Source: Enterobacter cloacae complex sp. ECNIH7
GTDB lineage: Bacteria > Pseudomonadota > Gammaproteobacteria > Enterobacterales > Enterobacteriaceae
DNA: 64,000 nt
Assembly (NCBI RefSeq): GCF_002208095.1
Contig: NZ_CP017991.1
Span: 80,026-144,025, forward strand
Reading direction: 5' to 3'
The notes under the pieces are model-generated. The model ran no database searches. It had not been told where the DNA came from and saw only the letters and a program-made list of their open reading frames with translations. The translations under genes and the position numbers were made by a program. Shown one piece after another: positions 1 to 64,000 of the stretch (position 1 is its first letter; every line of letters starts with the position of its first letter).

Positions 1-3000
1 TGCCCAGATGGCTTTTGCCTGCTTACGCTGCGTTTCGGGTGCCAGCGCATCGTGGGCCGTTTTGATATCGCGCTCTGGTGATTTGACCGCCTTAACCCAC
101 TTCTCTTTTCCGTCGGTGTAAATCTGGACGTGCTCCTTCACACGTGAAGTGGAGATATAGAACGCGCGGCGGGTGGCCAGCGCCTTACGCCCCTCTTCTG
201 TCCCCTCAAGTGCGATGACGTAATCGGTGCTCGCCCCCTGTGCCCCATATCCGGTGACTGCCCAGCCGTAGTCGATATGCTGCTGCGCCCGGACATTCTG
301 CGGGTTGATGGTGACGCGCCCGTTATCGCCTCTGAGACTGATATGCCCTGTCTCACTGACCGATTCCACCGTGTAGCGCTGATTGGCCATCTGACCCAGC
401 TCCTTGTCGGTCGCCGTGTATTTAAGCAGGTCGCCGGCGCGGACCTCCATCTCGCTGCGGCTGAACAGCTGCACATCGCCCGTAATGAGTTGTTTTGGCG
501 AATACAGCCCGATTTTGCCCTCTTCGTCACGGACAGTGACCGTGTTGCCGTTGCGGTCAACGGCCACCACATCCTGGTAGCGGTCGCCGCGTTTCACCAC
601 CATGCCGGTCTGCCATGCCGCTGTCTTGTTAAACTCATGACGGGTATGGGTGATTTTGTTCAGCACCGGAACGGTGATGGCCTGCTCACCCAGTTCACCC
701 CGGCTGGCCATCTGTGAATGGATACCGGCATTTACGGCCTGACGGTCGGCGTTCAGCTCGGTGATGATAAGCGTCTGTGCCCGGGCAGCTGGCGTGCGGC
801 CAATCCAGTCCGCCACAATATCGGCCACTGGCGTTTCCGTTTCCTGAAAGGGGCTGGCAGGCAGCGTTGCCCCTTCCGTTCTGGCCACGCGGTCAGCCGG
901 CTGCGCCTCAATACGCGTCAGGGCGGCATCGATCCGGTTATCAATGATGTCGTGGACGGCACCACGCAGCTGCACATCCTTCTGACGGACAATCTGTTTC
1001 ATGATGGCCACGTCCATCGGACTGCGCTCCTGCATCAGCTTAAAGGGCGCACCCACATCCACAGATTCGAACTGGTCGATGTCTCCCATTGATACCGCGC
1101 GGCCACTGCCGTTCGCTATCGCCTGGAACAGGGCCGCCGTGTCCTGGTTACCTGCCATCGAGGACTCATCAATAAGAAACAGCTGCCCTCTGTAGTCGGG
1201 TTTCTCACCCGCAGCCGTTGCCTGATCATGCTCCACGATAAAGGATTTTATGGTCTGTGCCCGGACACCCACATCATTCATCTCTTTTACGGCCTGGTGC
1301 GTCGGGGCAAGCCCCGTCAGTTCCGGTCGCACATCAGAGGGGAGCGTCTCCAGCGCCCCCTTCACGGCCTTCATTTGCGTGGTTTTCCCCACCCCCGCGT
1401 ATCCCTGAATCCCGATAAACCGGTCAGTGGTTCCCAGAACAAGGGTTGTGGCCGCTTTCTGGCCGCCGGTCAGACCGTTCAGCACCGCGTCAGGGATCTG
1501 TTCCAGCAGCGGCTGCTGCGTGTTTTTCCCCTCGCTCACCACGCGCAGAATGGCCTTTTCCATCTCCCAGGTCGCGCGGGCAACCAGCATGGGTTCGCCC
1601 CCGGCCGATACCTGAAGCAGCTCCCCCGCTTTAATCATCGCGCCAATCTCATGCCCCACGGAATCGAGATCCGGGTGATATTTCTCAGTCTGGGTTGCCA
1701 GCTTCAGTTCGCTGAACACCACATCGCGCTGGTCGTTAATGGCACGCCATACCGCCAGTCCGGCTTCCGTTCTGACATTGTCGTGCAGGGAGCCAACGGC
1801 TTCGCTGACATCTTCACGGCCACTCAGACTGCGGACCAGCTGCACAGGTGAGGTGCTGGTTTTCATACGCTGAAGCCGCGCTTCTGCCCGGTCCTGTACC
1901 TCAGCAGTAAACACTTCCGCGCGATGGCCACTCTGTGCCAGTGAGTTCATGGTCTGTGTCGAGATATCCCGGCTGTTCAGCGCCGCGAGAACGACGCCGG
2001 TATCGTTATCCCGTCCGCCTGGCGCAGTGACATAAGCGTGAGAGAGGTAAAGTGGCTGGTCCACGGGAAGCGTCAGGGTGGAGTCCCCGCGCCTGACTTC
2101 TATACCTTTTTCGCTGATACCGGCGACCTCCAGGCGGTCCTTTGCCTTCAGGCTGTGTTCGCGGTCGCCCGCCACGGCCAGCAGTTTCTCACCGGTGGCC
2201 ACATTCAGGGTTTCGCGGTTGAACAGACGCCAGTCAGCGCTGACATCCCCGATTTTCATCCGGGTCAGCACGCCATCGCCGTCAATAAGAGAAAGCACCC
2301 GCGTGTCTTCATGCACCCGGTCAATCACATACGACTTACGCTCTTTTGCATCACTGCGATCCTCAAGCACCATACCTGCGCGGTATGAGCCGGTCATCCT
2401 GCGGGTTTTACTGTCCAGCCAGACCGGTTGACGCGCCTCGATATCCACCCCATCCCGTCCCAGCTGGCCGGCATTCTGTAACGCATCACGTACCAGTCCG
2501 GTCAGCTGCGCCTGTTCCCGCTTGCCGACCACGACAGCGGTGACGTTTTCACTTCCGCCGCTCAGCTCTGCAAAGCGGCTGGCCAGCGCCTCATAGCGAT
2601 CACGTTTGACCGGGATGCTGATAACCTCCGCCTCCAGCCCTGGCGCAGGCTCCGTGCGGCGGGAACGGGATACCCCGGCGGACTCCAGCACCGACATGGC
2701 GTTGCCGTTCGCCTGACGTCCCGCGCTGTCGAGGAAGACCAGCTGTGCATCCTGCGCACGGGCTTCGCCGAGCAGGACCAGCGTTTCTTTCAGCCCCAGA
2801 CGCTCGGCCCCTTCAATAATCAGGGTGCTCTGCGGTTTAAGATGAAAATCGCCGCTCAGGACATGCTGGCGACTGATAATACGCTCGCGCAGATCATCGG
2901 TTCTGGCGAGCGAAATGGCACGCTCCGCAGAGCTGGCCAGCACCTGCACATCGCGCCCGAGCGCGGTGGAAATCCCGGTCAGCTGCGCGGTCAGGTCACG

Positions 3001-4557
3001 AATGCCGGCAACCCCGGACGGCGCGTTCATCAGAACCAGAGAATCCTTTTCCACCACGTCCAGAGCCGGCGGGGCGTACTGCTCAGGCCGGGTGAAGCTG
3101 ACGACTTTCGTGGATTTGAGGTGCTCCTGGCTGAGCGCCTGAATGGACAACTCATCCAGCAGGTGTATACGGGAGGTGAACACCCCTTTCTCACTGTCCA
3201 GCGGCACAATCATGCCGTCTTTCAGCGAGGCATCGATGGCGTCACGAATGGCCTGGATAGCCGGCAGCTGCTCACTCAGTTCAGCAGTGGTCAGCATCAG
3301 TTCCCCGAATGTGAAGCGGGTCTTGCTGTCACTCAGTTGTGAGATGGCCATCCTTACCGCGTCTGCCACGTCCGGCAGCGGGACCTCAGCGGGCACCGAC
3401 AACACCGGCGGAGACGTCCTGCCGGGTGAAAGATTTTGAGTGAGCGAGGGGGATGACTGACTCACGCTGTCAGGCTGTTGTGGTTCTGGCTGGCGCGCCG
3501 GGGTATCCCGCACCGCCGGTGCGGCGTCCACCTGCGGGCTTTTCTCTGTCCGGGTGGCCTTTTCGGGTTGTGTTCCTGCTTCCGGCTCAGCCCGTACAGG
3601 CATGACTGGCGATACCCGTTCCGGCTGTGGAGGCGTATCGCGCTGCCCGGCATCGCGCGGCTCCACACTCTCCTGATAGGCCTTCAGGTCAAAGCCTTTT
3701 TCCTTCATTTGCCCGAGCCAGCGCTCCATCAGCCGGAGGCGGGACGGATCGACCTTTGCGCGGCGCGTGTCTTTCGCGGCCACATCCCGGCTGCGCAGTG
3801 TGGCCTCTGCCCCCACTGCCCCCTGAATTTCCCGGCCACGGGAGGAGTATTCTTCCCGGACCTCTTCCGGGATACCCTTAATCTCCCAGAGTCCGTTTTT
3901 ACCCGTTTCTTCCACTTCATGACCGAGCGATTCAACCTGCTGACGAAGGGCGCTGCGGTAAATTTTGCCGAGCGTGACCTGGTGTTTCATGACGGTTTCG
4001 ATAAAACCGGCGTTATGGATGTAATCAGTGGCCAGCGCTTTCCATTTCCCTCCGGACTCCGTCATGTTGGCGATCAGCAGGTGGGTGTGCAGCTGCGGGT
4101 CAAGGTTGCGGGAGGTGTCATGGGTGTAGGCGGCGGCCACCATCTTGCCGGTGTGCACAATGGAGGTAACACCGTCTTTGGTATCGCGCGCGGAAATGAG
4201 TTTTTCCACATAGCCTGCGGCCACACGAACGGCATGGTTGTGTGCTTCCAGCATGGCTTTATCGTTGCCGATTAAGGCCAGAATGGAGACGCTTTTCGGA
4301 GCGGAAAAGGTCAGGTCATGGCCCGGGCGGTGGACGTGCTGTCCGTTAACCTCCTTGCCAAGCCGTGAGCCGTCCGGCAGACGGCCCTCAAGCACGGCCG
4401 TCAGGTCATCCCCACGGACATTGCCCTCAAGGCCCAGTTCTTTTGCGCCTTCACCCATCCACAGGCTCTGGAGGCTGCCCAGAAAATAGTAGTTATCGGA
4501 ATTGCTGTAGTAACCGGCGGCCTCGCCGGCTGATGCTACGGGGGCGACTGACATCAT
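1..4557 (-). CDS. traI: TraI relaxase/helicase (3' end outside the window)
   Basis: Conjugative relaxase and helicase that nicks oriT, stays bound to the 5' end and unwinds the transferred strand. The frame is open from 4557 to the window edge, so the C-terminus is missing. The N-terminus has the F-type tyrosine pairs Tyr16-Tyr17 and Tyr23-Tyr24, followed by a histidine cluster (HTH) of the TrwC-type relaxase fold. A helicase Walker A motif (GYAGVGKT) is encoded near 1385-1415. The start is a double ATG overlapping the traD stop, as in F TraI, which also begins Met-Met. A proline- and glutamine-rich linker is encoded near 3420-3640. The F-like nic at 32776 fits this relaxase. Family assignment is secure; completeness cannot be judged here. 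Confidence 0.95.
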   Translation of the reverse strand, partial: MMSVAPVASAGEAAGYYSNSDNYYFLGSLQSLWMGEGAKELGLEGNVRGDDLTAVLEGRLPDGSRLGKEVNGQHVHRPGHDLTFSAPKSVSILALIGNDKAMLEAHNHAVRVAAGYVEKLISARDTKDGVTSIVHTGKMVAAAYTHDTSRNLDPQLHTHLLIANMTESGGKWKALATDYIHNAGFIETVMKHQVTLGKIYRSALRQQVESLGHEVEETGKNGLWEIKGIPEEVREEYSSRGREIQGAVGAEATLRSRDVAAKDTRRAKVDPSRLRLMERWLGQMKEKGFDLKAYQESVEPRDAGQRDTPPQPERVSPVMPVRAEPEAGTQPEKATRTEKSPQVDAAPAVRDTPARQPEPQQPDSVSQSSPSLTQNLSPGRTSPPVLSVPAEVPLPDVADAVRMAISQLSDSKTRFTFGELMLTTAELSEQLPAIQAIRDAIDASLKDGMIVPLDSEKGVFTSRIHLLDELSIQALSQEHLKSTKVVSFTRPEQYAPPALDVVEKDSLVLMNAPSGVAGIRDLTAQLTGISTALGRDVQVLASSAERAISLARTDDLRERIISRQHVLSGDFHLKPQSTLIIEGAERLGLKETLVLLGEARAQDAQLVFLDSAGRQANGNAMSVLESAGVSRSRRTEPAPGLEAEVISIPVKRDRYEALASRFAELSGGSENVTAVVVGKREQAQLTGLVRDALQNAGQLGRDGVDIEARQPVWLDSKTRRMTGSYRAGMVLEDRSDAKERKSYVIDRVHEDTRVLSLIDGDGVLTRMKIGDVSADWRLFNRETLNVATGEKLLAVAGDREHSLKAKDRLEVAGISEKGIEVRRGDSTLTLPVDQPLYLSHAYVTAPGGRDNDTGVVLAALNSRDISTQTMNSLAQSGHRAEVFTAEVQDRAEARLQRMKTSTSPVQLVRSLSGREDVSEAVGSLHDNVRTEAGLAVWRAINDQRDVVFSELKLATQTEKYHPDLDSVGHEIGAMIKAGELLQVSAGGEPMLVARATWEMEKAILRVVSEGKNTQQPLLEQIPDAVLNGLTGGQKAATTLVLGTTDRFIGIQGYAGVGKTTQMKAVKGALETLPSDVRPELTGLAPTHQAVKEMNDVGVRAQTIKSFIVEHDQATAAGEKPDYRGQLFLIDESSMAGNQDTAALFQAIANGSGRAVSMGDIDQFESVDVGAPFKLMQERSPMDVAIMKQIVRQKDVQLRGAVHDIIDNRIDAALTRIEAQPADRVARTEGATLPASPFQETETPVADIVADWIGRTPAARAQTLIITELNADRQAVNAGIHSQMASRGELGEQAITVPVLNKITHTRHEFNKTAAWQTGMVVKRGDRYQDVVAVDRNGNTVTVRDEEGKIGLYSPKQLITGDVQLFSRSEMEVRAGDLLKYTATDKELGQMANQRYTVESVSETGHISLRGDNGRVTINPQNVRAQQHIDYGWAVTGYGAQGASTDYVIALEGTEEGRKALATRRAFYISTSRVKEHVQIYTDGKEKWVKAVKSPERDIKTAHDALAPETQRKQAKAIWA

Positions 4558-7112
4558 AATTCTTGCTCTCTGTCGTAATAACGCTGGTCGTTTTCGTCGT
4601 AACCCGGGTCGTCCGCGTCACGGTGAAGTAAAATGTTTTCTTCTTCCTGCGCCAGCTGGCGGTTAGTCCGGTGTTCGTCCGCTGGCGCGTCAGGTGGCAG
4701 ACTCTTTCCGGCCGTGGTCACGGTCAGTGCCCCGTCAGGCTGTACGGCCACCTTCATCTCCAGGTTCATGGATTCACCACCGGCGCTATCCTCTGTCTGC
4801 TGATCACTGTCACCCGATGCAGGACGCTGACGCGCCCTGTGCAACATGCCCAGTGGCGATGCGGCAGGTTGTTCTGGCACGGAGTGGCGGTTACGCAGGG
4901 TTTTCAGGGCATCAGGCAGTGAAGCGGCAGAGTCAGCAGCAGGTGCTGACGTTGTCGTGTCGGGGGATGCTGCAGGCGGTGTATTCAACATCACTGCCTC
5001 TTTCAGTGGTCCGGAGGGGCGCAGTGATACAACGTTATCTTTTCTCTCTTCTGTGACATGCGCTGTCACTGTGTTGTGATTCTGCGTCTCCGGTTTCTCC
5101 GCCACAGGCTCCCGTTCAGGCAGCTGCTCTTGTTCAGCCTGAACGACACTGACCGGTTTTTGTCTGGTGACTGTGGGTGTACTTGCTGGTACATCGTGGG
5201 GTTTACCCGCTGGTTCAGACGCAGACACCGCTTTGGTTGCAGTCTCGCTACCCTTTTCCATCAGCTCATCACCGGTCGGGAATGTCAGCCCGGCAGCAGT
5301 CGTCGCGCGCTCATTCTCCAGGATAACCTTCTCCAGCTCCGGACTCAGCGCGTCACGGATGTTGCGTTCCATCAGACCAGCATGGCGTTTTTTGAATGGC
5401 CGGTATTTCAGCTTCAGCCGCACCACCGGGTATTCACCCGGCAGACGCACATAGAAATTAAGGTTAGGCAGGCGCATGATCTGCTCATAATCAACGACCG
5501 GGTTGTTGACTTTGTCCTTGCCCAGCGACACCCCGTCACGAACCTGATCCAGACCGTAGCTGTTCTGCTCGCGGATTTCGCGTTTACGCTGATTACCCAG
5601 TTCCTCTTCCACCACTTTGGCCATTTCCGCACTCGGGGAACGGCCATACATACGGGTGTTCATCAGGTCGAAGATGCTTTTGGCCAGCTCACGACCGTAG
5701 ACGTGAACCAGCTGCGCCATGTTCTGCATCCCCAGCACAAAACAGCCACCGAATTTACGCGCTTCCGCCAGGGTTTCGGCCAGCTCCGGGATGCGTTGCA
5801 GACTCGGGGTTTCGTCGATAATGAACCACACACGTCGCTCGCTGTTCTCCCCCATGCTTTGTAACATCAGCGTGGCCAGTGACACCCACAGGGAGATCAG
5901 CGGTCGCACACTTTTGCGGTGGCGGGCCTGGGTGGAGATAAACAGCCAGCTGTTGTCGTAACGCGCCTGGGTCATCCACTCACGAATGGTGAACGGAGGT
6001 TTCGTTCCGTCATCCAGCCCTTGCAGGTAGCGCAGCGCTTTGGCGTAGTTGGTCACCACCGAGCGAATGGAGATGGCCGTTTTCTCAATTTTCTCCTCAA
6101 CCAAGTTGGCTGACGGTGTGTTGGCCAGGTAGCCACGCAGGCTTTTCATGCTGAGCGAAAGCAGGGTTTTGAGGAATTTCTCTATGCTTCTCTCTGGGTC
6201 AACTGACATGCGGATGGCGAGGTCAGCGAAAATGGTGCGCGAACTGGACACCCAGAACGGGTCGGACTCGCCTTCCACAGGAATGAGGCTGGCAGCCAGG
6301 TTGTCGTAGTCGACGGCATCGATACACTCCCCCCACATCTGCCAGTTGGCACAGCGCTCATCGTGGGCATTGAGAATGAAGTCGGTATCCGGGTTGTAAT
6401 GGGTTTCGGTGAAGGTACAGCCAGAATCGTAGATAATGGCCCTGTCGCCACGTTTGCGTATGTAATCAAGCAGCCAGCGAATGAGGGTCGATTTACCCAC
6501 CCCGATAGTGCCGTGCATCAGGAAGTTCAGCACCTCAGCCATCCTGACCATGTGCAGGTCCCCCACACGCAGATCGGACAGCTCGCCATTTTTACGCAAC
6601 AGTTTGTTGACCTCGGCGGGTTTGTCGGTCAGCTGCATCCCGGAAATGTATTCGTCCTCACTCTCCTTTCGGCCGATATCGGCGATAAACCAGGTAACGG
6701 CCACAAACACCACCATACTGAAGATGCCGCTGGCGCCGGCCGCCCACTCCAGTTCATTCAGGACCTGTTCACCCATAGCCTGCATGTACGGATCGGTGTA
6801 AATCTGCGGCAGGGTCATTTTGAGAACCATTGCCGTCGAGGTCGGGGCATACCAGTAGTGCACGTCATAGATTTTCGGCGTGCCCGTGGCCGGCATCAGA
6901 TCGATAAAACTGCTGTTGATGCTGGCAAACCACCACAGAGAGCCGTTATCGAGGGCTTCCTGCGGGATACGCCAGAGAAAGATGGCACTGGTCACTACGG
7001 CAAACAGGATGAAGATCCAGAAGCCTATCCAGTTGTTCACCTGAATGAACATGCGCCAGCGATAGGCGGTCATCTGCCCGCCCTGGGTGAGGTTTTTTCC
7101 TGCGAAGCTCAT
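4554..7112 (-). CDS. traD: TraD coupling protein (type IV coupling ATPase)
   Basis: Inner-membrane hexameric ATPase that links the relaxosome to the transfer channel. Start chosen at the methionine of MSFAGKN, which matches the F TraD N-terminus (MSFNAKD...TQGGQ); an upstream in-frame ATG at 7142 is less likely. Two N-terminal membrane segments precede the cytoplasmic domain. A Walker A motif (GTIGVGKS) and a Walker B motif (VWFIIDE) are visible, as is a VEEKIEKTAISIR segment nearly identical to F. At 852 aa it is longer than F TraD because of a low-complexity C-terminal tail rich in Ala, Pro, Thr and Glu. Stop and traI start overlap, so translation is probably coupled. Confidence 0.95.
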   Translation of the reverse strand: MSFAGKNLTQGGQMTAYRWRMFIQVNNWIGFWIFILFAVVTSAIFLWRIPQEALDNGSLWWFASINSSFIDLMPATGTPKIYDVHYWYAPTSTAMVLKMTLPQIYTDPYMQAMGEQVLNELEWAAGASGIFSMVVFVAVTWFIADIGRKESEDEYISGMQLTDKPAEVNKLLRKNGELSDLRVGDLHMVRMAEVLNFLMHGTIGVGKSTLIRWLLDYIRKRGDRAIIYDSGCTFTETHYNPDTDFILNAHDERCANWQMWGECIDAVDYDNLAASLIPVEGESDPFWVSSSRTIFADLAIRMSVDPERSIEKFLKTLLSLSMKSLRGYLANTPSANLVEEKIEKTAISIRSVVTNYAKALRYLQGLDDGTKPPFTIREWMTQARYDNSWLFISTQARHRKSVRPLISLWVSLATLMLQSMGENSERRVWFIIDETPSLQRIPELAETLAEARKFGGCFVLGMQNMAQLVHVYGRELAKSIFDLMNTRMYGRSPSAEMAKVVEEELGNQRKREIREQNSYGLDQVRDGVSLGKDKVNNPVVDYEQIMRLPNLNFYVRLPGEYPVVRLKLKYRPFKKRHAGLMERNIRDALSPELEKVILENERATTAAGLTFPTGDELMEKGSETATKAVSASEPAGKPHDVPASTPTVTRQKPVSVVQAEQEQLPEREPVAEKPETQNHNTVTAHVTEERKDNVVSLRPSGPLKEAVMLNTPPAASPDTTTSAPAADSAASLPDALKTLRNRHSVPEQPAASPLGMLHRARQRPASGDSDQQTEDSAGGESMNLEMKVAVQPDGALTVTTAGKSLPPDAPADEHRTNRQLAQEEENILLHRDADDPGYDENDQRYYDREQEL

Positions 7113-7187
7113 AATTGTAATGTCCGGCAGCCATCCCATCACCAGAGAGGTAATGTGACTACAGTAAGGGGTTAATAATTGAGAATC

Positions 7188-7240
7188 CGGCGCTCGCCGC
7201 AGACATGACTGCGTCAGACGCAGTCATGCGAGGACGCGAA
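7188..7240. repeat. Palindromic element with CTCGCCGCAG/GCGAGGA borders (copy a)
   Basis: Within the traD-ccdA gap is a perfect 12-bp inverted repeat (CATGACTGCGTC, one base, then its complement, 7204-7228). It is flanked by CTCGCCGCAG on the left and GCGAGGACGCG on the right. Two further elements with the same borders but different interiors lie at 54945-54994 and 58226-58283. The remaining bases of the gap (7113-7187 and 7241-7316) hold no visible gene. Function unknown. Confidence 0.7.
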
Positions 7241-7316
7241 ATTGCTGGGGATTTCCGTAGAGCACTTACGCGCCAGAGTTAAGAACACACCCCTGTAGCT
7301 CGTAAGACACCTGGCA

Positions 7317-7337
7317 ATGCGCTATATTTATGCGCAT
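7317..7337 (+). promoter_or_regulatory. Probable operator of the ccdAB-like operon
   Basis: Inverted repeat ATGCGC - 9 bp - GCGCAT just upstream of the antitoxin gene, with an AT-rich TATATTTAT centre. Toxin-antitoxin operons of this class are usually autorepressed by the antitoxin at such palindromes. The first in-frame ATG (7330) lies inside the palindrome, so translation probably starts further down. Confidence 0.45.
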
Positions 7338-7356
7338 AGTTAATGCACATGAGAAC

Positions 7357-7611
7357 ATGCGTATGAATACCACTCCGCGCCCACGCAAGAAGAGCACTAA
7401 TATTTCGCTGGATGTATCACTTGTTGAAGAAGCGAAGACATTAAACATCAACCTTTCATCCACGCTTAATTCAGCGCTGGAAGATGTCGTACGGCTTAAA
7501 CGCCAGGCGATGTGGCGAGAGGAAAACAAAACGGCCATCGAAGCCAGTAATCGCTTTGTGGAGGAACATCTCATACCCCGGAGCAGTGACGGGTTGAGGG
7601 TTATAAAATGA
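7357..7611 (+). CDS. CcdA-like antitoxin
   Basis: Small antitoxin with an N-terminal ribbon-helix-helix-like DNA-binding segment (NISLDVSLVEEAKTLNINLS) and a charged C-terminal tail (MWREENKTAIEASNRFVEEH) like the CcdB-wrapping tail of CcdA. Start uncertain among ATGs at 7330, 7357 and 7363; 7357 is preferred because 7330 lies in the operator. The stop overlaps the next start by 4 bp, the usual antitoxin-toxin coupling. The pair lies on the strand opposite to the tra genes, between traD and the lipoprotein gene, so it looks like an insertion into the transfer operon. Confidence 0.8.
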   Translation: MRMNTTPRPRKKSTNISLDVSLVEEAKTLNINLSSTLNSALEDVVRLKRQAMWREENKTAIEASNRFVEEHLIPRSSDGLRVIK

Positions 7612-7919
7612 ATCAGGGAACAATTTTTCGCAGACCGGATAACCCTGACTATCCCTATTTTGTCATTGCTCAGTCAGAACCACTGGAAAGCCTGAATACG
7701 CGGGTTATCATCCCGTTTGTACGCTGGCGACCAGCACTCCCGGGCATGAGCAAAATCAATCCGATTGTTGTTATCGGAGATGAGAAATACATTCTGATGA
7801 CACACCTCATCCAGACCGTTTATCTGCACGAACTGAACGAAGAAGACATTCACAGTTACCGCGCGGAGCTACGCGATACTCTCGTCAACGCGGTGGATTT
7901 TCTGGTAACCGGGAGTTGA
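7608..7919 (+). CDS. CcdB-like toxin
   Basis: 103-aa protein with the length, fold signatures and pairing of CcdB: an N-terminal strand region, a central VVIGDEKYILMTHLIQTV like the VVHIGDESWRMMTTDMASV of F CcdB, and a C-terminal helix. F CcdB poisons DNA gyrase and needs its last residues Trp-Gly-Ile. This protein ends VTGS, without the Trp and Ile. Either gyrase contacts differ or the toxin acts otherwise or weakly. Translation is coupled to the antitoxin by an ATGA overlap. Confidence 0.8.
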   Translation: MNQGTIFRRPDNPDYPYFVIAQSEPLESLNTRVIIPFVRWRPALPGMSKINPIVVIGDEKYILMTHLIQTVYLHELNEEDIHSYRAELRDTLVNAVDFLVTGS

Positions 7920-7928
7920 AGGAGGTTT

Positions 7929-7956
7929 CAGGTGCGCCAGTCGATCAGCGCACCTG
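7929..7956. terminator. Hairpin between convergent genes
   Basis: Perfect 9-bp stem CAGGTGCGC / GCGCACCTG with a 10-base loop, lying between the ccdB-like stop and the lipoprotein stop. It has no strong T-run on either side, so termination strength is uncertain. Confidence 0.4.
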
Positions 7957-7964
7957 ACTGACGG

Positions 7965-8297
7965 TCAGGAGCCGATATCGACACCATGCTGCTGCATACA
8001 GTTACGCCATGCGCTGCCCGGCACACCATTATCAAGAAGGGTAGCTTCCACGTAAGGAAGCCAAGTTTGCTTACCTTCTTTTAACGCCACTCCGCCAGCG
8101 CGGGCAACCACCCCGTCTTCTTTACGAATTCCCAGGTGATTAACCGTGCCGGATTTCCCTTTTGCGATGGAATCAATTTTATTCACACACTCCTCAGCCA
8201 CCTGCTTATCAGGATTTTCTGTATTCTTTTGGGAAGAACATCCTACAACCACCAAACTCAGCCCTACTGTCATGATGAACTGGCTTATTTTTTTCAT
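7965..8297 (-). CDS. Small lipoprotein of unknown function
   Basis: 110-aa protein with a lipoprotein signal peptide (lipobox LVVVGC, mature Cys about residue 20). The remainder is a small hydrophilic domain with two further cysteines. It lies downstream of traT. The 42-bp gap holds an 8-bp stem hairpin (8313-8336) without a T-run, so it may or may not be co-transcribed with traT. I do not recognise the family. Outer-membrane anchoring beside TraT is likely by inference. Confidence 0.6.
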   Translation of the reverse strand: MKKISQFIMTVGLSLVVVGCSSQKNTENPDKQVAEECVNKIDSIAKGKSGTVNHLGIRKEDGVVARAGGVALKEGKQTWLPYVEATLLDNGVPGSAWRNCMQQHGVDIGS

Positions 8298-8339
8298 TTT
8301 TAACTCCTGAAGTCAGGGCGAGAAAACCCGCCCTGAAAA

Positions 8340-9071
8340 TTACATAATCCCGGCAATAGATTTTGCCAGCTGAGCTTCCAGAACGGGCTGCGCCTCTTCA
8401 AACTTGAGGTTCACCTTGTTGGCGTTGGACACCACACGGGTCTGGTATTTGGCGCGGTTGCCCTGCTCGGTGCTGGTCTGGACCTTAACGCCTGACGTTC
8501 CCTGCTTCAGAGCCGCGATATTGTCTGTAGTAACCGTTGCCTTGCTGTGTTCGGAAATTTGCAGGTCTGTCACCATCGTATAGTTGATGTCTTCGACCAT
8601 CGCATCCGCCGCCATACCAATCAGGCCACTGGCCAGTCCCACACCCAGGGTTGCGCCGGCTGACGTCGAGTTATACGCCGTAATGCCCGCGCCCAGTGCC
8701 GCACCCATTGCCGCACCTTCATAACCCGTTTTCAGGAATCCCTGCGATTCACGCAGGTCCATTTTCTCGGCTTTCAGCACGTTAGCCTGAATCCAGTAGT
8801 AGGCTGTGTCCGGAGAGCTGGACACGCGGTAGCCTTTGGCAGCAAGCTCACTGGTGATCTTCGTCTGAAGACCAGACATGTCCTTGTCGGAAGTATTACG
8901 GATCTGAAGATAGACTGTTTTCTCTGATGATGGCTCCAGCCAGATGGTTTCACTCATCTGTGTTTTCACATCGAGGTTACGCTTTTTCACTGCGGTGGAC
9001 ATGGCACCACAACCAGAAAGCGCCAGTGCAGAAGCGATCAGGCCAACAACGGCTAATTGTTTTAATTTCAT
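8340..9071 (-). CDS. traT: TraT surface-exclusion lipoprotein
   Basis: Outer-membrane lipoprotein that blocks mating aggregate formation with cells already carrying the plasmid and contributes to serum resistance in relatives. Start chosen at [10 protein letters not shown], which gives 243 aa against 244 in F, with an AGGAT ribosome site upstream. Lipobox ALSGC near residue 20. A conserved Gly/Ala-rich membrane segment ([27 protein letters not shown]) is typical of TraT. A strong terminator upstream (9191-9216) suggests its own promoter in the AT-rich stretch 9072-9190. Confidence 0.95.
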
Positions 9072-9190
9072 GAGTTCATCCTGTGCATAGAAATACATCC
9101 CCGTTAGCGAGGTACAGCTAACAGGAATGTTATCGGCTGATTTGAATGGATATTTATATAAACAGAAGTGTTAATGCTGGTTGGTGCATT

Positions 9191-9216
9191 AAAAAGGGGG
9201 CTTATGCCCCCTTTTT
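9191..9216. terminator. Bidirectional terminator between the traS-position gene and traT
   Basis: AAAAAGGGGGC - 4 bases - GCCCCCTTTTT: a GC stem with A and T runs on either side, so it can work on both strands. On the minus strand it lies directly after the 9218 stop. It should separate the upstream tra transcript from traT, traD and traI unless read through. Confidence 0.85.
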
Positions 9217-9217
9217 C

Positions 9218-9919
9218 TCAGTAACCCCGATTAGGGTCATATGTGCTTGATGGTTCGTTGAAGTTTGTACCCCAACTGTTTCCGTGTACATCCAGACCAG
9301 AGATACCACCAACCATCGGCATTCCTGATGTAGGATTTATAATTAAATCTGTATTACTAAAAGAATGGTTAACAGATTGGACTGATGAACTTACATCAAA
9401 TCCAGTAACATCACTGGATGAAAATTCAGCGAACTGAAGGCCCTTACTCATCGAAATTGATTGGAACCTGGCAGCATCAAAGTCATTCAATCTGTATGCT
9501 TTAGCCCCACGAATTTCGTATAAATGGCCGGTATCTTTATCTCTTAGTAGGTTAAGTCCTTTCTTACCGTAACCAAAGATCACTGCGGACGCCCCCATAA
9601 TTACTGCCATTGATAGATAAAGATATGCTGGCTCGTTCCATAAGAGATATAGGCATACTAACTGCATTAATACGGTAATAAAAACGCGCGGGATTATTGA
9701 ATTTACCGAATTACCATATCCATTCTTGTCAGATTTACGTAGAAGATAAAGAAGCGGAAATGCTATCAAAGTACCTAATACATACATACCAGCCAATGCG
9801 AACCAATCTTCGCTGTTATAAACCCTGTGATAGGGTATTACATCATGCACTAACGGTAAGCCTGCATAGATCATTAAGACAGGAAAATAAGCAATTTTAC
9901 TTAAATTACCTTTTATCAT
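9218..9919 (-). CDS. Inner-membrane protein at the traS position (probable entry exclusion)
   Basis: 233-aa protein with about four hydrophobic segments in the first 110 residues and a hydrophilic Ser/Asn-rich C-terminal half. It lies between traG and traT, where F carries traS, the inner-membrane entry-exclusion protein that acts against the cognate donor TraG. The coding sequence is visibly richer in A+T than traG. TraS proteins are highly variable, so lack of recognisable similarity is expected. Function is inferred from position and topology only. Confidence 0.55.
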   Translation of the reverse strand: MIKGNLSKIAYFPVLMIYAGLPLVHDVIPYHRVYNSEDWFALAGMYVLGTLIAFPLLYLLRKSDKNGYGNSVNSIIPRVFITVLMQLVCLYLLWNEPAYLYLSMAVIMGASAVIFGYGKKGLNLLRDKDTGHLYEIRGAKAYRLNDFDAARFQSISMSKGLQFAEFSSSDVTGFDVSSSVQSVNHSFSNTDLIINPTSGMPMVGGISGLDVHGNSWGTNFNEPSSTYDPNRGY

Positions 9920-9927
9920 ACCCCCTC

Positions 9928-12900
9928 CTACCCAGTTCTTTTCCTTAATTCCAGCAATTGACCTTCAAGTTTTCTTTTTTCTTCACCATCAACTACTGGC
10001 ATTTGCTGATCGATCTCTGCCTCTTTCCTATGAATTTGGAAAGTGCTGTTCGCATTTAAACTCTCTCCTTTCAGGATATCACTGGATGTCTGAACAGTGG
10101 ATTGTTTTTTACCAATTTCACCAGCAGATTCGTTGATTTTATGCTCATTTTCAGATCTTTGTTCCGCAACCCGGCGCTGTATATCATTTTGCGGTTCAAA
10201 ACTCCGCCCTGACTGCTCGTGCAGTTTTGACTGATTTTCTTCGAATGCATCCTGCATAGTCGAACCCGATACCCGATTTCCGTCCACGGCGCCAGGGGTC
10301 CCGGTTTCAGTCATTCGGCTTCCGCTATGCTGAATCGTTTGTGACTCCAGCTCCTGCCCAGAATGACTGAATGTCCGATGTGAGGTTCCAGCCGAACCAG
10401 TGTGTTCCGCAGCCGCTGAATGTCTGCCATGTTCAATACCGCTGGCTGACGAAGCGTTGTTCCCTGTTCCAGTTTTCTGAATCGTCACAGCCTCGTGTTC
10501 ACGGCTCAGTCCTGAATGGTTTGCATCCTGACGAGTGTATTCAACAGAGCTGTCTGGGATGTTCTCATCGCGATAAGAAGTGCCTGGTTGACTGACAACG
10601 CGCCTTTCAGCGATCGTTGATTGCTCACCACGATAGGTTTGTCCGCTTTCAGTATGCACTGAACCCGTAGTCTCCTGACCGGTTGATATGCCTCGTCCGG
10701 CTGGAAGGCTACTTTCCTCTGTAACCTGATGATTACCGGAAGAGCTACCACTCCTTATAGCCGCAGTACGTTCAGTTTCACTATTTGCTGAGCTGTACCG
10801 GACGCCATCATCATTCCGTACTGAGCCTGAATCCTGTTGCCCACCAGACCCACTGTGGACAATATGCTCACCACTGAATGCCGCATGTTCAGTACCACTG
10901 GCGAGGTCTGAGCGCGCCTGCTGATAATCACCGCTGATTTCAGGTTTCAGTCGTTCGTTTACAAACTCCATCGCTGCTTCACGCGCTGTCGGCGCACTGG
11001 TCAGCATGGACTGAGCCTTGTCACCATACTTATTAGCCGCCCAGTCAACGAACTCCTGATTGTAGTTCGTATCGAGGCTGGCACTCTGGTTCTGCGCCAT
11101 CGTGGCCATACGGCTGAACTCATTACTCTGCGTTGAACTGGTAGTGTACTGATGGTACTGACTTTGAGCATCGTTGAGCGTAGCGGCAAATTGTTGAACG
11201 TTACTGTTTGCCGCATTCTCCGTATGATTCGAACCATCGCTTACCCGACTGCTGGTAACCATATCCATACCCTGACGGAAATCATTAACCGCCTGGCTGT
11301 TCTGGTCATGTCGCATATCCTGGGTATGTGAGCCTGAATCCTGAACCCCGCGTGAACTCCCCGTTGTATGGCGTGCATCCGCTGAAAGATTCCCTTCAGC
11401 CCCCCATTTAGCCACACCAATATTTATGCCACCACCAAGCGTAGTTTTTACGCCCGCAGAAAGGGAACCCTGATTACTGATATCCATCAGCTTGTTATAG
11501 GCTTCCTGCGTTGAGACGTTGTTCGCTTTCGCATAGTTTTCCGCTGCGGACATCATCATGCTGGCACCGCGCGAAGCATTGGTCGCCTTGCTGTTTTCAC
11601 TGCCCTGGCTAATGCTGTCGCTGCTACCGGTCTGATGGGACAGTTGCGAAAGCTGTGACCACCCGCTGGTGACGCTGTGGTTGTAACCGTCGAGTGCCGT
11701 CTGGGCCTGTACCTGCGACTGCCGCGCCGACTCCTGGAATCCGCTGCTCGCCAGTTGGCTGAGTTTCATGTTCACCGGCAGGTTTGACATCGCACCGGAA
11801 CCATCGATTACCGTATGGCCACCGGCAGTCTGGGTCTGAGTCGAACCATTATCCGCCTGCCATGTCTGCTGGCCCTGACGCTGCATCAGGTTGGTGTCCA
11901 TCTTGTTCTGATTGACGTTATCCATCGACATGTTGTTAAACGACCAGTTGCCATCTGCCGTGGTTGCCGACACGCCGGCGGAGGTGAAGGCGGCCGAACT
12001 GAGTACGCTGCCTGCCACCTGTGAACCCATCGCCGCTGCCCCTTTCGTCAGGTAGAACGAAAGCAAGGGGATTGACAGTGAGAGATATCCGGCTAGGTTC
12101 GCCACATCAGAGTGCTGCAATGCCACCACATCCGTATTGGCCAGCACCAGTGCCGTGCCACCGGTTTTGGTCTGCAACCAGAAATTTGCGGCATAGTTCA
12201 GAATGGCAAACATGATCGGCCACATCTGGAAATAGATAAAACCACAGACATACAGCTTAAGCGTGTTCAGGCCAAACAGACTATGGTTGGACGCCGCCAG
12301 CGCTATCATCAGCGGGAACAGACACACCAGGATAAGCATCAGAAGCGACTGGGCAAACGGCAGTGTGCGGGTCGCCAGCTCATTACCGGCGGCCCAGCTG
12401 AGACGTTGCTTCGTTGCCGCGTTCTCGGTCGCCAGATTCAGCAGGTTCGCCGTATCGGAAGACCGTGCCGCAAACCCTTTCACCCCCTGCCGGACCGCGC
12501 TGTTGGTGATGTTGTTTTTCATGATTTGCGCCGCACTCATCCCGCCGGCATAGAAATACCCGTAGCTTTCACCCATCGCGTTAGCCAGAAGGGTCGCCCC
12601 GTTTACCTTGTTGCCGAAAATTTTATTGGTCAGCATGGTAAAGGTGGCACTGGCCGGATTTCCTTCCGTATTGGCCAGCGAGTTTATCTGTGCAGCCGCC
12701 TGCTGGCAGGTCAGAAACTGACGGGTCGAATCAGTGGTTTTGAATATCCCGCGCAGCGGACTCGGGTTACTGGTGATAAGCCCCAGCGGATCAGTGGAGT
12801 TCAGCAGCTGGTTCACGGTGTATTTGTGATTCAGCAAAATGTCGCCAATCACGCAGTTCTCCACGTAATCCGGCAACATCTGGGCCAGCTCCGGGTTCTG

Positions 12901-13347
12901 CGTGGTGAAGTCACTGGTTTCCGCCACTATCTGTGAGCCAAACAGCATCCCGCTCTTGCTGTAGGTCACCGAATCGGGTCTGGCCATCAGCATGTCATAC
13001 GTCGACGCCATCTTGTACCCGATACTGGTGGTCAGTGAGGCAATGGCCGCCAGTCCCACTGGCACATTATCGGTTTTCCAGACCGCTGCCGGGTCTGACA
13101 GGTCGATAATCTGCACGGAACGTTTTGGAACCAGCAGGACAGACGTCAGGACCATGAAGATAGCCAGCCACTGCACCATCACCATCGGGTTACGTTGTTT
13201 GATAAAGGCAAACAGGGCGGCCAGCACCCCAAAGGTGCCGGCAATACGTAACAGTGTACTGAACGTGTTCATACCCAGCAGGGTGACAACGGCGTCCAGC
13301 GCCGTTTTCCACATCCCCCCGCCATAGATGGTGTATATCTCAAGCAT
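9928..13347 (-). CDS. traG: TraG mating-pair stabilisation and pilus assembly protein
   Basis: Large inner-membrane protein; in F the N-terminal part is needed for pilus assembly and the periplasmic C-terminal part for mating-pair stabilisation and entry exclusion. Several N-terminal membrane segments are visible. The stretches SVQIIDLSDPA and PDSVTYSKSGMLFGSQIV closely match F TraG. At 1139 aa it is longer than F TraG (938 aa). The extra length is a Ser/Gln/His-rich C-terminal tail of irregular SG, TGS and HSG motifs, followed by a coiled-coil-prone Glu/Lys/Arg end. The start codon overlaps the traH stop (TGATG). Confidence 0.95.
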   Translation of the reverse strand: MLEIYTIYGGGMWKTALDAVVTLLGMNTFSTLLRIAGTFGVLAALFAFIKQRNPMVMVQWLAIFMVLTSVLLVPKRSVQIIDLSDPAAVWKTDNVPVGLAAIASLTTSIGYKMASTYDMLMARPDSVTYSKSGMLFGSQIVAETSDFTTQNPELAQMLPDYVENCVIGDILLNHKYTVNQLLNSTDPLGLITSNPSPLRGIFKTTDSTRQFLTCQQAAAQINSLANTEGNPASATFTMLTNKIFGNKVNGATLLANAMGESYGYFYAGGMSAAQIMKNNITNSAVRQGVKGFAARSSDTANLLNLATENAATKQRLSWAAGNELATRTLPFAQSLLMLILVCLFPLMIALAASNHSLFGLNTLKLYVCGFIYFQMWPIMFAILNYAANFWLQTKTGGTALVLANTDVVALQHSDVANLAGYLSLSIPLLSFYLTKGAAAMGSQVAGSVLSSAAFTSAGVSATTADGNWSFNNMSMDNVNQNKMDTNLMQRQGQQTWQADNGSTQTQTAGGHTVIDGSGAMSNLPVNMKLSQLASSGFQESARQSQVQAQTALDGYNHSVTSGWSQLSQLSHQTGSSDSISQGSENSKATNASRGASMMMSAAENYAKANNVSTQEAYNKLMDISNQGSLSAGVKTTLGGGINIGVAKWGAEGNLSADARHTTGSSRGVQDSGSHTQDMRHDQNSQAVNDFRQGMDMVTSSRVSDGSNHTENAANSNVQQFAATLNDAQSQYHQYTTSSTQSNEFSRMATMAQNQSASLDTNYNQEFVDWAANKYGDKAQSMLTSAPTAREAAMEFVNERLKPEISGDYQQARSDLASGTEHAAFSGEHIVHSGSGGQQDSGSVRNDDGVRYSSANSETERTAAIRSGSSSGNHQVTEESSLPAGRGISTGQETTGSVHTESGQTYRGEQSTIAERRVVSQPGTSYRDENIPDSSVEYTRQDANHSGLSREHEAVTIQKTGTGNNASSASGIEHGRHSAAAEHTGSAGTSHRTFSHSGQELESQTIQHSGSRMTETGTPGAVDGNRVSGSTMQDAFEENQSKLHEQSGRSFEPQNDIQRRVAEQRSENEHKINESAGEIGKKQSTVQTSSDILKGESLNANSTFQIHRKEAEIDQQMPVVDGEEKRKLEGQLLELRKRTG

Positions 13348-14712
13348 CAGCGATCACCCCAGTGATAGTTGCTCTGATAAGAGCCTGAAACGATGGTGGA
13401 TACCTGCTGTTGCAGGTACTGCATGTTACGGTCGATGCCATCAAGCGCGTTCTGGTCAGCAGCAGACTGGAGTTTCATGTCAGCCAGCAAGCCCTGGGCA
13501 TGTATGACGTTGTCGCGCAGTTTCGCGGCAGCCTCTTCCGGGAAGTTTTTGCCGGCAAGCGACAGACTTGCCTGTTTAACCAGTTCCTGGAGGTACTGGA
13601 TCATCAGGTCCTGCGCGATGAAGTCAGCCACCTGCAACAGATAGGTCGCGCTCATCCCCATACTCTGTGCGTTGGTCAGGTATTTCAGGACGGGCACCGA
13701 CGTGGTGTTTACAAACCCTTTTTCCTGATCGGACAGCGCATTGTCATCGACAAGTTTGTTTTGCATCGACAGCATCAGGTTTTTTGACTAGCGTCACGAG
13801 CGCATTGGATTCGCTGATGGTCAGGTTCACGACAACCGGCGTGAGGCAGAGTGTGGCTTCATCACAGCCGTACACCTTCGCTGTTCCGCCGCGCATCAGC
13901 ACCTTAATCAGATCCCGGTTATCGACCAGCGGCGTCAGAATGGTGACGTCGCCGTCCTTGTTGAAGATGATTGAGCCGACCGTGCTCATCACCAGCTCCT
14001 TCAGAGCCCGGTCATTGCCCAACAGGCCGTTTTTACTCAGCGTGTCCCAGATCAGGTTTTTGTTTTTCAGCACCTGGTCTTTTTCATCGTCACCGGCCTT
14101 GCTTGTCACCTTGTCACTCTGCCCACCCACGGTACAGCCCTGACGGGACGCGGCCCAGTCAGCAAACATATTGGTTTCACCCGAGATGTCCTGACAGATT
14201 TTCTGCTGCGACACCTGTGTGACCGGCCACAACCCGCCGATAATGCCCTGTGCCGCCTGACACGAACTCATGTTCATACTGTTCACATCGTTGGCCAGCT
14301 TTTGCAGAAAATCTTTCGCCTGCTTCAGTTCCGGCACCATCGTCTGGAGAGCCAGGTCAAAGGCGTAGCCGGCGGCGTTACTCATGATTTGTTTAACAAA
14401 CCGCTGAATTTCTTCCCCGCTGATCATACTGAACGACCCCAGATAGGCATCGATACCGCCGCAGCCGGCGTTCAGGGAGGGCAACTGCATGGAGATGAGC
14501 TGGACGTTTTTGACGGGGTTTCGCAGATAGACAGAACCACCCGAGAAGTAACCTGCCGCCTGTCCCTGCCAGGCCTGAGCCTGGGAGACGTTGCCGCTGT
14601 AGCCGAGACTGCCAAAGAAGCCGTTCAGGTCGCCGTTGACATCAGCCTGCGCCGGCAGCGCAGCCAGACCGGCAAAAAAGACAGTGCCTGCTGTTATCAG
14701 TGCCTTAATCAT
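13347..14712 (-). pseudogene. traH: TraH, split by a frameshift in an A6 run
   Basis: TraH is a periplasmic F-pilus assembly protein with a signal peptide (here ending ALPAQA). Two frames cover it: 13744-14712 encodes the N-terminal 322 residues and 13347-13775 the C-terminal part. They meet at a run of six A on the coding strand (13780-13785). With five A the frames join as ...TLVKNLMLSMQNKL... and give a TraH of about 454 aa, close to the 458 of F. The cause could be a real mutation, a homopolymer sequencing error, or slippage that rescues a mixed product. The C-terminal piece has an internal ATG at 13775 that could restart translation. TraH is essential for F piliation, so a true null would abolish transfer. 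Confidence 0.85.
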
Positions 14713-14972
14713 GCGATCTCCTCACGGGGTTTCCGGGACAGGGTCAGGCGGCAGATGTACAACCCTGTGGCAGTGAAAAAGAAGCCGACACTCAGCGAAA
14801 TGAGCAGCAGCACCGGCACGTCCTGAAGGTAAAGGGTCATTTCCGGGCGGGACAGTGCGCTGACCACGCGATGGGCCAGCGTCCCGTAAAACGCGGCAGA
14901 TACCAGCAACGTCATGCTGAACAGCAGCCACACGCGCTCGGCACGCGATAATGCATACGATGTTGTATTCAT
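14709..14972 (-). CDS. Small membrane protein at the trbJ/trbF position
   Basis: 87-aa protein with two hydrophobic segments (about residues 13-30 and 50-72) and charged ends. It overlaps the traH start by 4 bp and follows trbB, where F has trbJ and trbF, non-essential small membrane genes. Direct similarity is not evident to me, so the function is positional. Confidence 0.55.
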   Translation of the reverse strand: MNTTSYALSRAERVWLLFSMTLLVSAAFYGTLAHRVVSALSRPEMTLYLQDVPVLLLISLSVGFFFTATGLYICRLTLSRKPREEIA

Positions 14973-14989
14973 GTTGAAGTCCGGTTGTC

Positions 14990-15601
14990 TTACTGAGGGG
15001 TGACCTGCGCACTTGCCGGCATCGGCGGCAGCGATTTCGGGTCAACGTTATCCAGGTCGGCCTGAATCAGGCTGGCCATACGGCTTTCAAGCGTGGGGAT
15101 TTCCATCACCCCCTGCGTCAGCGGGTACGCCTTCAGGGTGTTGACGTTGACCACGAAGGCGGTCGGCGTGGCGATGGGCAGACCGTTGCCGAAGAACGTG
15201 ACGATTTCATCGGCTATCGGTGAATTCGGGTCCGTTTTGCGGGGGATCATCGGGGTCGGGAAAGAGCCGTCCCCGCCACCGTCCAGGGTGTAGGGGTACA
15301 CCCGGATATCGTGCTGATCGGCCCAGCCCTTCAGTAACGGGTCAAACTTCGCGCTGTACTGGCAGTGGGCCTGCATAAAGAGCACCACCGCATAATCCTT
15401 CATGTTTGCCTGGCGACCGTCCGGCAGTGACATCAGGTTCACCGGTGCAGGTGCCGGGATGGCCGATGCGGTCATGGCAGCATCGTGAGCCGGTGCTGTC
15501 GTCTTCGCCGCTTCCAGCAACGCCAGTTCTTCACGAATTCCGGCTTGTGCGAGCAGCGGCATGGCAATCAGCAGGGCGGTGAGTCCGGATTTAATGCTCA
15601 T
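14990..15601 (-). CDS. trbB: TrbB thioredoxin-fold periplasmic protein with a CQYS site
   Basis: Periplasmic disulfide isomerase-like protein of the F transfer system, thought to help fold cysteine-rich partners such as TraN, TraU and TraH. Start chosen at MSIKSG, with an AGGAGG site upstream; this gives 203 aa with a signal peptide ending LAQA. The regions VVLFMQAHC, YTLDG and PTAFVVNVNTL match F TrbB. The active site is Cys80-Gln-Tyr-Ser83, where F has CPYC: the second cysteine is replaced by serine, which should remove dithiol oxidation or reduction but may leave a Cys-only isomerase. Confidence 0.9.
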   Translation of the reverse strand: MSIKSGLTALLIAMPLLAQAGIREELALLEAAKTTAPAHDAAMTASAIPAPAPVNLMSLPDGRQANMKDYAVVLFMQAHCQYSAKFDPLLKGWADQHDIRVYPYTLDGGGDGSFPTPMIPRKTDPNSPIADEIVTFFGNGLPIATPTAFVVNVNTLKAYPLTQGVMEIPTLESRMASLIQADLDNVDPKSLPPMPASAQVTPQ

Positions 15602-15809
15602 GATCGGCCTCCTTGTGATCCTGCTTTGCGTCATGACGGAACCAGCGATATCCGGCATACATCAGCATCCCGGCCGCTCCCATCCAGAGTCCGTTGCATA
15701 ACCAGAGCAACCCCTGCTGGGTATGTTCAACTGACAGGGTCATCAGCTCACTCAGTACGCGCGCCATCGTGCCCCAGAAAAACAGTCCTGCGAAAAGATT
15801 AACGTTCAT
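15591..15809 (-). CDS. TraQ-position small membrane protein (pilin chaperone candidate)
   Basis: 72-aa protein with two hydrophobic helices and a charged His/Lys/Asp/Glu tail. It lies between traF and trbB, the place of traQ in F, whose product helps insert propilin TraA into the inner membrane. A MARVLSEL-type segment and the two-helix layout fit, but it is shorter than F TraQ (94 aa) and sequence similarity is weak. It overlaps the trbB start by 11 bp. Confidence 0.6.
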   Translation of the reverse strand: MNVNLFAGLFFWGTMARVLSELMTLSVEHTQQGLLWLCNGLWMGAAGMLMYAGYRWFRHDAKQDHKEADHEH

Positions 15810-15821
15810 GGTTTGATTACC

Positions 15822-16610
15822 TTATGAATTCGGTTTAAAGCCGGTGGCCACGTTCAGGAATCGCTTCGACAGATCATCCTGGGTCATGAAGCCGTAGGAC
15901 AGGGCACGGTAGTTTTTGCTGGTCGGGTCGACCAGGAAGAGTGCCGGGAAGTGCGAGATATTCATCGAACGTGACTGTCCGGTGTCCGGACGACTCTGTG
16001 GCAGACTGGCCGCCACCTGCCCGTCGACCGAAACCGGGATAAGCGAAATACCGTTGGTTTTTGCAAAGTCGGCCACCACGCCGGCCATCTGCACATCAAT
16101 CGGGTCACTGCCCCGGTAGAAATAAAACAGACCGTACTGATGCGCCAGCTGCGTCACCGCGTTCTGCCGCGACTGCTGGTCACGCGTCTGCACAAACGGC
16201 GCCATGCTGTTGTAGTGCGGGTACTCCAGGTTGTAGTCGAGATCCGGGTGGCTCAGCTGCGCTGCCGCAAAGGACTGGCTGAACATCGACCCCCGGTCGG
16301 TCCAGAACTTCTGCCAGCGCAGGAACGTTGCCGTATTCTCTTTCGTCGGGTACAGGATGGCGCGGTTAAGCGCCTCCATCGTGTACCCGCGCAGCACCTT
16401 TGCCTGTTCCTGCGCGGACAGCTTACTCATATCCGGAACCGACTGCGGCGCGGGCTGCTGTGGCTTTTTGGGCAATTCAGCGGGCTTTTTCGGTTCGTTG
16501 TACCAGGCCCAGCCGGTAAACGGATCAGCCGGTGTCACTATCTCTTCAGCCAGGGCTGACTGACCGGCAAAGGCCAGCAACAGCCCCCAGAGGACACATT
16601 TTCGTTTCAT
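15822..16610 (-). CDS. traF: TraF pilus assembly protein
   Basis: Periplasmic thioredoxin-fold protein required for F-pilus assembly. Signal peptide ends SALA. Motifs include PFTGWAWYNEP near the N-terminus and KTNGISLIPVSVDG in the thioredoxin-like domain, as in F. No CxxC is present, which is normal for TraF. It is 262 aa, against 247 in F. It directly abuts the traN stop with no gap. Confidence 0.95.
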   Translation of the reverse strand: MKRKCVLWGLLLAFAGQSALAEEIVTPADPFTGWAWYNEPKKPAELPKKPQQPAPQSVPDMSKLSAQEQAKVLRGYTMEALNRAILYPTKENTATFLRWQKFWTDRGSMFSQSFAAAQLSHPDLDYNLEYPHYNSMAPFVQTRDQQSRQNAVTQLAHQYGLFYFYRGSDPIDVQMAGVVADFAKTNGISLIPVSVDGQVAASLPQSRPDTGQSRSMNISHFPALFLVDPTSKNYRALSYGFMTQDDLSKRFLNVATGFKPNS

Positions 16611-18467
16611 TTACTTACCCCCCTGCTGGTTCACCTGGGCGGCGATACGATCCTTGATTTGTTTCACCTGCGTACTGGTGTCAGGCACTTTCTGGTTGTT
16701 CATCAAATCTTCGTAGAAGTCCGCGAAGTTGATTTTGTCGAAGTCGATGCTCTGCAGTTCCGGCACCGTGATCCCCCGGCAGTCAGGACTGCTGCCGCTG
16801 CCAAACTTCACGCCCAGCTGGTCACGACGCCCCTGCTCCTGAATGATGCGGGCGAGTTTGCCGTCAAAGACGCAGTAAACATGGCTGGTCTGGAGACATA
16901 CGCCGGCAACCTGACGATCGCAGCGGTCACCCACACTGACGGTAATCTTCTTGGCTTTCGCCTTGCCGATGGCCATCTCATCATCGTTACAGGCCGATAA
17001 TCCGGTGTCCTGTCCCCAGCCAGAGTCCTTACAACAGTTAGAGAATCCCGCGAAAGCTTTACGACAGCTCATCGCCTTACCGGTAAAGGCTCTGACGTTA
17101 ATGGTGGAGTTCTGGTCCCTGACGTCTTCAGCAGCAGAGGCCAGGCCAGCGAGTTTGGCCACGGCAGTGTCAAACCCGTTATCCCCCGCCCCGTTGGTGT
17201 CGTCGCAGTCCCCTGACTTACAGATATACTGGCCACCGCAGACCAGGCCCGTGGACGAATGCACCGTCTGGCACTGATAGATGTAGTCTTTATGAGAACA
17301 GGTGCCGTCAATGTACTCAGAGCAGGTTTCACTCGCTTTGGTACAGGCAGCGTTGCTGGTCAGTGAGGCACAGGTGCCGGTCGTGTTCTCGCTGACCAGG
17401 TACGTATCGGTGTACTGCCAGCAGTCGCTGTGAACCGTCTGCGTGACACCATCAACAACCACCTGCCGGTCACCGCCTTTGATAGTGCAGACCGAGCCGG
17501 TTTTCTTTCCACCCGGGCTGTCCGGACAGACTGACGGGGTCGTCGTCGACGGGACCCAGACTTTCACCGTTGTCACGATGGTGATTGTCGCCGTGATTTT
17601 GGCGAGGCCATCATTGTTGGGGTATTTTGACGACATGACCGACATCATCATCTGGTCTATATAGTCAGAAACATCATTTGTCAGTGTCCCGCGCAGCATC
17701 CCGTCAGCCGGGACAACCTGCTGGGCCACATCCACATCAAATGTGTTATTCACATTTTTCAGCGTCTTCGACGTGCCGTAGAACGTCAGTTTCGAGCTAA
17801 AAAACGGGTTTCCGGCGCTGCTTTTTTGCGATGTGGTGATTGAACCTTCCAGCATGGTGCCCCCCGGTTCATCCAGCGGCAGCGCAAATCCAAGCGTGTT
17901 GTCATCGATTTTCGTAAAGACCAGCGTCGCCGGCGAGATGACCACAGTTTTCGTGGACACCTGATTCTCATAATGGCCGGTAATTTGTGTGTCGCGGGTA
18001 CAGGTCTTTGATACAGCCACATCGGCGCTACAGGAATAGTTATCAAACGTCGATTTTGACACGGTCGTCTGTGTACACTGCTGGCTGCTGCCATCCATGA
18101 TCCCGTCAGCCGTGCCCTCCGCATTCTTGCCGATGGTGATAAAAGGAGCCTTCGGGTCAATGGCGGGCGCCGGGTTTGTCGTACCGGACGAGATAACCGA
18201 CTGCGCGGCATCATTGCCCTGAAGGGCCGCCTGACCTTTGTTGGCCAGCCCGCCGTCCCCGCCACTCACGCCACCGTAATACCCTTTCTCCGGCGGGTTC
18301 GCGGTATAGCCCGGAATGGCACTGGTGACCGTACCGGGATTTTTCAGGGTGTCTGTCCCGCTGGATGCACTGCCTTTGCCAAAACTTGCCCCCGCATCAA
18401 AGGCCGGATTAGCAGCACCGGCCAGGAGCGGAAACGACATCAGCAGGGTGAAAAGTGACTTTCTCAT
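16611..18467 (-). CDS. traN: TraN mating-pair stabilisation adhesin
   Basis: Outer-membrane cysteine-rich protein of the donor that recognises a recipient outer-membrane protein and stabilises mating pairs. Signal peptide ends LAGA; 618 aa, against 602 in F. Many cysteines occur from about residue 130 onward and especially in the last 300 residues, which include the conserved CRKAFAGFSNCCKDSGWG segment. The central variable part determines the recipient receptor in relatives. I cannot assign the receptor class by eye. The stop overlaps no neighbour; traF follows directly. Confidence 0.95.
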   Translation of the reverse strand: MRKSLFTLLMSFPLLAGAANPAFDAGASFGKGSASSGTDTLKNPGTVTSAIPGYTANPPEKGYYGGVSGGDGGLANKGQAALQGNDAAQSVISSGTTNPAPAIDPKAPFITIGKNAEGTADGIMDGSSQQCTQTTVSKSTFDNYSCSADVAVSKTCTRDTQITGHYENQVSTKTVVISPATLVFTKIDDNTLGFALPLDEPGGTMLEGSITTSQKSSAGNPFFSSKLTFYGTSKTLKNVNNTFDVDVAQQVVPADGMLRGTLTNDVSDYIDQMMMSVMSSKYPNNDGLAKITATITIVTTVKVWVPSTTTPSVCPDSPGGKKTGSVCTIKGGDRQVVVDGVTQTVHSDCWQYTDTYLVSENTTGTCASLTSNAACTKASETCSEYIDGTCSHKDYIYQCQTVHSSTGLVCGGQYICKSGDCDDTNGAGDNGFDTAVAKLAGLASAAEDVRDQNSTINVRAFTGKAMSCRKAFAGFSNCCKDSGWGQDTGLSACNDDEMAIGKAKAKKITVSVGDRCDRQVAGVCLQTSHVYCVFDGKLARIIQEQGRRDQLGVKFGSGSSPDCRGITVPELQSIDFDKINFADFYEDLMNNQKVPDTSTQVKQIKDRIAAQVNQQGGK

Positions 18468-19087
18468 CGTGCAGCCTCCAGTAACTGGCGGGCCGTTGCG
18501 GCACAGTCACCGCTTTCCGCCACTTTTTCCAGCGCCTCCTTCAGGGGCAGACTGCCCCTGATAAAGTCATACCGGCCCGGGCAGGTCACCACCAGGGCTG
18601 GCACTGTGGTGATGTGGTACTGACTGAACAGGGTTGGATCGATTTGCACGCCGGCATCCTTGTCTTCCTTGTTCAGCTCAAACATGAGCGCCGCCGTCTG
18701 GCGCATATCGTTATTGACCAGACCGCGTAACGTGGGCGGAATGTTGTATCGGCGCGCATCTTTCAGCATGGGCAGAAGGCCTTCACGTGGTATACCGAGG
18801 CTCACAAAATAGATTGCCGGGAACGTGTCTTTGTCACCCATCGTGGTGGACTGCGCCGCGATATTGCCCTGGAGGCGGTTCATCAGGTCCTGCTGCGCCT
18901 GCGGTAAGACAGGCAGCCCTGCGCCCGGGTCAGGCATTCCTTCTTTCATCGCTGCCAGTGCGTCCTGCTGTCCTTTGATCCAGTTACGGTCCGTAACGGA
19001 GGTCTCTGTCTGGGCACTTGCCAGCACCTGAGACGCAAAGCCTGCCAGGACGCTGAACATCAGCGCCCGGAAATAAGCGGTTTTCAT
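18464..19087 (-). CDS. trbC: TrbC pilus assembly protein
   Basis: Periplasmic F-pilus assembly protein with a signal peptide (ending QVLAS). The stretch TFPAIYFVSLGIPREGLLPMLKDA is characteristic of the TrbC/TraW-associated family. An AAGGAC ribosome site favours the ATG at 19087 over the one at 19093. It overlaps traN by 4 bp (ATGA). It is 207-209 aa, against 212 in F. A Cys in VVTCPGRYDF is present. Confidence 0.9.
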   Translation of the reverse strand: MKTAYFRALMFSVLAGFASQVLASAQTETSVTDRNWIKGQQDALAAMKEGMPDPGAGLPVLPQAQQDLMNRLQGNIAAQSTTMGDKDTFPAIYFVSLGIPREGLLPMLKDARRYNIPPTLRGLVNNDMRQTAALMFELNKEDKDAGVQIDPTLFSQYHITTVPALVVTCPGRYDFIRGSLPLKEALEKVAESGDCAATARQLLEAAR

Positions 19088-19097
19088 TGTCATGTCC

Positions 19098-20093
19098 TTA
19101 AAGGAAGACGCAGTTTCGTTTGCGCCAGAAGAGGTAGCCGAAGTTCTTTTTGGAGGACGGGGAGTTGTGCTTCATGCCCCAGGTCTGGGTGATAGCCCCG
19201 AACGGGTGGCAGTTGGTTGCCTCGGGGTACATGTTCACCATCTGATATCGCCACCGGTCTTTGGGAATAATGGGTGACGGGTACTGGTTACAGACGGCGT
19301 TATCGGCTCCGACAGAGTTCCAGACCAGTCCCTCGCGGTGCATCTTGAACGCCATCCTTTCCCCGACCAGCAAGGAGGTTTCCAGCGGTGAGAATTCACC
19401 ACTGGTGTAACCGGTCAGCGGGTACATTGTCCCCTGACTACCGGCACACCAGAACAGCGGAGCGAGCGACATACCTGCCGCACTGGCCACCGCGTCGGCC
19501 GCACAGGCGGCCTGAGCCACAACATTCCCGAACAGTGCCGCTTCAGGGTTAATCAGCATCGAGAGCGTACTGTCATTCCACAGAGGGTCAACTTCAGAGA
19601 GGTAAGCGATGTCCATATCGCCGGTCTGCAGGCAACCCAGGCTGGTGATAATGTTGAGCCAGAAGATCAGCGGGTATTTGTACCAGTGAACGTGGTAAAA
19701 CGCGCCGGCTGCGGGCCGGTCACTCTGACCTGACGTCCCTGTGCCCGTCCGCCCCAGGTCGATTTTAAATCCCCCCATATTCACCATCACACCCGGCTCA
19801 CGGGTCACATCCACCATCGCCATCGGCTCCCAGAACCCAATGGCCAGACCAACGCGGTACAGGACCCCCACCGGACATATCTGGATGGGGGAGGATGGGT
19901 TAGCGGTATCTTTCTGCGGACCGGAGGCGAGCTGGATATTGCCGAGTGTCATCGGGAACAGGCATTTCCAGCAGACATCCGTTATCGGGTTGACCCAGCG
20001 ACCGTCTCCGGCGTTGCTGGCGGCGGTTGCCTGCGTGGGGGACCAGGACAGTAATATCAGCAGAATGCCGGCAAGCCATGAAAAGTGCTTCAT
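19098..20093 (-). CDS. traU: TraU mating-pair formation protein
   Basis: Periplasmic cysteine-rich protein needed for DNA transfer and efficient piliation in F. It is 331 aa (330 in F). The signal peptide is followed by the typical NPITDVCWKCLFPMTLGN segment and many cysteines. The C-terminal WGMKHNSPSSKKNFGYLFWRKRNCVFL region matches the family. It overlaps the next upstream gene by 4 bp, which indicates translational coupling. Confidence 0.95.
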   Translation of the reverse strand: MKHFSWLAGILLILLSWSPTQATAASNAGDGRWVNPITDVCWKCLFPMTLGNIQLASGPQKDTANPSSPIQICPVGVLYRVGLAIGFWEPMAMVDVTREPGVMVNMGGFKIDLGRTGTGTSGQSDRPAAGAFYHVHWYKYPLIFWLNIITSLGCLQTGDMDIAYLSEVDPLWNDSTLSMLINPEAALFGNVVAQAACAADAVASAAGMSLAPLFWCAGSQGTMYPLTGYTSGEFSPLETSLLVGERMAFKMHREGLVWNSVGADNAVCNQYPSPIIPKDRWRYQMVNMYPEATNCHPFGAITQTWGMKHNSPSSKKNFGYLFWRKRNCVFL

Positions 20094-20413
20094 TTCACCT
20101 CCCGCAACCAGATACAGACCGGGCCGTCTTCCGTGTCATGAATGGAGCCGATAAACCAGCCATCGCCCGCAGGCGCTGAGGGTTGCCAGGCACTGATATC
20201 CGCCGCGCCCTTTTCCCAGGCTGCAATCACCTGAGGCGGGGCATCGTTTTCCATCCAGCGGGTGGCACAGGTCAGGTTGTGACGGTGCATCCAGTCACCA
20301 AATTCAGTCCGGGTGGCCTCATCACTGGCTGACGTAAAGTAGCGGGGGTGCGTCCAGAAGCCGTTGCGGTCACGGGTAACCGTCACCGGCCCGATATATT
20401 CAGGATGTGTCAT
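20090..20413 (-). CDS. Unrecognised tra-operon protein, 107 aa
   Basis: Small soluble protein rich in Trp and His (for example FWTHPRYF, EFGDWMHRHN, WFIGSIHDTEDGPVCIWL). No signal peptide or membrane segment. It overlaps traU by 4 bp and follows orf71 in the same direction, so it is translated as part of the transfer operon. I do not recognise a domain. Confidence 0.65.
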   Translation of the reverse strand: MTHPEYIGPVTVTRDRNGFWTHPRYFTSASDEATRTEFGDWMHRHNLTCATRWMENDAPPQVIAAWEKGAADISAWQPSAPAGDGWFIGSIHDTEDGPVCIWLREVK

Positions 20414-20474
20414 GGGGTATCTCCGGGAGTGCCGCAGCCACCGGACGGCGGGAGGGCCAGTTAAAACAGAAAGG

Positions 20475-20690
20475 TCAGTGTGTTTCGGGCTTAGTCGCGG
20501 CTTTCATGACGATCATTAGCCGTTGTTCTTTGCTCATGTCCTCAAGGGCTAGCAGGCCAGCCCGCAAGACGAGCGAGGGATAATAAAGGGGATTCTCTGC
20601 AAGAATGGCATTGAGCCGTAATGCCGATTTTTCATCATGACGAACGGCTGTAACATTCCGGCCCTTTTCAGCATCAGGGTCTTTTTTCAT
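20475..20690 (-). CDS. Unrecognised small protein, 71 aa
   Basis: Charged N-terminus followed by a predicted helical segment (ALRLNAILAENPLYYPSLVLRAGLLALEDMSKEQRLMIVMKAA). It has an AAGGT site before the ATG and lies in operon orientation. No homologue recognised; coding status rests on position and spacing. Confidence 0.5.
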   Translation of the reverse strand: MKKDPDAEKGRNVTAVRHDEKSALRLNAILAENPLYYPSLVLRAGLLALEDMSKEQRLMIVMKAATKPETH

Positions 20691-20793
20691 GGTGTTACCT
20701 TGTCGGGGTTAATCGGAAACCGTGAGAACATTCAGGCTGAGGCGGAGCGCAACGCAGTGAGCACCGAACATCCTGGATGGCCGCACGGTTGAA

Positions 20794-21828
20794 TCAGTGA
20801 GGTTTAAGGGTACGCGTGACGATAAAGGCATAACCGTTGTCATCATCGTAGTCCGCGCCATGAGCCTCCCCGGCGGAAATGCGTTCAGCAGCAGCATTCA
20901 GATACAGGGTTAACATCTCTGTTGAGCGCGGAGACGTTATCTGCGCGAAGACCGCCACAACCCGCTTTTCTTCGTCCTGTGGTACAGCAATCATCCTCGT
21001 CAGCGCCTCCGGTACGTTCCGGCCAGCAACCTCAGAAAAGAACCCCGGAGGCGTAGTGCACAACTGACGCTCCAGTGTCACCTGAAGGCCCGGGCTTGTT
21101 ACCGGTACATCGCTGAGTTCAGGCATATTGTCGTTTTCAGGAAACGGCGTGTGACTCATCCTTTTCACAGCCTCGTTCAGACCGCGAACCAGATCACGGG
21201 TGATGACCAACGTATCAGACGTCACGATGATGCTCACCTGCCTGACGGGCCACATCTGTTTTTGCCAGTCGGTCAGCCTGGTGGAGTTTTCATCCTGACT
21301 GCGGGTGATATACCATCCTTCCCGCTCACTGCCCCAGATAAGCATGTTCAGCCATTCCACAGCGGAGCCATTTCTCATAGCGTCATCAATACTGTCATTC
21401 ATCGCCTGTTCTGATAGAAGGGGGGTCATATAACGGTGGCGAACGCTGGTCACTTTTCGGCTGATATCGCGTCTGTCTGCATTTGCCAGCCGTGTGCAGC
21501 GTGATGCATCCTGCGTCAGTTCGTAACCTGCCGAAAACAGTGCTTTTTCCATCTCGGCGAGCATCACCTGGTAATAGTTCTGGTTAGCAAAGTCATGCAC
21601 AGCAGATGCATGACGGGCATTACCAAATTGTGCCGGCGGGACGGGTATTCCTGGTCTGGCTTCCCGGGTCCGCCGTACACGTCTCGCCTCTGCCAGGTAT
21701 TGGATCACCAGCCAGCCGACCAGTAAAATAATCAACACCAGAAAGCCACTGAGCCCCTGCCCTATACTCAGGCAGGAAAACACACCCTGCAGCCCGTCCG
21801 GACGGGTTAAACAGCTGATTAGCGCCAT
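20794..21828 (-). CDS. Unrecognised inner-membrane protein, 344 aa
   Basis: One strong hydrophobic segment (about residues 26-46, FLVLIILLVGWLVIQYLAEA) followed by a basic RRVRRTREAR stretch and a large soluble domain, which suggests N-terminal membrane anchoring with a cytoplasmic body. It overlaps the upstream 92-aa gene by 10 bp and lies between traW and traU, so it is part of the tra transcript. F has no counterpart at this place that I recognise. Confidence 0.7.
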   Translation of the reverse strand: MALISCLTRPDGLQGVFSCLSIGQGLSGFLVLIILLVGWLVIQYLAEARRVRRTREARPGIPVPPAQFGNARHASAVHDFANQNYYQVMLAEMEKALFSAGYELTQDASRCTRLANADRRDISRKVTSVRHRYMTPLLSEQAMNDSIDDAMRNGSAVEWLNMLIWGSEREGWYITRSQDENSTRLTDWQKQMWPVRQVSIIVTSDTLVITRDLVRGLNEAVKRMSHTPFPENDNMPELSDVPVTSPGLQVTLERQLCTTPPGFFSEVAGRNVPEALTRMIAVPQDEEKRVVAVFAQITSPRSTEMLTLYLNAAAERISAGEAHGADYDDDNGYAFIVTRTLKPH

Positions 21829-22097
21829 ACGTTCATCTCCTCCATTCTGTTACGGATAAGACTGACGAGATACAGGGGAAACGCCTCATCACGTTGTTCT
21901 GGTACCGCCGACACCAGACTGTTCTGCGCACACCAGTGATGCCAGGCACCGGCGATCAGCTCGGGTTGCCACGATTCGATTTCAGGGTACAGCTGACAGA
22001 GTTGATTCACGGCGTTGTCATTGCCTTTAGTATCCGTATTGTGGTCTGTCATGTGCTGAGGTACAGACTGCACCGCGGCATTGTGTTTCAGTGACAT
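21819..22097 (-). CDS. Unrecognised protein, 92 aa, paralogue of its neighbour
   Basis: Its core, LYPEI-(D/E)-x-W-x-P-x-L-x-x-x-AW-x-HWC-x-QN-x-L, recurs in the upstream 130-aa gene, including the Glu-x-Arg-Asp-Glu-x-Phe-Pro motif that follows. The two are therefore diverged tandem duplicates. No signal or membrane segment. It overlaps both neighbours by about 10 bp. Function unknown. Confidence 0.65.
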   Translation of the reverse strand: MSLKHNAAVQSVPQHMTDHNTDTKGNDNAVNQLCQLYPEIESWQPELIAGAWHHWCAQNSLVSAVPEQRDEAFPLYLVSLIRNRMEEMNVWR

Positions 22098-22480
22098 TCC
22101 GCGTTCTCCTGCCCTTCGCCTGCGAACAACCTGTCGAGACGCTCAGAAAGCGACATCGTCTGGCCCTTTTTACGTTTCGCACCGTCTTCTGCCCGCATGT
22201 TCTCCATCAGAAGATGAATGATGAAGTCAGGGAATCTTTCATCGCGTGTTTCCGGCTCCTGAGTATCCAGCTGGTTCTGTCCGCACCAGTGAAGCCATGC
22301 TTTAGTCACCAGTACCGGATGCCAGCCGTCAATTTCGGGGTACAGCGCCTTGAGCCGTTCAGCGGTTCCGCTGCGGGTCACGGTCGCTGGCGTTTTTCGG
22401 TCCTTTTTTTGGGGATGGCATGGTGCGGATACCGCGTTACGGAGAGTGGGAAACAGGTCACCTAACGTAGTTGCTGTCAT
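22088..22480 (-). CDS. Unrecognised protein, 130 aa, paralogue of its neighbour
   Basis: Shares the LYPEIDGWHP, WLHWCGQNQL and ETRDERFPDFIIHLL core with the downstream 92-aa product. It has an additional N-terminal arm of about 45 residues and a Lys-rich C-terminal extension. It overlaps traW by 4 bp, so it is translated in the transfer operon. No domain recognised; the conserved Trp, His-Trp-Cys and Gln-Asn could form a small folded module. Confidence 0.65.
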   Translation of the reverse strand: MTATTLGDLFPTLRNAVSAPCHPQKKDRKTPATVTRSGTAERLKALYPEIDGWHPVLVTKAWLHWCGQNQLDTQEPETRDERFPDFIIHLLMENMRAEDGAKRKKGQTMSLSERLDRLFAGEGQENAECH

Positions 22481-23112
22481 TTTTTTGCTCCTGATACCGG
22501 AATTTCTTCCACCTTCATCACACGGCCATCACGCGAAATCCGTGCCGGGATGTGTTCAAAACCAAACTTACGGGTCAGTACGCCAGACTGGTCAAAGTAG
22601 ATACGCTCATTCAGGGCATTGCTGCTGTCCCTGATGTTGCCTTTCACCAGGATCACCTTAAAGTCTGTTTGCCCGGCGATTTGCTGCCGGATCCAGTTCA
22701 CCTGCTCCCTGTCATCACCGTCGATGAAATAGAGCACCTGGCTGAAAGGCACCTTATCCAGCGGGTTGACCGTGTCACCCTTACGGGCAATCACGTTGCC
22801 CTGCATATCGGTAATGGTCTCTTTTACGGTGAAAGTCGGGTCCCAGACGAAGCTGCGGTAGGTCACGGCCTTACTGAGTCCTTCAACCGGGGTCGGGCGA
22901 ACCGCGTGTTCTTTTACCCGCGCGGTTGCCTCCTCCCGTAACCGGTCAAGTTCACCGCTCTGCTCCATTCCCTTCAGGCGGTTCTGGATAAAGGTCAGCA
23001 TGTCCTGTTCGGCAGGTTCGAACACGTTGCCCCAGGTCCCGAGATCTTTGGCACCACTGGCAGCAGAGAGCGTCAGCAGTATCAGAGCCGTCAGCTGAAG
23101 TCGTTTTTTCAC
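22477..23112 (-). CDS. traW: TraW pilus assembly protein
   Basis: Periplasmic protein required for F-pilus extension; interacts with TrbC in the family. It is 211 aa (210 in F). Signal peptide ends AASGA. Typical segments are KDLGTWGNVFEPAEQDML, YFIDGDDREQVNWI and RIYFDQSGVLTRKFGF. It starts within the trbI stop (ATGA overlap). Confidence 0.95.
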   Translation of the reverse strand: MKKRLQLTALILLTLSAASGAKDLGTWGNVFEPAEQDMLTFIQNRLKGMEQSGELDRLREEATARVKEHAVRPTPVEGLSKAVTYRSFVWDPTFTVKETITDMQGNVIARKGDTVNPLDKVPFSQVLYFIDGDDREQVNWIRQQIAGQTDFKVILVKGNIRDSSNALNERIYFDQSGVLTRKFGFEHIPARISRDGRVMKVEEIPVSGAKK

Positions 23113-23522
23113 ATGCCCCCCTGGGTGCGCCGGGCAATGTCGGCGCGGATTTCATCGGTGATATCACGCTGAGGGCTCATCACTGCCGGTTTCACCAGGA
23201 TGATGGCATTATGTGAAGCCTGCCATTCGCCCAGACTGGTCGTCAGTGCCGCGTTGAAGCGGGCCGTCAGGGCTTTCGCCCTGCCCTCATCAAGCTGTAA
23301 CTGCGATGACTGCTGCATGAAGAGGTCAACCGTCCCTTTCATGTCAAACACCACAACTTCCGGGGTGACGGCCTTCGCCGTCACATACGCCACGCCGGTC
23401 ATGGCCAGCAGTCCCGCCAGTCCCAGCAGCCCCCCTTTAAGCCAGCGGGATGTTTTGCTGGCCATCGTCACACCGTCCCGGACGGCATCGCCGTCATACG
23501 GCTTTTCGTTTTGTTCACTCAT
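23109..23522 (-). CDS. trbI: TrbI inner-membrane pilus protein
   Basis: Small inner-membrane protein linked to F-pilus retraction. Start chosen at MSEQNEKPYDG, overlapping the traC stop. There is one membrane segment (about residues 30-50, LKGGLLGLAGLLAMTGVAYV) and a periplasmic domain with VVFDMKGTVDLFMQQ. It is 137 aa, against 128 in F. Tight overlaps with traC and traW show operon translation. Confidence 0.9.
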   Translation of the reverse strand: MSEQNEKPYDGDAVRDGVTMASKTSRWLKGGLLGLAGLLAMTGVAYVTAKAVTPEVVVFDMKGTVDLFMQQSSQLQLDEGRAKALTARFNAALTTSLGEWQASHNAIILVKPAVMSPQRDITDEIRADIARRTQGGM

Positions 23523-26125
23523 GCTGCGTTCACCCACTCTTCAAGTTCCCGAAGTTCACCGCCAAATTTCTTCTCCGCCAGCAGATATGCCGCCTCTTCC
23601 GCCGTGGCTCCGGCTTTCTGCGCGTTCTGCATATAGGCGAAATCCTCACCGCGCGAGCTGAACATGGCACGCGTGACGGGGTCGACAAACAGACGATGGA
23701 AGGAGCTGTATTCACCGGCGCTTATCAGCAGGGAGCTGTAGCCGGTTTGCAGGGCGGGCTGGAAGCCACGGATAACTTCTTTTTCCATGTCCGAGAACTG
23801 ATCCGGGTTATCGGCAAGGTACTGTTTAAAGGCCCTTGCATCCTGCAGCAGGGTGATTTTGGTGGAGCTGTTGTTCCAGGCGGCTTCTGCTTCCTTGCTG
23901 GCGCTGAAGTCCTTGATGCCCTGGGTGATGGTGATAAACGCGCCCCGGTGGCGGCGCACGGTACGGTAGCCGGTTTCGATAAACCGTGCCGCGTGCGGGT
24001 TGGAGCCACCCAGCAGACGCCAGGCCTCGTCGATGATGCAGACTTTTTTGAGGTCGCGCGGGCTGTGGTACATCTTTTCCTGTATCGCCAGAATGAGCGA
24101 GAACAGGATGGACGAGAGCAGCTTCGGCTTGTCTTCCAGGCTCAGCAGCTCCAGCACCGCAAAGCGGGTTTCGCCATCGAGGGTCGGGTTGTCCGCATTG
24201 AAGTATTCGCCATCCGGCCCCCAGGTGCAGTAGGTATCGAGCAGCATGGCCAGCTCAGCGAGACGCGCGATAATCGTCGGTTTGTCCGCAAAGGCTGTAT
24301 TGACCTCTTCACTGGTCAGGTAGCGATGAACATCATCGATACGCGCCTTGTGTTCTTTTTTCTCCCACGCATCCATGACCGCTTTTTGCAGGATGGCTTC
24401 ACACACCCCATCCAGTGGCTGCGTCGGACTGGCCAGCACCGTCAACAGACGAACAATCCCTTCAGCAGAGTGTTTGATGTCCCGGACGTTAGCAAACGGG
24501 TTAAAGCGCAGCTGCGCCCCGTCGAGGTAGACCCCGCCGGCCTGGTGGCAGTAGTTCTTGTAGCTGTCCCCCATGTCAATGACCCAGGCATACCCATTGG
24601 CGTTGAGTACATCGCGCAGGACCCCCTGCGTCAGGAACGATTTACCGGCCCCCGAGGTGCCAGTGACGGCAATGTTGAAGTTGGTACTGCCGTTCTCTTC
24701 ACCAAACATATCGAAGAAGGCCACCTGGTTGCGGTAGGTTGGCAGTGGCATTCCCACGTTCGACAGCTGGCGTTCTGCCACCACCGGCATCAGGCTCACC
24801 GCGTTCCAGGATTTGGCGCGAAGCGTAGCCCCGGTCATCTTCAGGTCTTCCCACATCCCTTCCTGCATGACGAACGGGAAGCCGGCCAGCCAGTTACGCA
24901 TCTGCTGGTACTGTATCGTCACCATCTCCAGCTCGTTCTTGCGGAACACGTTGACGGCGGCCAGCTCGCAGGCCTGGGCATCGGTGTTGTTATCCGGCGC
25001 GAACAGGGTCAGATTGAAGTAGGTGTTGCAGAGCGCGATTTCGTTGCTGTTCAGCTGTTCGCGGGTGCGTCGCCATTCGTCTGCGGCTTTTTTGGTGCCG
25101 GGGAACAGTGCGGCGTAAGCTGAATTCGCTTTTTTTGACAGGTCCGTGTCTTTACGGAAGGCCTCACTCTGACTTTTGGTCTGTTCTTCCAGCTCCGTCG
25201 TCCAGGTCAGCATGAACGGACAGGGAATGCCGAGGTCGGGGAAACGCAGATTTTGCAGGTTGTCAGCCCCCTGCCAGAGAGCAAAGCGGCGCGGGTTCTT
25301 GCTGAGCTGCATGTTAATGATGCGACAGGCTGATGCCGGCAGGCGCGTCCCGCGCGTATCGATGCTTTCCGGCAACGCCATACGGATATGCGATGGATGA
25401 ACCTTAAGGTCAATCCCCGGATCAACCACCTGGCGGTTAAGCTTCTCATCCTCGTTGTAATCCCCGGAGGACATCAACACCTGCTCCTGCCGGTAGTTCA
25501 TCTGTTCACGTACCGCAGACAGGAAGGCGTTCACATCGGTGTTTATACTGTCGATACGCGCAGCTCCCAGTGAGACGCGGATGGTGTTGCGTATCTGAAT
25601 CAGGTCATCAATTATCCGCTGCGTCTGGGAGGCGCGCTTCAGTGATTCTCCGTAGACAATAAAGATGCGGTAGTTACGCAGGTAGAGCGGGTATTCACGT
25701 TCGTTGGCCAAACCGTGAAGCGCCGAGCGCTGCCAGAATGCACGGGTGATTTTATTGAGGTGTTCGGCCATCTGACCTTTCCACATATCACCGCTCACCC
25801 CGCGATCGATACGCTCTCCTACACACTTGCTGGCCAGCAGAATAACGGTCAACGGCGTTTTACGGGGCAGTTTCTTGCGCAGCATGTCGTCGAGCGCGGC
25901 CATCACCTGCTCATTCGCACCGGGCAGTGGCGCGGCTTCCATAATGAAGCCTGCCGAACCGGCGTTGACGAAAATCTCATTGGTGTCGTCGTAATACCGG
26001 TACGGTAGTGCGGCGACCAGGGACGGGTAGTCCCAGGTCTGGGAAAGGTTGTTACGGGCCGTTGCCGCACCGTCTTCCTCTTTCCCGTTTTTCAGCATCC
26101 CCATCAGACTGTCGACAAAACTCAT
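23519..26125 (-). CDS. traC: TraC pilus assembly ATPase (VirB4 family)
   Basis: ATPase that powers F-pilus assembly at the inner membrane. It is 868 aa (875 in F). The N-terminal VirB4/TraC domain is followed by the ATPase domain with Walker A GTSGAGKS (residues 489-496) and Walker B VCIIDEAWRLL. The start is an ATG overlapping the stop of the upstream 58-aa gene. Confidence 0.97.
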   Translation of the reverse strand: MSFVDSLMGMLKNGKEEDGAATARNNLSQTWDYPSLVAALPYRYYDDTNEIFVNAGSAGFIMEAAPLPGANEQVMAALDDMLRKKLPRKTPLTVILLASKCVGERIDRGVSGDMWKGQMAEHLNKITRAFWQRSALHGLANEREYPLYLRNYRIFIVYGESLKRASQTQRIIDDLIQIRNTIRVSLGAARIDSINTDVNAFLSAVREQMNYRQEQVLMSSGDYNEDEKLNRQVVDPGIDLKVHPSHIRMALPESIDTRGTRLPASACRIINMQLSKNPRRFALWQGADNLQNLRFPDLGIPCPFMLTWTTELEEQTKSQSEAFRKDTDLSKKANSAYAALFPGTKKAADEWRRTREQLNSNEIALCNTYFNLTLFAPDNNTDAQACELAAVNVFRKNELEMVTIQYQQMRNWLAGFPFVMQEGMWEDLKMTGATLRAKSWNAVSLMPVVAERQLSNVGMPLPTYRNQVAFFDMFGEENGSTNFNIAVTGTSGAGKSFLTQGVLRDVLNANGYAWVIDMGDSYKNYCHQAGGVYLDGAQLRFNPFANVRDIKHSAEGIVRLLTVLASPTQPLDGVCEAILQKAVMDAWEKKEHKARIDDVHRYLTSEEVNTAFADKPTIIARLAELAMLLDTYCTWGPDGEYFNADNPTLDGETRFAVLELLSLEDKPKLLSSILFSLILAIQEKMYHSPRDLKKVCIIDEAWRLLGGSNPHAARFIETGYRTVRRHRGAFITITQGIKDFSASKEAEAAWNNSSTKITLLQDARAFKQYLADNPDQFSDMEKEVIRGFQPALQTGYSSLLISAGEYSSFHRLFVDPVTRAMFSSRGEDFAYMQNAQKAGATAEEAAYLLAEKKFGGELRELEEWVNAA

Positions 26126-26298
26126 TTTCGGCCCTCCGCTGCGGCCCGGATCAACTCCAGGCGGCGCAGCCGCTCATCTTCCGACTGGCGAATAATGTGT
26201 TGCTCATTACCCCTGTTAACGTGCCAGTCACCCTGTAGACGCTCAATGACCACGCCCTCATCTTCCCGGGCGGTGGTGTCATTGCGGAAATCCGTCAT
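26122..26298 (-). CDS. Unrecognised small protein, 58 aa, between traV and traC
   Basis: ATG at 26298 to TGA at 26122, a highly charged product with a central Trp (LQGDWHVNRGNEQHIIRQ) and a helical Arg/Glu/Leu-rich end. It overlaps both traV (4 bp) and traC (ATGA), strong evidence of translation. F carries traR near this place, but the product has no cysteines and so is not a TraR/DksA zinc-finger protein. Confidence 0.7.
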   Translation of the reverse strand: MTDFRNDTTAREDEGVVIERLQGDWHVNRGNEQHIIRQSEDERLRRLELIRAAAEGRK

Positions 26299-26849
26299 TC
26301 GCCGCCCTCCCCGATAACGCGATAGCTCTCATCCCAGTGGGATTTGTTTTTCACAAACTCGACAACGGCGGGCTGATGAAAGTTGTCGTCCGTGTCCACC
26401 CAGGGTGCAATCCACAGGCGCTGCGTGGCGTCAGGGATGCGCTGAACCGGGACGCGGCCAGCGGTGTTGACCGGCACCGGCGTGGCATGACTGGTGGTGA
26501 CCAGCGGCGTGACCAGTGAGCCGGATGTCTCCGCCTGGGCAGTCGCCAGCGGGCGAGGAGCAATTGGCTTAGCGGCGGCGGTTCCGGTTGCTGCGACGGA
26601 AACAGGACGCCACGGATTGACGCCCGGCGCTGTGTTACGCAGTGCCGGCAGGGTTTCACCCGCAGGCTTTTTTGTGGCTTTATCAGCCGTCAGGTCGTCC
26701 AGGCTTTTGCCCTGCGCGGCCAGTTTGTTGGCCTCTCCGGTCGTCAGGCACTGGTCGGTGGCGGTCTTGTTGCAGTCGAAATCAGAATTGAGACCGGCGC
26801 AGCCGGTCAGTGCGCTGCACAGCAGTGCAGCACCCAGTAGTTTTTTCAT
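26295..26849 (-). CDS. traV: TraV outer-membrane lipoprotein of the transfer channel
   Basis: VirB7-like lipoprotein of the outer-membrane core complex with TraK and TraB. Lipobox ALTGC (Cys about residue 18), then GLNSDFDCNKTATDQCL with the conserved cysteines of TraV. A Pro/Ala/Thr-rich linker follows. The conserved C-terminal segment LWIAPWVDTDDNFHQPAVVEFV is present. It is 184 aa, against 171 in F. Confidence 0.95.
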   Translation of the reverse strand: MKKLLGAALLCSALTGCAGLNSDFDCNKTATDQCLTTGEANKLAAQGKSLDDLTADKATKKPAGETLPALRNTAPGVNPWRPVSVAATGTAAAKPIAPRPLATAQAETSGSLVTPLVTTSHATPVPVNTAGRVPVQRIPDATQRLWIAPWVDTDDNFHQPAVVEFVKNKSHWDESYRVIGEGGE

Positions 26850-26999
26850 GGGGTAACTCCGGTGGTGTTTTTGGGGGTTATTGAACGGGAAGGCTCTGGT
26901 GCAAAATCAGCAGCGGTGGTCGCTTATGGGTTACAGATATAGCGGATCCATTTTAAAAGGGTTGCAGGGTTAAGGGATGCGGGCTGCATGTCTGGCGGC

Positions 27000-27461
27000 T
27001 TATACATCGCGCCGGACAAATCCATATCTCATAGCCGTTTCAGCCACGTCCAGCAGGTCAGCATTGGCTTTAAACTCAGCTTCAAGCCATAACCTGACAT
27101 CGTCATGTTCCAGCTTCCCTTTTTCCAGAACAGCGGCCCTTAGTGCTTTCCAGGCTTCACTGTCACGCGGTTCATATGACTGAAGCCTCCTGTCGATAAC
27201 CTCGTCCCAGCCGCCTGGCGTACTCAGTTCGGAAACCAGAAAAATGGCAAACACACTCAAAGGTGGAAGGGAGTACAGGCTATAAGGCAAAAGCTCATAG
27301 TTCAGCACTATGGTAACGAAGATAGCGGCCACCACAGCCAGTAGTATCCCGGCGAGCTTCTTGCTGATACACCCCAGCCTCTTTCCTTCAGACCAGGCTT
27401 TCCAGTCCTGCTTAATACCTCTCAGTAAAACAATGCGGTTTTCCATGTCTGGCTTCTTCAT
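27000..27461 (-). CDS. Unrecognised membrane protein, 153 aa
   Basis: Two adjacent hydrophobic segments (about residues 36-75) between an N-terminal basic part and a charged C-terminal domain. It overlaps the upstream 81-aa gene by 4 bp. It lies between traB and traV, where F has traP, trbD and trbG. I see no clear similarity to these; role unknown. Confidence 0.6.
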   Translation of the reverse strand: MKKPDMENRIVLLRGIKQDWKAWSEGKRLGCISKKLAGILLAVVAAIFVTIVLNYELLPYSLYSLPPLSVFAIFLVSELSTPGGWDEVIDRRLQSYEPRDSEAWKALRAAVLEKGKLEHDDVRLWLEAEFKANADLLDVAETAMRYGFVRRDV

Positions 27462-27703
27462 TTTCTCTCCTTTTCTTCAGGTGTTGTGTCCTGGGTTGGC
27501 GAGTGCAGCTCACGCCACACCATGCCGCCAGGTATTGACTCGGCCAGGAAAAGAAGGCCTGCCAGAAAAAGGAACATGCCGATAAGCTGTACCCATATAA
27601 AACCGGAGAAAAGCGTGGAGAACAAAATGGACCACGAACCGGCGAATATAAGTCCTGGCCTCCACCGGGTTGTTGCCCACTGCAGTGTTTTCCGTGATTT
27701 CAT
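27458..27703 (-). CDS. Unrecognised small membrane protein, 81 aa
   Basis: Start chosen at MKSRKTLQW, 13 bp after the traB stop; a longer reading into traB is in the wrong frame for a separate gene. Two hydrophobic segments form a hairpin (LIFAGSWSILFSTLFSGFIW and LIGMFLFLAGLLFLAES), with a hydrophilic tail. It lies at the traP position of the operon. Confidence 0.6.
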   Translation of the reverse strand: MKSRKTLQWATTRWRPGLIFAGSWSILFSTLFSGFIWVQLIGMFLFLAGLLFLAESIPGGMVWRELHSPTQDTTPEEKERK

Positions 27704-27716
27704 CCTGAGTTCCTCA

Positions 27717-29120
27717 TCAGTTGATGGTGTCACCGAGGCGCAGCTGGCTGGCCTGGCGGAGAACATCATCGGGGTTGATGTTGCCGACTGAGGTAGTGCT
27801 GGACGTGGTGGTCTGACTGACGGGTTGCGGAGCAACGGCGTCCTGCGCGGCGCTACCTGCTTTCTGCAGTTCCTCTTTCGCTTTCTGGTCTTCAGCGTCT
27901 TCCAGTGTTTCCAGTCGGAAACCTTTCTGGAACACGACCGTGACCAGGTTGCCGGCACCGATATCAATCACCGGGTGATACTGCTCAGCGCGTTTAATCC
28001 AGTACTGACTCAGGGTGTCGGCCGCCTTACTGGCTCCCCCACCTAACCCCTGCTTAAACACGTCGCCGGCACCGACATCGGCTGTGGCGCCGAGTCCTAC
28101 TGACGGTGTGGCAGCAGACTTAATCCCTTCACCAAAACCTGAAAGCAGACCCGCTGCGCCGGCGTAGCCGACAATCATGCCGTTACGCATCACTGGCTTG
28201 CCGCGCACACCACCCTTACCCTGGTAGCTCACGTGACCGTCAAATTCCATATCGACGTGCTTGCCGTTTTTCAGCACGCAGCTGATCGACTTTGTTCGCA
28301 CCACACCGCGCTCGCTGGAGATATCCCCCCAGATTTCGCCCACCACAAAGCAGCCATCCGCGCTGTACTCTTTGTTGTTGGGCATCTGGATACTCCCCAG
28401 AAGACGAATGGTGACGGGCTGGGTGTTCTGCTGGCCGGTGACGCTGGCGTTGGCATCGGCCCCTTCAATCATGATGGCGTCAGAGAAGGAGCCGGACGGA
28501 ATCCAGGGCAGTTTTGTGGGCTTTTTCTTCAGACTGTCGTAGCTGAATTTGGTGGTCGACAGACCGCCTGTCATGCGCTGGCCGGAGCCGCCCGGATAGA
28601 ACCCTGCGCCCTGCCCCATATTGACACCAGTGGCGGCCGGTGTGCCTGTGGGGGTCACGGAGTATTCGGGGGGTCGGGCCTGACCGGCAGCAACGGGACC
28701 CGGGAGTGGTGTTCCGTTCTGACCAGCAGGTGGTGTCTGCTGGCCTGTGGTCGGGTTGCTGCTGGGGGCTTTCGAAAGCTGGTCATTCAGGCGCTGAATT
28801 TCCGCGTCCTTGTCGGCGAGTTTCTGGTCGGTGGCGAGTTTGTTCTGCGCAAACTGCTGCGAGAGCGTGGCAAAATTTTGCTCGAGCGCAGAGGTCTTCG
28901 CCTGCTGTTGTGCCAGTGCGGCATCGCTGACCTGCTGGTTAAATGCGGCGGTCACGACACCGGTCATGTTCGGTGCGGCAACCGGCGCGGGCTGCTTTTG
29001 CGCCTGCTGATACTGCCCGTACCAGATAACACCGCCCGCAGCGGCTGCGCCGCCCACAAGAACGGCGGCGAGGATGGCCACCTGCTTACGGCGGGTCTTC
29101 AGGTTTTCATTCAGATTCAT
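27717..29120 (-). CDS. traB: TraB transfer-channel scaffold (VirB10 family)
   Basis: Spans the periplasm and connects the outer-membrane complex (TraV, TraK) with the inner membrane. It is 467 aa (475 in F). It has an N-terminal membrane anchor (QVAILAAVLVGGAAAAGGVIW), then a coiled-coil-prone segment (AKTSALEQNFATLSQQFAQNK). A Gly/Pro linker and a C-terminal VirB10/TrbI domain follow. It overlaps traK by 4 bp. Confidence 0.95.
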   Translation of the reverse strand: MNLNENLKTRRKQVAILAAVLVGGAAAAGGVIWYGQYQQAQKQPAPVAAPNMTGVVTAAFNQQVSDAALAQQQAKTSALEQNFATLSQQFAQNKLATDQKLADKDAEIQRLNDQLSKAPSSNPTTGQQTPPAGQNGTPLPGPVAAGQARPPEYSVTPTGTPAATGVNMGQGAGFYPGGSGQRMTGGLSTTKFSYDSLKKKPTKLPWIPSGSFSDAIMIEGADANASVTGQQNTQPVTIRLLGSIQMPNNKEYSADGCFVVGEIWGDISSERGVVRTKSISCVLKNGKHVDMEFDGHVSYQGKGGVRGKPVMRNGMIVGYAGAAGLLSGFGEGIKSAATPSVGLGATADVGAGDVFKQGLGGGASKAADTLSQYWIKRAEQYHPVIDIGAGNLVTVVFQKGFRLETLEDAEDQKAKEELQKAGSAAQDAVAPQPVSQTTTSSTTSVGNINPDDVLRQASQLRLGDTIN

Positions 29121-29857
29121 GGGCGGGTGTCTCCGTCATCTGAAAACACAATCCAGGCGTAGCCTTCGCCGCCGGCATAGAGCTGGCTCTGTGAGAGCAT
29201 GACGGCCCTGACGCCCTTGCGCCAGAAGTCGCGCTCGCGCAGGCTGCGGGTGACGTTGCCCGGATTGCTCATCCGGAAACGCACCAGACGAAGGTGGTTG
29301 CCGACAAACTGGCGTTCCGGTGTCAGGCGTACATCACTGGCGGGTGTGTATGCCGGCATCCGGCTGACCGGGTATTCCTGGTAGTCATCAGGCACCTGGC
29401 CGTTGACGACGGCCCGGGACAATGCGACCAGTGTCTTTTCATAGGTCTGCCCTTCTTCCCAGGCCTTCGCGTCATCGTTCTTGCGAAGTGGTGGTGACAT
29501 GGGGGTGAAGCGCAGGGTCTTGCCGTTGCCGGGCTGCGGTTTGATATTCAGGCTCAGCGATGAGCCGCGGTCAGTCTGGATAAACAGTGTGAAGTTCTGG
29601 CCAACAAGCGGAGACAGAATGAGCGCTCCGTCATCGGTCGTGCTCTGGTCGTAGGCACCGGATGGTCCGCTGATGCTTGTGATTAATTCTCCGTCGACAA
29701 CAACCTTGCTTGGGTTGGTGTTGCTGAGAGTGACGTTAAAGGCGGCGTCGTTCTCAAACGGAATGGCTGCGGGTGCGGAAGCGGCCCGAAGGCCGCCAGT
29801 AAAGAATCCCGCTGCCAGAATCACAGCAGCAGCTGCCGGTGAAATGCGAAATTTCAT
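29117..29857 (-). CDS. traK: TraK transfer-channel secretin-like protein (VirB9 family)
   Basis: Periplasmic/outer-membrane core protein that binds TraV and TraB. Signal peptide ends LRAASA. It has strand-rich domains and the typical end RAVMLSQSQLYAGGEGYAWIVF. It is 246 aa, against 242 in F. Confidence 0.95.
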   Translation of the reverse strand: MKFRISPAAAAVILAAGFFTGGLRAASAPAAIPFENDAAFNVTLSNTNPSKVVVDGELITSISGPSGAYDQSTTDDGALILSPLVGQNFTLFIQTDRGSSLSLNIKPQPGNGKTLRFTPMSPPLRKNDDAKAWEEGQTYEKTLVALSRAVVNGQVPDDYQEYPVSRMPAYTPASDVRLTPERQFVGNHLRLVRFRMSNPGNVTRSLRERDFWRKGVRAVMLSQSQLYAGGEGYAWIVFSDDGDTRP

Positions 29858-29868
29858 GGGCAGTCCTG

Positions 29869-30450
29869 TTAGTTGGTGGTGGTTACCGGCTGGAGTTCCT
29901 CGAAGCTGTGGAGGTTAATCACGCCATTCACATAACTCAGTTTCAGTCGGTAGATTTTTTCTTCGGGCTTCAGGAAGGTGGTGATTGCGCCGTTGGTGGT
30001 GGAGGATTTCAAAGTGCCGCTGAATTCCACGGAGCCATCATTGGTGACCCGGATTTCTTTCGTGTCGAACTGGGTGGTAATCCCTCCTTTCTTGATGCGT
30101 TCAGCTTCAATATCCAGGGCTTTCTTGAGCACATCCCGCTCAGCAGAGGGGACGTACCCAAGAATCATTTTCTGGTTATTGTCGATGTTTTCCGGGGTGA
30201 TATTCAGTCGCCAGTAAATAAAGGAAGTGGCGAACTGTGTCATGCCGGTTGCGTCTGCGCTGACTGCATCAGAAGCGAACGGACGGTTATACGTCATTGG
30301 GGTGGTAATGGTTTTCTGGGTGGTGGCAAAATGCCATGCCAGCGAACCGGTTAAAACGTTACCCACTCCCAGAATCAGGGTTAATCCTGTAAGGCCAATA
30401 AACGCATAGCTGAGTTGTTTATCGCGTTCCCCTTTGATTTTCAGTTTCAT
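29869..30450 (-). CDS. traE: TraE inner-membrane pilus assembly protein (VirB5/VirB8-like position)
   Basis: One N-terminal membrane segment (YAFIGLTGLTLILGVGNVL) and a periplasmic domain. It is 193 aa, against 188 in F. Conserved parts include ITPENIDNNQKMIL and a terminal NGVINLHSFEE. It is required for pilus assembly in F. Confidence 0.93.
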   Translation of the reverse strand: MKLKIKGERDKQLSYAFIGLTGLTLILGVGNVLTGSLAWHFATTQKTITTPMTYNRPFASDAVSADATGMTQFATSFIYWRLNITPENIDNNQKMILGYVPSAERDVLKKALDIEAERIKKGGITTQFDTKEIRVTNDGSVEFSGTLKSSTTNGAITTFLKPEEKIYRLKLSYVNGVINLHSFEELQPVTTTN

Positions 30451-30455
30451 GAAAG

Positions 30456-30758
30456 TTATGCCCTCCAGTGCCGGAAACTTGAATCAGGTATCTGGCGAAA
30501 AGTGACTTTGAATAAAAGTGACGGCAGGTGCCAGTAACAGAAATTAAGTAACCAGAATGACCCCTGCCCTTTCTTCAGGTATCTGACAATGAACCAGAGA
30601 ATCCCCGCTATAACGCCAAGTTCGAGTGACATATTGTTAAGCACCCCTAAAACAACCAGGGGTGCGGTCACGATTAATTCATCAATTGGAAGGCCTAAAT
30701 AACGTTCCTGCTGGTTCAGTGTTTCCGGGAAGTAGTATTTATCCTCTTCCCCGCTCAT
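30456..30758 (-). CDS. traL: TraL pilus assembly membrane protein
   Basis: Small inner-membrane protein (VirB3 family). It is 100 aa, against 91 in F. It carries PETLNQQERYLGLPIDE before the membrane region and WLLNFCYWHLPS near the end. It lies 3 bp after the traA stop. Confidence 0.93.
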   Translation of the reverse strand: MSGEEDKYYFPETLNQQERYLGLPIDELIVTAPLVVLGVLNNMSLELGVIAGILWFIVRYLKKGQGSFWLLNFCYWHLPSLLFKVTFRQIPDSSFRHWRA

Positions 30759-30761
30759 CGT

Positions 30762-31115
30762 TTAGCTCGCGATACCGAAGGCGACACGGGTAAAGATGAT
30801 TGCCATAACGATACCGACAAATACCAGTGGAGAGCGTGCCTTAATATAAATAAACAGGCCCATGATGATTTCGGCAATGTAGAACCATTTAATCAGTGAG
30901 GAGCCAGAACCGAATGTGGAATTAACAGTTGTTGCCTGTGATGAGAGGAGGTCAGTACCGGATGCGAATGACGGGTTGGTGACCATAAGTGCAATTAAGA
31001 ATGCACCTGCTGTTTTTAAGTAAAATTTCATCTGGCGATTTTCGCGAGCTTTACGGAATAAAGACGCTACCGCCCATCCCTTACCGACGTTAAGGGCGCT
31101 GCCTTTGGTTAACAT
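30762..31115 (-). CDS. traA: TraA propilin
   Basis: Precursor of the F-type pilus subunit. A long 51-residue leader ends NPSFA, the same leader length as F propilin. The predicted mature pilin is 66 residues starting SGTDLLSSQ. Two hydrophobic helices flank a short basic loop (IKARS), as in F pilin. The mature sequence is well diverged from F (for example FGSGSSLIKWFYIAEIIMGLF), which implies a different pilus serology and perhaps phage range. An AGGAG-like site precedes the ATG. It is the first gene of the transfer operon. Confidence 0.93.
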   Translation of the reverse strand: MLTKGSALNVGKGWAVASLFRKARENRQMKFYLKTAGAFLIALMVTNPSFASGTDLLSSQATTVNSTFGSGSSLIKWFYIAEIIMGLFIYIKARSPLVFVGIVMAIIFTRVAFGIAS

Positions 31116-31205
31116 GCTTGTTTTCTCCGGAAGTAAACAAAAGTGGTGTGCGTAAGTTGTTGTTTACGCGGGTGCAATTGTCCCATGACCCTAAAAAAAA
31201 AAAAC

Positions 31206-31221
31206 TGTGACGCATGTCACA
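31206..31221. promoter_or_regulatory. Perfect CRP-type palindrome upstream of traA and the traY-like gene
   Basis: TGTGA-CGCATG-TCACA matches the CRP half-sites with the standard 6-bp spacing. It lies in the 197-bp divergent gap between the traA start and the traY-like start, 85 bp from traA. An A-run precedes it (31193-31204). F controls traJ through CRP; here the site would act directly on the divergent promoters. Binding is inferred. Confidence 0.6.
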
Positions 31222-31312
31222 CTTTTTGATTTCATTCGGATTTATCTGAATATGTAAGTGAGTAGGCTTTGTAGACCGGAAAGTTCTGAAATGGCTTACA
31301 GGATCTATAGCT

Positions 31313-31954
31313 ATGAAAGTAAAAGAGAAAATGTGGGATGGTCGCGGCCGTCCACGAAAGTTCCAGCCCGGCGAGGCGGTCGAGTGGCGGCTGCGCGCGC
31401 CGGATAATTTGCTTATGGAGCTGCGAATATGTGCGAGGGCGGGTAACAGAAGCGTAAATGAGGAAATTATCGCAAGGCTTTTGTTGTCCCTGAATTATCA
31501 GCCAGGGAAGGTAGTAATTAAAACTGCGGAAGGCGAACGGCTCATTTCGTTGGCGGTCAGGTTCGAGGAGTGGCTCGGGAATTTACTGAATGAAGTGGAT
31601 GGTGAGGCTGAAGAGAAAAATAAGGTTCCGGTGCACCAGGAGCAGTTGTGGATGTGGCGTGAAGGTGAGCGTGTGTTGCTCCCCGGGAAAACTACAGGCT
31701 ACAGTATGCGTATTCCCGAGAATCTTGCAGATGAAATCAGGGCAATGGCAAAGGTGCATAACCGTAGTCTGAATGACGAAATGCTCACCAGGTTAATGAA
31801 TACGCTTGGATATTTTACTGAGAGATTACTTGACCAGAATGAGGATGCGCAGGCACTGAAAGTATTGTGTATGGAATTTGAGGTTTTTTTAAAAGAAAAA
31901 ATCACGGAGGTGGAGAAAGAAGACCTTCCGTGGGATGAGGGTGAGTCTCAGTGA
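31313..31954 (+). CDS. Tandem ribbon-helix-helix protein, TraY-like
   Basis: 213-aa DNA-binding protein with two Arc/TraY-type ribbon-helix-helix domains. The first is VEWRLRAPDNLLMELRICAR with NRSVNEEIIARLL; the second is YSMRIPENLADEIRAMAK with NRSLNDEMLTRLM. Each is followed by a helical, acidic tail. F TraY is also a tandem repeat of this fold, binds oriT and the tra promoter, and is encoded just before traA on the same strand. Here the gene is divergent from traA and convergent with traM. It could act as an oriT accessory protein and as a regulator of the divergent traA promoter. Confidence 0.75.
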   Translation: MKVKEKMWDGRGRPRKFQPGEAVEWRLRAPDNLLMELRICARAGNRSVNEEIIARLLLSLNYQPGKVVIKTAEGERLISLAVRFEEWLGNLLNEVDGEAEEKNKVPVHQEQLWMWREGERVLLPGKTTGYSMRIPENLADEIRAMAKVHNRSLNDEMLTRLMNTLGYFTERLLDQNEDAQALKVLCMEFEVFLKEKITEVEKEDLPWDEGESQ

Positions 31955-31961
31955 TCGACAG

Positions 31962-31979
31962 GGCCGGAAAAATCCGGCC
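31962..31979. terminator. Hairpin between the convergent traY-like gene and traM
   Basis: 7-bp stem GGCCGGA / TCCGGCC with a 4-base A loop in the 37-bp gap between the two stops. No long T-run, but the site is correctly placed for both transcripts. Confidence 0.45.
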
Positions 31980-31991
31980 TGAAACCAATAA

Positions 31992-32378
31992 TTAATCCGT
32001 CAGGAAGTGGTCTTTTTCAGCCTTATCTTCTGCATCGTTAATCGAGCTGATATTGGCATTTATCAGTTCTTCAAGCTTCACTCCAGAGTCTGGCCCCTTC
32101 ATCGTGACAAAGATATCAGAGACAAGTGCGGTGAGAATCATAATACCTTCACGTGAGCCAGAGACTTTCTTAATGAGGTCGCGTCGGAAACCATCGAGAT
32201 CGAAAGATGGGCCTTCTTCCTTCGATTTGTAGACCATCAACCCGAGTCGAACTAATTCGTTGACTATTGATGAATAGTTCATGTCAGACGTTGTTGCGCC
32301 TTTCTGTAACTCAATCTCAAGAATATCATGTATTTCTCTGTCAATTTTATCTTTAAAGTAGATGTTCTTTCTTGGCAT
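31992..32378 (-). CDS. traM: TraM relaxosome accessory protein
   Basis: oriT-binding protein that contacts the TraD C-terminus and signals readiness for transfer. It is 128 aa (127 in F). The N-terminal strand (KNIYFKDKIDREI) and the helix region with SSIVNELVRLGLMVY correspond to the DNA-binding part of F TraM. A helical tetramerisation domain follows. It is transcribed away from oriT like F traM. traJ, which follows traM in F, is absent. Confidence 0.85.
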   Translation of the reverse strand: MPRKNIYFKDKIDREIHDILEIELQKGATTSDMNYSSIVNELVRLGLMVYKSKEEGPSFDLDGFRRDLIKKVSGSREGIMILTALVSDIFVTMKGPDSGVKLEELINANISSINDAEDKAEKDHFLTD

Positions 32379-32973
32379 GATATTTTCTCAAAAATTTCAT
32401 GCAGTGCCTGATGCGGCACTGCAATGCTACTTATAAGTCAGTTCCCGAAGTAACTCGTCTCTGTAACTTACTGAGAGTTCGTGTAAATCGGGCTTTTTGA
32501 AGTGTGCTAATCCGGCACCATCATGTGTGTGCATCAGGCACTGTGATGTGTGGGGTTCAGGCACTATTCATTTTTAAGTTACTCTAATTATTGAATACAC
32601 ACAATCCCCACACTCAACAGTGCTGTATCAGCACACACAGTAGTGCTGCATTAGGCACTGCAAGGTGTGCTGATGCACACACCTTTATTGTTCACGCAGC
32701 ATAATTCCGCATAATACGAACAGGTATACATCTGAATTAAAAGAAAAAATCTGCAAGACGAAGTCTTGCGTGGGGTGTGATGTTTTAGGAGGTTAGTAAA
32801 GAGCGGCATGTAAATACGGTAGCCTGGTCTGCTTTCATTATTTCAGCCAGGGGTAAAAGTCATGCCGGAGAGCGCTTACGCGCGTTTGTAGTGAATAAAC
32901 TTGATTAAGACGATCTGGCGGGGTATTTTTTAAAGCGGCTCCCATTAGTGCTTATATCTCGTTAAAAGGCCAG
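32379..32973. other. oriT: oriT region with F-like nic
   Basis: Noncoding region between traM and the transglycosylase gene. The stem GCAAGAC-GAA-GTCTTGC (32753-32769) is followed by GCGTGGGGTGTGATG, nearly the F core GCGTGGGGTGTGGTG. By analogy with F the + strand is cut after GCGTGGGGT, between 32776 and 32777. The transferred strand then leads rightward and the tra operon enters last. The part between traM and nic holds repeated GTGC...GCAC palindromes and AT-rich tracts, probably TraM, TraY-like and IHF sites. No gene seen. Confidence 0.9.
32404..32678. repeat. Six imperfect GTGC-N-GCAC palindromes in oriT
   Basis: Copies at 32404-32419, 32504-32518, 32529-32541, 32620-32634, 32643-32658 and 32667-32678. 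Each is GTGC, 4 to 8 bases (often containing TGATG, ATCAG, TTAG or similar), then GCAC. They lie between traM and nic, where F has TraM and TraY sites. They are probably binding sites for TraM or the tandem ribbon-helix-helix protein. Confidence 0.7.
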
Positions 32974-33516
32974 ATGATGAAAATAACATTATTACCCGCT
33001 GCCGTGCTGGTCGTTTCACTTTCAGCGGGCGCAGCTCCCCAGATGTGTTTTGATCAGGCGGGAAAGGACTACCGTATTGATCCACTCCTGCTGATGTCAA
33101 TTTCCATTAAGGAAAGCAGACTGCGGGCAGATGCGATTAATGGATCAAACAGGAATGGGACAGAAGATGTCTGCGGGATGCAGGTGAACAGCTCTCATTA
33201 CGGAAAGCTTAAAAACTTTAATATTACGCGTGACCGGTTGTTAAATGATCCCTGTATCTGTGTCTATACCGGTGCCTGGGTTCTGGCGCACAACTTCCGG
33301 TCGTATGGTAAAAACTGGGACAGCGTAGGAATGTATAATACCGGCCCCTCGAAAAAGCTCATCACTCAGCGCCGGGCGTATGCCGAAGATATTAAAAATA
33401 TATATCGCGTTTTGCTGGCACGAAAAACGATCCTTTCGCAGTATCAGGAGCAGAGCGGGGGAATGGTTAATGCAGAAAAAACAGCAGAGACGGCGTCACT
33501 GAATAACACACAATAA
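32974..33516 (+). CDS. Conjugation-associated lytic transglycosylase (Orf169/P19 type)
   Basis: Secreted lysozyme-like enzyme that opens peptidoglycan for the transfer channel. Signal peptide ends SAGAA. The SLT domain has the catalytic Glu in ISIKESRLRADAIN and a later MYNTGPSKK segment. It is 180 aa and lies just beyond nic on the opposite strand from traM, as gene X/orf169 does in F. The double ATG leaves 32974 or 32977 as start. Confidence 0.9.
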   Translation: MMKITLLPAAVLVVSLSAGAAPQMCFDQAGKDYRIDPLLLMSISIKESRLRADAINGSNRNGTEDVCGMQVNSSHYGKLKNFNITRDRLLNDPCICVYTGAWVLAHNFRSYGKNWDSVGMYNTGPSKKLITQRRAYAEDIKNIYRVLLARKTILSQYQEQSGGMVNAEKTAETASLNNTQ

Positions 33517-33517
33517 A

Positions 33518-33539
33518 AAGCCGCTCATCAGAGCGGCTT
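33518..33539. terminator. Bidirectional terminator
   Basis: 9-bp stem AAGCCGCTC / GAGCGGCTT with loop ATCA, followed by TTTTTATT on the minus strand and AATTTT on the plus strand. It sits between the stops of the transglycosylase gene and the convergent DUF932 gene. Confidence 0.85.
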
Positions 33540-33544
33540 AATTT

Positions 33545-34366
33545 TCAGGCCTTCAGCTTTGCAAACTCTTCAGCCAGTTTCCATAATGCCTGATTTAATT
33601 TGATATCACCGTCAATACCGGTGACTTCCCGCGTTCTGGTCAGACTGCCTTTTTCCGTTCTGCCACGGATACCACCCCGGATCACATTTTCCTGCACCAC
33701 ATTAAAAGTGGTCCATAAATCCTGTCCCTGGTCGAGGACACGGCGCGGGTTAATAATCTGCTCTGGCGTTACCGGCGATTTTTTCCCGTCATACTTATAC
33801 TCCAGAGCGGCGGCACCCAGGAGACGTTGTTCAGGTAAAGAGAGCTGGATGCTTTTCATCATGTCGATATTTTCATCAACAGCATCAAATGTTTTCAGCA
33901 CTGTATAAGCGCCCTCGATAACCTGCCCGACAATATCCCCTTTGTGTGGTACGCGGATTTCACCAAAATCTTTCCAGGCTACCAGACCATTAGAGCAAAC
34001 CTGACGAAACATGCCGGGGATCATTTTATAACTGCTGGAGCCATCATGGCTGTTAAGCAGAATAATTTCCGGGACTTCTTTACCGTTAATCTGGTCATGT
34101 CGGCGCAGGCGCAGCATATGTTTCGTAAACTCGCGTTTATCCTGGTCACGCGGACGTGACTGGGTTGCATAATACGGCTGGAATCCCTCATCACGTAAAC
34201 GATCAAGAATATTAATGGTCGGAATATAGGTATAACGCTCTGAGCGAGAATCATGCTTATCAGCAGAAAACGCGCTCGGGACAATGCGCTGTAATTCATC
34301 ATTCGTCAGCGGGCGGTCTTTACGGATTGACGACGGCATACGATAGCGGCTTGCGAAACTGACCAT
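33545..34366 (-). CDS. DUF932 family protein
   Basis: 273 aa from the start MVSFASRYRM; the upstream extension to 34411 is unlikely. DUF932 signatures are YTYIPTINILDRLRDEGF, LRRHDQI and GMFRQVCSNGLVAWKDFGEIRVPHKGDI. Such genes are common in plasmid leading regions and genomic islands; the biochemical role is not established. It lies downstream of repeat copy A, in the direction expected for transcription from an incoming single strand. Confidence 0.85.
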   Translation of the reverse strand: MVSFASRYRMPSSIRKDRPLTNDELQRIVPSAFSADKHDSRSERYTYIPTINILDRLRDEGFQPYYATQSRPRDQDKREFTKHMLRLRRHDQINGKEVPEIILLNSHDGSSSYKMIPGMFRQVCSNGLVAWKDFGEIRVPHKGDIVGQVIEGAYTVLKTFDAVDENIDMMKSIQLSLPEQRLLGAAALEYKYDGKKSPVTPEQIINPRRVLDQGQDLWTTFNVVQENVIRGGIRGRTEKGSLTRTREVTGIDGDIKLNQALWKLAEEFAKLKA

Positions 34367-34382
34367 AATTATTGACTCCTGA

Positions 34383-34676
34383 TTAATTAGTAAGTGATGA
34401 AGAAATAACACGGTGAAAATTGTCCAGCGGCATTGCAGCTGCTACCGGGCGACCTTCGATAACCCAGACAGAGATATAATCCGGGCAGTCGTTATTAATT
34501 AACGTCAGCTCAGTGGCATTCGCTGGCGGTGTAAAAATTGCCGGTTGTGGCTCTCCTTCCGTTGCGGCAAGGACCCAGCAAAACAGATCCGTGAACTGGG
34601 CAACGGTGAGGTTTGAATCACATCTTCCGGTAGATTCTTGAGCGGCGGTTTTGACGTTGACGTTTCGTGTGTGCAT
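34383..34676 (-). CDS. Unrecognised leading-region protein, 97 aa
   Basis: Start at MHTRNVNVKTAAQES with an AGGAGAA site. The first 15 residues lie inside repeat copy A and are therefore identical to the N-terminus of the unrelated 90-aa product at 40085-40357. The rest is unique (FCWVLAATEGEPQPAIF, LINNDCPDYISVWVIEG). The 16-bp gap to the DUF932 start suggests one transcript. No domain recognised. Confidence 0.65.
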   Translation of the reverse strand: MHTRNVNVKTAAQESTGRCDSNLTVAQFTDLFCWVLAATEGEPQPAIFTPPANATELTLINNDCPDYISVWVIEGRPVAAAMPLDNFHRVISSSLTN

Positions 34677-35164
34677 CCTGGTTTTCTCCTGTGGTGATGG
34701 TTGTCCATCTCCCTGGTGAGTTCTCTCGCGGCAAAGGGCAAAGGGAGCAACGGCGAAGGGAGGAAGGAAAGGGGCGCTGACGAAAGTTTTTGCGGCCTTT
34801 CGCAAAAAGTTTTGGCGGCGTTTATTTCACCCCTTGTATGACGACCCGGCGGTGCTACAAGCAGCCCTCCGCGTGAGGACACACGGGGGATGGCCTCACC
34901 GGATGAACAGGATACACACACCCGACACGTCGGAACGGCGTGGCGACATTAAAGCGACGGCTCCGCCGGCGCGGTGAAGGCGTTCCGGACGGTACGGCCG
35001 GAGAAGCCGTAGCCCCTGACCTCAGCCATCAGACCCTAGCGAAGCCCGAAACCCGAAGGGGTTCGGCGGAGACTGGCTGGTGCGAAGCAGCTGCCTGGCG
35101 GAGTGGGGCTCGACGACCGGACGGCGCAGCTGGCCGGGAGCCGAAGGGGGCCATCGCCCTGCCC
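34632..35164. repeat. Structured leading-region repeat, copy A (ssDNA promoter candidate)
   Basis: At least 530 bp with no difference seen by eye from 40313-40845 (offset 5681). Similarity continues at lower identity to about 35460. It is rich in short inverted repeats, such as GAAACCCGAAGGGGTTCG and the run around CCGGGAGCCGAAGG, and has no credible gene in 34677-35292. Position, orientation and multiplicity resemble Frpo/ssi elements of F, which fold in the incoming strand and let RNA polymerase start transcription and primers there. That function is inference. Confidence 0.7.
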
Positions 35165-35255
35165 CTCATTTTGGTGATGGCCATCCTGGTGACGCTGGCC
35201 GATATCGCTGTGATTTGGCCGGAAATCTGACCCGGGATGATTTGAGAACGGTCAC

Positions 35256-35291
35256 TATTAATGCTAATGTACGCATCCATTAGCATTAATA
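35256..35291 (+). promoter_or_regulatory. 14-bp perfect inverted repeat, probable operator
   Basis: TATTAATGCTAATG, 8 bp, then its exact complement, directly before the start of the 162-aa gene. A 13-bp version recurs at 40938-40971 before the truncated copy of the same gene. Placement suggests autoregulation or a host repressor site. Confidence 0.6.
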
Positions 35292-35304
35292 TGTGGTGCA
35301 AATA

Positions 35305-35793
35305 ATGGCTGAAGAATCACAAACTGAGCAGTCGCGGGCCTATTTTTACCGCAACTTTACGTACACCCGCGATCATCTGGCCAGAGACTATCTGGCCGAA
35401 CTGCACAATTATCACGATGATTCCTGGGAATACCCTCAACGAGCAGCCCGTCTCAGTGCGGCCGTGAAACGTTATAAAACTTACCGGATGCTCTGCTTCA
35501 TCTTTGAGATTGCTGACAGCATTGATCTGGATTTAACGCCCCTTACCGTTAAACGCCTTTGCACCCGCCTTTTTGGCCGGTCAGGCAGTCAGGACATGAT
35601 AGTGGCCATCTTTGGCCAGAAAGGCCGCCAGCACCGCAGCCGTGACAATACGCTCTCCACGCTGGATGAAATTACAGAGCGTTACCGGCTTGCTGCACAT
35701 TCCTGCCAGGCATCAACCCTGAGTGATATTGAAAGCGTGAAAAGGGATTACCAGGCAGAGATCAGGAAGGGAAGAGAGCAGGCAGCGCCGTAG
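35305..35793 (+). CDS. Unrecognised + strand leading-region protein, 162 aa
   Basis: Start at MAEESQTEQSRAYFYRNFTY. Predicted mostly helical and basic; it contains PQRAARLSAAVKRYKTYRMLCFIFEIADSIDLDL and LTVKRLCTRLFGRSGSQDMIVAIFGQKGR. One of the few genes here on the strand opposite to the other leading genes. A 5'-homologous but truncated copy is at 40986-41177. The operator palindrome and structured repeat upstream were duplicated with it. Function unknown; a regulator is possible from its operator. Confidence 0.65.
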   Translation: MAEESQTEQSRAYFYRNFTYTRDHLARDYLAELHNYHDDSWEYPQRAARLSAAVKRYKTYRMLCFIFEIADSIDLDLTPLTVKRLCTRLFGRSGSQDMIVAIFGQKGRQHRSRDNTLSTLDEITERYRLAAHSCQASTLSDIESVKRDYQAEIRKGREQAAP

Positions 35794-35977
35794 GCGCTGC
35801 CGCCCTGCCCCGTTCCCCGGAGGGGAACAGCCCTTCCCGGAAGTAAAGGCGTGCGGTCGCGCAGGGAAGGAAAAAGGGGCTACCGGCGAACCGGCAACCC
35901 CTTCATAAAGGCGCTTCAGGCATGTCCAGACTGCCTCCAGCCCCTGAATGGCGGGGGTTTCCCCCCGCCGGGGTTGG

Positions 35978-36136
35978 CTACTTAGCGGATTCGTAGGCCA
36001 TAAAAGCCGCCACCTCCCTGTTCGTGTCCCTGTACCGGATTTCGCAGAGCGATTTTCGGGTCAGGTAAGTGAATATCAGTAGTGTGAGACACACTATCAA
36101 TACACACCAGATCAGGGTACTCCGTGGCAGTTTCAT
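35978..36136 (-). CDS. hok: Hok/FlmA-type toxin
   Basis: 52-aa membrane toxin that depolarises the cell when the plasmid is lost. The sequence [20 protein letters not shown] with [21 protein letters not shown] and the end YESAK is nearly identical to the Hok/FlmA family. It has a single transmembrane segment and a conserved Cys in SLCE. Translation is coupled to the overlapping mok frame and silenced by Sok. The stretch 35794-35977 downstream holds GC-rich hairpins of the long stable mRNA (for example around 35940-35975). Confidence 0.95.
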
Positions 36137-36194
36137 AGCCTTCTTCTCCTTGCCTTGCGGCTGCTAAGAGGCTATTCTGTTGGTGTCTAGTCAA
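35982..36194 (-). CDS. mok: Mok: overlapping frame that couples hok translation
   Basis: 70-codon frame overlapping nearly all of hok in another phase, the length usual for Mok. The apparent start is TTG (36194). In hok/sok systems ribosomes must translate mok to open the hok start, and Sok pairs with the mok start region. The peptide itself has no known function. Confidence 0.75.
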
Positions 36195-36252
36195 GCAGAT
36201 CGCCTCGTGTGTTGGTTAATGAAAATTAACTTTCTACGGGGCTTTCTTCTTT
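36185..36252 (+). ncRNA. sok: Sok antisense RNA
   Basis: The segment containing GGTTAATGAAAATTAACTTT and CTACGGGGCT ending in TTCTTT closely matches the 3' half of R1 Sok. Promoter: -35 TTGCCT (36150-36155), 17 bp, -10 TATTCT (36173-36178), predicting a start near 36185. The RNA covers the mok start. Being short-lived, it decays first in plasmid-free cells and frees hok mRNA. Exact ends are estimated. Confidence 0.85.
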
Positions 36253-36391
36253 CTGCCACACAACTCGGTAACAAACCACCTTCACGTCATGAGGCAAAAA
36301 GCCTCAAGCGCCATCGCCATTATATCCCGTTGTCAATCATCTGCCCAGGATTAACAGTCTGAAAACTGTATAAATTCACATCCTTTTTCGT

Positions 36392-37123
36392 TCAGCCGTT
36401 AACCACTTTGTGGTGCAGTTTGTTTGGAACCTGCCAGCGCTCGGCATCCCGGATATGTTCCGGTGTCTCCCGGACGATAAACGGGATTTCATACATCACC
36501 GCATACAGCGGTTCACCGCTCAGGCGCAGCCAGTTCATTTCTTTCAGCGACGCGAACCGCGTCTGCCAGCGCCAGAATGCGCCCGCCAGCTCCCCCGCGT
36601 CGAACTCGTCGCTCCACCGGGTATACCAGGTGCAGACGGTTTCCGGGGACTGAAAGTTGAGGTCGGTTTCAGCCTGCGCGAGCAGGTTCTGGCGCAACTT
36701 CCAGCGCTGGTCGAATTCACGGGATTCGCGGCGTATCTGTCGGGTGGTCTGGATACCCGCCCTGTGCAGTCTTCTGCCCGTGCGGGTGTGCATGACTTCG
36801 GGGAACAGTTCGGCCTGTACGTCCAGCGTGAGCGGCAGCGGGCAGGCTTCTCCTCCCGTGGCAATCATCGTGTCCAGCGCTTCCTCGACCTGTTTCAGGT
36901 TCGAATGGCGGTTCTTTGGCACCCAGTTCAGACCCGGGATCTGACGTGCGACAGTGGCATTCAGGCGACCGCTGCCCGTGAGCACCCGCAGAAAGGTGCG
37001 CACATACGGCATGGCGGGCAGTCGGGAGCCGCGTTCGCGGGCGGACTCCACCTGGCTGATAGCCTGAATCGCGGCCTGACGGGCAGGTTTCAGGGAGACA
37101 AGGGCATGGGATGACGGGATCAT
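36392..37123 (-). CDS. psiA: PsiA leading-region protein
   Basis: 243 aa, located directly downstream of psiB with an ATGA overlap, as in F. It shows the family pattern: an N-terminal RQAAIQAI-type segment, PLPLTLDVQAELFPEV, then a basic helical region with repeated Arg. Co-expressed with PsiB on entry; its own biochemical role is not settled. Confidence 0.85.
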   Translation of the reverse strand: MIPSSHALVSLKPARQAAIQAISQVESARERGSRLPAMPYVRTFLRVLTGSGRLNATVARQIPGLNWVPKNRHSNLKQVEEALDTMIATGGEACPLPLTLDVQAELFPEVMHTRTGRRLHRAGIQTTRQIRRESREFDQRWKLRQNLLAQAETDLNFQSPETVCTWYTRWSDEFDAGELAGAFWRWQTRFASLKEMNWLRLSGEPLYAVMYEIPFIVRETPEHIRDAERWQVPNKLHHKVVNG

Positions 37124-37554
37124 GCTGTCACCTCCCCGCTCATCAGGTTTGCCACGGTACTCGCCGTGCAGTTAAACCGGCGCATCCCTGCCATCTGGTC
37201 GATCAGCTGGCTGACCCGCTCAGGCTGGAGCGTCTCATTCTGGTACAGGGTGCGCACTATGGAGCCACCCGAAGAAAGCAGAACCAGAAGCCAGTACGGC
37301 GACACTTCACCAGGACTGCACACGCACAGGTGCCAGTCATCACTGTTATCCGCGCTGAAACGGCACCGTACCGGGAAAAAGCCGCCAAATTCACTGCGGT
37401 ACTCGGCGCAGACGCGCCAGTCCTGCGGGACAGTCAGCAGGCCGGTCACGGTATCGCTGAGGGCGCGGCGCGCTTCCTCGCCCTGCTGGCGGATAAACTC
37501 CAGATCGGAGGCAGTCAGGGTGTTGATTCGGGTCAGATCGTAATTCATGGTCAT
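37120..37554 (-). CDS. psiB: PsiB SOS-inhibition protein
   Basis: Binds RecA and prevents SOS induction when single-stranded plasmid DNA enters. It is 144 aa, the F PsiB length. Conserved parts are EYRSEFGGFFPVRCRF and LCVCSPGEVSPYWLLVLLSSGG. Start at ATG 37554 or at 37548 six bases later. Its SOS-blocking role matters here because umuDC and the bacteriocin both carry LexA boxes. Confidence 0.92.
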   Translation of the reverse strand: MTMNYDLTRINTLTASDLEFIRQQGEEARRALSDTVTGLLTVPQDWRVCAEYRSEFGGFFPVRCRFSADNSDDWHLCVCSPGEVSPYWLLVLLSSGGSIVRTLYQNETLQPERVSQLIDQMAGMRRFNCTASTVANLMSGEVTA

Positions 37555-37591
37555 GCGTGTTCCCGCCGCCCGAAGGCGGCGGCCTCCGGTT

Positions 37592-39607
37592 TTATGCAGC
37601 GTGGTCAGTGGTGGTGTCGGTATGGGTATCCGTTGCTTCGTCGGTCTGAACCGCTGGCGCAGGACGCACCATCCAGTCTGGCAGCCAGCCCTGAGCATTC
37701 AGATCCTGTTCAGCGGCCTTTGCCGCATCGCGGCGCTTGAGCTTCACAACCTCCCCCGCACGGGCACTCAGTCCGGCTGCTTCATATGCCTTGCCAATCT
37801 GGGTAATCGTGAGTTTACCGAAGTAGCTCTCAGCATCAGGCTGCCACCATTTGCGCAAATCAAAGTCCAGCGCCGCTTCCAGCCCGTCCAGTGAACTGAT
37901 AGCCGTGTGGTTGTAAAGACGCTCCTGTAGCCCGTCGATACCGTGCGCCGCACAGAATCCCAGCAGGGTGTTCACCTGCTCTGCTGACCATGACAGCAGC
38001 CAGGTGAAATCGAGGTGCCAGTTTTCAGGCAGCGTTGCCTGAAACGCCTTTTTCTGCGCATTCAGCGCCGTCAGCGCTTTCCCTTCCTCACCGGAAGGAG
38101 CCAGTGATGCAAGGTGATACTGATTCGAGGACACAGAGGCTTTCAGCGGTTCGCTGCGTTTACCGTAGCTGCGGTCAAACATACTGAGGCACAGTGTCCA
38201 CGTCAGGAGCGCCACCGACACATCGGGGCGATCCGCCAGTTCGGCCTGAACGGCGAGCGTGCGCTCGGCGGACATGGCCTTTACCAGCGTAGCCGGATAG
38301 GCGTCAGCGGGAATTTCAGGTGTGGTGTGTCTGATAACGTTATTCTCACGCTCCTGACGAACCTGTTCTTCTGCTGCCCTGTTTTCGTCGGTCAGTCTGC
38401 GGATACCTGGCTGAACCTGAAAACTGTCACCGTCCCATGACACCCAGACACCGTGCGCGGCGCGAAATTCCGGCGTGGCTTCGCGGTAAGTCGCCTCGGT
38501 GTAGATATCATCTATATCCTGCTGACACTCATATTCATCATCGTGGGTTTCAGTGGCTTCCATTTTCTCTTCCAGCTCACTGACGCGCTTCTCTTCTTCT
38601 TTCGTCAGCACAGCATTCGGCATGGCAAAGCGGTACTGCTCCCTGTCCTCGCCGCTGCCGCGCAGCTCCGTCATACGGAATTCAGACCAGCCCCAGCCCT
38701 GCTCCTGCTGAAGGCGGGCGGCAAGCACGGTGAGTTTTCCTGCCAGCAGGGATTTCACCATCGCGGCATCGGCAAAGGTGCTGTCCTTATCGCTGAACAG
38801 ATCGGCTGTCAGCGTACCGCCAGCGGCGGTATAGGTTTCCTCGCCCACATACGCAAACATCGGGTGGCTGATGGCCATCTTGTCGTCAGTCACCATTTTG
38901 CGCAGGGTCTGTACAGAAGGATCACGCCACTTTTCCACGGCCTCTTTCCAGACCTGTTCCTGACGTTCATGGGTGTCCGCCAGCGTCAGCACTTCACACT
39001 GTTCAAGGGAGATGTTATCCCGCGCCAGCGCGTCCAGCAGGGAGGGCGCAAGGTTCGCCAGTTTCAGGCAGCGCTGGACGTGGCGTGGGTGGTAGCCCAT
39101 CAGTGCGCCAATCTGCGAGGCGGTTTTGCCTTCCTGCTCAAGGGTGCGAAAACCGATAATCTGCTCAGCAGGGTGCATGTTCTTACGTCTGCCGTTCTCA
39201 ATCATCGAGGCTGCCACCGCCATCTCCACGGGCAGGACTTTCACCGGAACAAACGGGGTTTCTGCATCGAGCACACCGCGCAGCACCAGAATGCCCGTCC
39301 CCCTGCGACGACCTTCCCCGCCGACAATGCCGATCGTGCCGTCCGGCAGCTCTGCTCCAATCAGGTTTTGCAGGATACCCATTGCCTCAATGCTGTCTGC
39401 CATCTCTTCCACTTCCTGATCGGTATGCGGAATGATGCGCGTGTTTAAGTCAGTGCGTGACAGGCGGGAGTACGGGAAGATTTGCACGGGCGTGTCAGCG
39501 AGCATCTGGACAAGCTTCTGCTCGGTGGATTGCACGATTTTTTCCGCTGACTTTTTAGCGCGGTTGGATTTCGCGGGTGTCTTTGCCGTAGTATTGGTGG
39601 CGACCAT
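37592..39607 (-). CDS. Large ParB-domain leading-region protein
   Basis: 671 aa. The N-terminal ParB/Spo0J nuclease-like domain (IFPYSRLSRTDLNTRIIPH, MGILQNLIGAELPDGTIGIVGGEGRR) is followed by a helix-turn-helix (TASQIGALMGYHPRHVQRCLKLANLAP). A long unique C-terminal region follows. It corresponds to the ParB-like gene (YubM type) upstream of psiB in F-like leading regions. It is not the partition ParB, since sopB is separate. Role on entry unknown. Confidence 0.85.
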   Translation of the reverse strand: MVATNTTAKTPAKSNRAKKSAEKIVQSTEQKLVQMLADTPVQIFPYSRLSRTDLNTRIIPHTDQEVEEMADSIEAMGILQNLIGAELPDGTIGIVGGEGRRRGTGILVLRGVLDAETPFVPVKVLPVEMAVAASMIENGRRKNMHPAEQIIGFRTLEQEGKTASQIGALMGYHPRHVQRCLKLANLAPSLLDALARDNISLEQCEVLTLADTHERQEQVWKEAVEKWRDPSVQTLRKMVTDDKMAISHPMFAYVGEETYTAAGGTLTADLFSDKDSTFADAAMVKSLLAGKLTVLAARLQQEQGWGWSEFRMTELRGSGEDREQYRFAMPNAVLTKEEEKRVSELEEKMEATETHDDEYECQQDIDDIYTEATYREATPEFRAAHGVWVSWDGDSFQVQPGIRRLTDENRAAEEQVRQERENNVIRHTTPEIPADAYPATLVKAMSAERTLAVQAELADRPDVSVALLTWTLCLSMFDRSYGKRSEPLKASVSSNQYHLASLAPSGEEGKALTALNAQKKAFQATLPENWHLDFTWLLSWSAEQVNTLLGFCAAHGIDGLQERLYNHTAISSLDGLEAALDFDLRKWWQPDAESYFGKLTITQIGKAYEAAGLSARAGEVVKLKRRDAAKAAEQDLNAQGWLPDWMVRPAPAVQTDEATDTHTDTTTDHAA

Positions 39608-39674
39608 GATTTTTACCTCTCAGTGATTGTTATGGTTCGCCGTGGCCGGAATGCACTCCGGTCACGGCACTCGG

Positions 39675-40040
39675 TTAACCGGTGATGCGTTTCGGGTGTG
39701 CAGCCAGTGCCGCAAATGACGGATAACCATCCAGCACCTGCATCATGACTTTCGCACTTTCCAGCATCGCGGTATCAGATACCGTGGCGCGGTTTTCACA
39801 CACGGAAATCGTTGCCACGATCCCCGATTTCACATCTGAAAAACGCTCATACGTGCGGTTGCTGAACAGGACGCGCTTGCCCTCAGCCATAACCTGCCAG
39901 TTGTTGCAGTCATTAAAACGGGTGTCCACGTTGTCAAACTCGACCACATGGGTGTCGCTGGCCTGAATGCGCAGCAGCTTCACAATGTCATTACTCTGTC
40001 CTACTTTTTTGCCCGACTGGCCGGAATTAAGGTTCTGCAT
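39675..40040 (-). CDS. Unrecognised leading-region protein, 121 aa
   Basis: Soluble protein (VKLLRIQASDTHVVEFDNVDTRFNDCNNWQVMAEGKRVLFSNRTYERFSDVKSGIVATISVC). A good AGGAGAA site lies upstream. It sits between the ParB-like gene and the 90-aa gene in the same direction. No domain recognised. Confidence 0.65.
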   Translation of the reverse strand: MQNLNSGQSGKKVGQSNDIVKLLRIQASDTHVVEFDNVDTRFNDCNNWQVMAEGKRVLFSNRTYERFSDVKSGIVATISVCENRATVSDTAMLESAKVMMQVLDGYPSFAALAAHPKRITG

Positions 40041-40084
40041 GGGTTTCTCCTTCTGTGGGTTAAGGCCGGATGTCCGGCCTCCGG

Positions 40085-40357
40085 TTACAGCTGCACGTCT
40101 TTCAGGTTACGTTTCAGATCAAACACAAAATCCGGTTCAAACGACCACGCGCGCCAGTTGAGCAGTCCGTGAGTGCGGATCTCCACCTGAATATCTCCGT
40201 AGCGGTTCACGTCTGACAGCGTGACAGTCACGCCCGCTTTCAGCGAGGTGGCCTGTGCCACGCATTCACGGGCGATCGCAACCGTGTTCTGCCCTTCCCC
40301 CATCTTCCTGGAAGATTCTTGAGCGGCGGTTTTGACGTTGACGTTTCGTGTGTGCAT
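40085..40357 (-). CDS. Unrecognised leading-region protein, 90 aa
   Basis: Starts MHTRNVNVKTAAQES inside repeat copy B, the same N-terminal peptide as the 97-aa product. After residue 15 the sequence is unrelated (GQNTVAIARECVAQATSLKAGVTVTLSDVNRYGDIQVEIRTH). The product is a small mixed fold. It is the first gene downstream of copy B, so it would be the first expressed from that element. Confidence 0.65.
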   Translation of the reverse strand: MHTRNVNVKTAAQESSRKMGEGQNTVAIARECVAQATSLKAGVTVTLSDVNRYGDIQVEIRTHGLLNWRAWSFEPDFVFDLKRNLKDVQL

Positions 40358-40845
40358 CCTGGTTTTCTCCTGTGGTGATGGTTGTCCATCTCCCTGGTGA
40401 GTTCTCTCGCGGCAAAGGGCAAAGGGAGCAACGGCGAAGGGAGGAAGGAAAGGGGCGCTGACGAAAGTTTTTGCGGCCTTTCGCAAAAAGTTTTGGCGGC
40501 GTTTATTTCACCCCTTGTATGACGACCCGGCGGTGCTACAAGCAGCCCTCCGCGTGAGGACACACGGGGGATGGCCTCACCGGATGAACAGGATACACAC
40601 ACCCGACACGTCGGAACGGCGTGGCGACATTAAAGCGACGGCTCCGCCGGCGCGGTGAAGGCGTTCCGGACGGTACGGCCGGAGAAGCCGTAGCCCCTGA
40701 CCTCAGCCATCAGACCCTAGCGAAGCCCGAAACCCGAAGGGGTTCGGCGGAGACTGGCTGGTGCGAAGCAGCTGCCTGGCGGAGTGGGGCTCGACGACCG
40801 GACGGCGCAGCTGGCCGGGAGCCGAAGGGGGCCATCGCCCTGCCC
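40313..40845. repeat. Structured leading-region repeat, copy B
   Basis: Same sequence as 34632-35164 with no difference seen, followed by diverged similarity through the operator palindrome (40938-40971) into the truncated gene at 40986. It lies upstream of the 90-aa, 121-aa, ParB-like, psiB and psiA genes. Confidence 0.7.
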
Positions 40846-40985
40846 GTTTTTATCGTTCTGGCCATCCTGGTGAAGCTGGCTGATATCGCTGTGATTTGAC
40901 CGGAAATCTGGCCCGGTATGATTTGAGAACGGTCACTATTAATGCTAATGTACGCATCCATTAGCATTAATGAACGGTGCATGAA

Positions 40986-41177
40986 ATGGCTGAAGAAACC
41001 CAGACAGAACAGTCAGGGGCCTATTTTTACCGCAATTTTACGTACACCCGCGAACACCTTGCCAGAGATTACCAGGCAGAAGTGCAGCTTTATTCTTATG
41101 ATTCCCGGGAATACCCTCAGCGGGCAGCCCGTCTCTCCGCTCCACTCGCGCAGTGTTCATGTGTTGCTCTCTTTTGA
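40986..41177 (+). pseudogene. Truncated copy of the 162-aa gene
   Basis: The first ~50 codons (MAEETQTEQSGAYFYRNFTY onward) match the gene at 35305-35793. Similarity stops abruptly near 41132, after PQRAARLS, and the frame runs into unrelated sequence. The break marks the left edge of the AT-richer bacteriocin cassette. Confidence 0.75.
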
Positions 41178-41379
41178 CTGCTGCGCCATATGCATTATCT
41201 CGCGTCGCAGCACATAAACATCTGAAATCATTGCCTCCTCGTTAGCGGGTGAACTATGGGGCTTGAGTAGGCATTATAATCAGCAGAATTGCAGTGCTTC
41301 GATACCATAAAAATAGTTTTTTTTTAAAAAAAACCGAGTACATTTAAAGGCTCACAGCCTAAGAAAAGAAGCAGATCGA

Positions 41380-42018
41380 ATGAAACGTTTTTTATGTGTT
41401 GCCAGCGCATTTCTTTTTAGTTCGACGGTGTTTGCCTCGAACGAACTTGAGATAAATGGATTGCCCTTAACACTAGTATTGAATGATAACAATATTGCAA
41501 AGGTTTCTTCATGTTCTGATTTCATCTCATTACGCAAATCAGGTGAAACAGTAAAAAACATCCTTGATATTTCTGAACCAGATTATGACCAGGCAAAAGC
41601 TGCCCTAACTGATTGTTATATAAATGCCTATGCAATCCAAAACGGACTGGTTAAAAAAGACGCACCTGCACCATCGTTAAGTGACTTATTGAAGCATTTC
41701 CCAGCTTCTGAAAAATTGATTGTCAGTGATAATGAAAAAGAAGAGGTGCAAAAAAAATTCAATGGTAAAAGCATATGGGATACCTCACCGGACTTTATGA
41801 TGAAAGGTGATGTTTTACAATCTCAGAGTGACGATACAGGATACAGGTTAATATCCTACAGTACATATTCAAATAGAGATGGAAAAGATTTTAATATTGT
41901 AACCATAGCTGCGTTTACGTTACACGGGACATACGGGATCAGAAATAGCTACATCATTAAATATAAAGAGGAAAAGATATGGGAAATACAAAAGGTTGAT
42001 GAAAATAGCCCACTTTAA
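41380..42018 (+). CDS. Secreted protein, probable bacteriocin immunity
   Basis: 212 aa with a clear signal peptide (MKRFLCVASAFLFSSTVFA), so probably periplasmic. The mature part is AT-rich in codon use, with Cys in VSSCSDF and LTDCYIN and no membrane anchor. It is convergent with the lysozyme-domain bacteriocin and shares its terminator. A periplasmic location is what an inhibitor of a peptidoglycan-cutting toxin needs (compare the pesticin immunity protein). I recognise no family, so the role is inferred. Confidence 0.6.
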   Translation: MKRFLCVASAFLFSSTVFASNELEINGLPLTLVLNDNNIAKVSSCSDFISLRKSGETVKNILDISEPDYDQAKAALTDCYINAYAIQNGLVKKDAPAPSLSDLLKHFPASEKLIVSDNEKEEVQKKFNGKSIWDTSPDFMMKGDVLQSQSDDTGYRLISYSTYSNRDGKDFNIVTIAAFTLHGTYGIRNSYIIKYKEEKIWEIQKVDENSPL

Positions 42019-42022
42019 TGAT

Positions 42023-42044
42023 ATGGCCACATCCCTGTGGCCAT
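42023..42044. terminator. Bidirectional terminator of the bacteriocin cassette
   Basis: Perfect 9-bp stem ATGGCCACA / TGTGGCCAT with loop TCCC between the two convergent stops. A modest T-rich tract follows on the plus strand. Confidence 0.75.
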
Positions 42045-42061
42045 TAGCTTTATTAAACTAA

Positions 42062-42814
42062 TTACTTATCAGAAAGAAGCTGGTCATGCGTATCTTTATT
42101 ACGCGGATTTCGACTGTCATCTAAACCAGTTCTGTGGGACTCAACCGCAGCAGTAGGCCAATCACCACGGTTTACAGCAGCGTTGAAATTAGGGAAGTTT
42201 GATTTTAATTTTGGAATGCCAATGTTAAATCCCATGTCGACTAGAGCTACTTTTCTGTCATTAGAAAATGCATCATAACCTGTATAAAGACTACGTAGTC
42301 CAGTCTCTGTTATCTGGACATCTTTGATACACTCCGATATGACAGCATCATTTGTAAGATGGATATTTGGAATTGCAGAAGAATCCGTTGCATATTTATT
42401 AAATGCGGCTTTGATATCTCCAGCAGAGACAGCTTTATCAATATCTTCGGCATTCCCATGCCCCTGATTAATAGTAGCGGTCTTCTTAAATGGTAATGCA
42501 GCAGCCATCTCAGCAGTAGCTAATAAATGACCAACGCCGACGGTAATATTACCACCGGTATCCTTATACATTTTATTCTTAAAACCCTCATGTTTTTTAA
42601 GATTATTGACACACATACTCATCAGAACACCGTTGTATTCCTTTGTTGTGGGAATATCGATTTTCGCGCTATCGCCAATCCCATCGTGACCATTGCCAGC
42701 ATTACCACCAGTTCCGCCGCTAGAATTGTCTCCATCGTAGCTATGAATTGTACCGTATGGGGTATCATGGTCGTTCCAGCCAGGACCCTGGTTTGAAGTT
42801 TCTATACTGCTCAT
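42062..42814 (-). CDS. Lysozyme-domain colicin-like bacteriocin
   Basis: 250 aa. Residues 1-50 are Gly/Asn/Ser-rich and disordered, with a TolB-box-like motif GPGW-x5-PYG-x2-H (residues 10-24), comparable to GSGW...NPW...IHW of nuclease colicins. Residues about 65-250 are a T4-type lysozyme domain with Glu76, Asp85 and Thr91 in KHEGFKNKMYKDTGGNITVGVGH, the same spacing as T4 Glu11, Asp20, Thr26. No receptor-binding domain separates the two. An AGAGGA site precedes the ATG and a LexA box lies 43 bp upstream, typical of colicins. No lysis gene is seen. It could also be a secreted effector lysozyme, but the box and N-terminus favour bacteriocin. Confidence 0.75.
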   Translation of the reverse strand: MSSIETSNQGPGWNDHDTPYGTIHSYDGDNSSGGTGGNAGNGHDGIGDSAKIDIPTTKEYNGVLMSMCVNNLKKHEGFKNKMYKDTGGNITVGVGHLLATAEMAAALPFKKTATINQGHGNAEDIDKAVSAGDIKAAFNKYATDSSAIPNIHLTNDAVISECIKDVQITETGLRSLYTGYDAFSNDRKVALVDMGFNIGIPKLKSNFPNFNAAVNRGDWPTAAVESHRTGLDDSRNPRNKDTHDQLLSDK

Positions 42815-42856
42815 AAAATTCCTCTTTGACGTTCATTAAAATCAACAATAAAACAA

Positions 42857-42872
42857 CTGTATATACATACAG
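42857..42872 (-). promoter_or_regulatory. LexA (SOS) box of the bacteriocin gene
   Basis: CTGTATATACATACAG fits the LexA consensus CTGT-N8-ACAG with the usual AT-rich centre. It lies 43-58 bp upstream of the bacteriocin start, so production should rise on DNA damage. Confidence 0.88.
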
Positions 42873-42973
42873 TCACACAACCTTACGCCCATCATAACCA
42901 TGCAGTCAATAAGCTTTTTTAACTATTCCGCTTTTTTTTAGCAGGTACCAATAGCGGTCGAACTGGCGTAGTA

Positions 42974-43249
42974 GGACACACGGGGGATGGCTTCACCGGA
43001 TGAACAGGATGCACACACCCGACACGTCGGAACGGCGTGGCGACATTAAAGCGACGGCCCCGCCGGCGCGGTGAAGGCGTTCCGGACGGCACGGCCGGAG
43101 AAGCCGCAGCTGTTGACCTCAGCCATCAGACCCTAGCGAAGCCCGAAACCCGAAGGGGTTCGGCGGAGACTGGCTGGTGCGAAGCAGCTGCCTGGCGGAG
43201 TGGGGCTCGACGACCGGACGGCGCTGCTGGCCGGGAGCCGAAGGGGGCC
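42974..43249. repeat. Structured leading-region repeat, partial copy C
   Basis: About 276 bp similar to 34878-35150 of copy A, with scattered substitutions, in the same orientation. It lacks the left part of the repeat (34632-34875), where copies A and B reach their first gene. It lies upstream of the bacteriocin gene. Confidence 0.7.
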
Positions 43250-43310
43250 AGCTGCGGGATTCAGGTGTTTTGAGGGAATTTGCTGTTCGGGTTTCAGAGC
43301 CGGTGACTAC

Positions 43311-43345
43311 GCCACGCCACGCCACGCCACGCCACGCCACGCCAC
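43311..43345. repeat. Seven tandem GCCAC units
   Basis: A pure 5-bp microsatellite, GCCAC x7, in the noncoding stretch 43250-43511. Such runs are prone to slippage and vary in number between isolates. No gene or promoter was recognised around it. Confidence 0.9.
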
Positions 43346-43511
43346 GCAGGACAGTATCTGCTGCCCTCACAACTTTTTCAGGACCCTGCGTTGTGCATAC
43401 CGGGGCGGAGTGAGGCAGCGCCGCAGGCGCTGTCCTTTCCGCCCGTCAGCCCGCAGGGATGACAGGGTTTTCGCGCGCGAGCAGGCGGCGCCTCAGCCCC
43501 GCCCGATCCCG

Positions 43512-43709
43512 TTACTGACCGTCTCCCTTCCCGCCCTGAAGGATGAAGTGACCGCACAGGTATACGGCACACTGGCGGGTTGCCGATTCGCAGATCTCTT
43601 CCAGCACTTTTGCCGTGGTGACGGGGCTGAGTCCTGCCTCGCGTCTTCGTTCGTTTATCAGTGTTTTGTACTGGCGCAGTATGGAACGGGTATCTGTTGA
43701 AAGCTGCAT
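43512..43709 (-). CDS. Unrecognised leading-region protein, 65 aa
   Basis: Start at MQLSTDTRSILRQYKTLINE with a GAGGAG site. Mostly helical, with two Cys near the end (ATRQCAVYLCGHF). Same direction as the adjacent leading genes. No family recognised. Confidence 0.6.
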   Translation of the reverse strand: MQLSTDTRSILRQYKTLINERRREAGLSPVTTAKVLEEICESATRQCAVYLCGHFILQGGKGDGQ

Positions 43710-43759
43710 GGTGTTCTCCTCTTTCACTGGCAGCCGGAAGCATGTCTTCCGGCATCCTT

Positions 43760-44170
43760 TCAGGCCTCAAGCGCGGCGCACAGGCTTTGCATGATCTTAA
43801 TTTCTTCTTTCAGGGTGACCTCTGAAGACACCCCTCCCTGCCCCGCGCTATCGGCGATGCGCTTCAGTTCACTGCCAGCCAGCTTCATCACCATTTCGAG
43901 AGAGGCCGCCGGAACAGTCACGGTGCGCTTTGCGCGGCGCTCGTCGAGCATGGTTTCAACGATTGCGTGTATCTGGCCAATGTCCACGCCACTTTCGAGA
44001 CAGGAACTCAGCCGGCGCATGACTTCATCCAGATCCTCATTGTTCAGATCCCAGTCAACGCACATGCTGCGGATATCATTTCGGTTCCAGCTTGCGAAAA
44101 CGTATTTCTCGCCATCAAGGTCGGAACACCGGAACATTTCAAGGGCGATTTCTCTTGCTGTACCAATCAT
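43760..44170 (-). CDS. Leading-region protein, possibly DUF1380-like, 136 aa
   Basis: N-terminal MIGTAREIALEMF, then YVFASWNRNDIRSMCVDWDLNNEDLDEVMRRL, resembles the layout of DUF1380 proteins found beside ssb and psi genes on F-like plasmids (a start motif, a tryptophan-containing strand, then a helix with DEVxxxL). The C-terminal half is helical. Family assignment is tentative; the function of such proteins is unknown. Confidence 0.6.
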   Translation of the reverse strand: MIGTAREIALEMFRCSDLDGEKYVFASWNRNDIRSMCVDWDLNNEDLDEVMRRLSSCLESGVDIGQIHAIVETMLDERRAKRTVTVPAASLEMVMKLAGSELKRIADSAGQGGVSSEVTLKEEIKIMQSLCAALEA

Positions 44171-44212
44171 CTCTTTCTCCTTAATTCGGGCGGCATCGCC
44201 GCCCGTGGTCAG

Positions 44213-44644
44213 TCAGTCAAGCGCACGCCAGATGGCTGCGCTGGCGGGATGGTTTTCTGCGAAAGCCATCAGCTGCTCATGACGGCGGCAGAAGTGGCGG
44301 CACAGCTCCTCATGGTCATGGTTGCTGTGAAACCAGCTGCGGTGATTCAGCACCAGTGCGGTGAGGATGATCCCCGCCACTTCCCCGCTGACAGTCTGCT
44401 CAAACCAGTTATCTGAATTGCAGAAGGTCAGGCTCTCCACGTCCGGCGCCATATAACCGCTGCCATCCGGCAGGCGGTAAAACTGCCAGAAGCCGCCCTG
44501 ATAATCGGGGCAATAACGCTGTGCATAGGCGTACACGGACGCCTCAGCGGTCATATAGTCGCCGCCGAACATGTCGGGCAAAAAGGTCAGACGCTGCGCG
44601 CCCTCAAGACGAACGGCATCACAACAGGTCACGGTCTGGTTCAT
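44213..44644 (-). CDS. ArdB/KlcA antirestriction protein
   Basis: 143 aa from the start MNQTVTCCDAV with a TGGAGGA site. Family pattern: RLTFLPDMFGGDYMTAEASVYAYAQRYCPDYQGGFWQFYRLPDGSGYMAPD, then SGEVAGIILTALVLNHRSW and the end ASAAIWRALD. It blocks type I restriction on the incoming plasmid without a DNA-mimic surface. It lies far out in the leading region, facing oriT. Confidence 0.9.
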   Translation of the reverse strand: MNQTVTCCDAVRLEGAQRLTFLPDMFGGDYMTAEASVYAYAQRYCPDYQGGFWQFYRLPDGSGYMAPDVESLTFCNSDNWFEQTVSGEVAGIILTALVLNHRSWFHSNHDHEELCRHFCRRHEQLMAFAENHPASAAIWRALD

Positions 44645-45661
44645 AGATCCTCCACGGTTAATATATTCTCGGTTCCGGCATCGCCGTGACGACACGACAG
44701 ACCGGCGAAAAGCGGAGGATGCAAGGGCGACGCCGCAAGCCGCAGCGCAAAGCCTTCACGGGCTGAATGCACCGTGAAGGGTGCGAACGGGTGAGGACGG
44801 CGGCGACAGCGAACCCTTGTGGCCGATGCGGCCGGGCTACAGTGAAGTCACGGCTATGCCGTCGCCGCACGGAGTTTCAGGGGATTTTTACTGTCCCGAC
44901 GCGGCCCGGCGGGCGGCGGCGGATAAAGGCGGAAGGCACTAACATCCTTGTATTGTCGGCTATACAAAATGAGTTGATTCTGTAAGTTAACAGCGATGTT
45001 AAGAGCAAAGCAGGACGGTGACATCTGGGAGCTAACATGCCAGTGAATAAAATAATTACTGCTTTGTCTTTTAATCAGTGAATGATCTGAGGGGTACGGG
45101 CGGCTTTGTGCCAGAAGCGGAACTCGCTTACATCATGCTATGTTAGTTTGCCGGGAACATGTCATCCATTCCTCGCTCAGAGCGAACCATCCTTGATCCT
45201 TAGTGTTTAATTTTTTACATCAGACCCCAGCCGACAGTTCCGAAATGCCGTTTCTGGTGAGCCGGCGAAGCTTACCGGCCTGCCGGTTACTGTAGTCGGG
45301 CTGACACCCCGGCAACGCCGGGGTGTTGAAGGGGCACTAGGTATTTATGTCTTGAATACACAGTCAATAATCACACCTTTAATCAATGTCATTTTGTTCA
45401 AAAGTTGATCACCCTACAGAAGTCAGCAGTTAAATGCTCTTTTTCAGAGATCGTCTGGGGATAAAAAAAATGTTGTTCTTCAGTTTAACTGAAGCTTGAC
45501 TGACATTATTTTTTAAAATCTTTTATTTAATATTAATATCAACAAGTTAAATAAAAATTAGTCATTAATTAATTCCAGACCATGCAATAAATACTGTCTT
45601 CTTGAACAGTATCCTCTGACGTGATAGTTTCAAAATATTACTGTCATTTGGGAGGAATCTT
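44645..45661. other. 1-kb gap between the leading region and CBASS
   Basis: No credible gene. 44690-44940 is GC-rich with repeated inverted segments (for example GCGACGCCGCAAGCCGC and GGCTATGCCGTCGCC), possibly another single-strand structure. 45304-45326 is a strong hairpin, ACACCCCGGC-AAC-GCCGGGGTGT, without a T-run. 45340-45650 turns AT-rich and probably holds the CBASS promoter; a GGAGG site precedes the cap4 start. Confidence 0.5.
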
Positions 45662-47161
45662 ATGGCGACTTCTGTATTGGCTAACTGGCACGGTCATGAT
45701 TATCAGGCTCGGTATTTCTGGATTGAGGCTTCTCGGCTTAAAAATCCCCAACAAGATTTCGTCGTAGAAGTTTCCTATGAAGCCGATGGCCCTAAAGCCT
45801 TTGATGACGTGATTACGCGTTATAATCCCCCCCGCCGCAGCACCGGGCCCGATCGGATTCAGGCGGATTACTATCAAATTAAGTTTCACGTAACACAAGC
45901 CGCTAGCTTCGGATTCGAGGACCTGATTGACCCTGCATTCATTGGTGCTGAAACCTTCTCGATCCTTGAAAGGCTAAAACAGGCAAAAGGAACTGAGCCT
46001 GCCAACTCTGCTTTTCACCTTGTCACGACAGATCGAATTATCGATGAGGACCCGCTTGGTGAAATAATCAGTAATGTGGATGGCTCAATACGACTCGATA
46101 AGTTGTTTGATGGCACGACCGACAGGAGCCGTAAGGGAAAGGTTCGCAAGCTTTGGCGCCAACATCTTAAGCTTTCCACAGACCAGGAGCTGGAGCAGGT
46201 GCTTTCTGGTTTTCACATTCAGCAGTCACAGCCCACGCTTGAAGCGATGCGCGAAAAAGTTAATACCTGCTTCCAGATCATTGGCTTGATAACCTGCGAA
46301 ACAAGTTCGGACTTCCGTTTCGATGGCGCTGCGCGAGCATTACGCAGTCAGGAACGTTATCGTTTTACCCGAGAGCAGTTCAAAGCCCTTTGCGTGGAAG
46401 AGAACTGGATCAGATCGGAAGCACCTGAAATCTTCAGAAATGTTGCGCTACGCTCTTTCAGCGATGGGCCACTGGACATCATGGATGCGCTTCCGGAACA
46501 CACACTCTCCCTGCTTTCTCTCTTCGAAGGTCGATTTCCCTCCCCAGGCATTGAGTGGAATGATGTTATTAAGCCCCAAGTAGAAACCTTCCTCACAAGT
46601 ATAAGGCAGACGGAGCGTAAAGTTCGGCTGTATCTAAATACCCACAGCTCCATTGCAATGCTTGCTGGCAAATGTCTTGGTCACAAGTCAGGCGTAGAAA
46701 TCGAACTGGTCCAGAAAGGGAGAATGGGCGACTCTATCTGGTCTGAGAACGAATCGCAGGATGAACCTGATGCGGTTATCGAAACCGAGACTGTCGGAAC
46801 CGGAAGCGATGTCGCTGTAGTACTCAGCATCGCGAGAAATGCGCTGCCAAAAGCGCGCGCATACATACTCGAAAATCAGCCTGACATAGGACGTATCATT
46901 CACGTAACCCCCGCAAACGGGCACGGGCAACGATCTGTGAAAAACGGTTCACATGCCGTAGCGCTTGCCGAACAGGTATCCGATGTAGTCACGAATGCAG
47001 ATTTACCGGTTGAGGCAAGCCTGCATATTTTCAGCGCTGCGCCAAATGCCGTTAATTTTTATCTTGGCCAGCACACCGATTTTCTGGGGACATGCGTCTT
47101 TTACGAGTTTGACTTTCAACGCCAACGAGATGGCTCCTACCTTCCTTCATTTAAGGTTTAA
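45662..47161 (+). CDS. cap4: Cap4: CBASS effector nuclease with SAVED domain
   Basis: DNA endonuclease that degrades DNA when its SAVED domain binds the cyclic oligonucleotide made by CdnD. It is 499 aa. The N-terminal DUF4297-type nuclease has a PD-(D/E)xK core with Asp49/Asp50 and Gln72-Ile-Lys74 (ADYYQIKF). The C-terminal SAVED domain covers about residues 220-499 (SSIAMLAGKCLGHKSGVEI, DVAVVLSIAR, LHIFSAAPNAVNFYLGQ). From memory it is very close to E. cloacae Cap4. It is the first gene of the operon, 5 bp before cdnD. Confidence 0.93.
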   Translation: MATSVLANWHGHDYQARYFWIEASRLKNPQQDFVVEVSYEADGPKAFDDVITRYNPPRRSTGPDRIQADYYQIKFHVTQAASFGFEDLIDPAFIGAETFSILERLKQAKGTEPANSAFHLVTTDRIIDEDPLGEIISNVDGSIRLDKLFDGTTDRSRKGKVRKLWRQHLKLSTDQELEQVLSGFHIQQSQPTLEAMREKVNTCFQIIGLITCETSSDFRFDGAARALRSQERYRFTREQFKALCVEENWIRSEAPEIFRNVALRSFSDGPLDIMDALPEHTLSLLSLFEGRFPSPGIEWNDVIKPQVETFLTSIRQTERKVRLYLNTHSSIAMLAGKCLGHKSGVEIELVQKGRMGDSIWSENESQDEPDAVIETETVGTGSDVAVVLSIARNALPKARAYILENQPDIGRIIHVTPANGHGQRSVKNGSHAVALAEQVSDVVTNADLPVEASLHIFSAAPNAVNFYLGQHTDFLGTCVFYEFDFQRQRDGSYLPSFKV

Positions 47162-47166
47162 TCACC

Positions 47167-48312
47167 ATGGAACTTCAACCTCAGTTCAACGAATTTTTAG
47201 CAAATATCAGGCCGACTGATACACAGAAGGAAGACTGGAAAAGTGGTGCAAGGACACTGCGCGAGCGCCTGAAAAATTTCGAACCGCTCAAGGGAATTGT
47301 CGTATCAACGTTCCTGCAGGGCAGCATTCGTCGTTCGACGGCAATCCGTCCGCTCGGTGATAAGCGCCCTGATGTTGATATTGTCGTAGTGACCAATCTT
47401 GACCATACCCGGATGTCTCCCACTGATGCAATGGACCTGTTCATCCCATTCCTCGACAAGTATTACCCGGGTAAATGGGAAACACAGGGGCGCTCTTTTG
47501 GAATTACCCTCTCCTATGTCGAACTGGACCTAGTGATCACCGCCATCCCAGAGTCAGGGGCAGAAAAAAGCCATCTTGAGCAGCTCTATAAGTCAGAGTC
47601 AGTTCTGACTGTTAACTCTCTGGAAGAGCAAACTGACTGGCGCCTGAATAAAAGCTGGTCCCCCAATACGGGATGGTTGTCTGAGAGCAATAGTGCGCAG
47701 GTAGAGGACGCCCCAGCTTCAGAATGGAAAGCGCACCCGTTAGTGCTACCTGACAGGGAAAAAAATGAGTGGGGCCGGACGCATCCTCTCGCGCAGATCA
47801 GATGGACCGCTGAGAAAAACCGCGTTTGCAACGGTCACTACATCAACCTTGTCAGGGCGGTCAAATGGTGGCGACAGCAGAACAGCGAAAACCTGCCGAA
47901 ATACCCTAAAGGCTATCCGCTGGAACATCTGATTGGTAACGCTCTGGATAATGGAACCACCTCAATGGGCAAAGGTCTGGTTCAGATGTTGGACACTTTT
48001 TTGTGCCGTTGGGCAGACATTTACAGCCAGAAAGGTAAGCCTTGTTTGCCAGATCACGGCGTTGACGAACATGACGTGATGGCGCGCTTATCAACAGACG
48101 ATTTCTGTTCATTTTATGAGGGTATTGCGGGTGCGGCGGAAATTGCCCGTAACGCGCTGGCGTCTCAGGATCCTCAGGAAAGTGCAGAACTCTGGCGCCA
48201 ACTGTTCGGAGCCAAGTTTCCTTTACCCGGTCCTAATGGCGGCGATCGCAATGGTGGATTTACAGTGCCAAGTAAACCAGCAGAACCACAGAAAACCGGG
48301 CGCTTCGCTTGA
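47167..48312 (+). CDS. cdnD: CdnD: CD-NTase second-messenger synthase
   Basis: Cyclic nucleotide synthase of CBASS. It is 381 aa. Nucleotidyltransferase core: Gly52-Ser53 in QGSIRRST, Asp69-x-Asp71 and Asp121 (YVELDLVI). It looks nearly identical to the E. cloacae CdnD that makes the cyclic trinucleotide 3'3'3'-cAAG. The C-terminal tail ends KTGRFA, the segment that Cap2 joins to target proteins to prime the enzyme. The cap2 start overlaps its stop. Confidence 0.95.
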   Translation: MELQPQFNEFLANIRPTDTQKEDWKSGARTLRERLKNFEPLKGIVVSTFLQGSIRRSTAIRPLGDKRPDVDIVVVTNLDHTRMSPTDAMDLFIPFLDKYYPGKWETQGRSFGITLSYVELDLVITAIPESGAEKSHLEQLYKSESVLTVNSLEEQTDWRLNKSWSPNTGWLSESNSAQVEDAPASEWKAHPLVLPDREKNEWGRTHPLAQIRWTAEKNRVCNGHYINLVRAVKWWRQQNSENLPKYPKGYPLEHLIGNALDNGTTSMGKGLVQMLDTFLCRWADIYSQKGKPCLPDHGVDEHDVMARLSTDDFCSFYEGIAGAAEIARNALASQDPQESAELWRQLFGAKFPLPGPNGGDRNGGFTVPSKPAEPQKTGRFA

Positions 48313-50111
48313 GTACAGTCGTTCAGCAGGTGCCAAGAGAGCTGCGGGCAGCGTTCACCCTTATCAATAATGATCCCAGGATGCAGACGAACAATGCCTG
48401 GGCGCTCTCTGCTGACAATAGATGGTCGCTTAAATTCACCGCCGGGCTTTCCGTACCCTGCTCCAGGTTCATGCCAGACAACAGCGTCTGGCATCTGGTC
48501 CTCTGGCAGGAAGGGGCTCAGACTCGCATAGAGGTCTATCCCGATAAATCGGAAGGTATATCTGCAACGTTTCAGCACCAAAACTACAACTTTTCGGATG
48601 CGTCTATCCGCGGATGGACATCAGGAAATCCGTGCCTTGAGAATACGCCCGCCGCATTTGGTCGTAACTTATGGGGGCAGGAACCCGAAGCATTACTCGA
48701 CAGAATCAGCTGGCGACTCAGCAGGTTGCTGCTCTGGATTGACGCCGCTGCACAGGGAAAACTGGCCACAACCGGGGATGCTGTTGAACTCCCCGCCTTC
48801 CCCGGTCAGTCACCCTTTACCGTGATCGGTTTTAGCGAACAGACTGATGATCTCCCTTTCTGGGAATCGAAAACAGGAGAATGGGGGTTTGCAAGCAGCA
48901 CTGGATTGCCCGGTGCGCGCGGTACCCGCTTTTTGCGTGAGTTTTTTGATAACAAAGGAAAGCTAATCCGGACAACTAAATGGTCCCCTTTCATGCGCAA
49001 AAGCGCGAGAACAACGAACGCAGTGTGGTCTGTTTTGCCTACCCTCCCCGTTCTGCCTCCTTGGCAGGCACCCAGGACCTGGCAGGAGCTCAGCCATTGC
49101 TTCGCACAATGGGGGTTATCACTGCCGGACCTCTTTTCAGATATTGGGCGTTCTGTCAGAGCCCTGCGCAAGCAACGCGCGCCCGAATTACTCTTGCTGG
49201 GTTTTCCGCTGGAAAACAAAATTGGAGATGAACCAGCGCGCATTCACTGGCTGGCGCTGAGTCTGGCCGGTCTCAGTAATACAATGACAAAACGCCCCGG
49301 ATTCCGCCCAACGGAACGGAATCGCAGAGCCTGGGATCGCGAACAGCCGCTTTCACGCGAGCCCATCAGGTGGGTGAGGACGCAGAACTGGGCGGCCGAC
49401 CAGCTCAGAACACGTGGCGAAGCAGCCAACGACATTCGCAGCAAAAAGGTGCTGATAATCGGTGCAGGCTCACTGGGTAGCATGATTGCAGAAAACCTGA
49501 TGCGCATGGGTGTTATCAGCCAGGGCATTCTGGACGCAGACCTCCTACAGACCGGAAATCTGAGCCGTCACGCCCTGACAATGACGTCAGTTGGCCATAA
49601 CAAAGCGGCCGCGCTGGTTGAACATCTGAATCGTATTCTGCCTGACGCAAGTGCACGTTCATTCAGCTGCGCGTTTCCCCCTGAGAGTGAGGTCGCAAAA
49701 CACTCACTGCGTCAGTACGACGTGATCATTGATTGTACCGGTGATGATGGTGTTCTTAAGTCATTGGCGGCATTTGACTGGCAAAGTGAAAAAATATTTA
49801 TCAGCCTGGCTATGACATGGCGGGCTGAAGGTTTATTTGCGTTTGCTGCCAGTGAAACAACGTTTCCGGTGACGGATGCTTCCAGCCGCTTCGAAGCCTC
49901 GGCGTCACCTGAGATCGAGATGGATGAGGCGAGAATAGAAGGCATCGGGTGCTGGCATCCTGTATTTCCGGCCCGTGCCGATGACGTACAGCTATGGGCA
50001 GCCGTCGGTACAAAATTCATTTGCCGGGTGGTCAGTGCGCCAGGGAGAATTTATGAATATTTTAAGCAGATGCCTGATGGCACCGTCGAGAGAGAGCCGC
50101 ATGAGCATTAA
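48309..50111 (+). CDS. cap2: Cap2: CBASS E1-E2 fusion
   Basis: Ubiquitin-transfer-like enzyme that conjugates the CdnD C-terminus and raises its activity. It is 600 aa from a TTG start in a TTGA overlap. The N-terminal E2-like domain has the probable catalytic Cys109 (SGNPCLENTP). The C-terminal E1/ThiF domain has the nucleotide loop VLIIGAGSLGSMIAENLMRMGV and catalytic Cys548 (GIGCWHPVFP). Both cysteine positions agree with the E. cloacae enzyme. All required residues appear intact. Confidence 0.93.
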   Translation: MSTVVQQVPRELRAAFTLINNDPRMQTNNAWALSADNRWSLKFTAGLSVPCSRFMPDNSVWHLVLWQEGAQTRIEVYPDKSEGISATFQHQNYNFSDASIRGWTSGNPCLENTPAAFGRNLWGQEPEALLDRISWRLSRLLLWIDAAAQGKLATTGDAVELPAFPGQSPFTVIGFSEQTDDLPFWESKTGEWGFASSTGLPGARGTRFLREFFDNKGKLIRTTKWSPFMRKSARTTNAVWSVLPTLPVLPPWQAPRTWQELSHCFAQWGLSLPDLFSDIGRSVRALRKQRAPELLLLGFPLENKIGDEPARIHWLALSLAGLSNTMTKRPGFRPTERNRRAWDREQPLSREPIRWVRTQNWAADQLRTRGEAANDIRSKKVLIIGAGSLGSMIAENLMRMGVISQGILDADLLQTGNLSRHALTMTSVGHNKAAALVEHLNRILPDASARSFSCAFPPESEVAKHSLRQYDVIIDCTGDDGVLKSLAAFDWQSEKIFISLAMTWRAEGLFAFAASETTFPVTDASSRFEASASPEIEMDEARIEGIGCWHPVFPARADDVQLWAAVGTKFICRVVSAPGRIYEYFKQMPDGTVEREPHEH

Positions 50112-50583
50112 AGATGTGACTTTTTCGAGTGAGAGTACACTTTATACGGTCGTCATTAGCTCCTCAACCATTGAGCAGATGGTTTCCGAATGTCTTAAAG
50201 CTGGCGTAAATGAAACAGGTGGCATTCTGATTGGCTCATACAGCGAAGACAGTTCTACGGCAATGATCGTGGAAGCCACGACCCGTCCTGCGGATTCACT
50301 CGCTGGCCGGACGACATTTCAACGGGGCGTCAGAGGGCTGAGGTGCTTACTTCATGCCCGATGGAAAACGGGATTGTATTATGTTGGTGAGTGGCATTTT
50401 CATCCAGGAGGCTCACCCGAGCCAAGTGGTGATGACTTCAGGTCCATGACAAGCATTGCAGCGAACCCTGACTACCAGTGCTTGGAACCTGTAATGATTA
50501 TACTTGGAGGGGATCCGGCAGGCTCATACAGTCTGAGCGCCAGTGTATTCCCAAGGGGAGACGCCCCCATCAGACTGCGATAG
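50101..50583 (+). CDS. cap3: Cap3: JAB-family deconjugating protease
   Basis: Removes CdnD conjugates and so opposes Cap2. It is 160 aa from ATG 50101, inside the cap2 end. The JAB/MPN zinc motif is intact: Glu in NETGGILIGSY, then His-x-His in EWHFHPGGSPEPSGDD with the following Ser and Asp. It is the last gene of the operon. The 220 bp after it hold no clear terminator or gene. Confidence 0.92.
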   Translation: MSIKDVTFSSESTLYTVVISSSTIEQMVSECLKAGVNETGGILIGSYSEDSSTAMIVEATTRPADSLAGRTTFQRGVRGLRCLLHARWKTGLYYVGEWHFHPGGSPEPSGDDFRSMTSIAANPDYQCLEPVMIILGGDPAGSYSLSASVFPRGDAPIRLR

Positions 50584-50805
50584 GTACTGATTTAATATCC
50601 GTCCCCTTTGTTTTCCATCAGGCCATGGTCTTCAGGCCAGAAACGCCACTTTTTGCGGCCCGGCGGAGCCGCGCTCTGCCGGTTCGCGCAGTCGACAGAT
50701 ACTCAGGCTGGCCAGTGAGCCGAGGCGTTCATTGTGTTCGGCGTCACTTAATCATCGGCCCCATGAACGATTTCCGTTGAGATGCTTGACACAAACCACA
50801 CACGC

Positions 50806-51003
50806 TTATAAAACCGCTTTCCGGAACAAGAAGACGCGGGATTGCAGAGCAGCACCAATACGTCTCAGTGCATACTGTACTTCACGCAGTCCAAAAATAT
50901 CTTCCAGCGGCTGATCTTTTCCGACCAGGCTACAGACCGTAAAGACCACACTGGATGCGGTTAATCTCTCAGGGTACTGCGCCTGAAGTGCCACAACGGC
51001 CAT
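50806..51003 (-). CDS. Unrecognised small protein, possibly the 3' part of a frameshifted gene
   Basis: 65 codons (MAVVALQAQYPERLTASSVV, then VCSLVGKDQPLEDIFGLREVQYALRRIGAAL) without a good ribosome site. A second frame starts at 51038 after a strong AGGAGG site, reads MQLEELKDNVEQW and stops at 50961. Joining the two by one base gives a plausible 78-aa protein. It lies last in the parM operon. Confidence 0.4.
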   Translation of the reverse strand: MAVVALQAQYPERLTASSVVFTVCSLVGKDQPLEDIFGLREVQYALRRIGAALQSRVFLFRKAVL

Positions 51004-51066
51004 TGTTCGACGTTGTCTTTCAGTTCTTCCAGCTGCATACGCTGTCCTCCTGATTAATGTTCTTGC

Positions 51067-51330
51067 TCAGGATCGGTCCTTCGCCTTTTTATCGTCAAAA
51101 GCCAGGAGAACCCCGAGTCCGATAAGTGAGGCGTAGCAGACCTGCATCACAATAGTCACCGGAAGGGAGATGTTATCAACCAGAACCCCGGGAACGACGA
51201 CGGCCACGCCAGCCAGTATCATCCCCCGCCCGATCTTCTTCACCCGGTCAGGCCACTGAGATTCAGGCACGTTCCGGGCACGCAGAAGGTTGTGAATGAA
51301 CTGCACTGTTGTTCGTCTAATCACTGACAT
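51067..51330 (-). CDS. Small membrane protein after parR
   Basis: 87 aa with two hydrophobic segments (GMILAGVAVVVPGVLVDNI and IVMQVCYASLIGLGVLLAF) and charged ends. It is 3 bp downstream of the parR-like gene, so it is co-translated. Not recognised. Confidence 0.6.
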   Translation of the reverse strand: MSVIRRTTVQFIHNLLRARNVPESQWPDRVKKIGRGMILAGVAVVVPGVLVDNISLPVTIVMQVCYASLIGLGVLLAFDDKKAKDRS

Positions 51331-51333
51331 GTT

Positions 51334-52005
51334 TTAGTCTCCAAATGCCCGTCGCATGTTCTTCTTTATTCCGGCTGTTTCCGATCCGGGTGATGTGGTG
51401 ACGGGCGAAGCCGCTTTTTCCGTCTCTCCCGCTTCGCTGATGCCCGCGCCGCCAGGTTCTGCGCGAACCATCTGCCGGACAATGGTCTGTAACTCACTGA
51501 CCGTAGCCGGTGGCACCGGCAGGCTGGCCAGCAGACGCGGCAGCTCCGGCGCCGTGGTGTGAAGTGCCAGCCCGGTGATAATGAGGTTTCTCAGCAGATC
51601 GCCGCGCAGGCGTGACGATACCCCGGCCAGCAAGGCTTCAACCCGCTTACTGCTCCGGTCATCCTGAAGCGCGAGCGTGTAGCGCCTGCGTTCCCTCTCC
51701 CCAGGCATTTCCACGGACAGTTTCCGGGTATCAGGCTCGTCCGGTAACCCGGACAGGGATGACCAGGTTCCGGATACCATTGCCATCACGGCACAAAGCC
51801 GGACGGCGCTGAGCTGGCCGTCAAAGAACACCGGGATTAGCGCAGGTAAACGGGGATCAGCCTGATACACCACCGCACCTGCGGTGGCGACTGTCCGGAT
51901 AAATTCACCGCGCAGTGGCTGCGAGATGGTGTTTATGGTCGCCATCGCCGCGATGTCGGTGCGATCATCACTGTGCAGATAGAAAGAATACAGGCCGTCC
52001 GGCAC
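51334..52005 (-). CDS. ParR/StbB-like centromere-binding adaptor with duplicated domain
   Basis: Encoded directly after ParM (GTG start 2 bp beyond its stop, AGAGGA site), the place of the adaptor that joins the centromere to ParM filaments. It is 223 aa, about twice R1 ParR. Two segments, near residues 14-60 and 118-165, align with each other: DR...LRG(E/D)(F/L)(I/L)R...G...P.LP.L. It therefore seems to be a fused dimer of a ribbon-helix-helix-type module. The C-terminal tail (IKKNMRRAFGD) may be the ParM contact, as ParR tails are. Confidence 0.7.
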   Translation of the reverse strand: MPDGLYSFYLHSDDRTDIAAMATINTISQPLRGEFIRTVATAGAVVYQADPRLPALIPVFFDGQLSAVRLCAVMAMVSGTWSSLSGLPDEPDTRKLSVEMPGERERRRYTLALQDDRSSKRVEALLAGVSSRLRGDLLRNLIITGLALHTTAPELPRLLASLPVPPATVSELQTIVRQMVRAEPGGAGISEAGETEKAASPVTTSPGSETAGIKKNMRRAFGD

Positions 52006-52007
52006 GT

Positions 52008-52982
52008 TTAGTCCTCTTTATTGTACAGGGCAATCTCTCTGGCCAGCGCCAGCTGGGGATCGCCAATAACCTCGATACGTTCAGGAGCCAGAGGCCAGGC
52101 CTGACGTATCGCCTCTTCGATCAGGGAAGCCCCTCCCCCGACCAGAAATACCCGGTTCACGTTCCTGAAGGCGGTCAGCTCGCTGGTCACGCGCGCACCC
52201 AGTGCGGCAATCGCTTCGGCTATTTTTCCCCGGACGTAATCAATCTTTTCGGCATCGTTGATGACCCGCTGTAAATACTCACCATCATCCCGGTTACGGA
52301 TGACACTGTCAGCAATCAGGGCGCTGGTTTCACTGTCTGCTGCCCGCAGTGCACCTGCGGCTGCGCGTGTCACCAGTGAAACACCGACGGACGGGTTACC
52401 ATGTACCGCACTGATATCATCAAACTGACCAACAATCACACCCGCATCGAGCGTGGTTCCGCCGAGATCGATAATCAGCGTGGTTTCACCGGCTCCGGAC
52501 TGAAGCTGGGACAGTCTGGTAAACGCTGCCGGCAGTGATTCCGGCATGACCTTCACATCAGTCACGGTGAAGGCGCAGCCTTTGTTGAGTGTCAGTTCCC
52601 GCATGAGGTTCTCCCGTTTACGGCGGATATTCACCACATTGCGCTGACAGTCCTGATCGTAATACTCACTCAGGGGCAGCGTGACCGTCAGGCTTACCGG
52701 CTGCGGCTCCAGGCCACTGTTCAGCAGAGCATGGTGCACAGCCAGCAGGTTAAGATCGCCGTACTGATAGTCCACGTTCGTCGTCGGAATCGCATCCCGG
52801 CTTACACTGTCCCACGTGTATTTCAGTGGCCCCACCTGATAGTTGAACGTCGCCGCACTGAATTCCGCCACTTTCCAGCCGTGCCGGAATGAGTTTGCCG
52901 AGATCCGGGTCTTCAGTTCATCACCTTCAAACCATGCCAGCTTAACATTTGTTGAACCATCATCGCAGAAAATCTTCATCAT
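52008..52982 (-). CDS. parM: ParM/StbA actin-like segregation ATPase
   Basis: Forms filaments that push plasmid copies apart. It is 324 aa (320 in R1). Actin-fold motifs: FCDDGSTNVKLAW (phosphate 1), TLIIDLGGTTLDAGV (phosphate 2) and RVFLVGGGASLIEEAI (adenosine). LTVTLPLSEYYD and VKVMPESLPAAF match R1 ParM. The double ATG leaves 52982 or 52979 as start. It is a second partition system beside sopABC. Confidence 0.93.
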   Translation of the reverse strand: MMKIFCDDGSTNVKLAWFEGDELKTRISANSFRHGWKVAEFSAATFNYQVGPLKYTWDSVSRDAIPTTNVDYQYGDLNLLAVHHALLNSGLEPQPVSLTVTLPLSEYYDQDCQRNVVNIRRKRENLMRELTLNKGCAFTVTDVKVMPESLPAAFTRLSQLQSGAGETTLIIDLGGTTLDAGVIVGQFDDISAVHGNPSVGVSLVTRAAAGALRAADSETSALIADSVIRNRDDGEYLQRVINDAEKIDYVRGKIAEAIAALGARVTSELTAFRNVNRVFLVGGGASLIEEAIRQAWPLAPERIEVIGDPQLALAREIALYNKED

Positions 52983-53150
52983 TATGCACCATTAGTTACA
53001 CTCAATTTGATGCTAATTATAAGAGCAAAATGATAAAACAAAAGCGTTATTTCTCAAATTGAGATACTCAAGATACTCAAAATGATAATATAAATCAATT
53101 TGAGCAACTTATGAGTATCACATAGTTCTTAATTCGGCCCTTCTGGATTA
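52983..53150. promoter_or_regulatory. Probable parC centromere and parM promoter
   Basis: AT-rich stretch upstream of parM with repeated TCAATTTGA, CTCAAATTGAGA, GATACTCAA and ATGAGTATC motifs in both orientations (52990-53125). ParR-type proteins bind such short direct repeats placed at the par promoter. Confidence 0.6.
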
Positions 53151-53170
53151 TCTTTGCCTGGTTAAATATA

Positions 53171-53186
53171 CTGTATACATATACAG
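53171..53186 (+). promoter_or_regulatory. LexA (SOS) box of umuDC
   Basis: CTGTATACATATACAG, a near-perfect LexA palindrome, 23 bp upstream of the umuD start. Confidence 0.92.
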
Positions 53187-53209
53187 TTTTTTTTTAGTCG
53201 GAAGGTAAT

Positions 53210-53641
53210 ATGAAGCTGCAGCTTTTTAGCCCCGGGACAGATACCCCGCCACAGACCCATCCGTTTTTCGCCGATCTGGCCAGCTGCGGGTTCCCGAGCC
53301 CTGCCGGCGATTACATTCTGTCAGATCTGGATCTGCATGAGTACTGTATACGCCATCCGAGCGCGACTTATTACCTCAGAGCCAGCGGAGACAGCATGGC
53401 TGACGGCAGCCTTTACAACGGCGATCTGCTGGTTGTGGACAGTGCGGAGAAACCCCGGCACGGCGATATCGTTGTGGCCAGCGTGCAGGGGGAATTTACG
53501 GTCAAACGGCTCCTGCTGACGCCACGACTGACACTGCAGCCCATGAACGCCACCTGGTCCCCCATCTATCCTGACACGGACGAACTGGACATCTTTGGCG
53601 TCGTCACGCACATCATCCACCGTCCCAGGGAGATGTACTGA
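53210..53641 (+). CDS. umuD: UmuD-like error-prone repair subunit
   Basis: Subunit of translesion polymerase V, active after RecA-stimulated self-cleavage. It is 143 aa. Cleavage site Cys-Gly in [10 protein letters not shown]; catalytic Ser in [10 protein letters not shown] and Lys in FTVKRLLL. Plasmid copies (ImpA, MucA, RumA types) give mutagenic DNA repair. Stop and umuC start overlap. Confidence 0.93.
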
Positions 53642-54912
53642 TGTTTGCCCTGGCCGATGTGAACAGCTTCTATGCCAGCTGTGAACGTGTTTTCCGCCCG
53701 GATTTAAAAGGGAAACCCATTGTCTGCCTTAGCAACAATGACGGCTGCGTGATCGCGAGAAGTGCCGAAGCGAAGCCCTGGATTAAAATGGGGACCCCGT
53801 GGTTCCAGATAAAGAACGAGATTTACCCGGAAAAAATATACGCATTTTCAAGTAATTATGAGCTTTACGCCTCAATGTCAGCGCGCGTGATGAGCTGCCT
53901 CGAGGAGCTGGCGCCGAGGGTGGAACAATATTCGATTGACGAGATGTTCCTCGATCTGAGCGGTGTGTCGCATTGCATGGACCTGGAAGACTTTGGCCGG
54001 CAGCTGCGCCAGCACGTGTATGACTGTACCCGCCTGACCATCGGCGTGGGGGCTGGACCTACGAAAACGTTGGCAAAATCAGCTCAGTGGGCCTCCAAAG
54101 AGTGGAAACAGTTCCGGGGCGTGCTGGCCCTGACGCGGGATAATCCTCAGCGAACCCGTAAACTGCTGTCACTTCAGCCGGTCGAAGAGATCCGGGGCGT
54201 GGGAAATCGCATTGCACGCAAGCTTAATGTACTGGGTATCAGGACCGCACTTGATCTGGCCCTGACGAACCCGGCCTTCATCCGGAAAAATTTCTCCGTG
54301 GTTCTCGAGCGAACGGTGCGCGAACTGAACGGGGAAAGCTGCATGTCGCTTGAGGAATCACCACCAACGAAACAACAGATTGTCTGTAGTCGCAGCTTTG
54401 GCGAGAAGATCACGGAGTACGATTCGCTCCGCCAGGCTGTCTGTCAGTACGCAGAACGGGCCGCTGAAAAACTGCGTCAGGAGCACCAGTATTGCCGGCA
54501 CATTTCCGTTTTCGTCAAAACGTCTCCGTTCGCCGTTAAAGAGCCTTATTACGGCAATGTGGCCACGGAGAAACTGCTTACCCCCACTCAGGACACCCGG
54601 GACATTATTGCGGCCGCCACAACGGCTTTGGAGCGCATCTGGAAGGATGGCCACCGGTATGCCAAAGCCGGAGTGATGCTGAATGACTTTACAGGCTCAG
54701 GTGTTTCGCAGTTGCAGCTGTTCGACGAACGGCCACCACGTCCTCACAGCGCTGAGCTGATGAAGGTTCTTGATGGTATTAACCATTCCGGCCTGGGACA
54801 TGTCTGGTTTGCCGGACGAGGAATTGCACCTTCCTGGCAAATGAAACGCAATATGCTGTCCCCTGCGTACACCACCTGCTGGAAAGATATCCCCATCGCG
54901 AGGATCAGTTAA
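53641..54912 (+). CDS. umuC: UmuC-like Y-family DNA polymerase
   Basis: Catalytic subunit of polymerase V. It is 423 aa, usual length. N-terminal [14 protein letters not shown] with the first Asp; [12 protein letters not shown] with the catalytic Asp-Glu; helix-hairpin-helix [20 protein letters not shown]. The C-terminal region ends [10 protein letters not shown] plus a tail. It appears intact. Confidence 0.95.
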
Positions 54913-54944
54913 ATTTCGCCTTTCAGAGAGAGCCAGTAGTGCTC

Positions 54945-54994
54945 GCCGCAGCTGAACGACAGGGCGAAGCCCGCGAGTGAGCGAGGAAGCACCA
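54945..54994. repeat. Palindromic element with GCTCGCCGCAG/GCGAGGAAGC borders (copy c)
   Basis: Follows umuC. Borders GCTCGCCGCAG and GAGCGAGGAAGC enclose GGGCGAAGCCC and CGCGAGTGAGCG. From memory this closely resembles the sequence that lies beside the pMB1/ColE1 origin in pUC vectors. The other copies are at 7188-7240 and 58226-58283. Confidence 0.7.
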
Positions 54995-55089
54995 GGGAGC
55001 AGAACGAACATAATCTACTGACGCGCCGTATGCAGGACCAAGACAAAACGCCCTCAATATGGATGATGATAACCGATTACTGAATAGAA

Positions 55090-55707
55090 TGGGGCCATGG
55101 TCCCGGTTCCTTCCGGAGCGTGCAGCGAGTAATCCGGCCGGGCAACCGGGTGGCTCATGACACTGTGGTGCATAGTGGGACCGTGGTCCCAGTTCCTTTT
55201 GGAGTGTGACGTCAGCATTCCAGCCGGACAGCCGGGTGGCTCATGGCACTGTGGTGCATGGTGAGACCGTGGTCACAGTTCCTTTTGGAGTGTGACGTCA
55301 GCATTCCGGTCGGATAACCGGGTATGTCATGGCTCTCTGATGCAAGGTTGGACAGTGGTCCCAGTTCCTTTTGGAGTGTGGCGTCAGCATTCCGGTCGGA
55401 TAACCGGGTATGTCATGGCTGTCTGGTGCAAGGTGGGACCGTGGTCCCAGTTCCTTTTGGAGTGTGGCGTCAGCATTCCGGTCGGATAACCGGGTATGTC
55501 ATGGCTGTCTGGTGCAAGGTGGGACCGTGGTCCCAGTTCCTTTTGGAGTGTGGCGTCAGCAATACGGTCGGATAACCGGATATGTCATGGCTCTCTGATG
55601 CATGGTGGGACCGTGGTCTCAGTTCCTTTTGGAGTGTGGCGTCAGCAATACGGTCGGATAACCGGGTATGTCATGGCTGTCTGGTGCAAGGTGAGACCGT
55701 GGTCCCA
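55090..55707. other. sopC: sopC centromere: eight boxes at 86-bp intervals
   Basis: Consensus box TGGGACCGTGGTCCCA starts at 55090 (variant), 55176, 55262, 55348, 55434, 55520, 55606 and 55692, each exactly 86 bp apart. SopB binds such inverted repeats. F sopC has 43-bp units, each with a box; here every second 43-bp position holds a different palindrome, CCGGT-N6-ACCGG, for example 55478-55493. Not translated, despite an open frame. 54995-55089 and 55708-55916 show no gene. Confidence 0.92.
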
Positions 55708-55916
55708 CTCAGTTCTCTGACTTATTAAACATCTGCGGAAGCCTACTGTAGATCGTTTTATTTCCATTACATTCGGGCGGAAAAGAGTAAAACAGATTTT
55801 CTGAACAATATTGGACGGACTATTTCGGGGGGATACTGCTTGGGATATCTATATCCCGAAGCAGCATGTAAGACAGGAAAGAAACCAGAAGTGAATTATG
55901 GGGATTAAAGGCATCA

Positions 55917-56891
55917 CTACGCAGGCTGAATCTGTTGTAAATCACGCAGTATGCTTTCAATCTTCTCGATACACTCGGCAGGTAAACGTGATTTATCGAG
56001 ATTGAAAATCACCTTATCGCCTTTATAAAGGGCTGTCGCACCGGGTACAAACTGATGACGGGTACTCAGATTAACTTTTTTACCGGATGGCTCTTTCAGT
56101 ACTTCCATAAGTAAGCCGATGACTTCTTCGGGTTCAAACATAACACCGGCAGTTTTTTGTTCATGAAGTTGCTGCATCTGTTGCAACAATAACGCCTCTT
56201 TGCCTGAGAACGCTTTGTACAGCGCCTCACCGGACCGGGCGGAAAGTTCACCAGGATGAGTAAAGAGGGCAACCACGGATTTTGGTAACAGGGCCGTATT
56301 TATGCAGCGCGTGATGATTTTACGGGAAATATTCTCGGCATCTGCCAGAGCGGAGACATTGCCGTTAAATTCATTTTCCAGCCGAAGTGCGTAGCGTTTG
56401 CCCCGCTCATAAGCACTGACAGGTCGGTAATCATTACCCAGCCGGGATAATGCCATCATCTGTGCGTCATCGAGATCCCCTACGAGAACCCGGTAATCGG
56501 AAGAAGTCAGTATGGCGGCTTTCCGGCGACGACTGCCATCGGCAACCTCGATAACGCCTTCCACCCTCCGCCCGAACGCCGGTGTCTGCTGCCCACTCAG
56601 GAGAAAAGAGGGGATCAGATCATCAAGTGCGTCTTCGGTCAGTAGTTCCTGGTCACGTTCATTACCTGACCAGACTCTCGATGCCGTTTCAATACTCTCG
56701 CCCGGGACAGTTTCCAGAATAAATTTCACTTCCCGGCCACAAACCGGAAGCAGAATGGCATTCCCGCGGGCCATGGCTCCCACCCGTGCAATTAATGAAT
56801 CAACCATCGGTGCAGCAGGTGCCGCTGACGGATCAGTTTCGGGACGGATATCTTTTACGGTATGTTTTGGAATGACTGGTGCACGTTTCAT
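55917..56891 (-). CDS. sopB: SopB centromere-binding partition protein
   Basis: ParB-family CTP-dependent clamp that loads at sopC and activates SopA. It is 324 aa, F length (323). N-terminal SopA-contact segment, ParB core [18 protein letters not shown], helix-turn-helix [27 protein letters not shown]-terminal dimer domain. Its start overlaps the sopA stop. F-type N-terminal [11 protein letters not shown]. Confidence 0.95.
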
Positions 56892-58057
56892 TATCTGATC
56901 TCCCAGCGAGGTTTAATCAGGCGATCAAAAATTTCGTTACAGACAGGCTCCCAGATAGCCAGCGCATTTCGCCAGGCTCCTGTAGATGAGCGCTGATCGA
57001 TAGCCTGCTCAAACACCGTTCTCATACGGATCTGACCTTTACCGACCTCGTCGGTCTCGCGTACAACGTTTTTCAGTACCATGCTTCCCCAGGCATCGCG
57101 GATCTGTTCTTCCATCCAGGGTGACTGTGAGCCATTGTTATTGCTGTACTTGGTCAGAAGAATTCTGACGTCAGGTTCAAAACCCTGCAGGTCCACGTTT
57201 TTTAACAAATCGCGCAGCATGTCAAAAAACTGAAGGGCAGAAGTGTAATCGAATAACTCTGCTGGCGTTGGCACGATGAGCACATCCGCAGCACAGACGA
57301 CATTGATGGTGCCAATACCGAGGTTAGGTGCACTGTCGATAACAATGACATCATAATCATGAGCCACCGTTTCAATGGCCAGGCGAAGCATCATGTGGGG
57401 TTCTGTCGGTAATTTTCCGTCGTCATACCGACCCATAAGCTCAGTTTCGATACGATGCAGCGCCAGGCAAGAAGGAATAATATCAAGTCCAGGCCAGCAG
57501 GTGGGTTTTACCGCATAGGCGACATCATCACGCTCACCAAGATAAAAGGGAAGTAAGGTGTCTTCGGCATGGATGTGCAAATCAGGAACCCAGCCGTGGT
57601 ACATGGAGGCGGTACCCTGAGGATCGTTCCCTTCCACAAGCAGTACCCGCAGTCCTTTCAGTGCCAGATCCTGTGCCAGATGTACAGATACAGATGTCTT
57701 ATAGACCCCCCCCTTATGTGCTGCCACTGCAATGACGGGCGGAACGCTGTCATCAGGCCGCCGCAGGCGGGTGCCAAACACATCCCGCATATGGTTAATC
57801 TGTTCGATCGTGTAACCCACTCTCTGCTCAACCCGGCCACGCATTTCCATGTCCGGGTGAGGGAGGCGACCTGCTTTTTCTGCATCACGAATAGCCTGGG
57901 ATGAGACACCAATTAAATCGGCAGCTTCTCCCACACGCCAGCGACGCGTAATTTTTCTTGCCTCAGGGCTGTCATCATTGAACTGAGCAACTGCAATAGC
58001 TTTCGTCATTTCGTGGCCGGCTGCTATGCACTGATCGAGCGTATTCATCAATCCCAT
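56891..58057 (-). CDS. sopA: SopA partition ATPase
   Basis: ParA-family ATPase that positions plasmid copies on the nucleoid. Start at [10 protein letters not shown] gives 388 aa, the F SopA length; a longer reading to 58123 is not supported. N-terminal helix-turn-helix ([22 protein letters not shown]) for autorepression. Deviant Walker A KGGVYKTS and [14 protein letters not shown]. Nearly identical to F SopA from memory. Confidence 0.96.
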
Positions 58058-58077
58058 TGTACGTTCCTTGAACTCAA

Positions 58078-58155
58078 CTTTGCATTGATATATTAAATCT
58101 TGATAAAACAAGCAAAGCAACACTAAATTTGCAAACCTAAGCTAAAAATGCAAAG
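58078..58155. promoter_or_regulatory. SopA operator: CTTTGC motifs
   Basis: CTTTGC occurs at 58078-58083 and, on the other strand, at 58112-58117 and 58150-58155, with near-matches around 58127-58136. F SopA represses sopAB by binding CTTTGC repeats in this position, so the same control is likely. Confidence 0.75.
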
Positions 58156-58225
58156 TTGGTCAATATGTGAGTATATGTAAGTCTGAAAGCATTCCTCCAG
58201 GTTTGACTGGCATATCTCAGTCAAT

Positions 58226-58283
58226 ATCTGCCGCTCGCCGCAGTAAGGATACGAACGAAGATCGTATTCGTCGAGGAAGCGGA
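58226..58283. repeat. Palindromic element with CGCTCGCCGCAG/GAGGAAGCGG borders (copy b)
   Basis: Borders GCCGCTCGCCGCAG and GTCGAGGAAGCGGAATTGCTG enclose the palindrome ATACGA-ACGAAGA-TCGTAT. It shares GCG(G/A)AATTGCTG after the right border with copy a. It lies between the sopA operator and the replicon. Confidence 0.7.
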
Positions 58284-58361
58284 ATTGCTGCGTAATCATA
58301 TGATCCACTGACGCTCTTTAGCTGAAAAGGGTATGGGATGGTGGATTTAAGATTTTAAAAA

Positions 58362-58764
58362 TTGACTGTTATATGCAGTATCTTGACTATAGCGTGTAAG
58401 ATATCTGGAAACGTAAAGGGTGACCGGTCGCTCTGCTCTGCATACCACTGTCAATATTAAAGTGTTTCGGTAATGTTCTTTTCCTGTTTAGCCAATGACT
58501 GGAATGCGTAATTTGTGTTGTCCTGTGTTTTTACAGGGCTCTGCTCAGGTTATTCATAGGGTAGATCCAGTAATTGATCCTTAAGGAGATCATAGTGAGA
58601 TCAAAAAGAGATCCCCGGATCGTGCTGTGCACCGATATTACTGGCCTGAAGAGGGGGCATCATTTACTGAGGTATGTCATATCTTGACTGTTGTGTGCAG
58701 TCTCACATATTGCGGTATGCATTTGTATTAACTGGGGTATGTATTTCCGTTGACTGAGATATGC
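58362..58764. repeat. Upstream iterons of the RepFIB-like replicon
   Basis: Consensus TTGACTGNGGTATGC. Copies at 58663, 58684, 58706 (degenerate), 58728 and 58750 are spaced 21-22 bp, so they lie on one face of the helix every two turns. Further copies are at 58362, 58383 (weak) and 58440-58454 (inverted). RepA binds such iterons for initiation, and copy number is limited by them. The remaining bases 58455-58662 show no gene. Confidence 0.85.
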
Positions 58765-58779
58765 GTATATACTTGCTTT

Positions 58780-58788
58780 TGTGGATAA
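58780..58788 (-). promoter_or_regulatory. DnaA box
   Basis: TGTGGATAA (TTATCCACA on the other strand) is a perfect consensus DnaA site, 16 bp before repA and just after the iterons. It is consistent with the origin lying here. Confidence 0.75.
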
Positions 58789-58803
58789 CTGTCGGTGTTT
58801 AAA

Positions 58804-59814
58804 ATGGCTAAGGAAAATAATGAGTTACCTCTGAATCTTGAGGAGGTGAACAAAACAACAGGTGAAGTTGTTAAGCTGGATGTTAACAGCGCCAGTACTG
58901 TTCAGCCTGTTGCGCTCATGAGGCTTGGTCTCTTCGTTCCTACGTTAAAATCGACGTCCAGGAGCAAGACTAACCGCAAAAACGTCACTGATGCGACTGA
59001 GGAGCTCGTACAGCTCTCTATTGCCAAAAGTGAAGGGTATACCGATGTCAGGATCACAGGATCGCGTCTTGACATGGATACGGACTTCAAAGTCTGGCTT
59101 GGGATCATTCGTTCGATGTCTGAGTGTGGCGTCAAAAATGACACACTTGAATTATCCTTTGTCGAATTCGTGAAGATGTGTGGTTTCGATTCCCGCCGCT
59201 CAAACCAGAAAATGCGTGACCGTATCAGCAATTCACTGTTTAAACTTGCGTCAGTAACCCTCAAATTTCAGAGCGAGACGAAAGGGTGGACAACACACCT
59301 GGTACAGTCCGCTTATTACGACATCACCGAGGATGTTGTTGAGATCAAGGCGGAACCTAAACTCTTCGAATTGTATCACATGGACAGGCGGGTTCTGTTG
59401 CGACTGAAAGCCATCGATGCCCTGCAGCGCAAGGAGTCTGCTCAGGCACTCTACACCTACATTGAAAGCCTCCCACAGAATCCCGCTCCTATTTCCATGA
59501 AACGCATGCGGGACAGACTGAACCTGACGTCAAACGTCTATACGCAGAATCACACGGTTCGCAAAGCCATGATGCAGTTGAAGGATATCGGTTATCTGGA
59601 TTACACCGAATTCAAACGTGGGCGCTCCACATACTTCAGTGTGCATTATCGCAATTCAAAACTTATCAGCAGCACGGTGAAAGTTCCGCGCAAGCCAGAA
59701 GAAGAAATACCTGAACAGAATTACGATGAAGTGATTAACGCCCTGAAAGCTGCTGGAATTGATCCGCAGAAACTGGCAAAAGCCCTCGCCAGCGTCAAGC
59801 CCGATAATGACTGA
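58804..59814 (+). CDS. repA: RepFIB-family replication initiator
   Basis: Binds iterons and starts replication. It is 336 aa from ATG 58804; a GTG at 58795 is possible. Two winged-helix domains of the Rep_3 family. VQPVALMRLGLFVPTLKS, FELYHMDRRVLLRLKAIDAL and KESAQALYTYIESLPQNPAPIS match F RepFIB RepA closely, but elsewhere it is clearly diverged, so incompatibility may differ. The last codons overlap the first downstream iteron. Confidence 0.95.
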   Translation: MAKENNELPLNLEEVNKTTGEVVKLDVNSASTVQPVALMRLGLFVPTLKSTSRSKTNRKNVTDATEELVQLSIAKSEGYTDVRITGSRLDMDTDFKVWLGIIRSMSECGVKNDTLELSFVEFVKMCGFDSRRSNQKMRDRISNSLFKLASVTLKFQSETKGWTTHLVQSAYYDITEDVVEIKAEPKLFELYHMDRRVLLRLKAIDALQRKESAQALYTYIESLPQNPAPISMKRMRDRLNLTSNVYTQNHTVRKAMMQLKDIGYLDYTEFKRGRSTYFSVHYRNSKLISSTVKVPRKPEEEIPEQNYDEVINALKAAGIDPQKLAKALASVKPDND

Positions 59815-60028
59815 GGTATGCAGAATTACATCTTATTGACTGTGGTATGCAGGGCGCATACCACAGTCAATAATTCTTCCCGGCAAAGACCCTACTCTTT
59901 ATCCATTAAATTGACTGTCGTATGCAGATTTGGCTTCCGGAATGCAAATATTGACTACGGTATGTGATGAAGGTGGGTTCCTGTCGCTTACATTGACTGA
60001 GGTATGTTCGCGGGCACACCTCAGTCAA
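59807..60028. repeat. Downstream iterons of the replicon
   Basis: Copies at 59807, 59836, 59911, 59951 and 59993 on the plus strand, and at 59856-59870 and 60014-60028 on the minus strand. The pairs 59836/59856 and 59993/60014 face each other as inverted repeats. In RepFIB the downstream set acts in incompatibility and copy control. Confidence 0.85.
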
Positions 60029-60069
60029 TATCCTGCGAGGTTGATGAACGCTTCTTTGTCCTGACCTGT

Positions 60070-60810
60070 CTATTTGCCCGGGGGCAATGAACGCAGGATA
60101 TCAGCGGCATCACGACCATCACTGGTAAACGGAACGGCAATTGTTGCGGCCAGCTCCAGCGCAAACACTCTGGTATACACTTCCATCGAACGCGGATCCT
60201 TATGGCCAGCCAGCGCCTGAATCACTTTCTTCGGCTGGCGGTGATACAGCATGTGCATAATATAGCTGTGGCGAAATGTGTGCGGCGTCACCGGGATGGA
60301 AAAATACACCCCGTCAGCGGCAGCACGACTGACGGCCTGTTTCAGCCAGTTGCGCATCGTTTCATCGGTGACGTCCCACAGCGGCTCCCGGCGGCGGGGG
60401 CGGGTGGTTACCATCCAGCTCTTCATCTGGTGCACGTAGCTCTTATCGGTGAGGGGTACCAGGCGCACTTCGTCTTTCGGCGGACGACCACGGCGGGCCC
60501 GTACTTTTTCTGACAGCACCTTTACGAACGGGCGCATCCCGTCGAGATCAAAAGATTCCGGGGTCAGCGTCCGGGATTCGCCGATCCTCACGCCGGTGTT
60601 CCAGAACGTCGAGAACAGCATGTAATGACGCAGGTCCGGCATATAGAAGAGGAGGGCGCTCACTTCCGGCGCCAGCAGATACGCCGGTGTCACCCCGTTC
60701 GCGGTGGCCAGACGACGCATGGCTACCGCGGTCGCAAAATCAACGCCCGGGGCGATGGGCAATAACGAAACGCGTTCTGGTGAATTCGGCAGGGGAATGA
60801 CGTTGTTCAT
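60070..60810 (-). CDS. Tyrosine recombinase next to the replicon (ResD/Int type)
   Basis: 246-aa site-specific recombinase. Catalytic Arg in [12 protein letters not shown], His-x-x-Arg in HTFRHSYIM, and a later His and Tyr in [15 protein letters not shown] carries resD beside RepFIB, where it resolves plasmid dimers. The role here is probably the same. The crossover site was not identified. No obvious promoter. Confidence 0.9.
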
Positions 60811-61681
60811 CTGTTATTTTTCACGTAGCGCACGCACTGTGTATGAATACAGGTATTTTGCACCTGACAGACCGATCCCGCCATGACAATAATTCGCAGC
60901 GCGCGGATCCTTTTATTGTCTTCTTCCGCATTATTGTGGGTAAAACCAAATACGTAAAGGATCATTTTTCCGCGTCGATCCTCGTTAAAGCCAGTCATGG
61001 CGCGTGCTGAGGGCATTTTTACGGCTTTTGGGAGAAATGGGGTAATGCCAGGATAAACAGGCTCGGAACGAAAGGGTAAGTAGCAACAGACGAGTGAAGG
61101 TGCGCTACGTGAATTCTGACCAGGTACACCCTTGTAACCCTGTCAGTTTTCACGTAACTAAAAAGTATCATTAAGAGTCATCAAGCAAAGTCAGCACTGC
61201 TAATAATGAAAATAATTTAGCTCTGTAATTACCGGATGCCCGTTTCAAGGAGATCCGACTTTCCTGAATATAGCAACTTTCCGGAAGTGTACCACGGTGA
61301 GGGAATAACCACACCGCCCTTTTCCGGTGCTGAGTGGCCGGTCACGGGGCAGGGGATAAACACAGCATAAAGAAGAAAACTCCGCTAACGGAGTGGCACA
61401 TATTGTGTTTCCGCGCCGCAGCGAGCCGGTGAGATTCGCGGAGATCCGGAACTACCTTTTTTCGGATCTGACCGGGAAAAGTGAAAAGAAAGGATATGCA
61501 AAGCATATCCATATGCCTGACATCTGCATAGGTATGGCATACGCATATACTCACCATCTGCATATGCTCTATATATACATATGCCGAACATCTGCCTATA
61601 CTGAACATATGCACACACCCGGTGCAATGAACCTCATTCCGGATATGCATCACATATCCATACTTACCCGGGAGAAAAATC
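60811..61681. other. 870-bp gap with vapBC operator palindromes
   Basis: No convincing gene; a 69-codon frame ending at the recombinase start (60807-61016) lacks support. 61492-61510 is the perfect palindrome GGATATGC-AAA-GCATATCC. 61641-61659 is GGATATG-CATCA-CATATCC, just before vapB. Between them CATATGC and ACATCTGC motifs recur. These are probably VapB/VapC autoregulatory sites. Confidence 0.6.
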
Positions 61682-61912
61682 ATGAGAACCGTATCTATTT
61701 TCAAAAACGGCAACAACCGCGCCATCCGCCTGCCCCGCGATCTGGATTTTGAGGGGGTGAGCGAGCTGGAGATCGTCCGGGAAGGGGACAGCATTATTCT
61801 GCGTCCCGTCCGGCCGACCTGGGGCTCGTTCCTGGAGCTCGAAAAAGCTGACCCGGACTTTATGGCTGAGCGCGGGGACGTTGTCAGCGACGAAGGACGG
61901 GTTAACCTGTGA
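61682..61912 (+). CDS. vapB: VapB antitoxin
   Basis: 76-aa AbrB-type antitoxin: swapped-hairpin DNA-binding end (MRTVSIFKNGNNRAIRLPRDLDFEGVSELEI) and an acidic C-terminal tail that blocks VapC (FLELEKADPDFMAER). It overlaps vapC (GTGA). Very like MvpA/VapB of enteric virulence plasmids. Confidence 0.93.
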   Translation: MRTVSIFKNGNNRAIRLPRDLDFEGVSELEIVREGDSIILRPVRPTWGSFLELEKADPDFMAERGDVVSDEGRVNL

Positions 61913-62319
61913 ACAAAATGTATATGCTCGACACCAACATCTGCTCGTTCATCATGCGCGAGCAGCCGGAAGCCGTCCTGAAGCGCCTGGAGCAGGCGGT
62001 GCTGCGGGGTCACCGCATTGTGGTTTCGGCCATCACCTGGGCCGAAGTGTCACTGGCATCACAGGAAGCAGGACCAGCCGCACAGAAGCTGGCTGACGCC
62101 TTCGCTGCCCGCCTTGATGCCATCCTGCCCTGGGACCGTACCGCGGTGGACGCGACCACGGAAATTAAGGTGGCGCTGCGCCTCGCCGGCACGCCGATCG
62201 GGCCGAACGACACGGCGATCGCCGGGCACGCCATCGCCGCCGGTGCCGTGCTGGTGACCAATAATGTGCGGGAATTTGAGCGGGTGCCGGGTCTGGTGCT
62301 GGAAGACTGGGTAAGATAA
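61909..62319 (+). CDS. vapC: VapC toxin (PIN-domain tRNA nuclease)
   Basis: 136 aa from a GTG overlapping the vapB stop; ATG 61918 is an alternative. PIN acidic residues in MLDTNICSF, ITWAEVS and IGPNDTAIAGHA, as in MvpT, which cuts initiator tRNA. It stabilises the plasmid by post-segregational killing or growth arrest. Confidence 0.93.
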   Translation: MNKMYMLDTNICSFIMREQPEAVLKRLEQAVLRGHRIVVSAITWAEVSLASQEAGPAAQKLADAFAARLDAILPWDRTAVDATTEIKVALRLAGTPIGPNDTAIAGHAIAAGAVLVTNNVREFERVPGLVLEDWVR

Positions 62320-62392
62320 CGCTGTAATACAAAACAGGCGGTCTGGCGCTGCCGGACACTCTTTCAGTCAGCGGTATATAAAGGAATAAAAG

Positions 62393-63955
62393 ATGCCTCT
62401 GATCACGCGGCTTATGCTGCAAAACTTTAAAAAGTTTCCGGAACTGGATCTGCGCTTCACTCATGACCGTAACATTCTGGTCGGTGACAACGAGTCCGGG
62501 AAAAGCACGATTCTGCTGGCCCTTGACCTTGTGCTGAGTGACAGCCGGCACCGGGTCGAGGCATTGGGTGTGGAATCGCTCCTGTCCCAGTCAGCAGTCA
62601 GGCATTTTCAGGAAGGTGAGCGCCGCGCCGAGCTGTTACCCGTGCTGACAGCTGACGTTTTCCTGAGTAATGGGGGAGATCCTGACCTGAACGGCAGGCA
62701 AAATCTGGCGGGTATCGATGCGGATGGACTCAGAATGCGCATTGCACCAATGACGGAGGAATACGGTCAGGATATTCACAATGTACTACAGCAGGATCCC
62801 GATAATTTTCCCTATGAATACTATTCCGTGCGGTTCAGCACCTTCTCCGGTGGTCATTTCGCCGGCTTCAGACGCTATCTGCGCCATCTGCTGTTAGACA
62901 GTGCACGCATCGATAACGAGCACGCCGCACAGGAATATACGCGCACAGTTTACAGCGTCAATGTGCCGGTGGCCGATCGTTACCGGCTTGAAAACAGTTA
63001 CCGGCAACAGAAAATGCTCTTCTGCACCCGGCATCTGTCAGCCATAAACGACACGCTGGAAACGTATCAGTTTGGCGTGCGTTCCGGTGCTAAATCAGGT
63101 CTTGAGGCGAATCTGGACATTACCGAGGACGGTATTTCCATTCGTCACCGTGGAAAAGGAAGGCAGTGCTTCATCAAAACAGAGTTTGCGCTGCAGCGGC
63201 ATCAGCAGCAGGGAGAGCTCCACGCACTGTTGCTTGAGGAGCCGGAGAATCATCTCAGCCATGTCAGTATGAAGAGGCTGGTTAATCAGCTTGCCACTGA
63301 ACGGCAGACGCAGGTGTTTATTGCCACACACAGCAGCCATATCTCCTCCCGCCTCGATCTACGTAAGGCAATCCTCCTCGGATCTACCCGGCCGGTACTG
63401 ATGAATGAACTTTCCGCTGAGACTGCCGCCTTCTTCATGAAAGCACCGGATAATAACGTGCTGGAATTTGCGCTAGCCAGACGTGCACTGCTCGTGGAGG
63501 GGGATGCTGAGTTTATTCTGATTGAGGCCTTTTATCGCCGCCTGTATGGCAGGGCGCCGGAGGATGACGGGGTTCACATCATCGCTATCGGCGGAACGAG
63601 TTTCCGTCGTTATCTTGAACTGGCCCGTCTTCTGGAAAATCGCGTCGCGGCCCTTCGTGATAATGACGGAAACTATCAGCAAAACTGCGATGAACGCTAT
63701 GCTGACGTGCTGTGTTCCCGCACCCGGGCATTTGCTGATCGCGACAACACCCGATCCACATTTGAAATCTGCCTGTATCAGGATAACGCTGCTCTGTGTG
63801 ACGCGCTTTTCCGCGGAACCCGCCGAACACTCACGGTGCAGGAATACATGCTGGCCAATAAGGCAGAAGCAGCATTCCGGCTGTTACAGCTGCACGCCGA
63901 AGAGCTGACGGTACCTGATTATATTCAGGAGGCACTGGCATGGATAAGAGAGTGA
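62393..63955 (+). CDS. gajA: GajA: Gabija OLD-family ATPase-nuclease
   Basis: 520 aa. N-terminal ABC-type ATPase: Walker A GDNESGKST (residues 31-39) and Walker B LLLEEPENHL (279-288), followed by ATHSSH. C-terminal TOPRIM: Glu369 in LLVEGDAEF, then Asp423-x-Asp425 in LRDNDGN. The pair with a UvrD-like helicase directly downstream is the Gabija layout, in which GajA nicks DNA when nucleotides are depleted during phage infection. It is somewhat shorter than B. cereus GajA (578 aa). A class 2 OLD nuclease pair is the same thing under another name. Confidence 0.85.
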   Translation: MPLITRLMLQNFKKFPELDLRFTHDRNILVGDNESGKSTILLALDLVLSDSRHRVEALGVESLLSQSAVRHFQEGERRAELLPVLTADVFLSNGGDPDLNGRQNLAGIDADGLRMRIAPMTEEYGQDIHNVLQQDPDNFPYEYYSVRFSTFSGGHFAGFRRYLRHLLLDSARIDNEHAAQEYTRTVYSVNVPVADRYRLENSYRQQKMLFCTRHLSAINDTLETYQFGVRSGAKSGLEANLDITEDGISIRHRGKGRQCFIKTEFALQRHQQQGELHALLLEEPENHLSHVSMKRLVNQLATERQTQVFIATHSSHISSRLDLRKAILLGSTRPVLMNELSAETAAFFMKAPDNNVLEFALARRALLVEGDAEFILIEAFYRRLYGRAPEDDGVHIIAIGGTSFRRYLELARLLENRVAALRDNDGNYQQNCDERYADVLCSRTRAFADRDNTRSTFEICLYQDNAALCDALFRGTRRTLTVQEYMLANKAEAAFRLLQLHAEELTVPDYIQEALAWIRE

Positions 63956-64000
63956 TATTTGCGGTTGCCGGCTCGGGCAAGACCACGCTGCTGATACGGC
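63940..64000 (+). CDS. gajB: GajB: UvrD-like helicase (5' end only)
   Basis: Starts at ATG 63940, overlapping gajA by 16 bp, and is cut by the window edge. The first residues MDKRVIFAVAGSGKTTLLIR hold the Walker A motif AGSGKTT of superfamily 1 helicases, as expected for GajB. Only 20 residues are visible. Confidence 0.75.
   Translation, partial: MDKRVIFAVAGSGKTTLLIR

Follow-up and report, generated by a model that had tools for sequence, protein, structure and literature searches.

Pesticin enters its target cells by way of a separate receptor domain and TonB. Both pesticin (PMC6993521) and the telocin TelB of Klebsiella telomere phages (WP_110096654.1; PMC12042878) have been described as bacteriocins with a T4-lysozyme-type warhead; thus, T4-type lysozymes do serve as bacteriocin warheads. 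Colicin Z, a peptidoglycan-degrading colicin carried on a small plasmid with a single SOS box and a convergent immunity gene, illustrates that a protein of only 237 aa can act in this way, and it needs CjrBC and ExbBD, not tolA, tolB, or tolQ (PMC6668396). Short disordered entry domains also have a precedent in colicin N, a pore former with a central domain, for which killing by a 90-residue disordered domain is described as needing OmpF and TolA alone (PMC3739937); for colicin E9, porin threading and TolB capture have been described (PMC8561637). Colicins A and S4 belong to the Tol-dependent group A (PMC9517006) and are pore formers with receptor and pore-forming domains. Cloacin DF13, an rRNase bacteriocin encoded on plasmid CloDF13 (L062), has 561 aa, which include a receptor part and an rRNase part, and its immunity and lysis genes lie behind it.

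We analysed a 64-kb stretch of plasmid DNA from a gut bacterium, referred to here as the window, in which a colicin-type tail is joined directly to a T4-type lysozyme and a gene for a secreted protein converges on the toxin gene. The encoded toxin is very probably a bacteriocin, and the locus as a whole is quite probably a two-part colicin-type cassette, with a Tol-imported tail, a lysozyme, and an exported immunity protein. The features of the locus are listed in the table.

Features of the putative bacteriocin cassette (positions within the 64-kb window)
Feature	Position	Strand	Description
Toxin gene	42062..42814	-	250 aa, 26.7 kDa; colicin-type tail plus T4-type lysozyme
Lysozyme domain	42065..42643	-	residues 58-250
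Catalytic codons	42587-42589; 42560-42562; 42542-42544	-	E76; D85; T91 of the lysozyme domain
Gly-rich tail	42665..42814	-	residues 1-50; mostly low pLDDT; homologous by sequence to cloacin DF13 residues 43-93
Tail core motif	42731..42793	-	NQGPGWNDHDTPYGTIHSYDG, residues 8-28
Ribosome-binding site	42820..42825	-	AGAGGA, of the toxin gene
LexA box	42855..42874	not assigned	40 bp before the toxin start codon
Convergent gene	41380..42018	+	212-aa signal-peptide protein; probable periplasmic immunity protein
Partner signal peptide	41380..41436	+	residues 1-19; charged start, hydrophobic core, VFA end (by eye)
Intergenic hairpin	42023..42044	not assigned	9 bp, between the convergent genes; terminator-like

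The sole Pfam match of the window toxin was Phage_lysozyme (E up to 1). A structure model and an alignment revealed a T4-lysozyme-type fold in which E76, D85, and T91 are all kept, in agreement with an earlier note, made from the letters alone, that had proposed a T4-type lysozyme with these residues. The note had also suggested a structural check against pesticin and T4 lysozyme; the T4-type fold was recovered, but Pfam Pesticin (PF16754) did not match the window toxin at E up to 1, and it matched 10 of 36 relatives only weakly (best 1.3e-4). Neither did the ColM lipid II hydrolase domain of the colicin M family (PF14859) match the window toxin. In the predicted structure, the enzyme domain is confident (by pLDDT) from about residue 51-58, directly behind the tail, and there is no separate receptor-binding domain; as anticipated, 50 residues of tail followed straight away by the enzyme leave no room for one. 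The window toxin thus has a warhead type in common with pesticin and with TelB, the latter likened by its description, but in place of pesticin's folded receptor-binding domain with a TonB box it has only a short, mostly low-confidence tail. It differs likewise from cloacin DF13, in having the lysozyme directly after the tail, and from the multidomain pore formers A and S4. In the records that we opened, related genes were annotated as hypothetical proteins or generic glycoside hydrolase.

The N-terminus had been likened to the TolB box of nuclease colicins, and this comparison held in part. The TolB box has been published as DG(S/T)GWSSE, and colicin A is reported to become inactive when D11, T13, W15, or E18 is lost (PMC2821528). 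The window tail has QGPGWNDH in place of this canonical box and keeps only the Trp of colicin A's four essential residues, although the spacing to a Pro-aromatic pair is that of colicin E9 (GPGWNDHDTPY in the window versus GSGWSSENNPW in E9). What stood is that the tail is of colicin type, in the version found in cloacin DF13. A profile of 14 tails, hand-picked among the window-type members, scored 27.2 bits against cloacin DF13 residues 40-85, and none of 5,000 shuffled cloacin N-termini matched this score, the highest reaching 9.0 bits. Aligned with cloacin residues 43-93, the window tail had 23 identities in 51 columns (0 of 2,000 shuffles were as good), and the tail of a Serratia member had 31 in 49. 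Cloacin was not reported by phmmer with the single window tail as query, and the 14-tail profile had no match among solved structures up to E 10. On sequence grounds, we conclude that the window tail and the disordered segment at the N-terminus of cloacin DF13 are homologous; no such homology to colicin N was found. A search of the literature yielded no mapping of a TolB box in cloacin DF13. Thomas and Valvano (1993) reportedly studied tol genes and cloacin DF13.

The earlier note had called for a search for homologues with the same N-terminus. Window-type tails were indeed found in relatives, and the same lysozyme also follows tails of colicins A and S4, neither of which is the window's own type. 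MPGFNYGGHGDGTGWSSERG, with which colicins A, Y, and R begin, precedes the lysozyme on plasmids of ~4.7 kb from E. albertii and E. coli (L056 and others). The canonical TolB box is exact in L056 and nearly so in P0034, both of which have a colicin A tail, and for a Lonsdalea member the hit was the peptide of colicin A from a crystal structure with TolB (3iax, E 0.0018). The P0028 tail matches colicin S4 (3few, E 1e-4), the P0024 tail does so weakly (E 0.006), and P0026, P0027, and L004 show the same pattern as the S4-type tails. Two further types remain: the P0012 type (YYHIEITGG), with no match to solved structures or plasmids, and the P0040 type (GFGHMGPNDPY), with no match among solved structures. 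As a lead only, YYHIEIT resembles SYHITF, described as the TolA-binding strand of colicin N (PMC4339652).

To follow these tails on the lysozyme domain, we used an alignment of the window with 35 of 49 relatives (14 were omitted, P0001 as near-identical and others as partial or distant) and built a tree from 35 of its 36 rows, leaving out P0033 with its broken tail, plus seven locus proteins. The 42 rows comprised 28 cloacin-type, five S4-type, four GFGHM, two HIEIT, and two colicin A-type tails and one other. Seven changes of tail type were needed on this tree, where the least possible number is five; well-supported branches force at least two changes for the S4 type, at least two for the HIEIT type, and five for the cloacin type. 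Of all the evidence, these repeated swaps between tails of Tol-type colicins argue most strongly for an import function of the tail and for the protein being a bacteriocin. Together, the relatives and the window toxin have the look of Tol-type lysozyme colicins that lack a receptor domain and whose tails are exchangeable, and Tol dependence of the window toxin itself is likely. A Kosakonia locus (L006, 2971-3711) has the enzyme with a degenerate tail that lacks GxGW, without a LexA box or a recognised immunity gene.

The same bacteriocin might instead bind its receptor through a patch on the enzyme domain, for example an extra beta-hairpin at residues 110-128, with the tail as an energy link only, to Tol here and perhaps to Ton in some relatives. 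The model does show a hairpin (110-116/122-128), which T4 lysozyme is not known to have; conservation at its tip, H119-G120, is 90% or more, and two of the tail types were not traced to any known colicin. However, conservation of the tip would be explained just as well by a function for the enzyme or for the immunity protein, and colicin N, as described, enters by way of its disordered domain with OmpF and TolA alone (PMC3739937). We consider receptor binding by the enzyme unlikely and favor a tail that serves for both docking and import.

The near-perfect LexA box that had been noticed upstream of the toxin gene has an intact CTGT-N8-ACAG core. Two LexA-like sites, defined by at most three mismatches to the 20-bp consensus, occur in the window, with none expected from shuffled sequence, which supports an SOS-type promoter. 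The second site, with two mismatches, precedes a plasmid umuD, with umuC next (window 53169-54912), and this umuDC pair serves as a positive control for the scan. At 16 loci of relatives we found seven boxes with a perfect core, two with a core one position off, two with a degraded left half, and five loci with none; these loci are not independent, because L002 and L053, and likewise L003 and L055, apparently carry the same cassette. A single SOS box is reported for klebicins C and D as well as for colicin Z (PMC6668396).

The toxin had been described as minimal. Its two-part layout stands, but it is not a stand-alone gene, as the convergent gene for a secreted protein belongs to the cassette: in 25 of 26 plasmid records, this secreted partner adjoins the lysozyme gene in convergent orientation. 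Residues 1-19 of the partner have low pLDDT, and the protein is modelled as a soluble alpha/beta protein, with no convincing match of the model to known folds. The 212-aa partner is likely a periplasmic immunity protein, and we infer that it would protect the producer. The arrangement resembles that of colicin Z, but the colicin Z immunity protein is described as a four-TM membrane protein without a signal peptide, whereas the window partner, judged by eye, starts with a signal peptide and its model is soluble; nor did we find a lysozyme domain reported for colicin Z (PMC6668396). In K. grimontii an orphan immunity gene occurs, with the lysozyme absent from the 7 kb read, and HlyD-type adaptors and ABC transporter parts lie near it (L076, 3139-7001). 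Export genes of the same kinds are also found upstream of a Rahnella cassette (L059, 342-3443).

A profile search detected no Lysis_col gene in the toxin's own genome. The 14 control genomes were also blank in this search; plasmids known to have the gene were detected, with the cloacin record as positive control. Small Col plasmids of E. coli, Klebsiella, and Raoultella (L053, 4.7 kb; L054, 3.9 kb; L055, 3.9 kb) carry, on the same strand, the lysozyme gene, then a different secreted ORF (~160-180 aa), and then a colicin lysis gene, matched by Lysis_col in L053 and L054 at E 7e-19 and 4e-17 and present in L055 too. This is the usual colicin order. The L003 genome also has a colicin lysis gene; in L052 the second secreted ORF is present and a lysis gene was not detected. 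Cassettes of the window type, with the convergent partner, likewise gave no lysis gene in the L056, L057, L060, L058, L059, and L078 records. On a K. michiganensis plasmid, a second bacteriocin-like gene with Pyocin_S and Colicin_D matches lies upstream of the lysozyme gene (L058, 1753-3420).

These observations bear on a rival reading, in which the lysozyme would be of intracellular or phage type and would work within the producer cell itself, as an endolysin or as a release protein. The Pfam name and the T4-type fold would suit such a role, and prophage lysis genes likewise fit SOS control. Set against this are the colicin tails and their exchange, the linked secreted partner, and the separate lysis gene behind relatives. 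Moreover, although 669 records in a phage collection matched the toxin, none did so over more than 80% of the protein and all were below 60% identity; the 30 matches listed were T4-like lysozymes, endolysins, and tail lysozymes. With no close relatives in this phage collection, we rejected a phage endolysin, and we consider action within the producer extremely improbable compared with a role as a bacteriocin.

We then asked how widely the cassette is distributed. The lysozyme profile (E up to 1e-20) matched 10 of 394 Enterobacterales genomes, including the toxin's own; the other nine, more distant relatives of the enzyme domain, matched from query position 41 or later, and the N-termini that were read showed no colicin tail (L064-L072). 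One of them, L065, starts with another kind of domain and is followed immediately by an ORF of 247 aa. The immunity family was found in one of the 394 genomes, again the toxin's own. In E. coli, a p1303_5-type cassette (at least 80% held) was present in 11 of 5,426 genomes and the colicin A-tail type in 1 of 5,426. Most cassettes seen were plasmid-borne, and sets with one genome per species under-sample plasmids. A count of 234 plasmid records at first suggested that the family is widespread in Escherichia and Shigella, but most of this came from a short fragment (residues 52-105 or less), to which 41 of the 60 rows listed belonged; the lysozyme part alone as query found 74 records. Lysozyme-family fragments lie on resistance plasmids, near sul2, aph(3'')-Ib, and tet(A) in S. 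sonnei pKKTET7 (L077, 4501-4674) and near sul2 in L061 (3019-3474).

Such remnants, the K. grimontii orphan immunity gene among them, and the failure to detect a lysis gene in the toxin's own genome would also fit a former cassette that is no longer a working weapon and is kept, if at all, for its immunity gene. In the window, however, the toxin gene has kept an intact reading frame, start, ribosome-binding site, and LexA box as well as its catalytic residues, and Enterobacter has an intact toxin on four other plasmids, with 99.6-100% identity on two of them and 93.7% on the remaining two. Decay of the cassette is very unlikely in our view. It lies among psiA, psiB, ParB-like, and antirestriction genes (window 36392-42814; names from a near-identical E. 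kobei record), and this gene set is a leading-region neighbourhood of an F-type plasmid. The window also contains a CBASS-type anti-phage operon with a SAVED-nuclease effector, an oligonucleotide cyclase, and an E1-E2 (ThiF) protein (45662-50111; PADLOC, Pfam).

For the window toxin, we infer release, Tol use, porin docking, killing, and immunity as follows. DNA damage would lift LexA repression, and the 26.7-kDa protein would be made and released from the producer. On meeting a related cell, its disordered 50-residue tail would dock at the outer membrane, with threading through a porin as the most likely route, and would hook the Tol-Pal machinery, whose force would draw the lysozyme into the periplasm; a separate receptor-binding domain would play no part. 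There the enzyme would cleave peptidoglycan and the target cell would burst, while in the producer's periplasm the Sec-exported product of the convergent gene would inhibit the lysozyme.

A pesticin-like warhead and colicin-type import are each of known kinds. The tail-plus-lysozyme layout without a receptor domain appears to be new, and it comes with two uncharacterised probable immunity families; in keeping with the earlier note, whose author knew of no described example, we found no description of such a colicin in the open-access literature. Whether the relatives make up an unnamed colicin class seems to us evenly balanced. In such a class, one lysozyme warhead would combine with interchangeable Tol/porin-docking tails (cloacin, A, S4, and two further types), the tail alone would decide binding and import, and at least two Sec-exported immunity families would occur, the 212-aa one being a lysozyme inhibitor whose fold has so far no solved representative.

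The cassette bears on the question of how much of a colicin suffices for crossing the outer membrane. With a 50-residue tail on a folded enzyme, and at least three recognisable tail types for one warhead, it offers a ready-made natural experiment on whether the receptor and the Tol or Ton route are set by the tail alone. The system further provides a natural example in which a lysozyme apparently reaches Gram-negative peptidoglycan from outside, accompanied by two uncharacterised families of probable periplasmic inhibitors.
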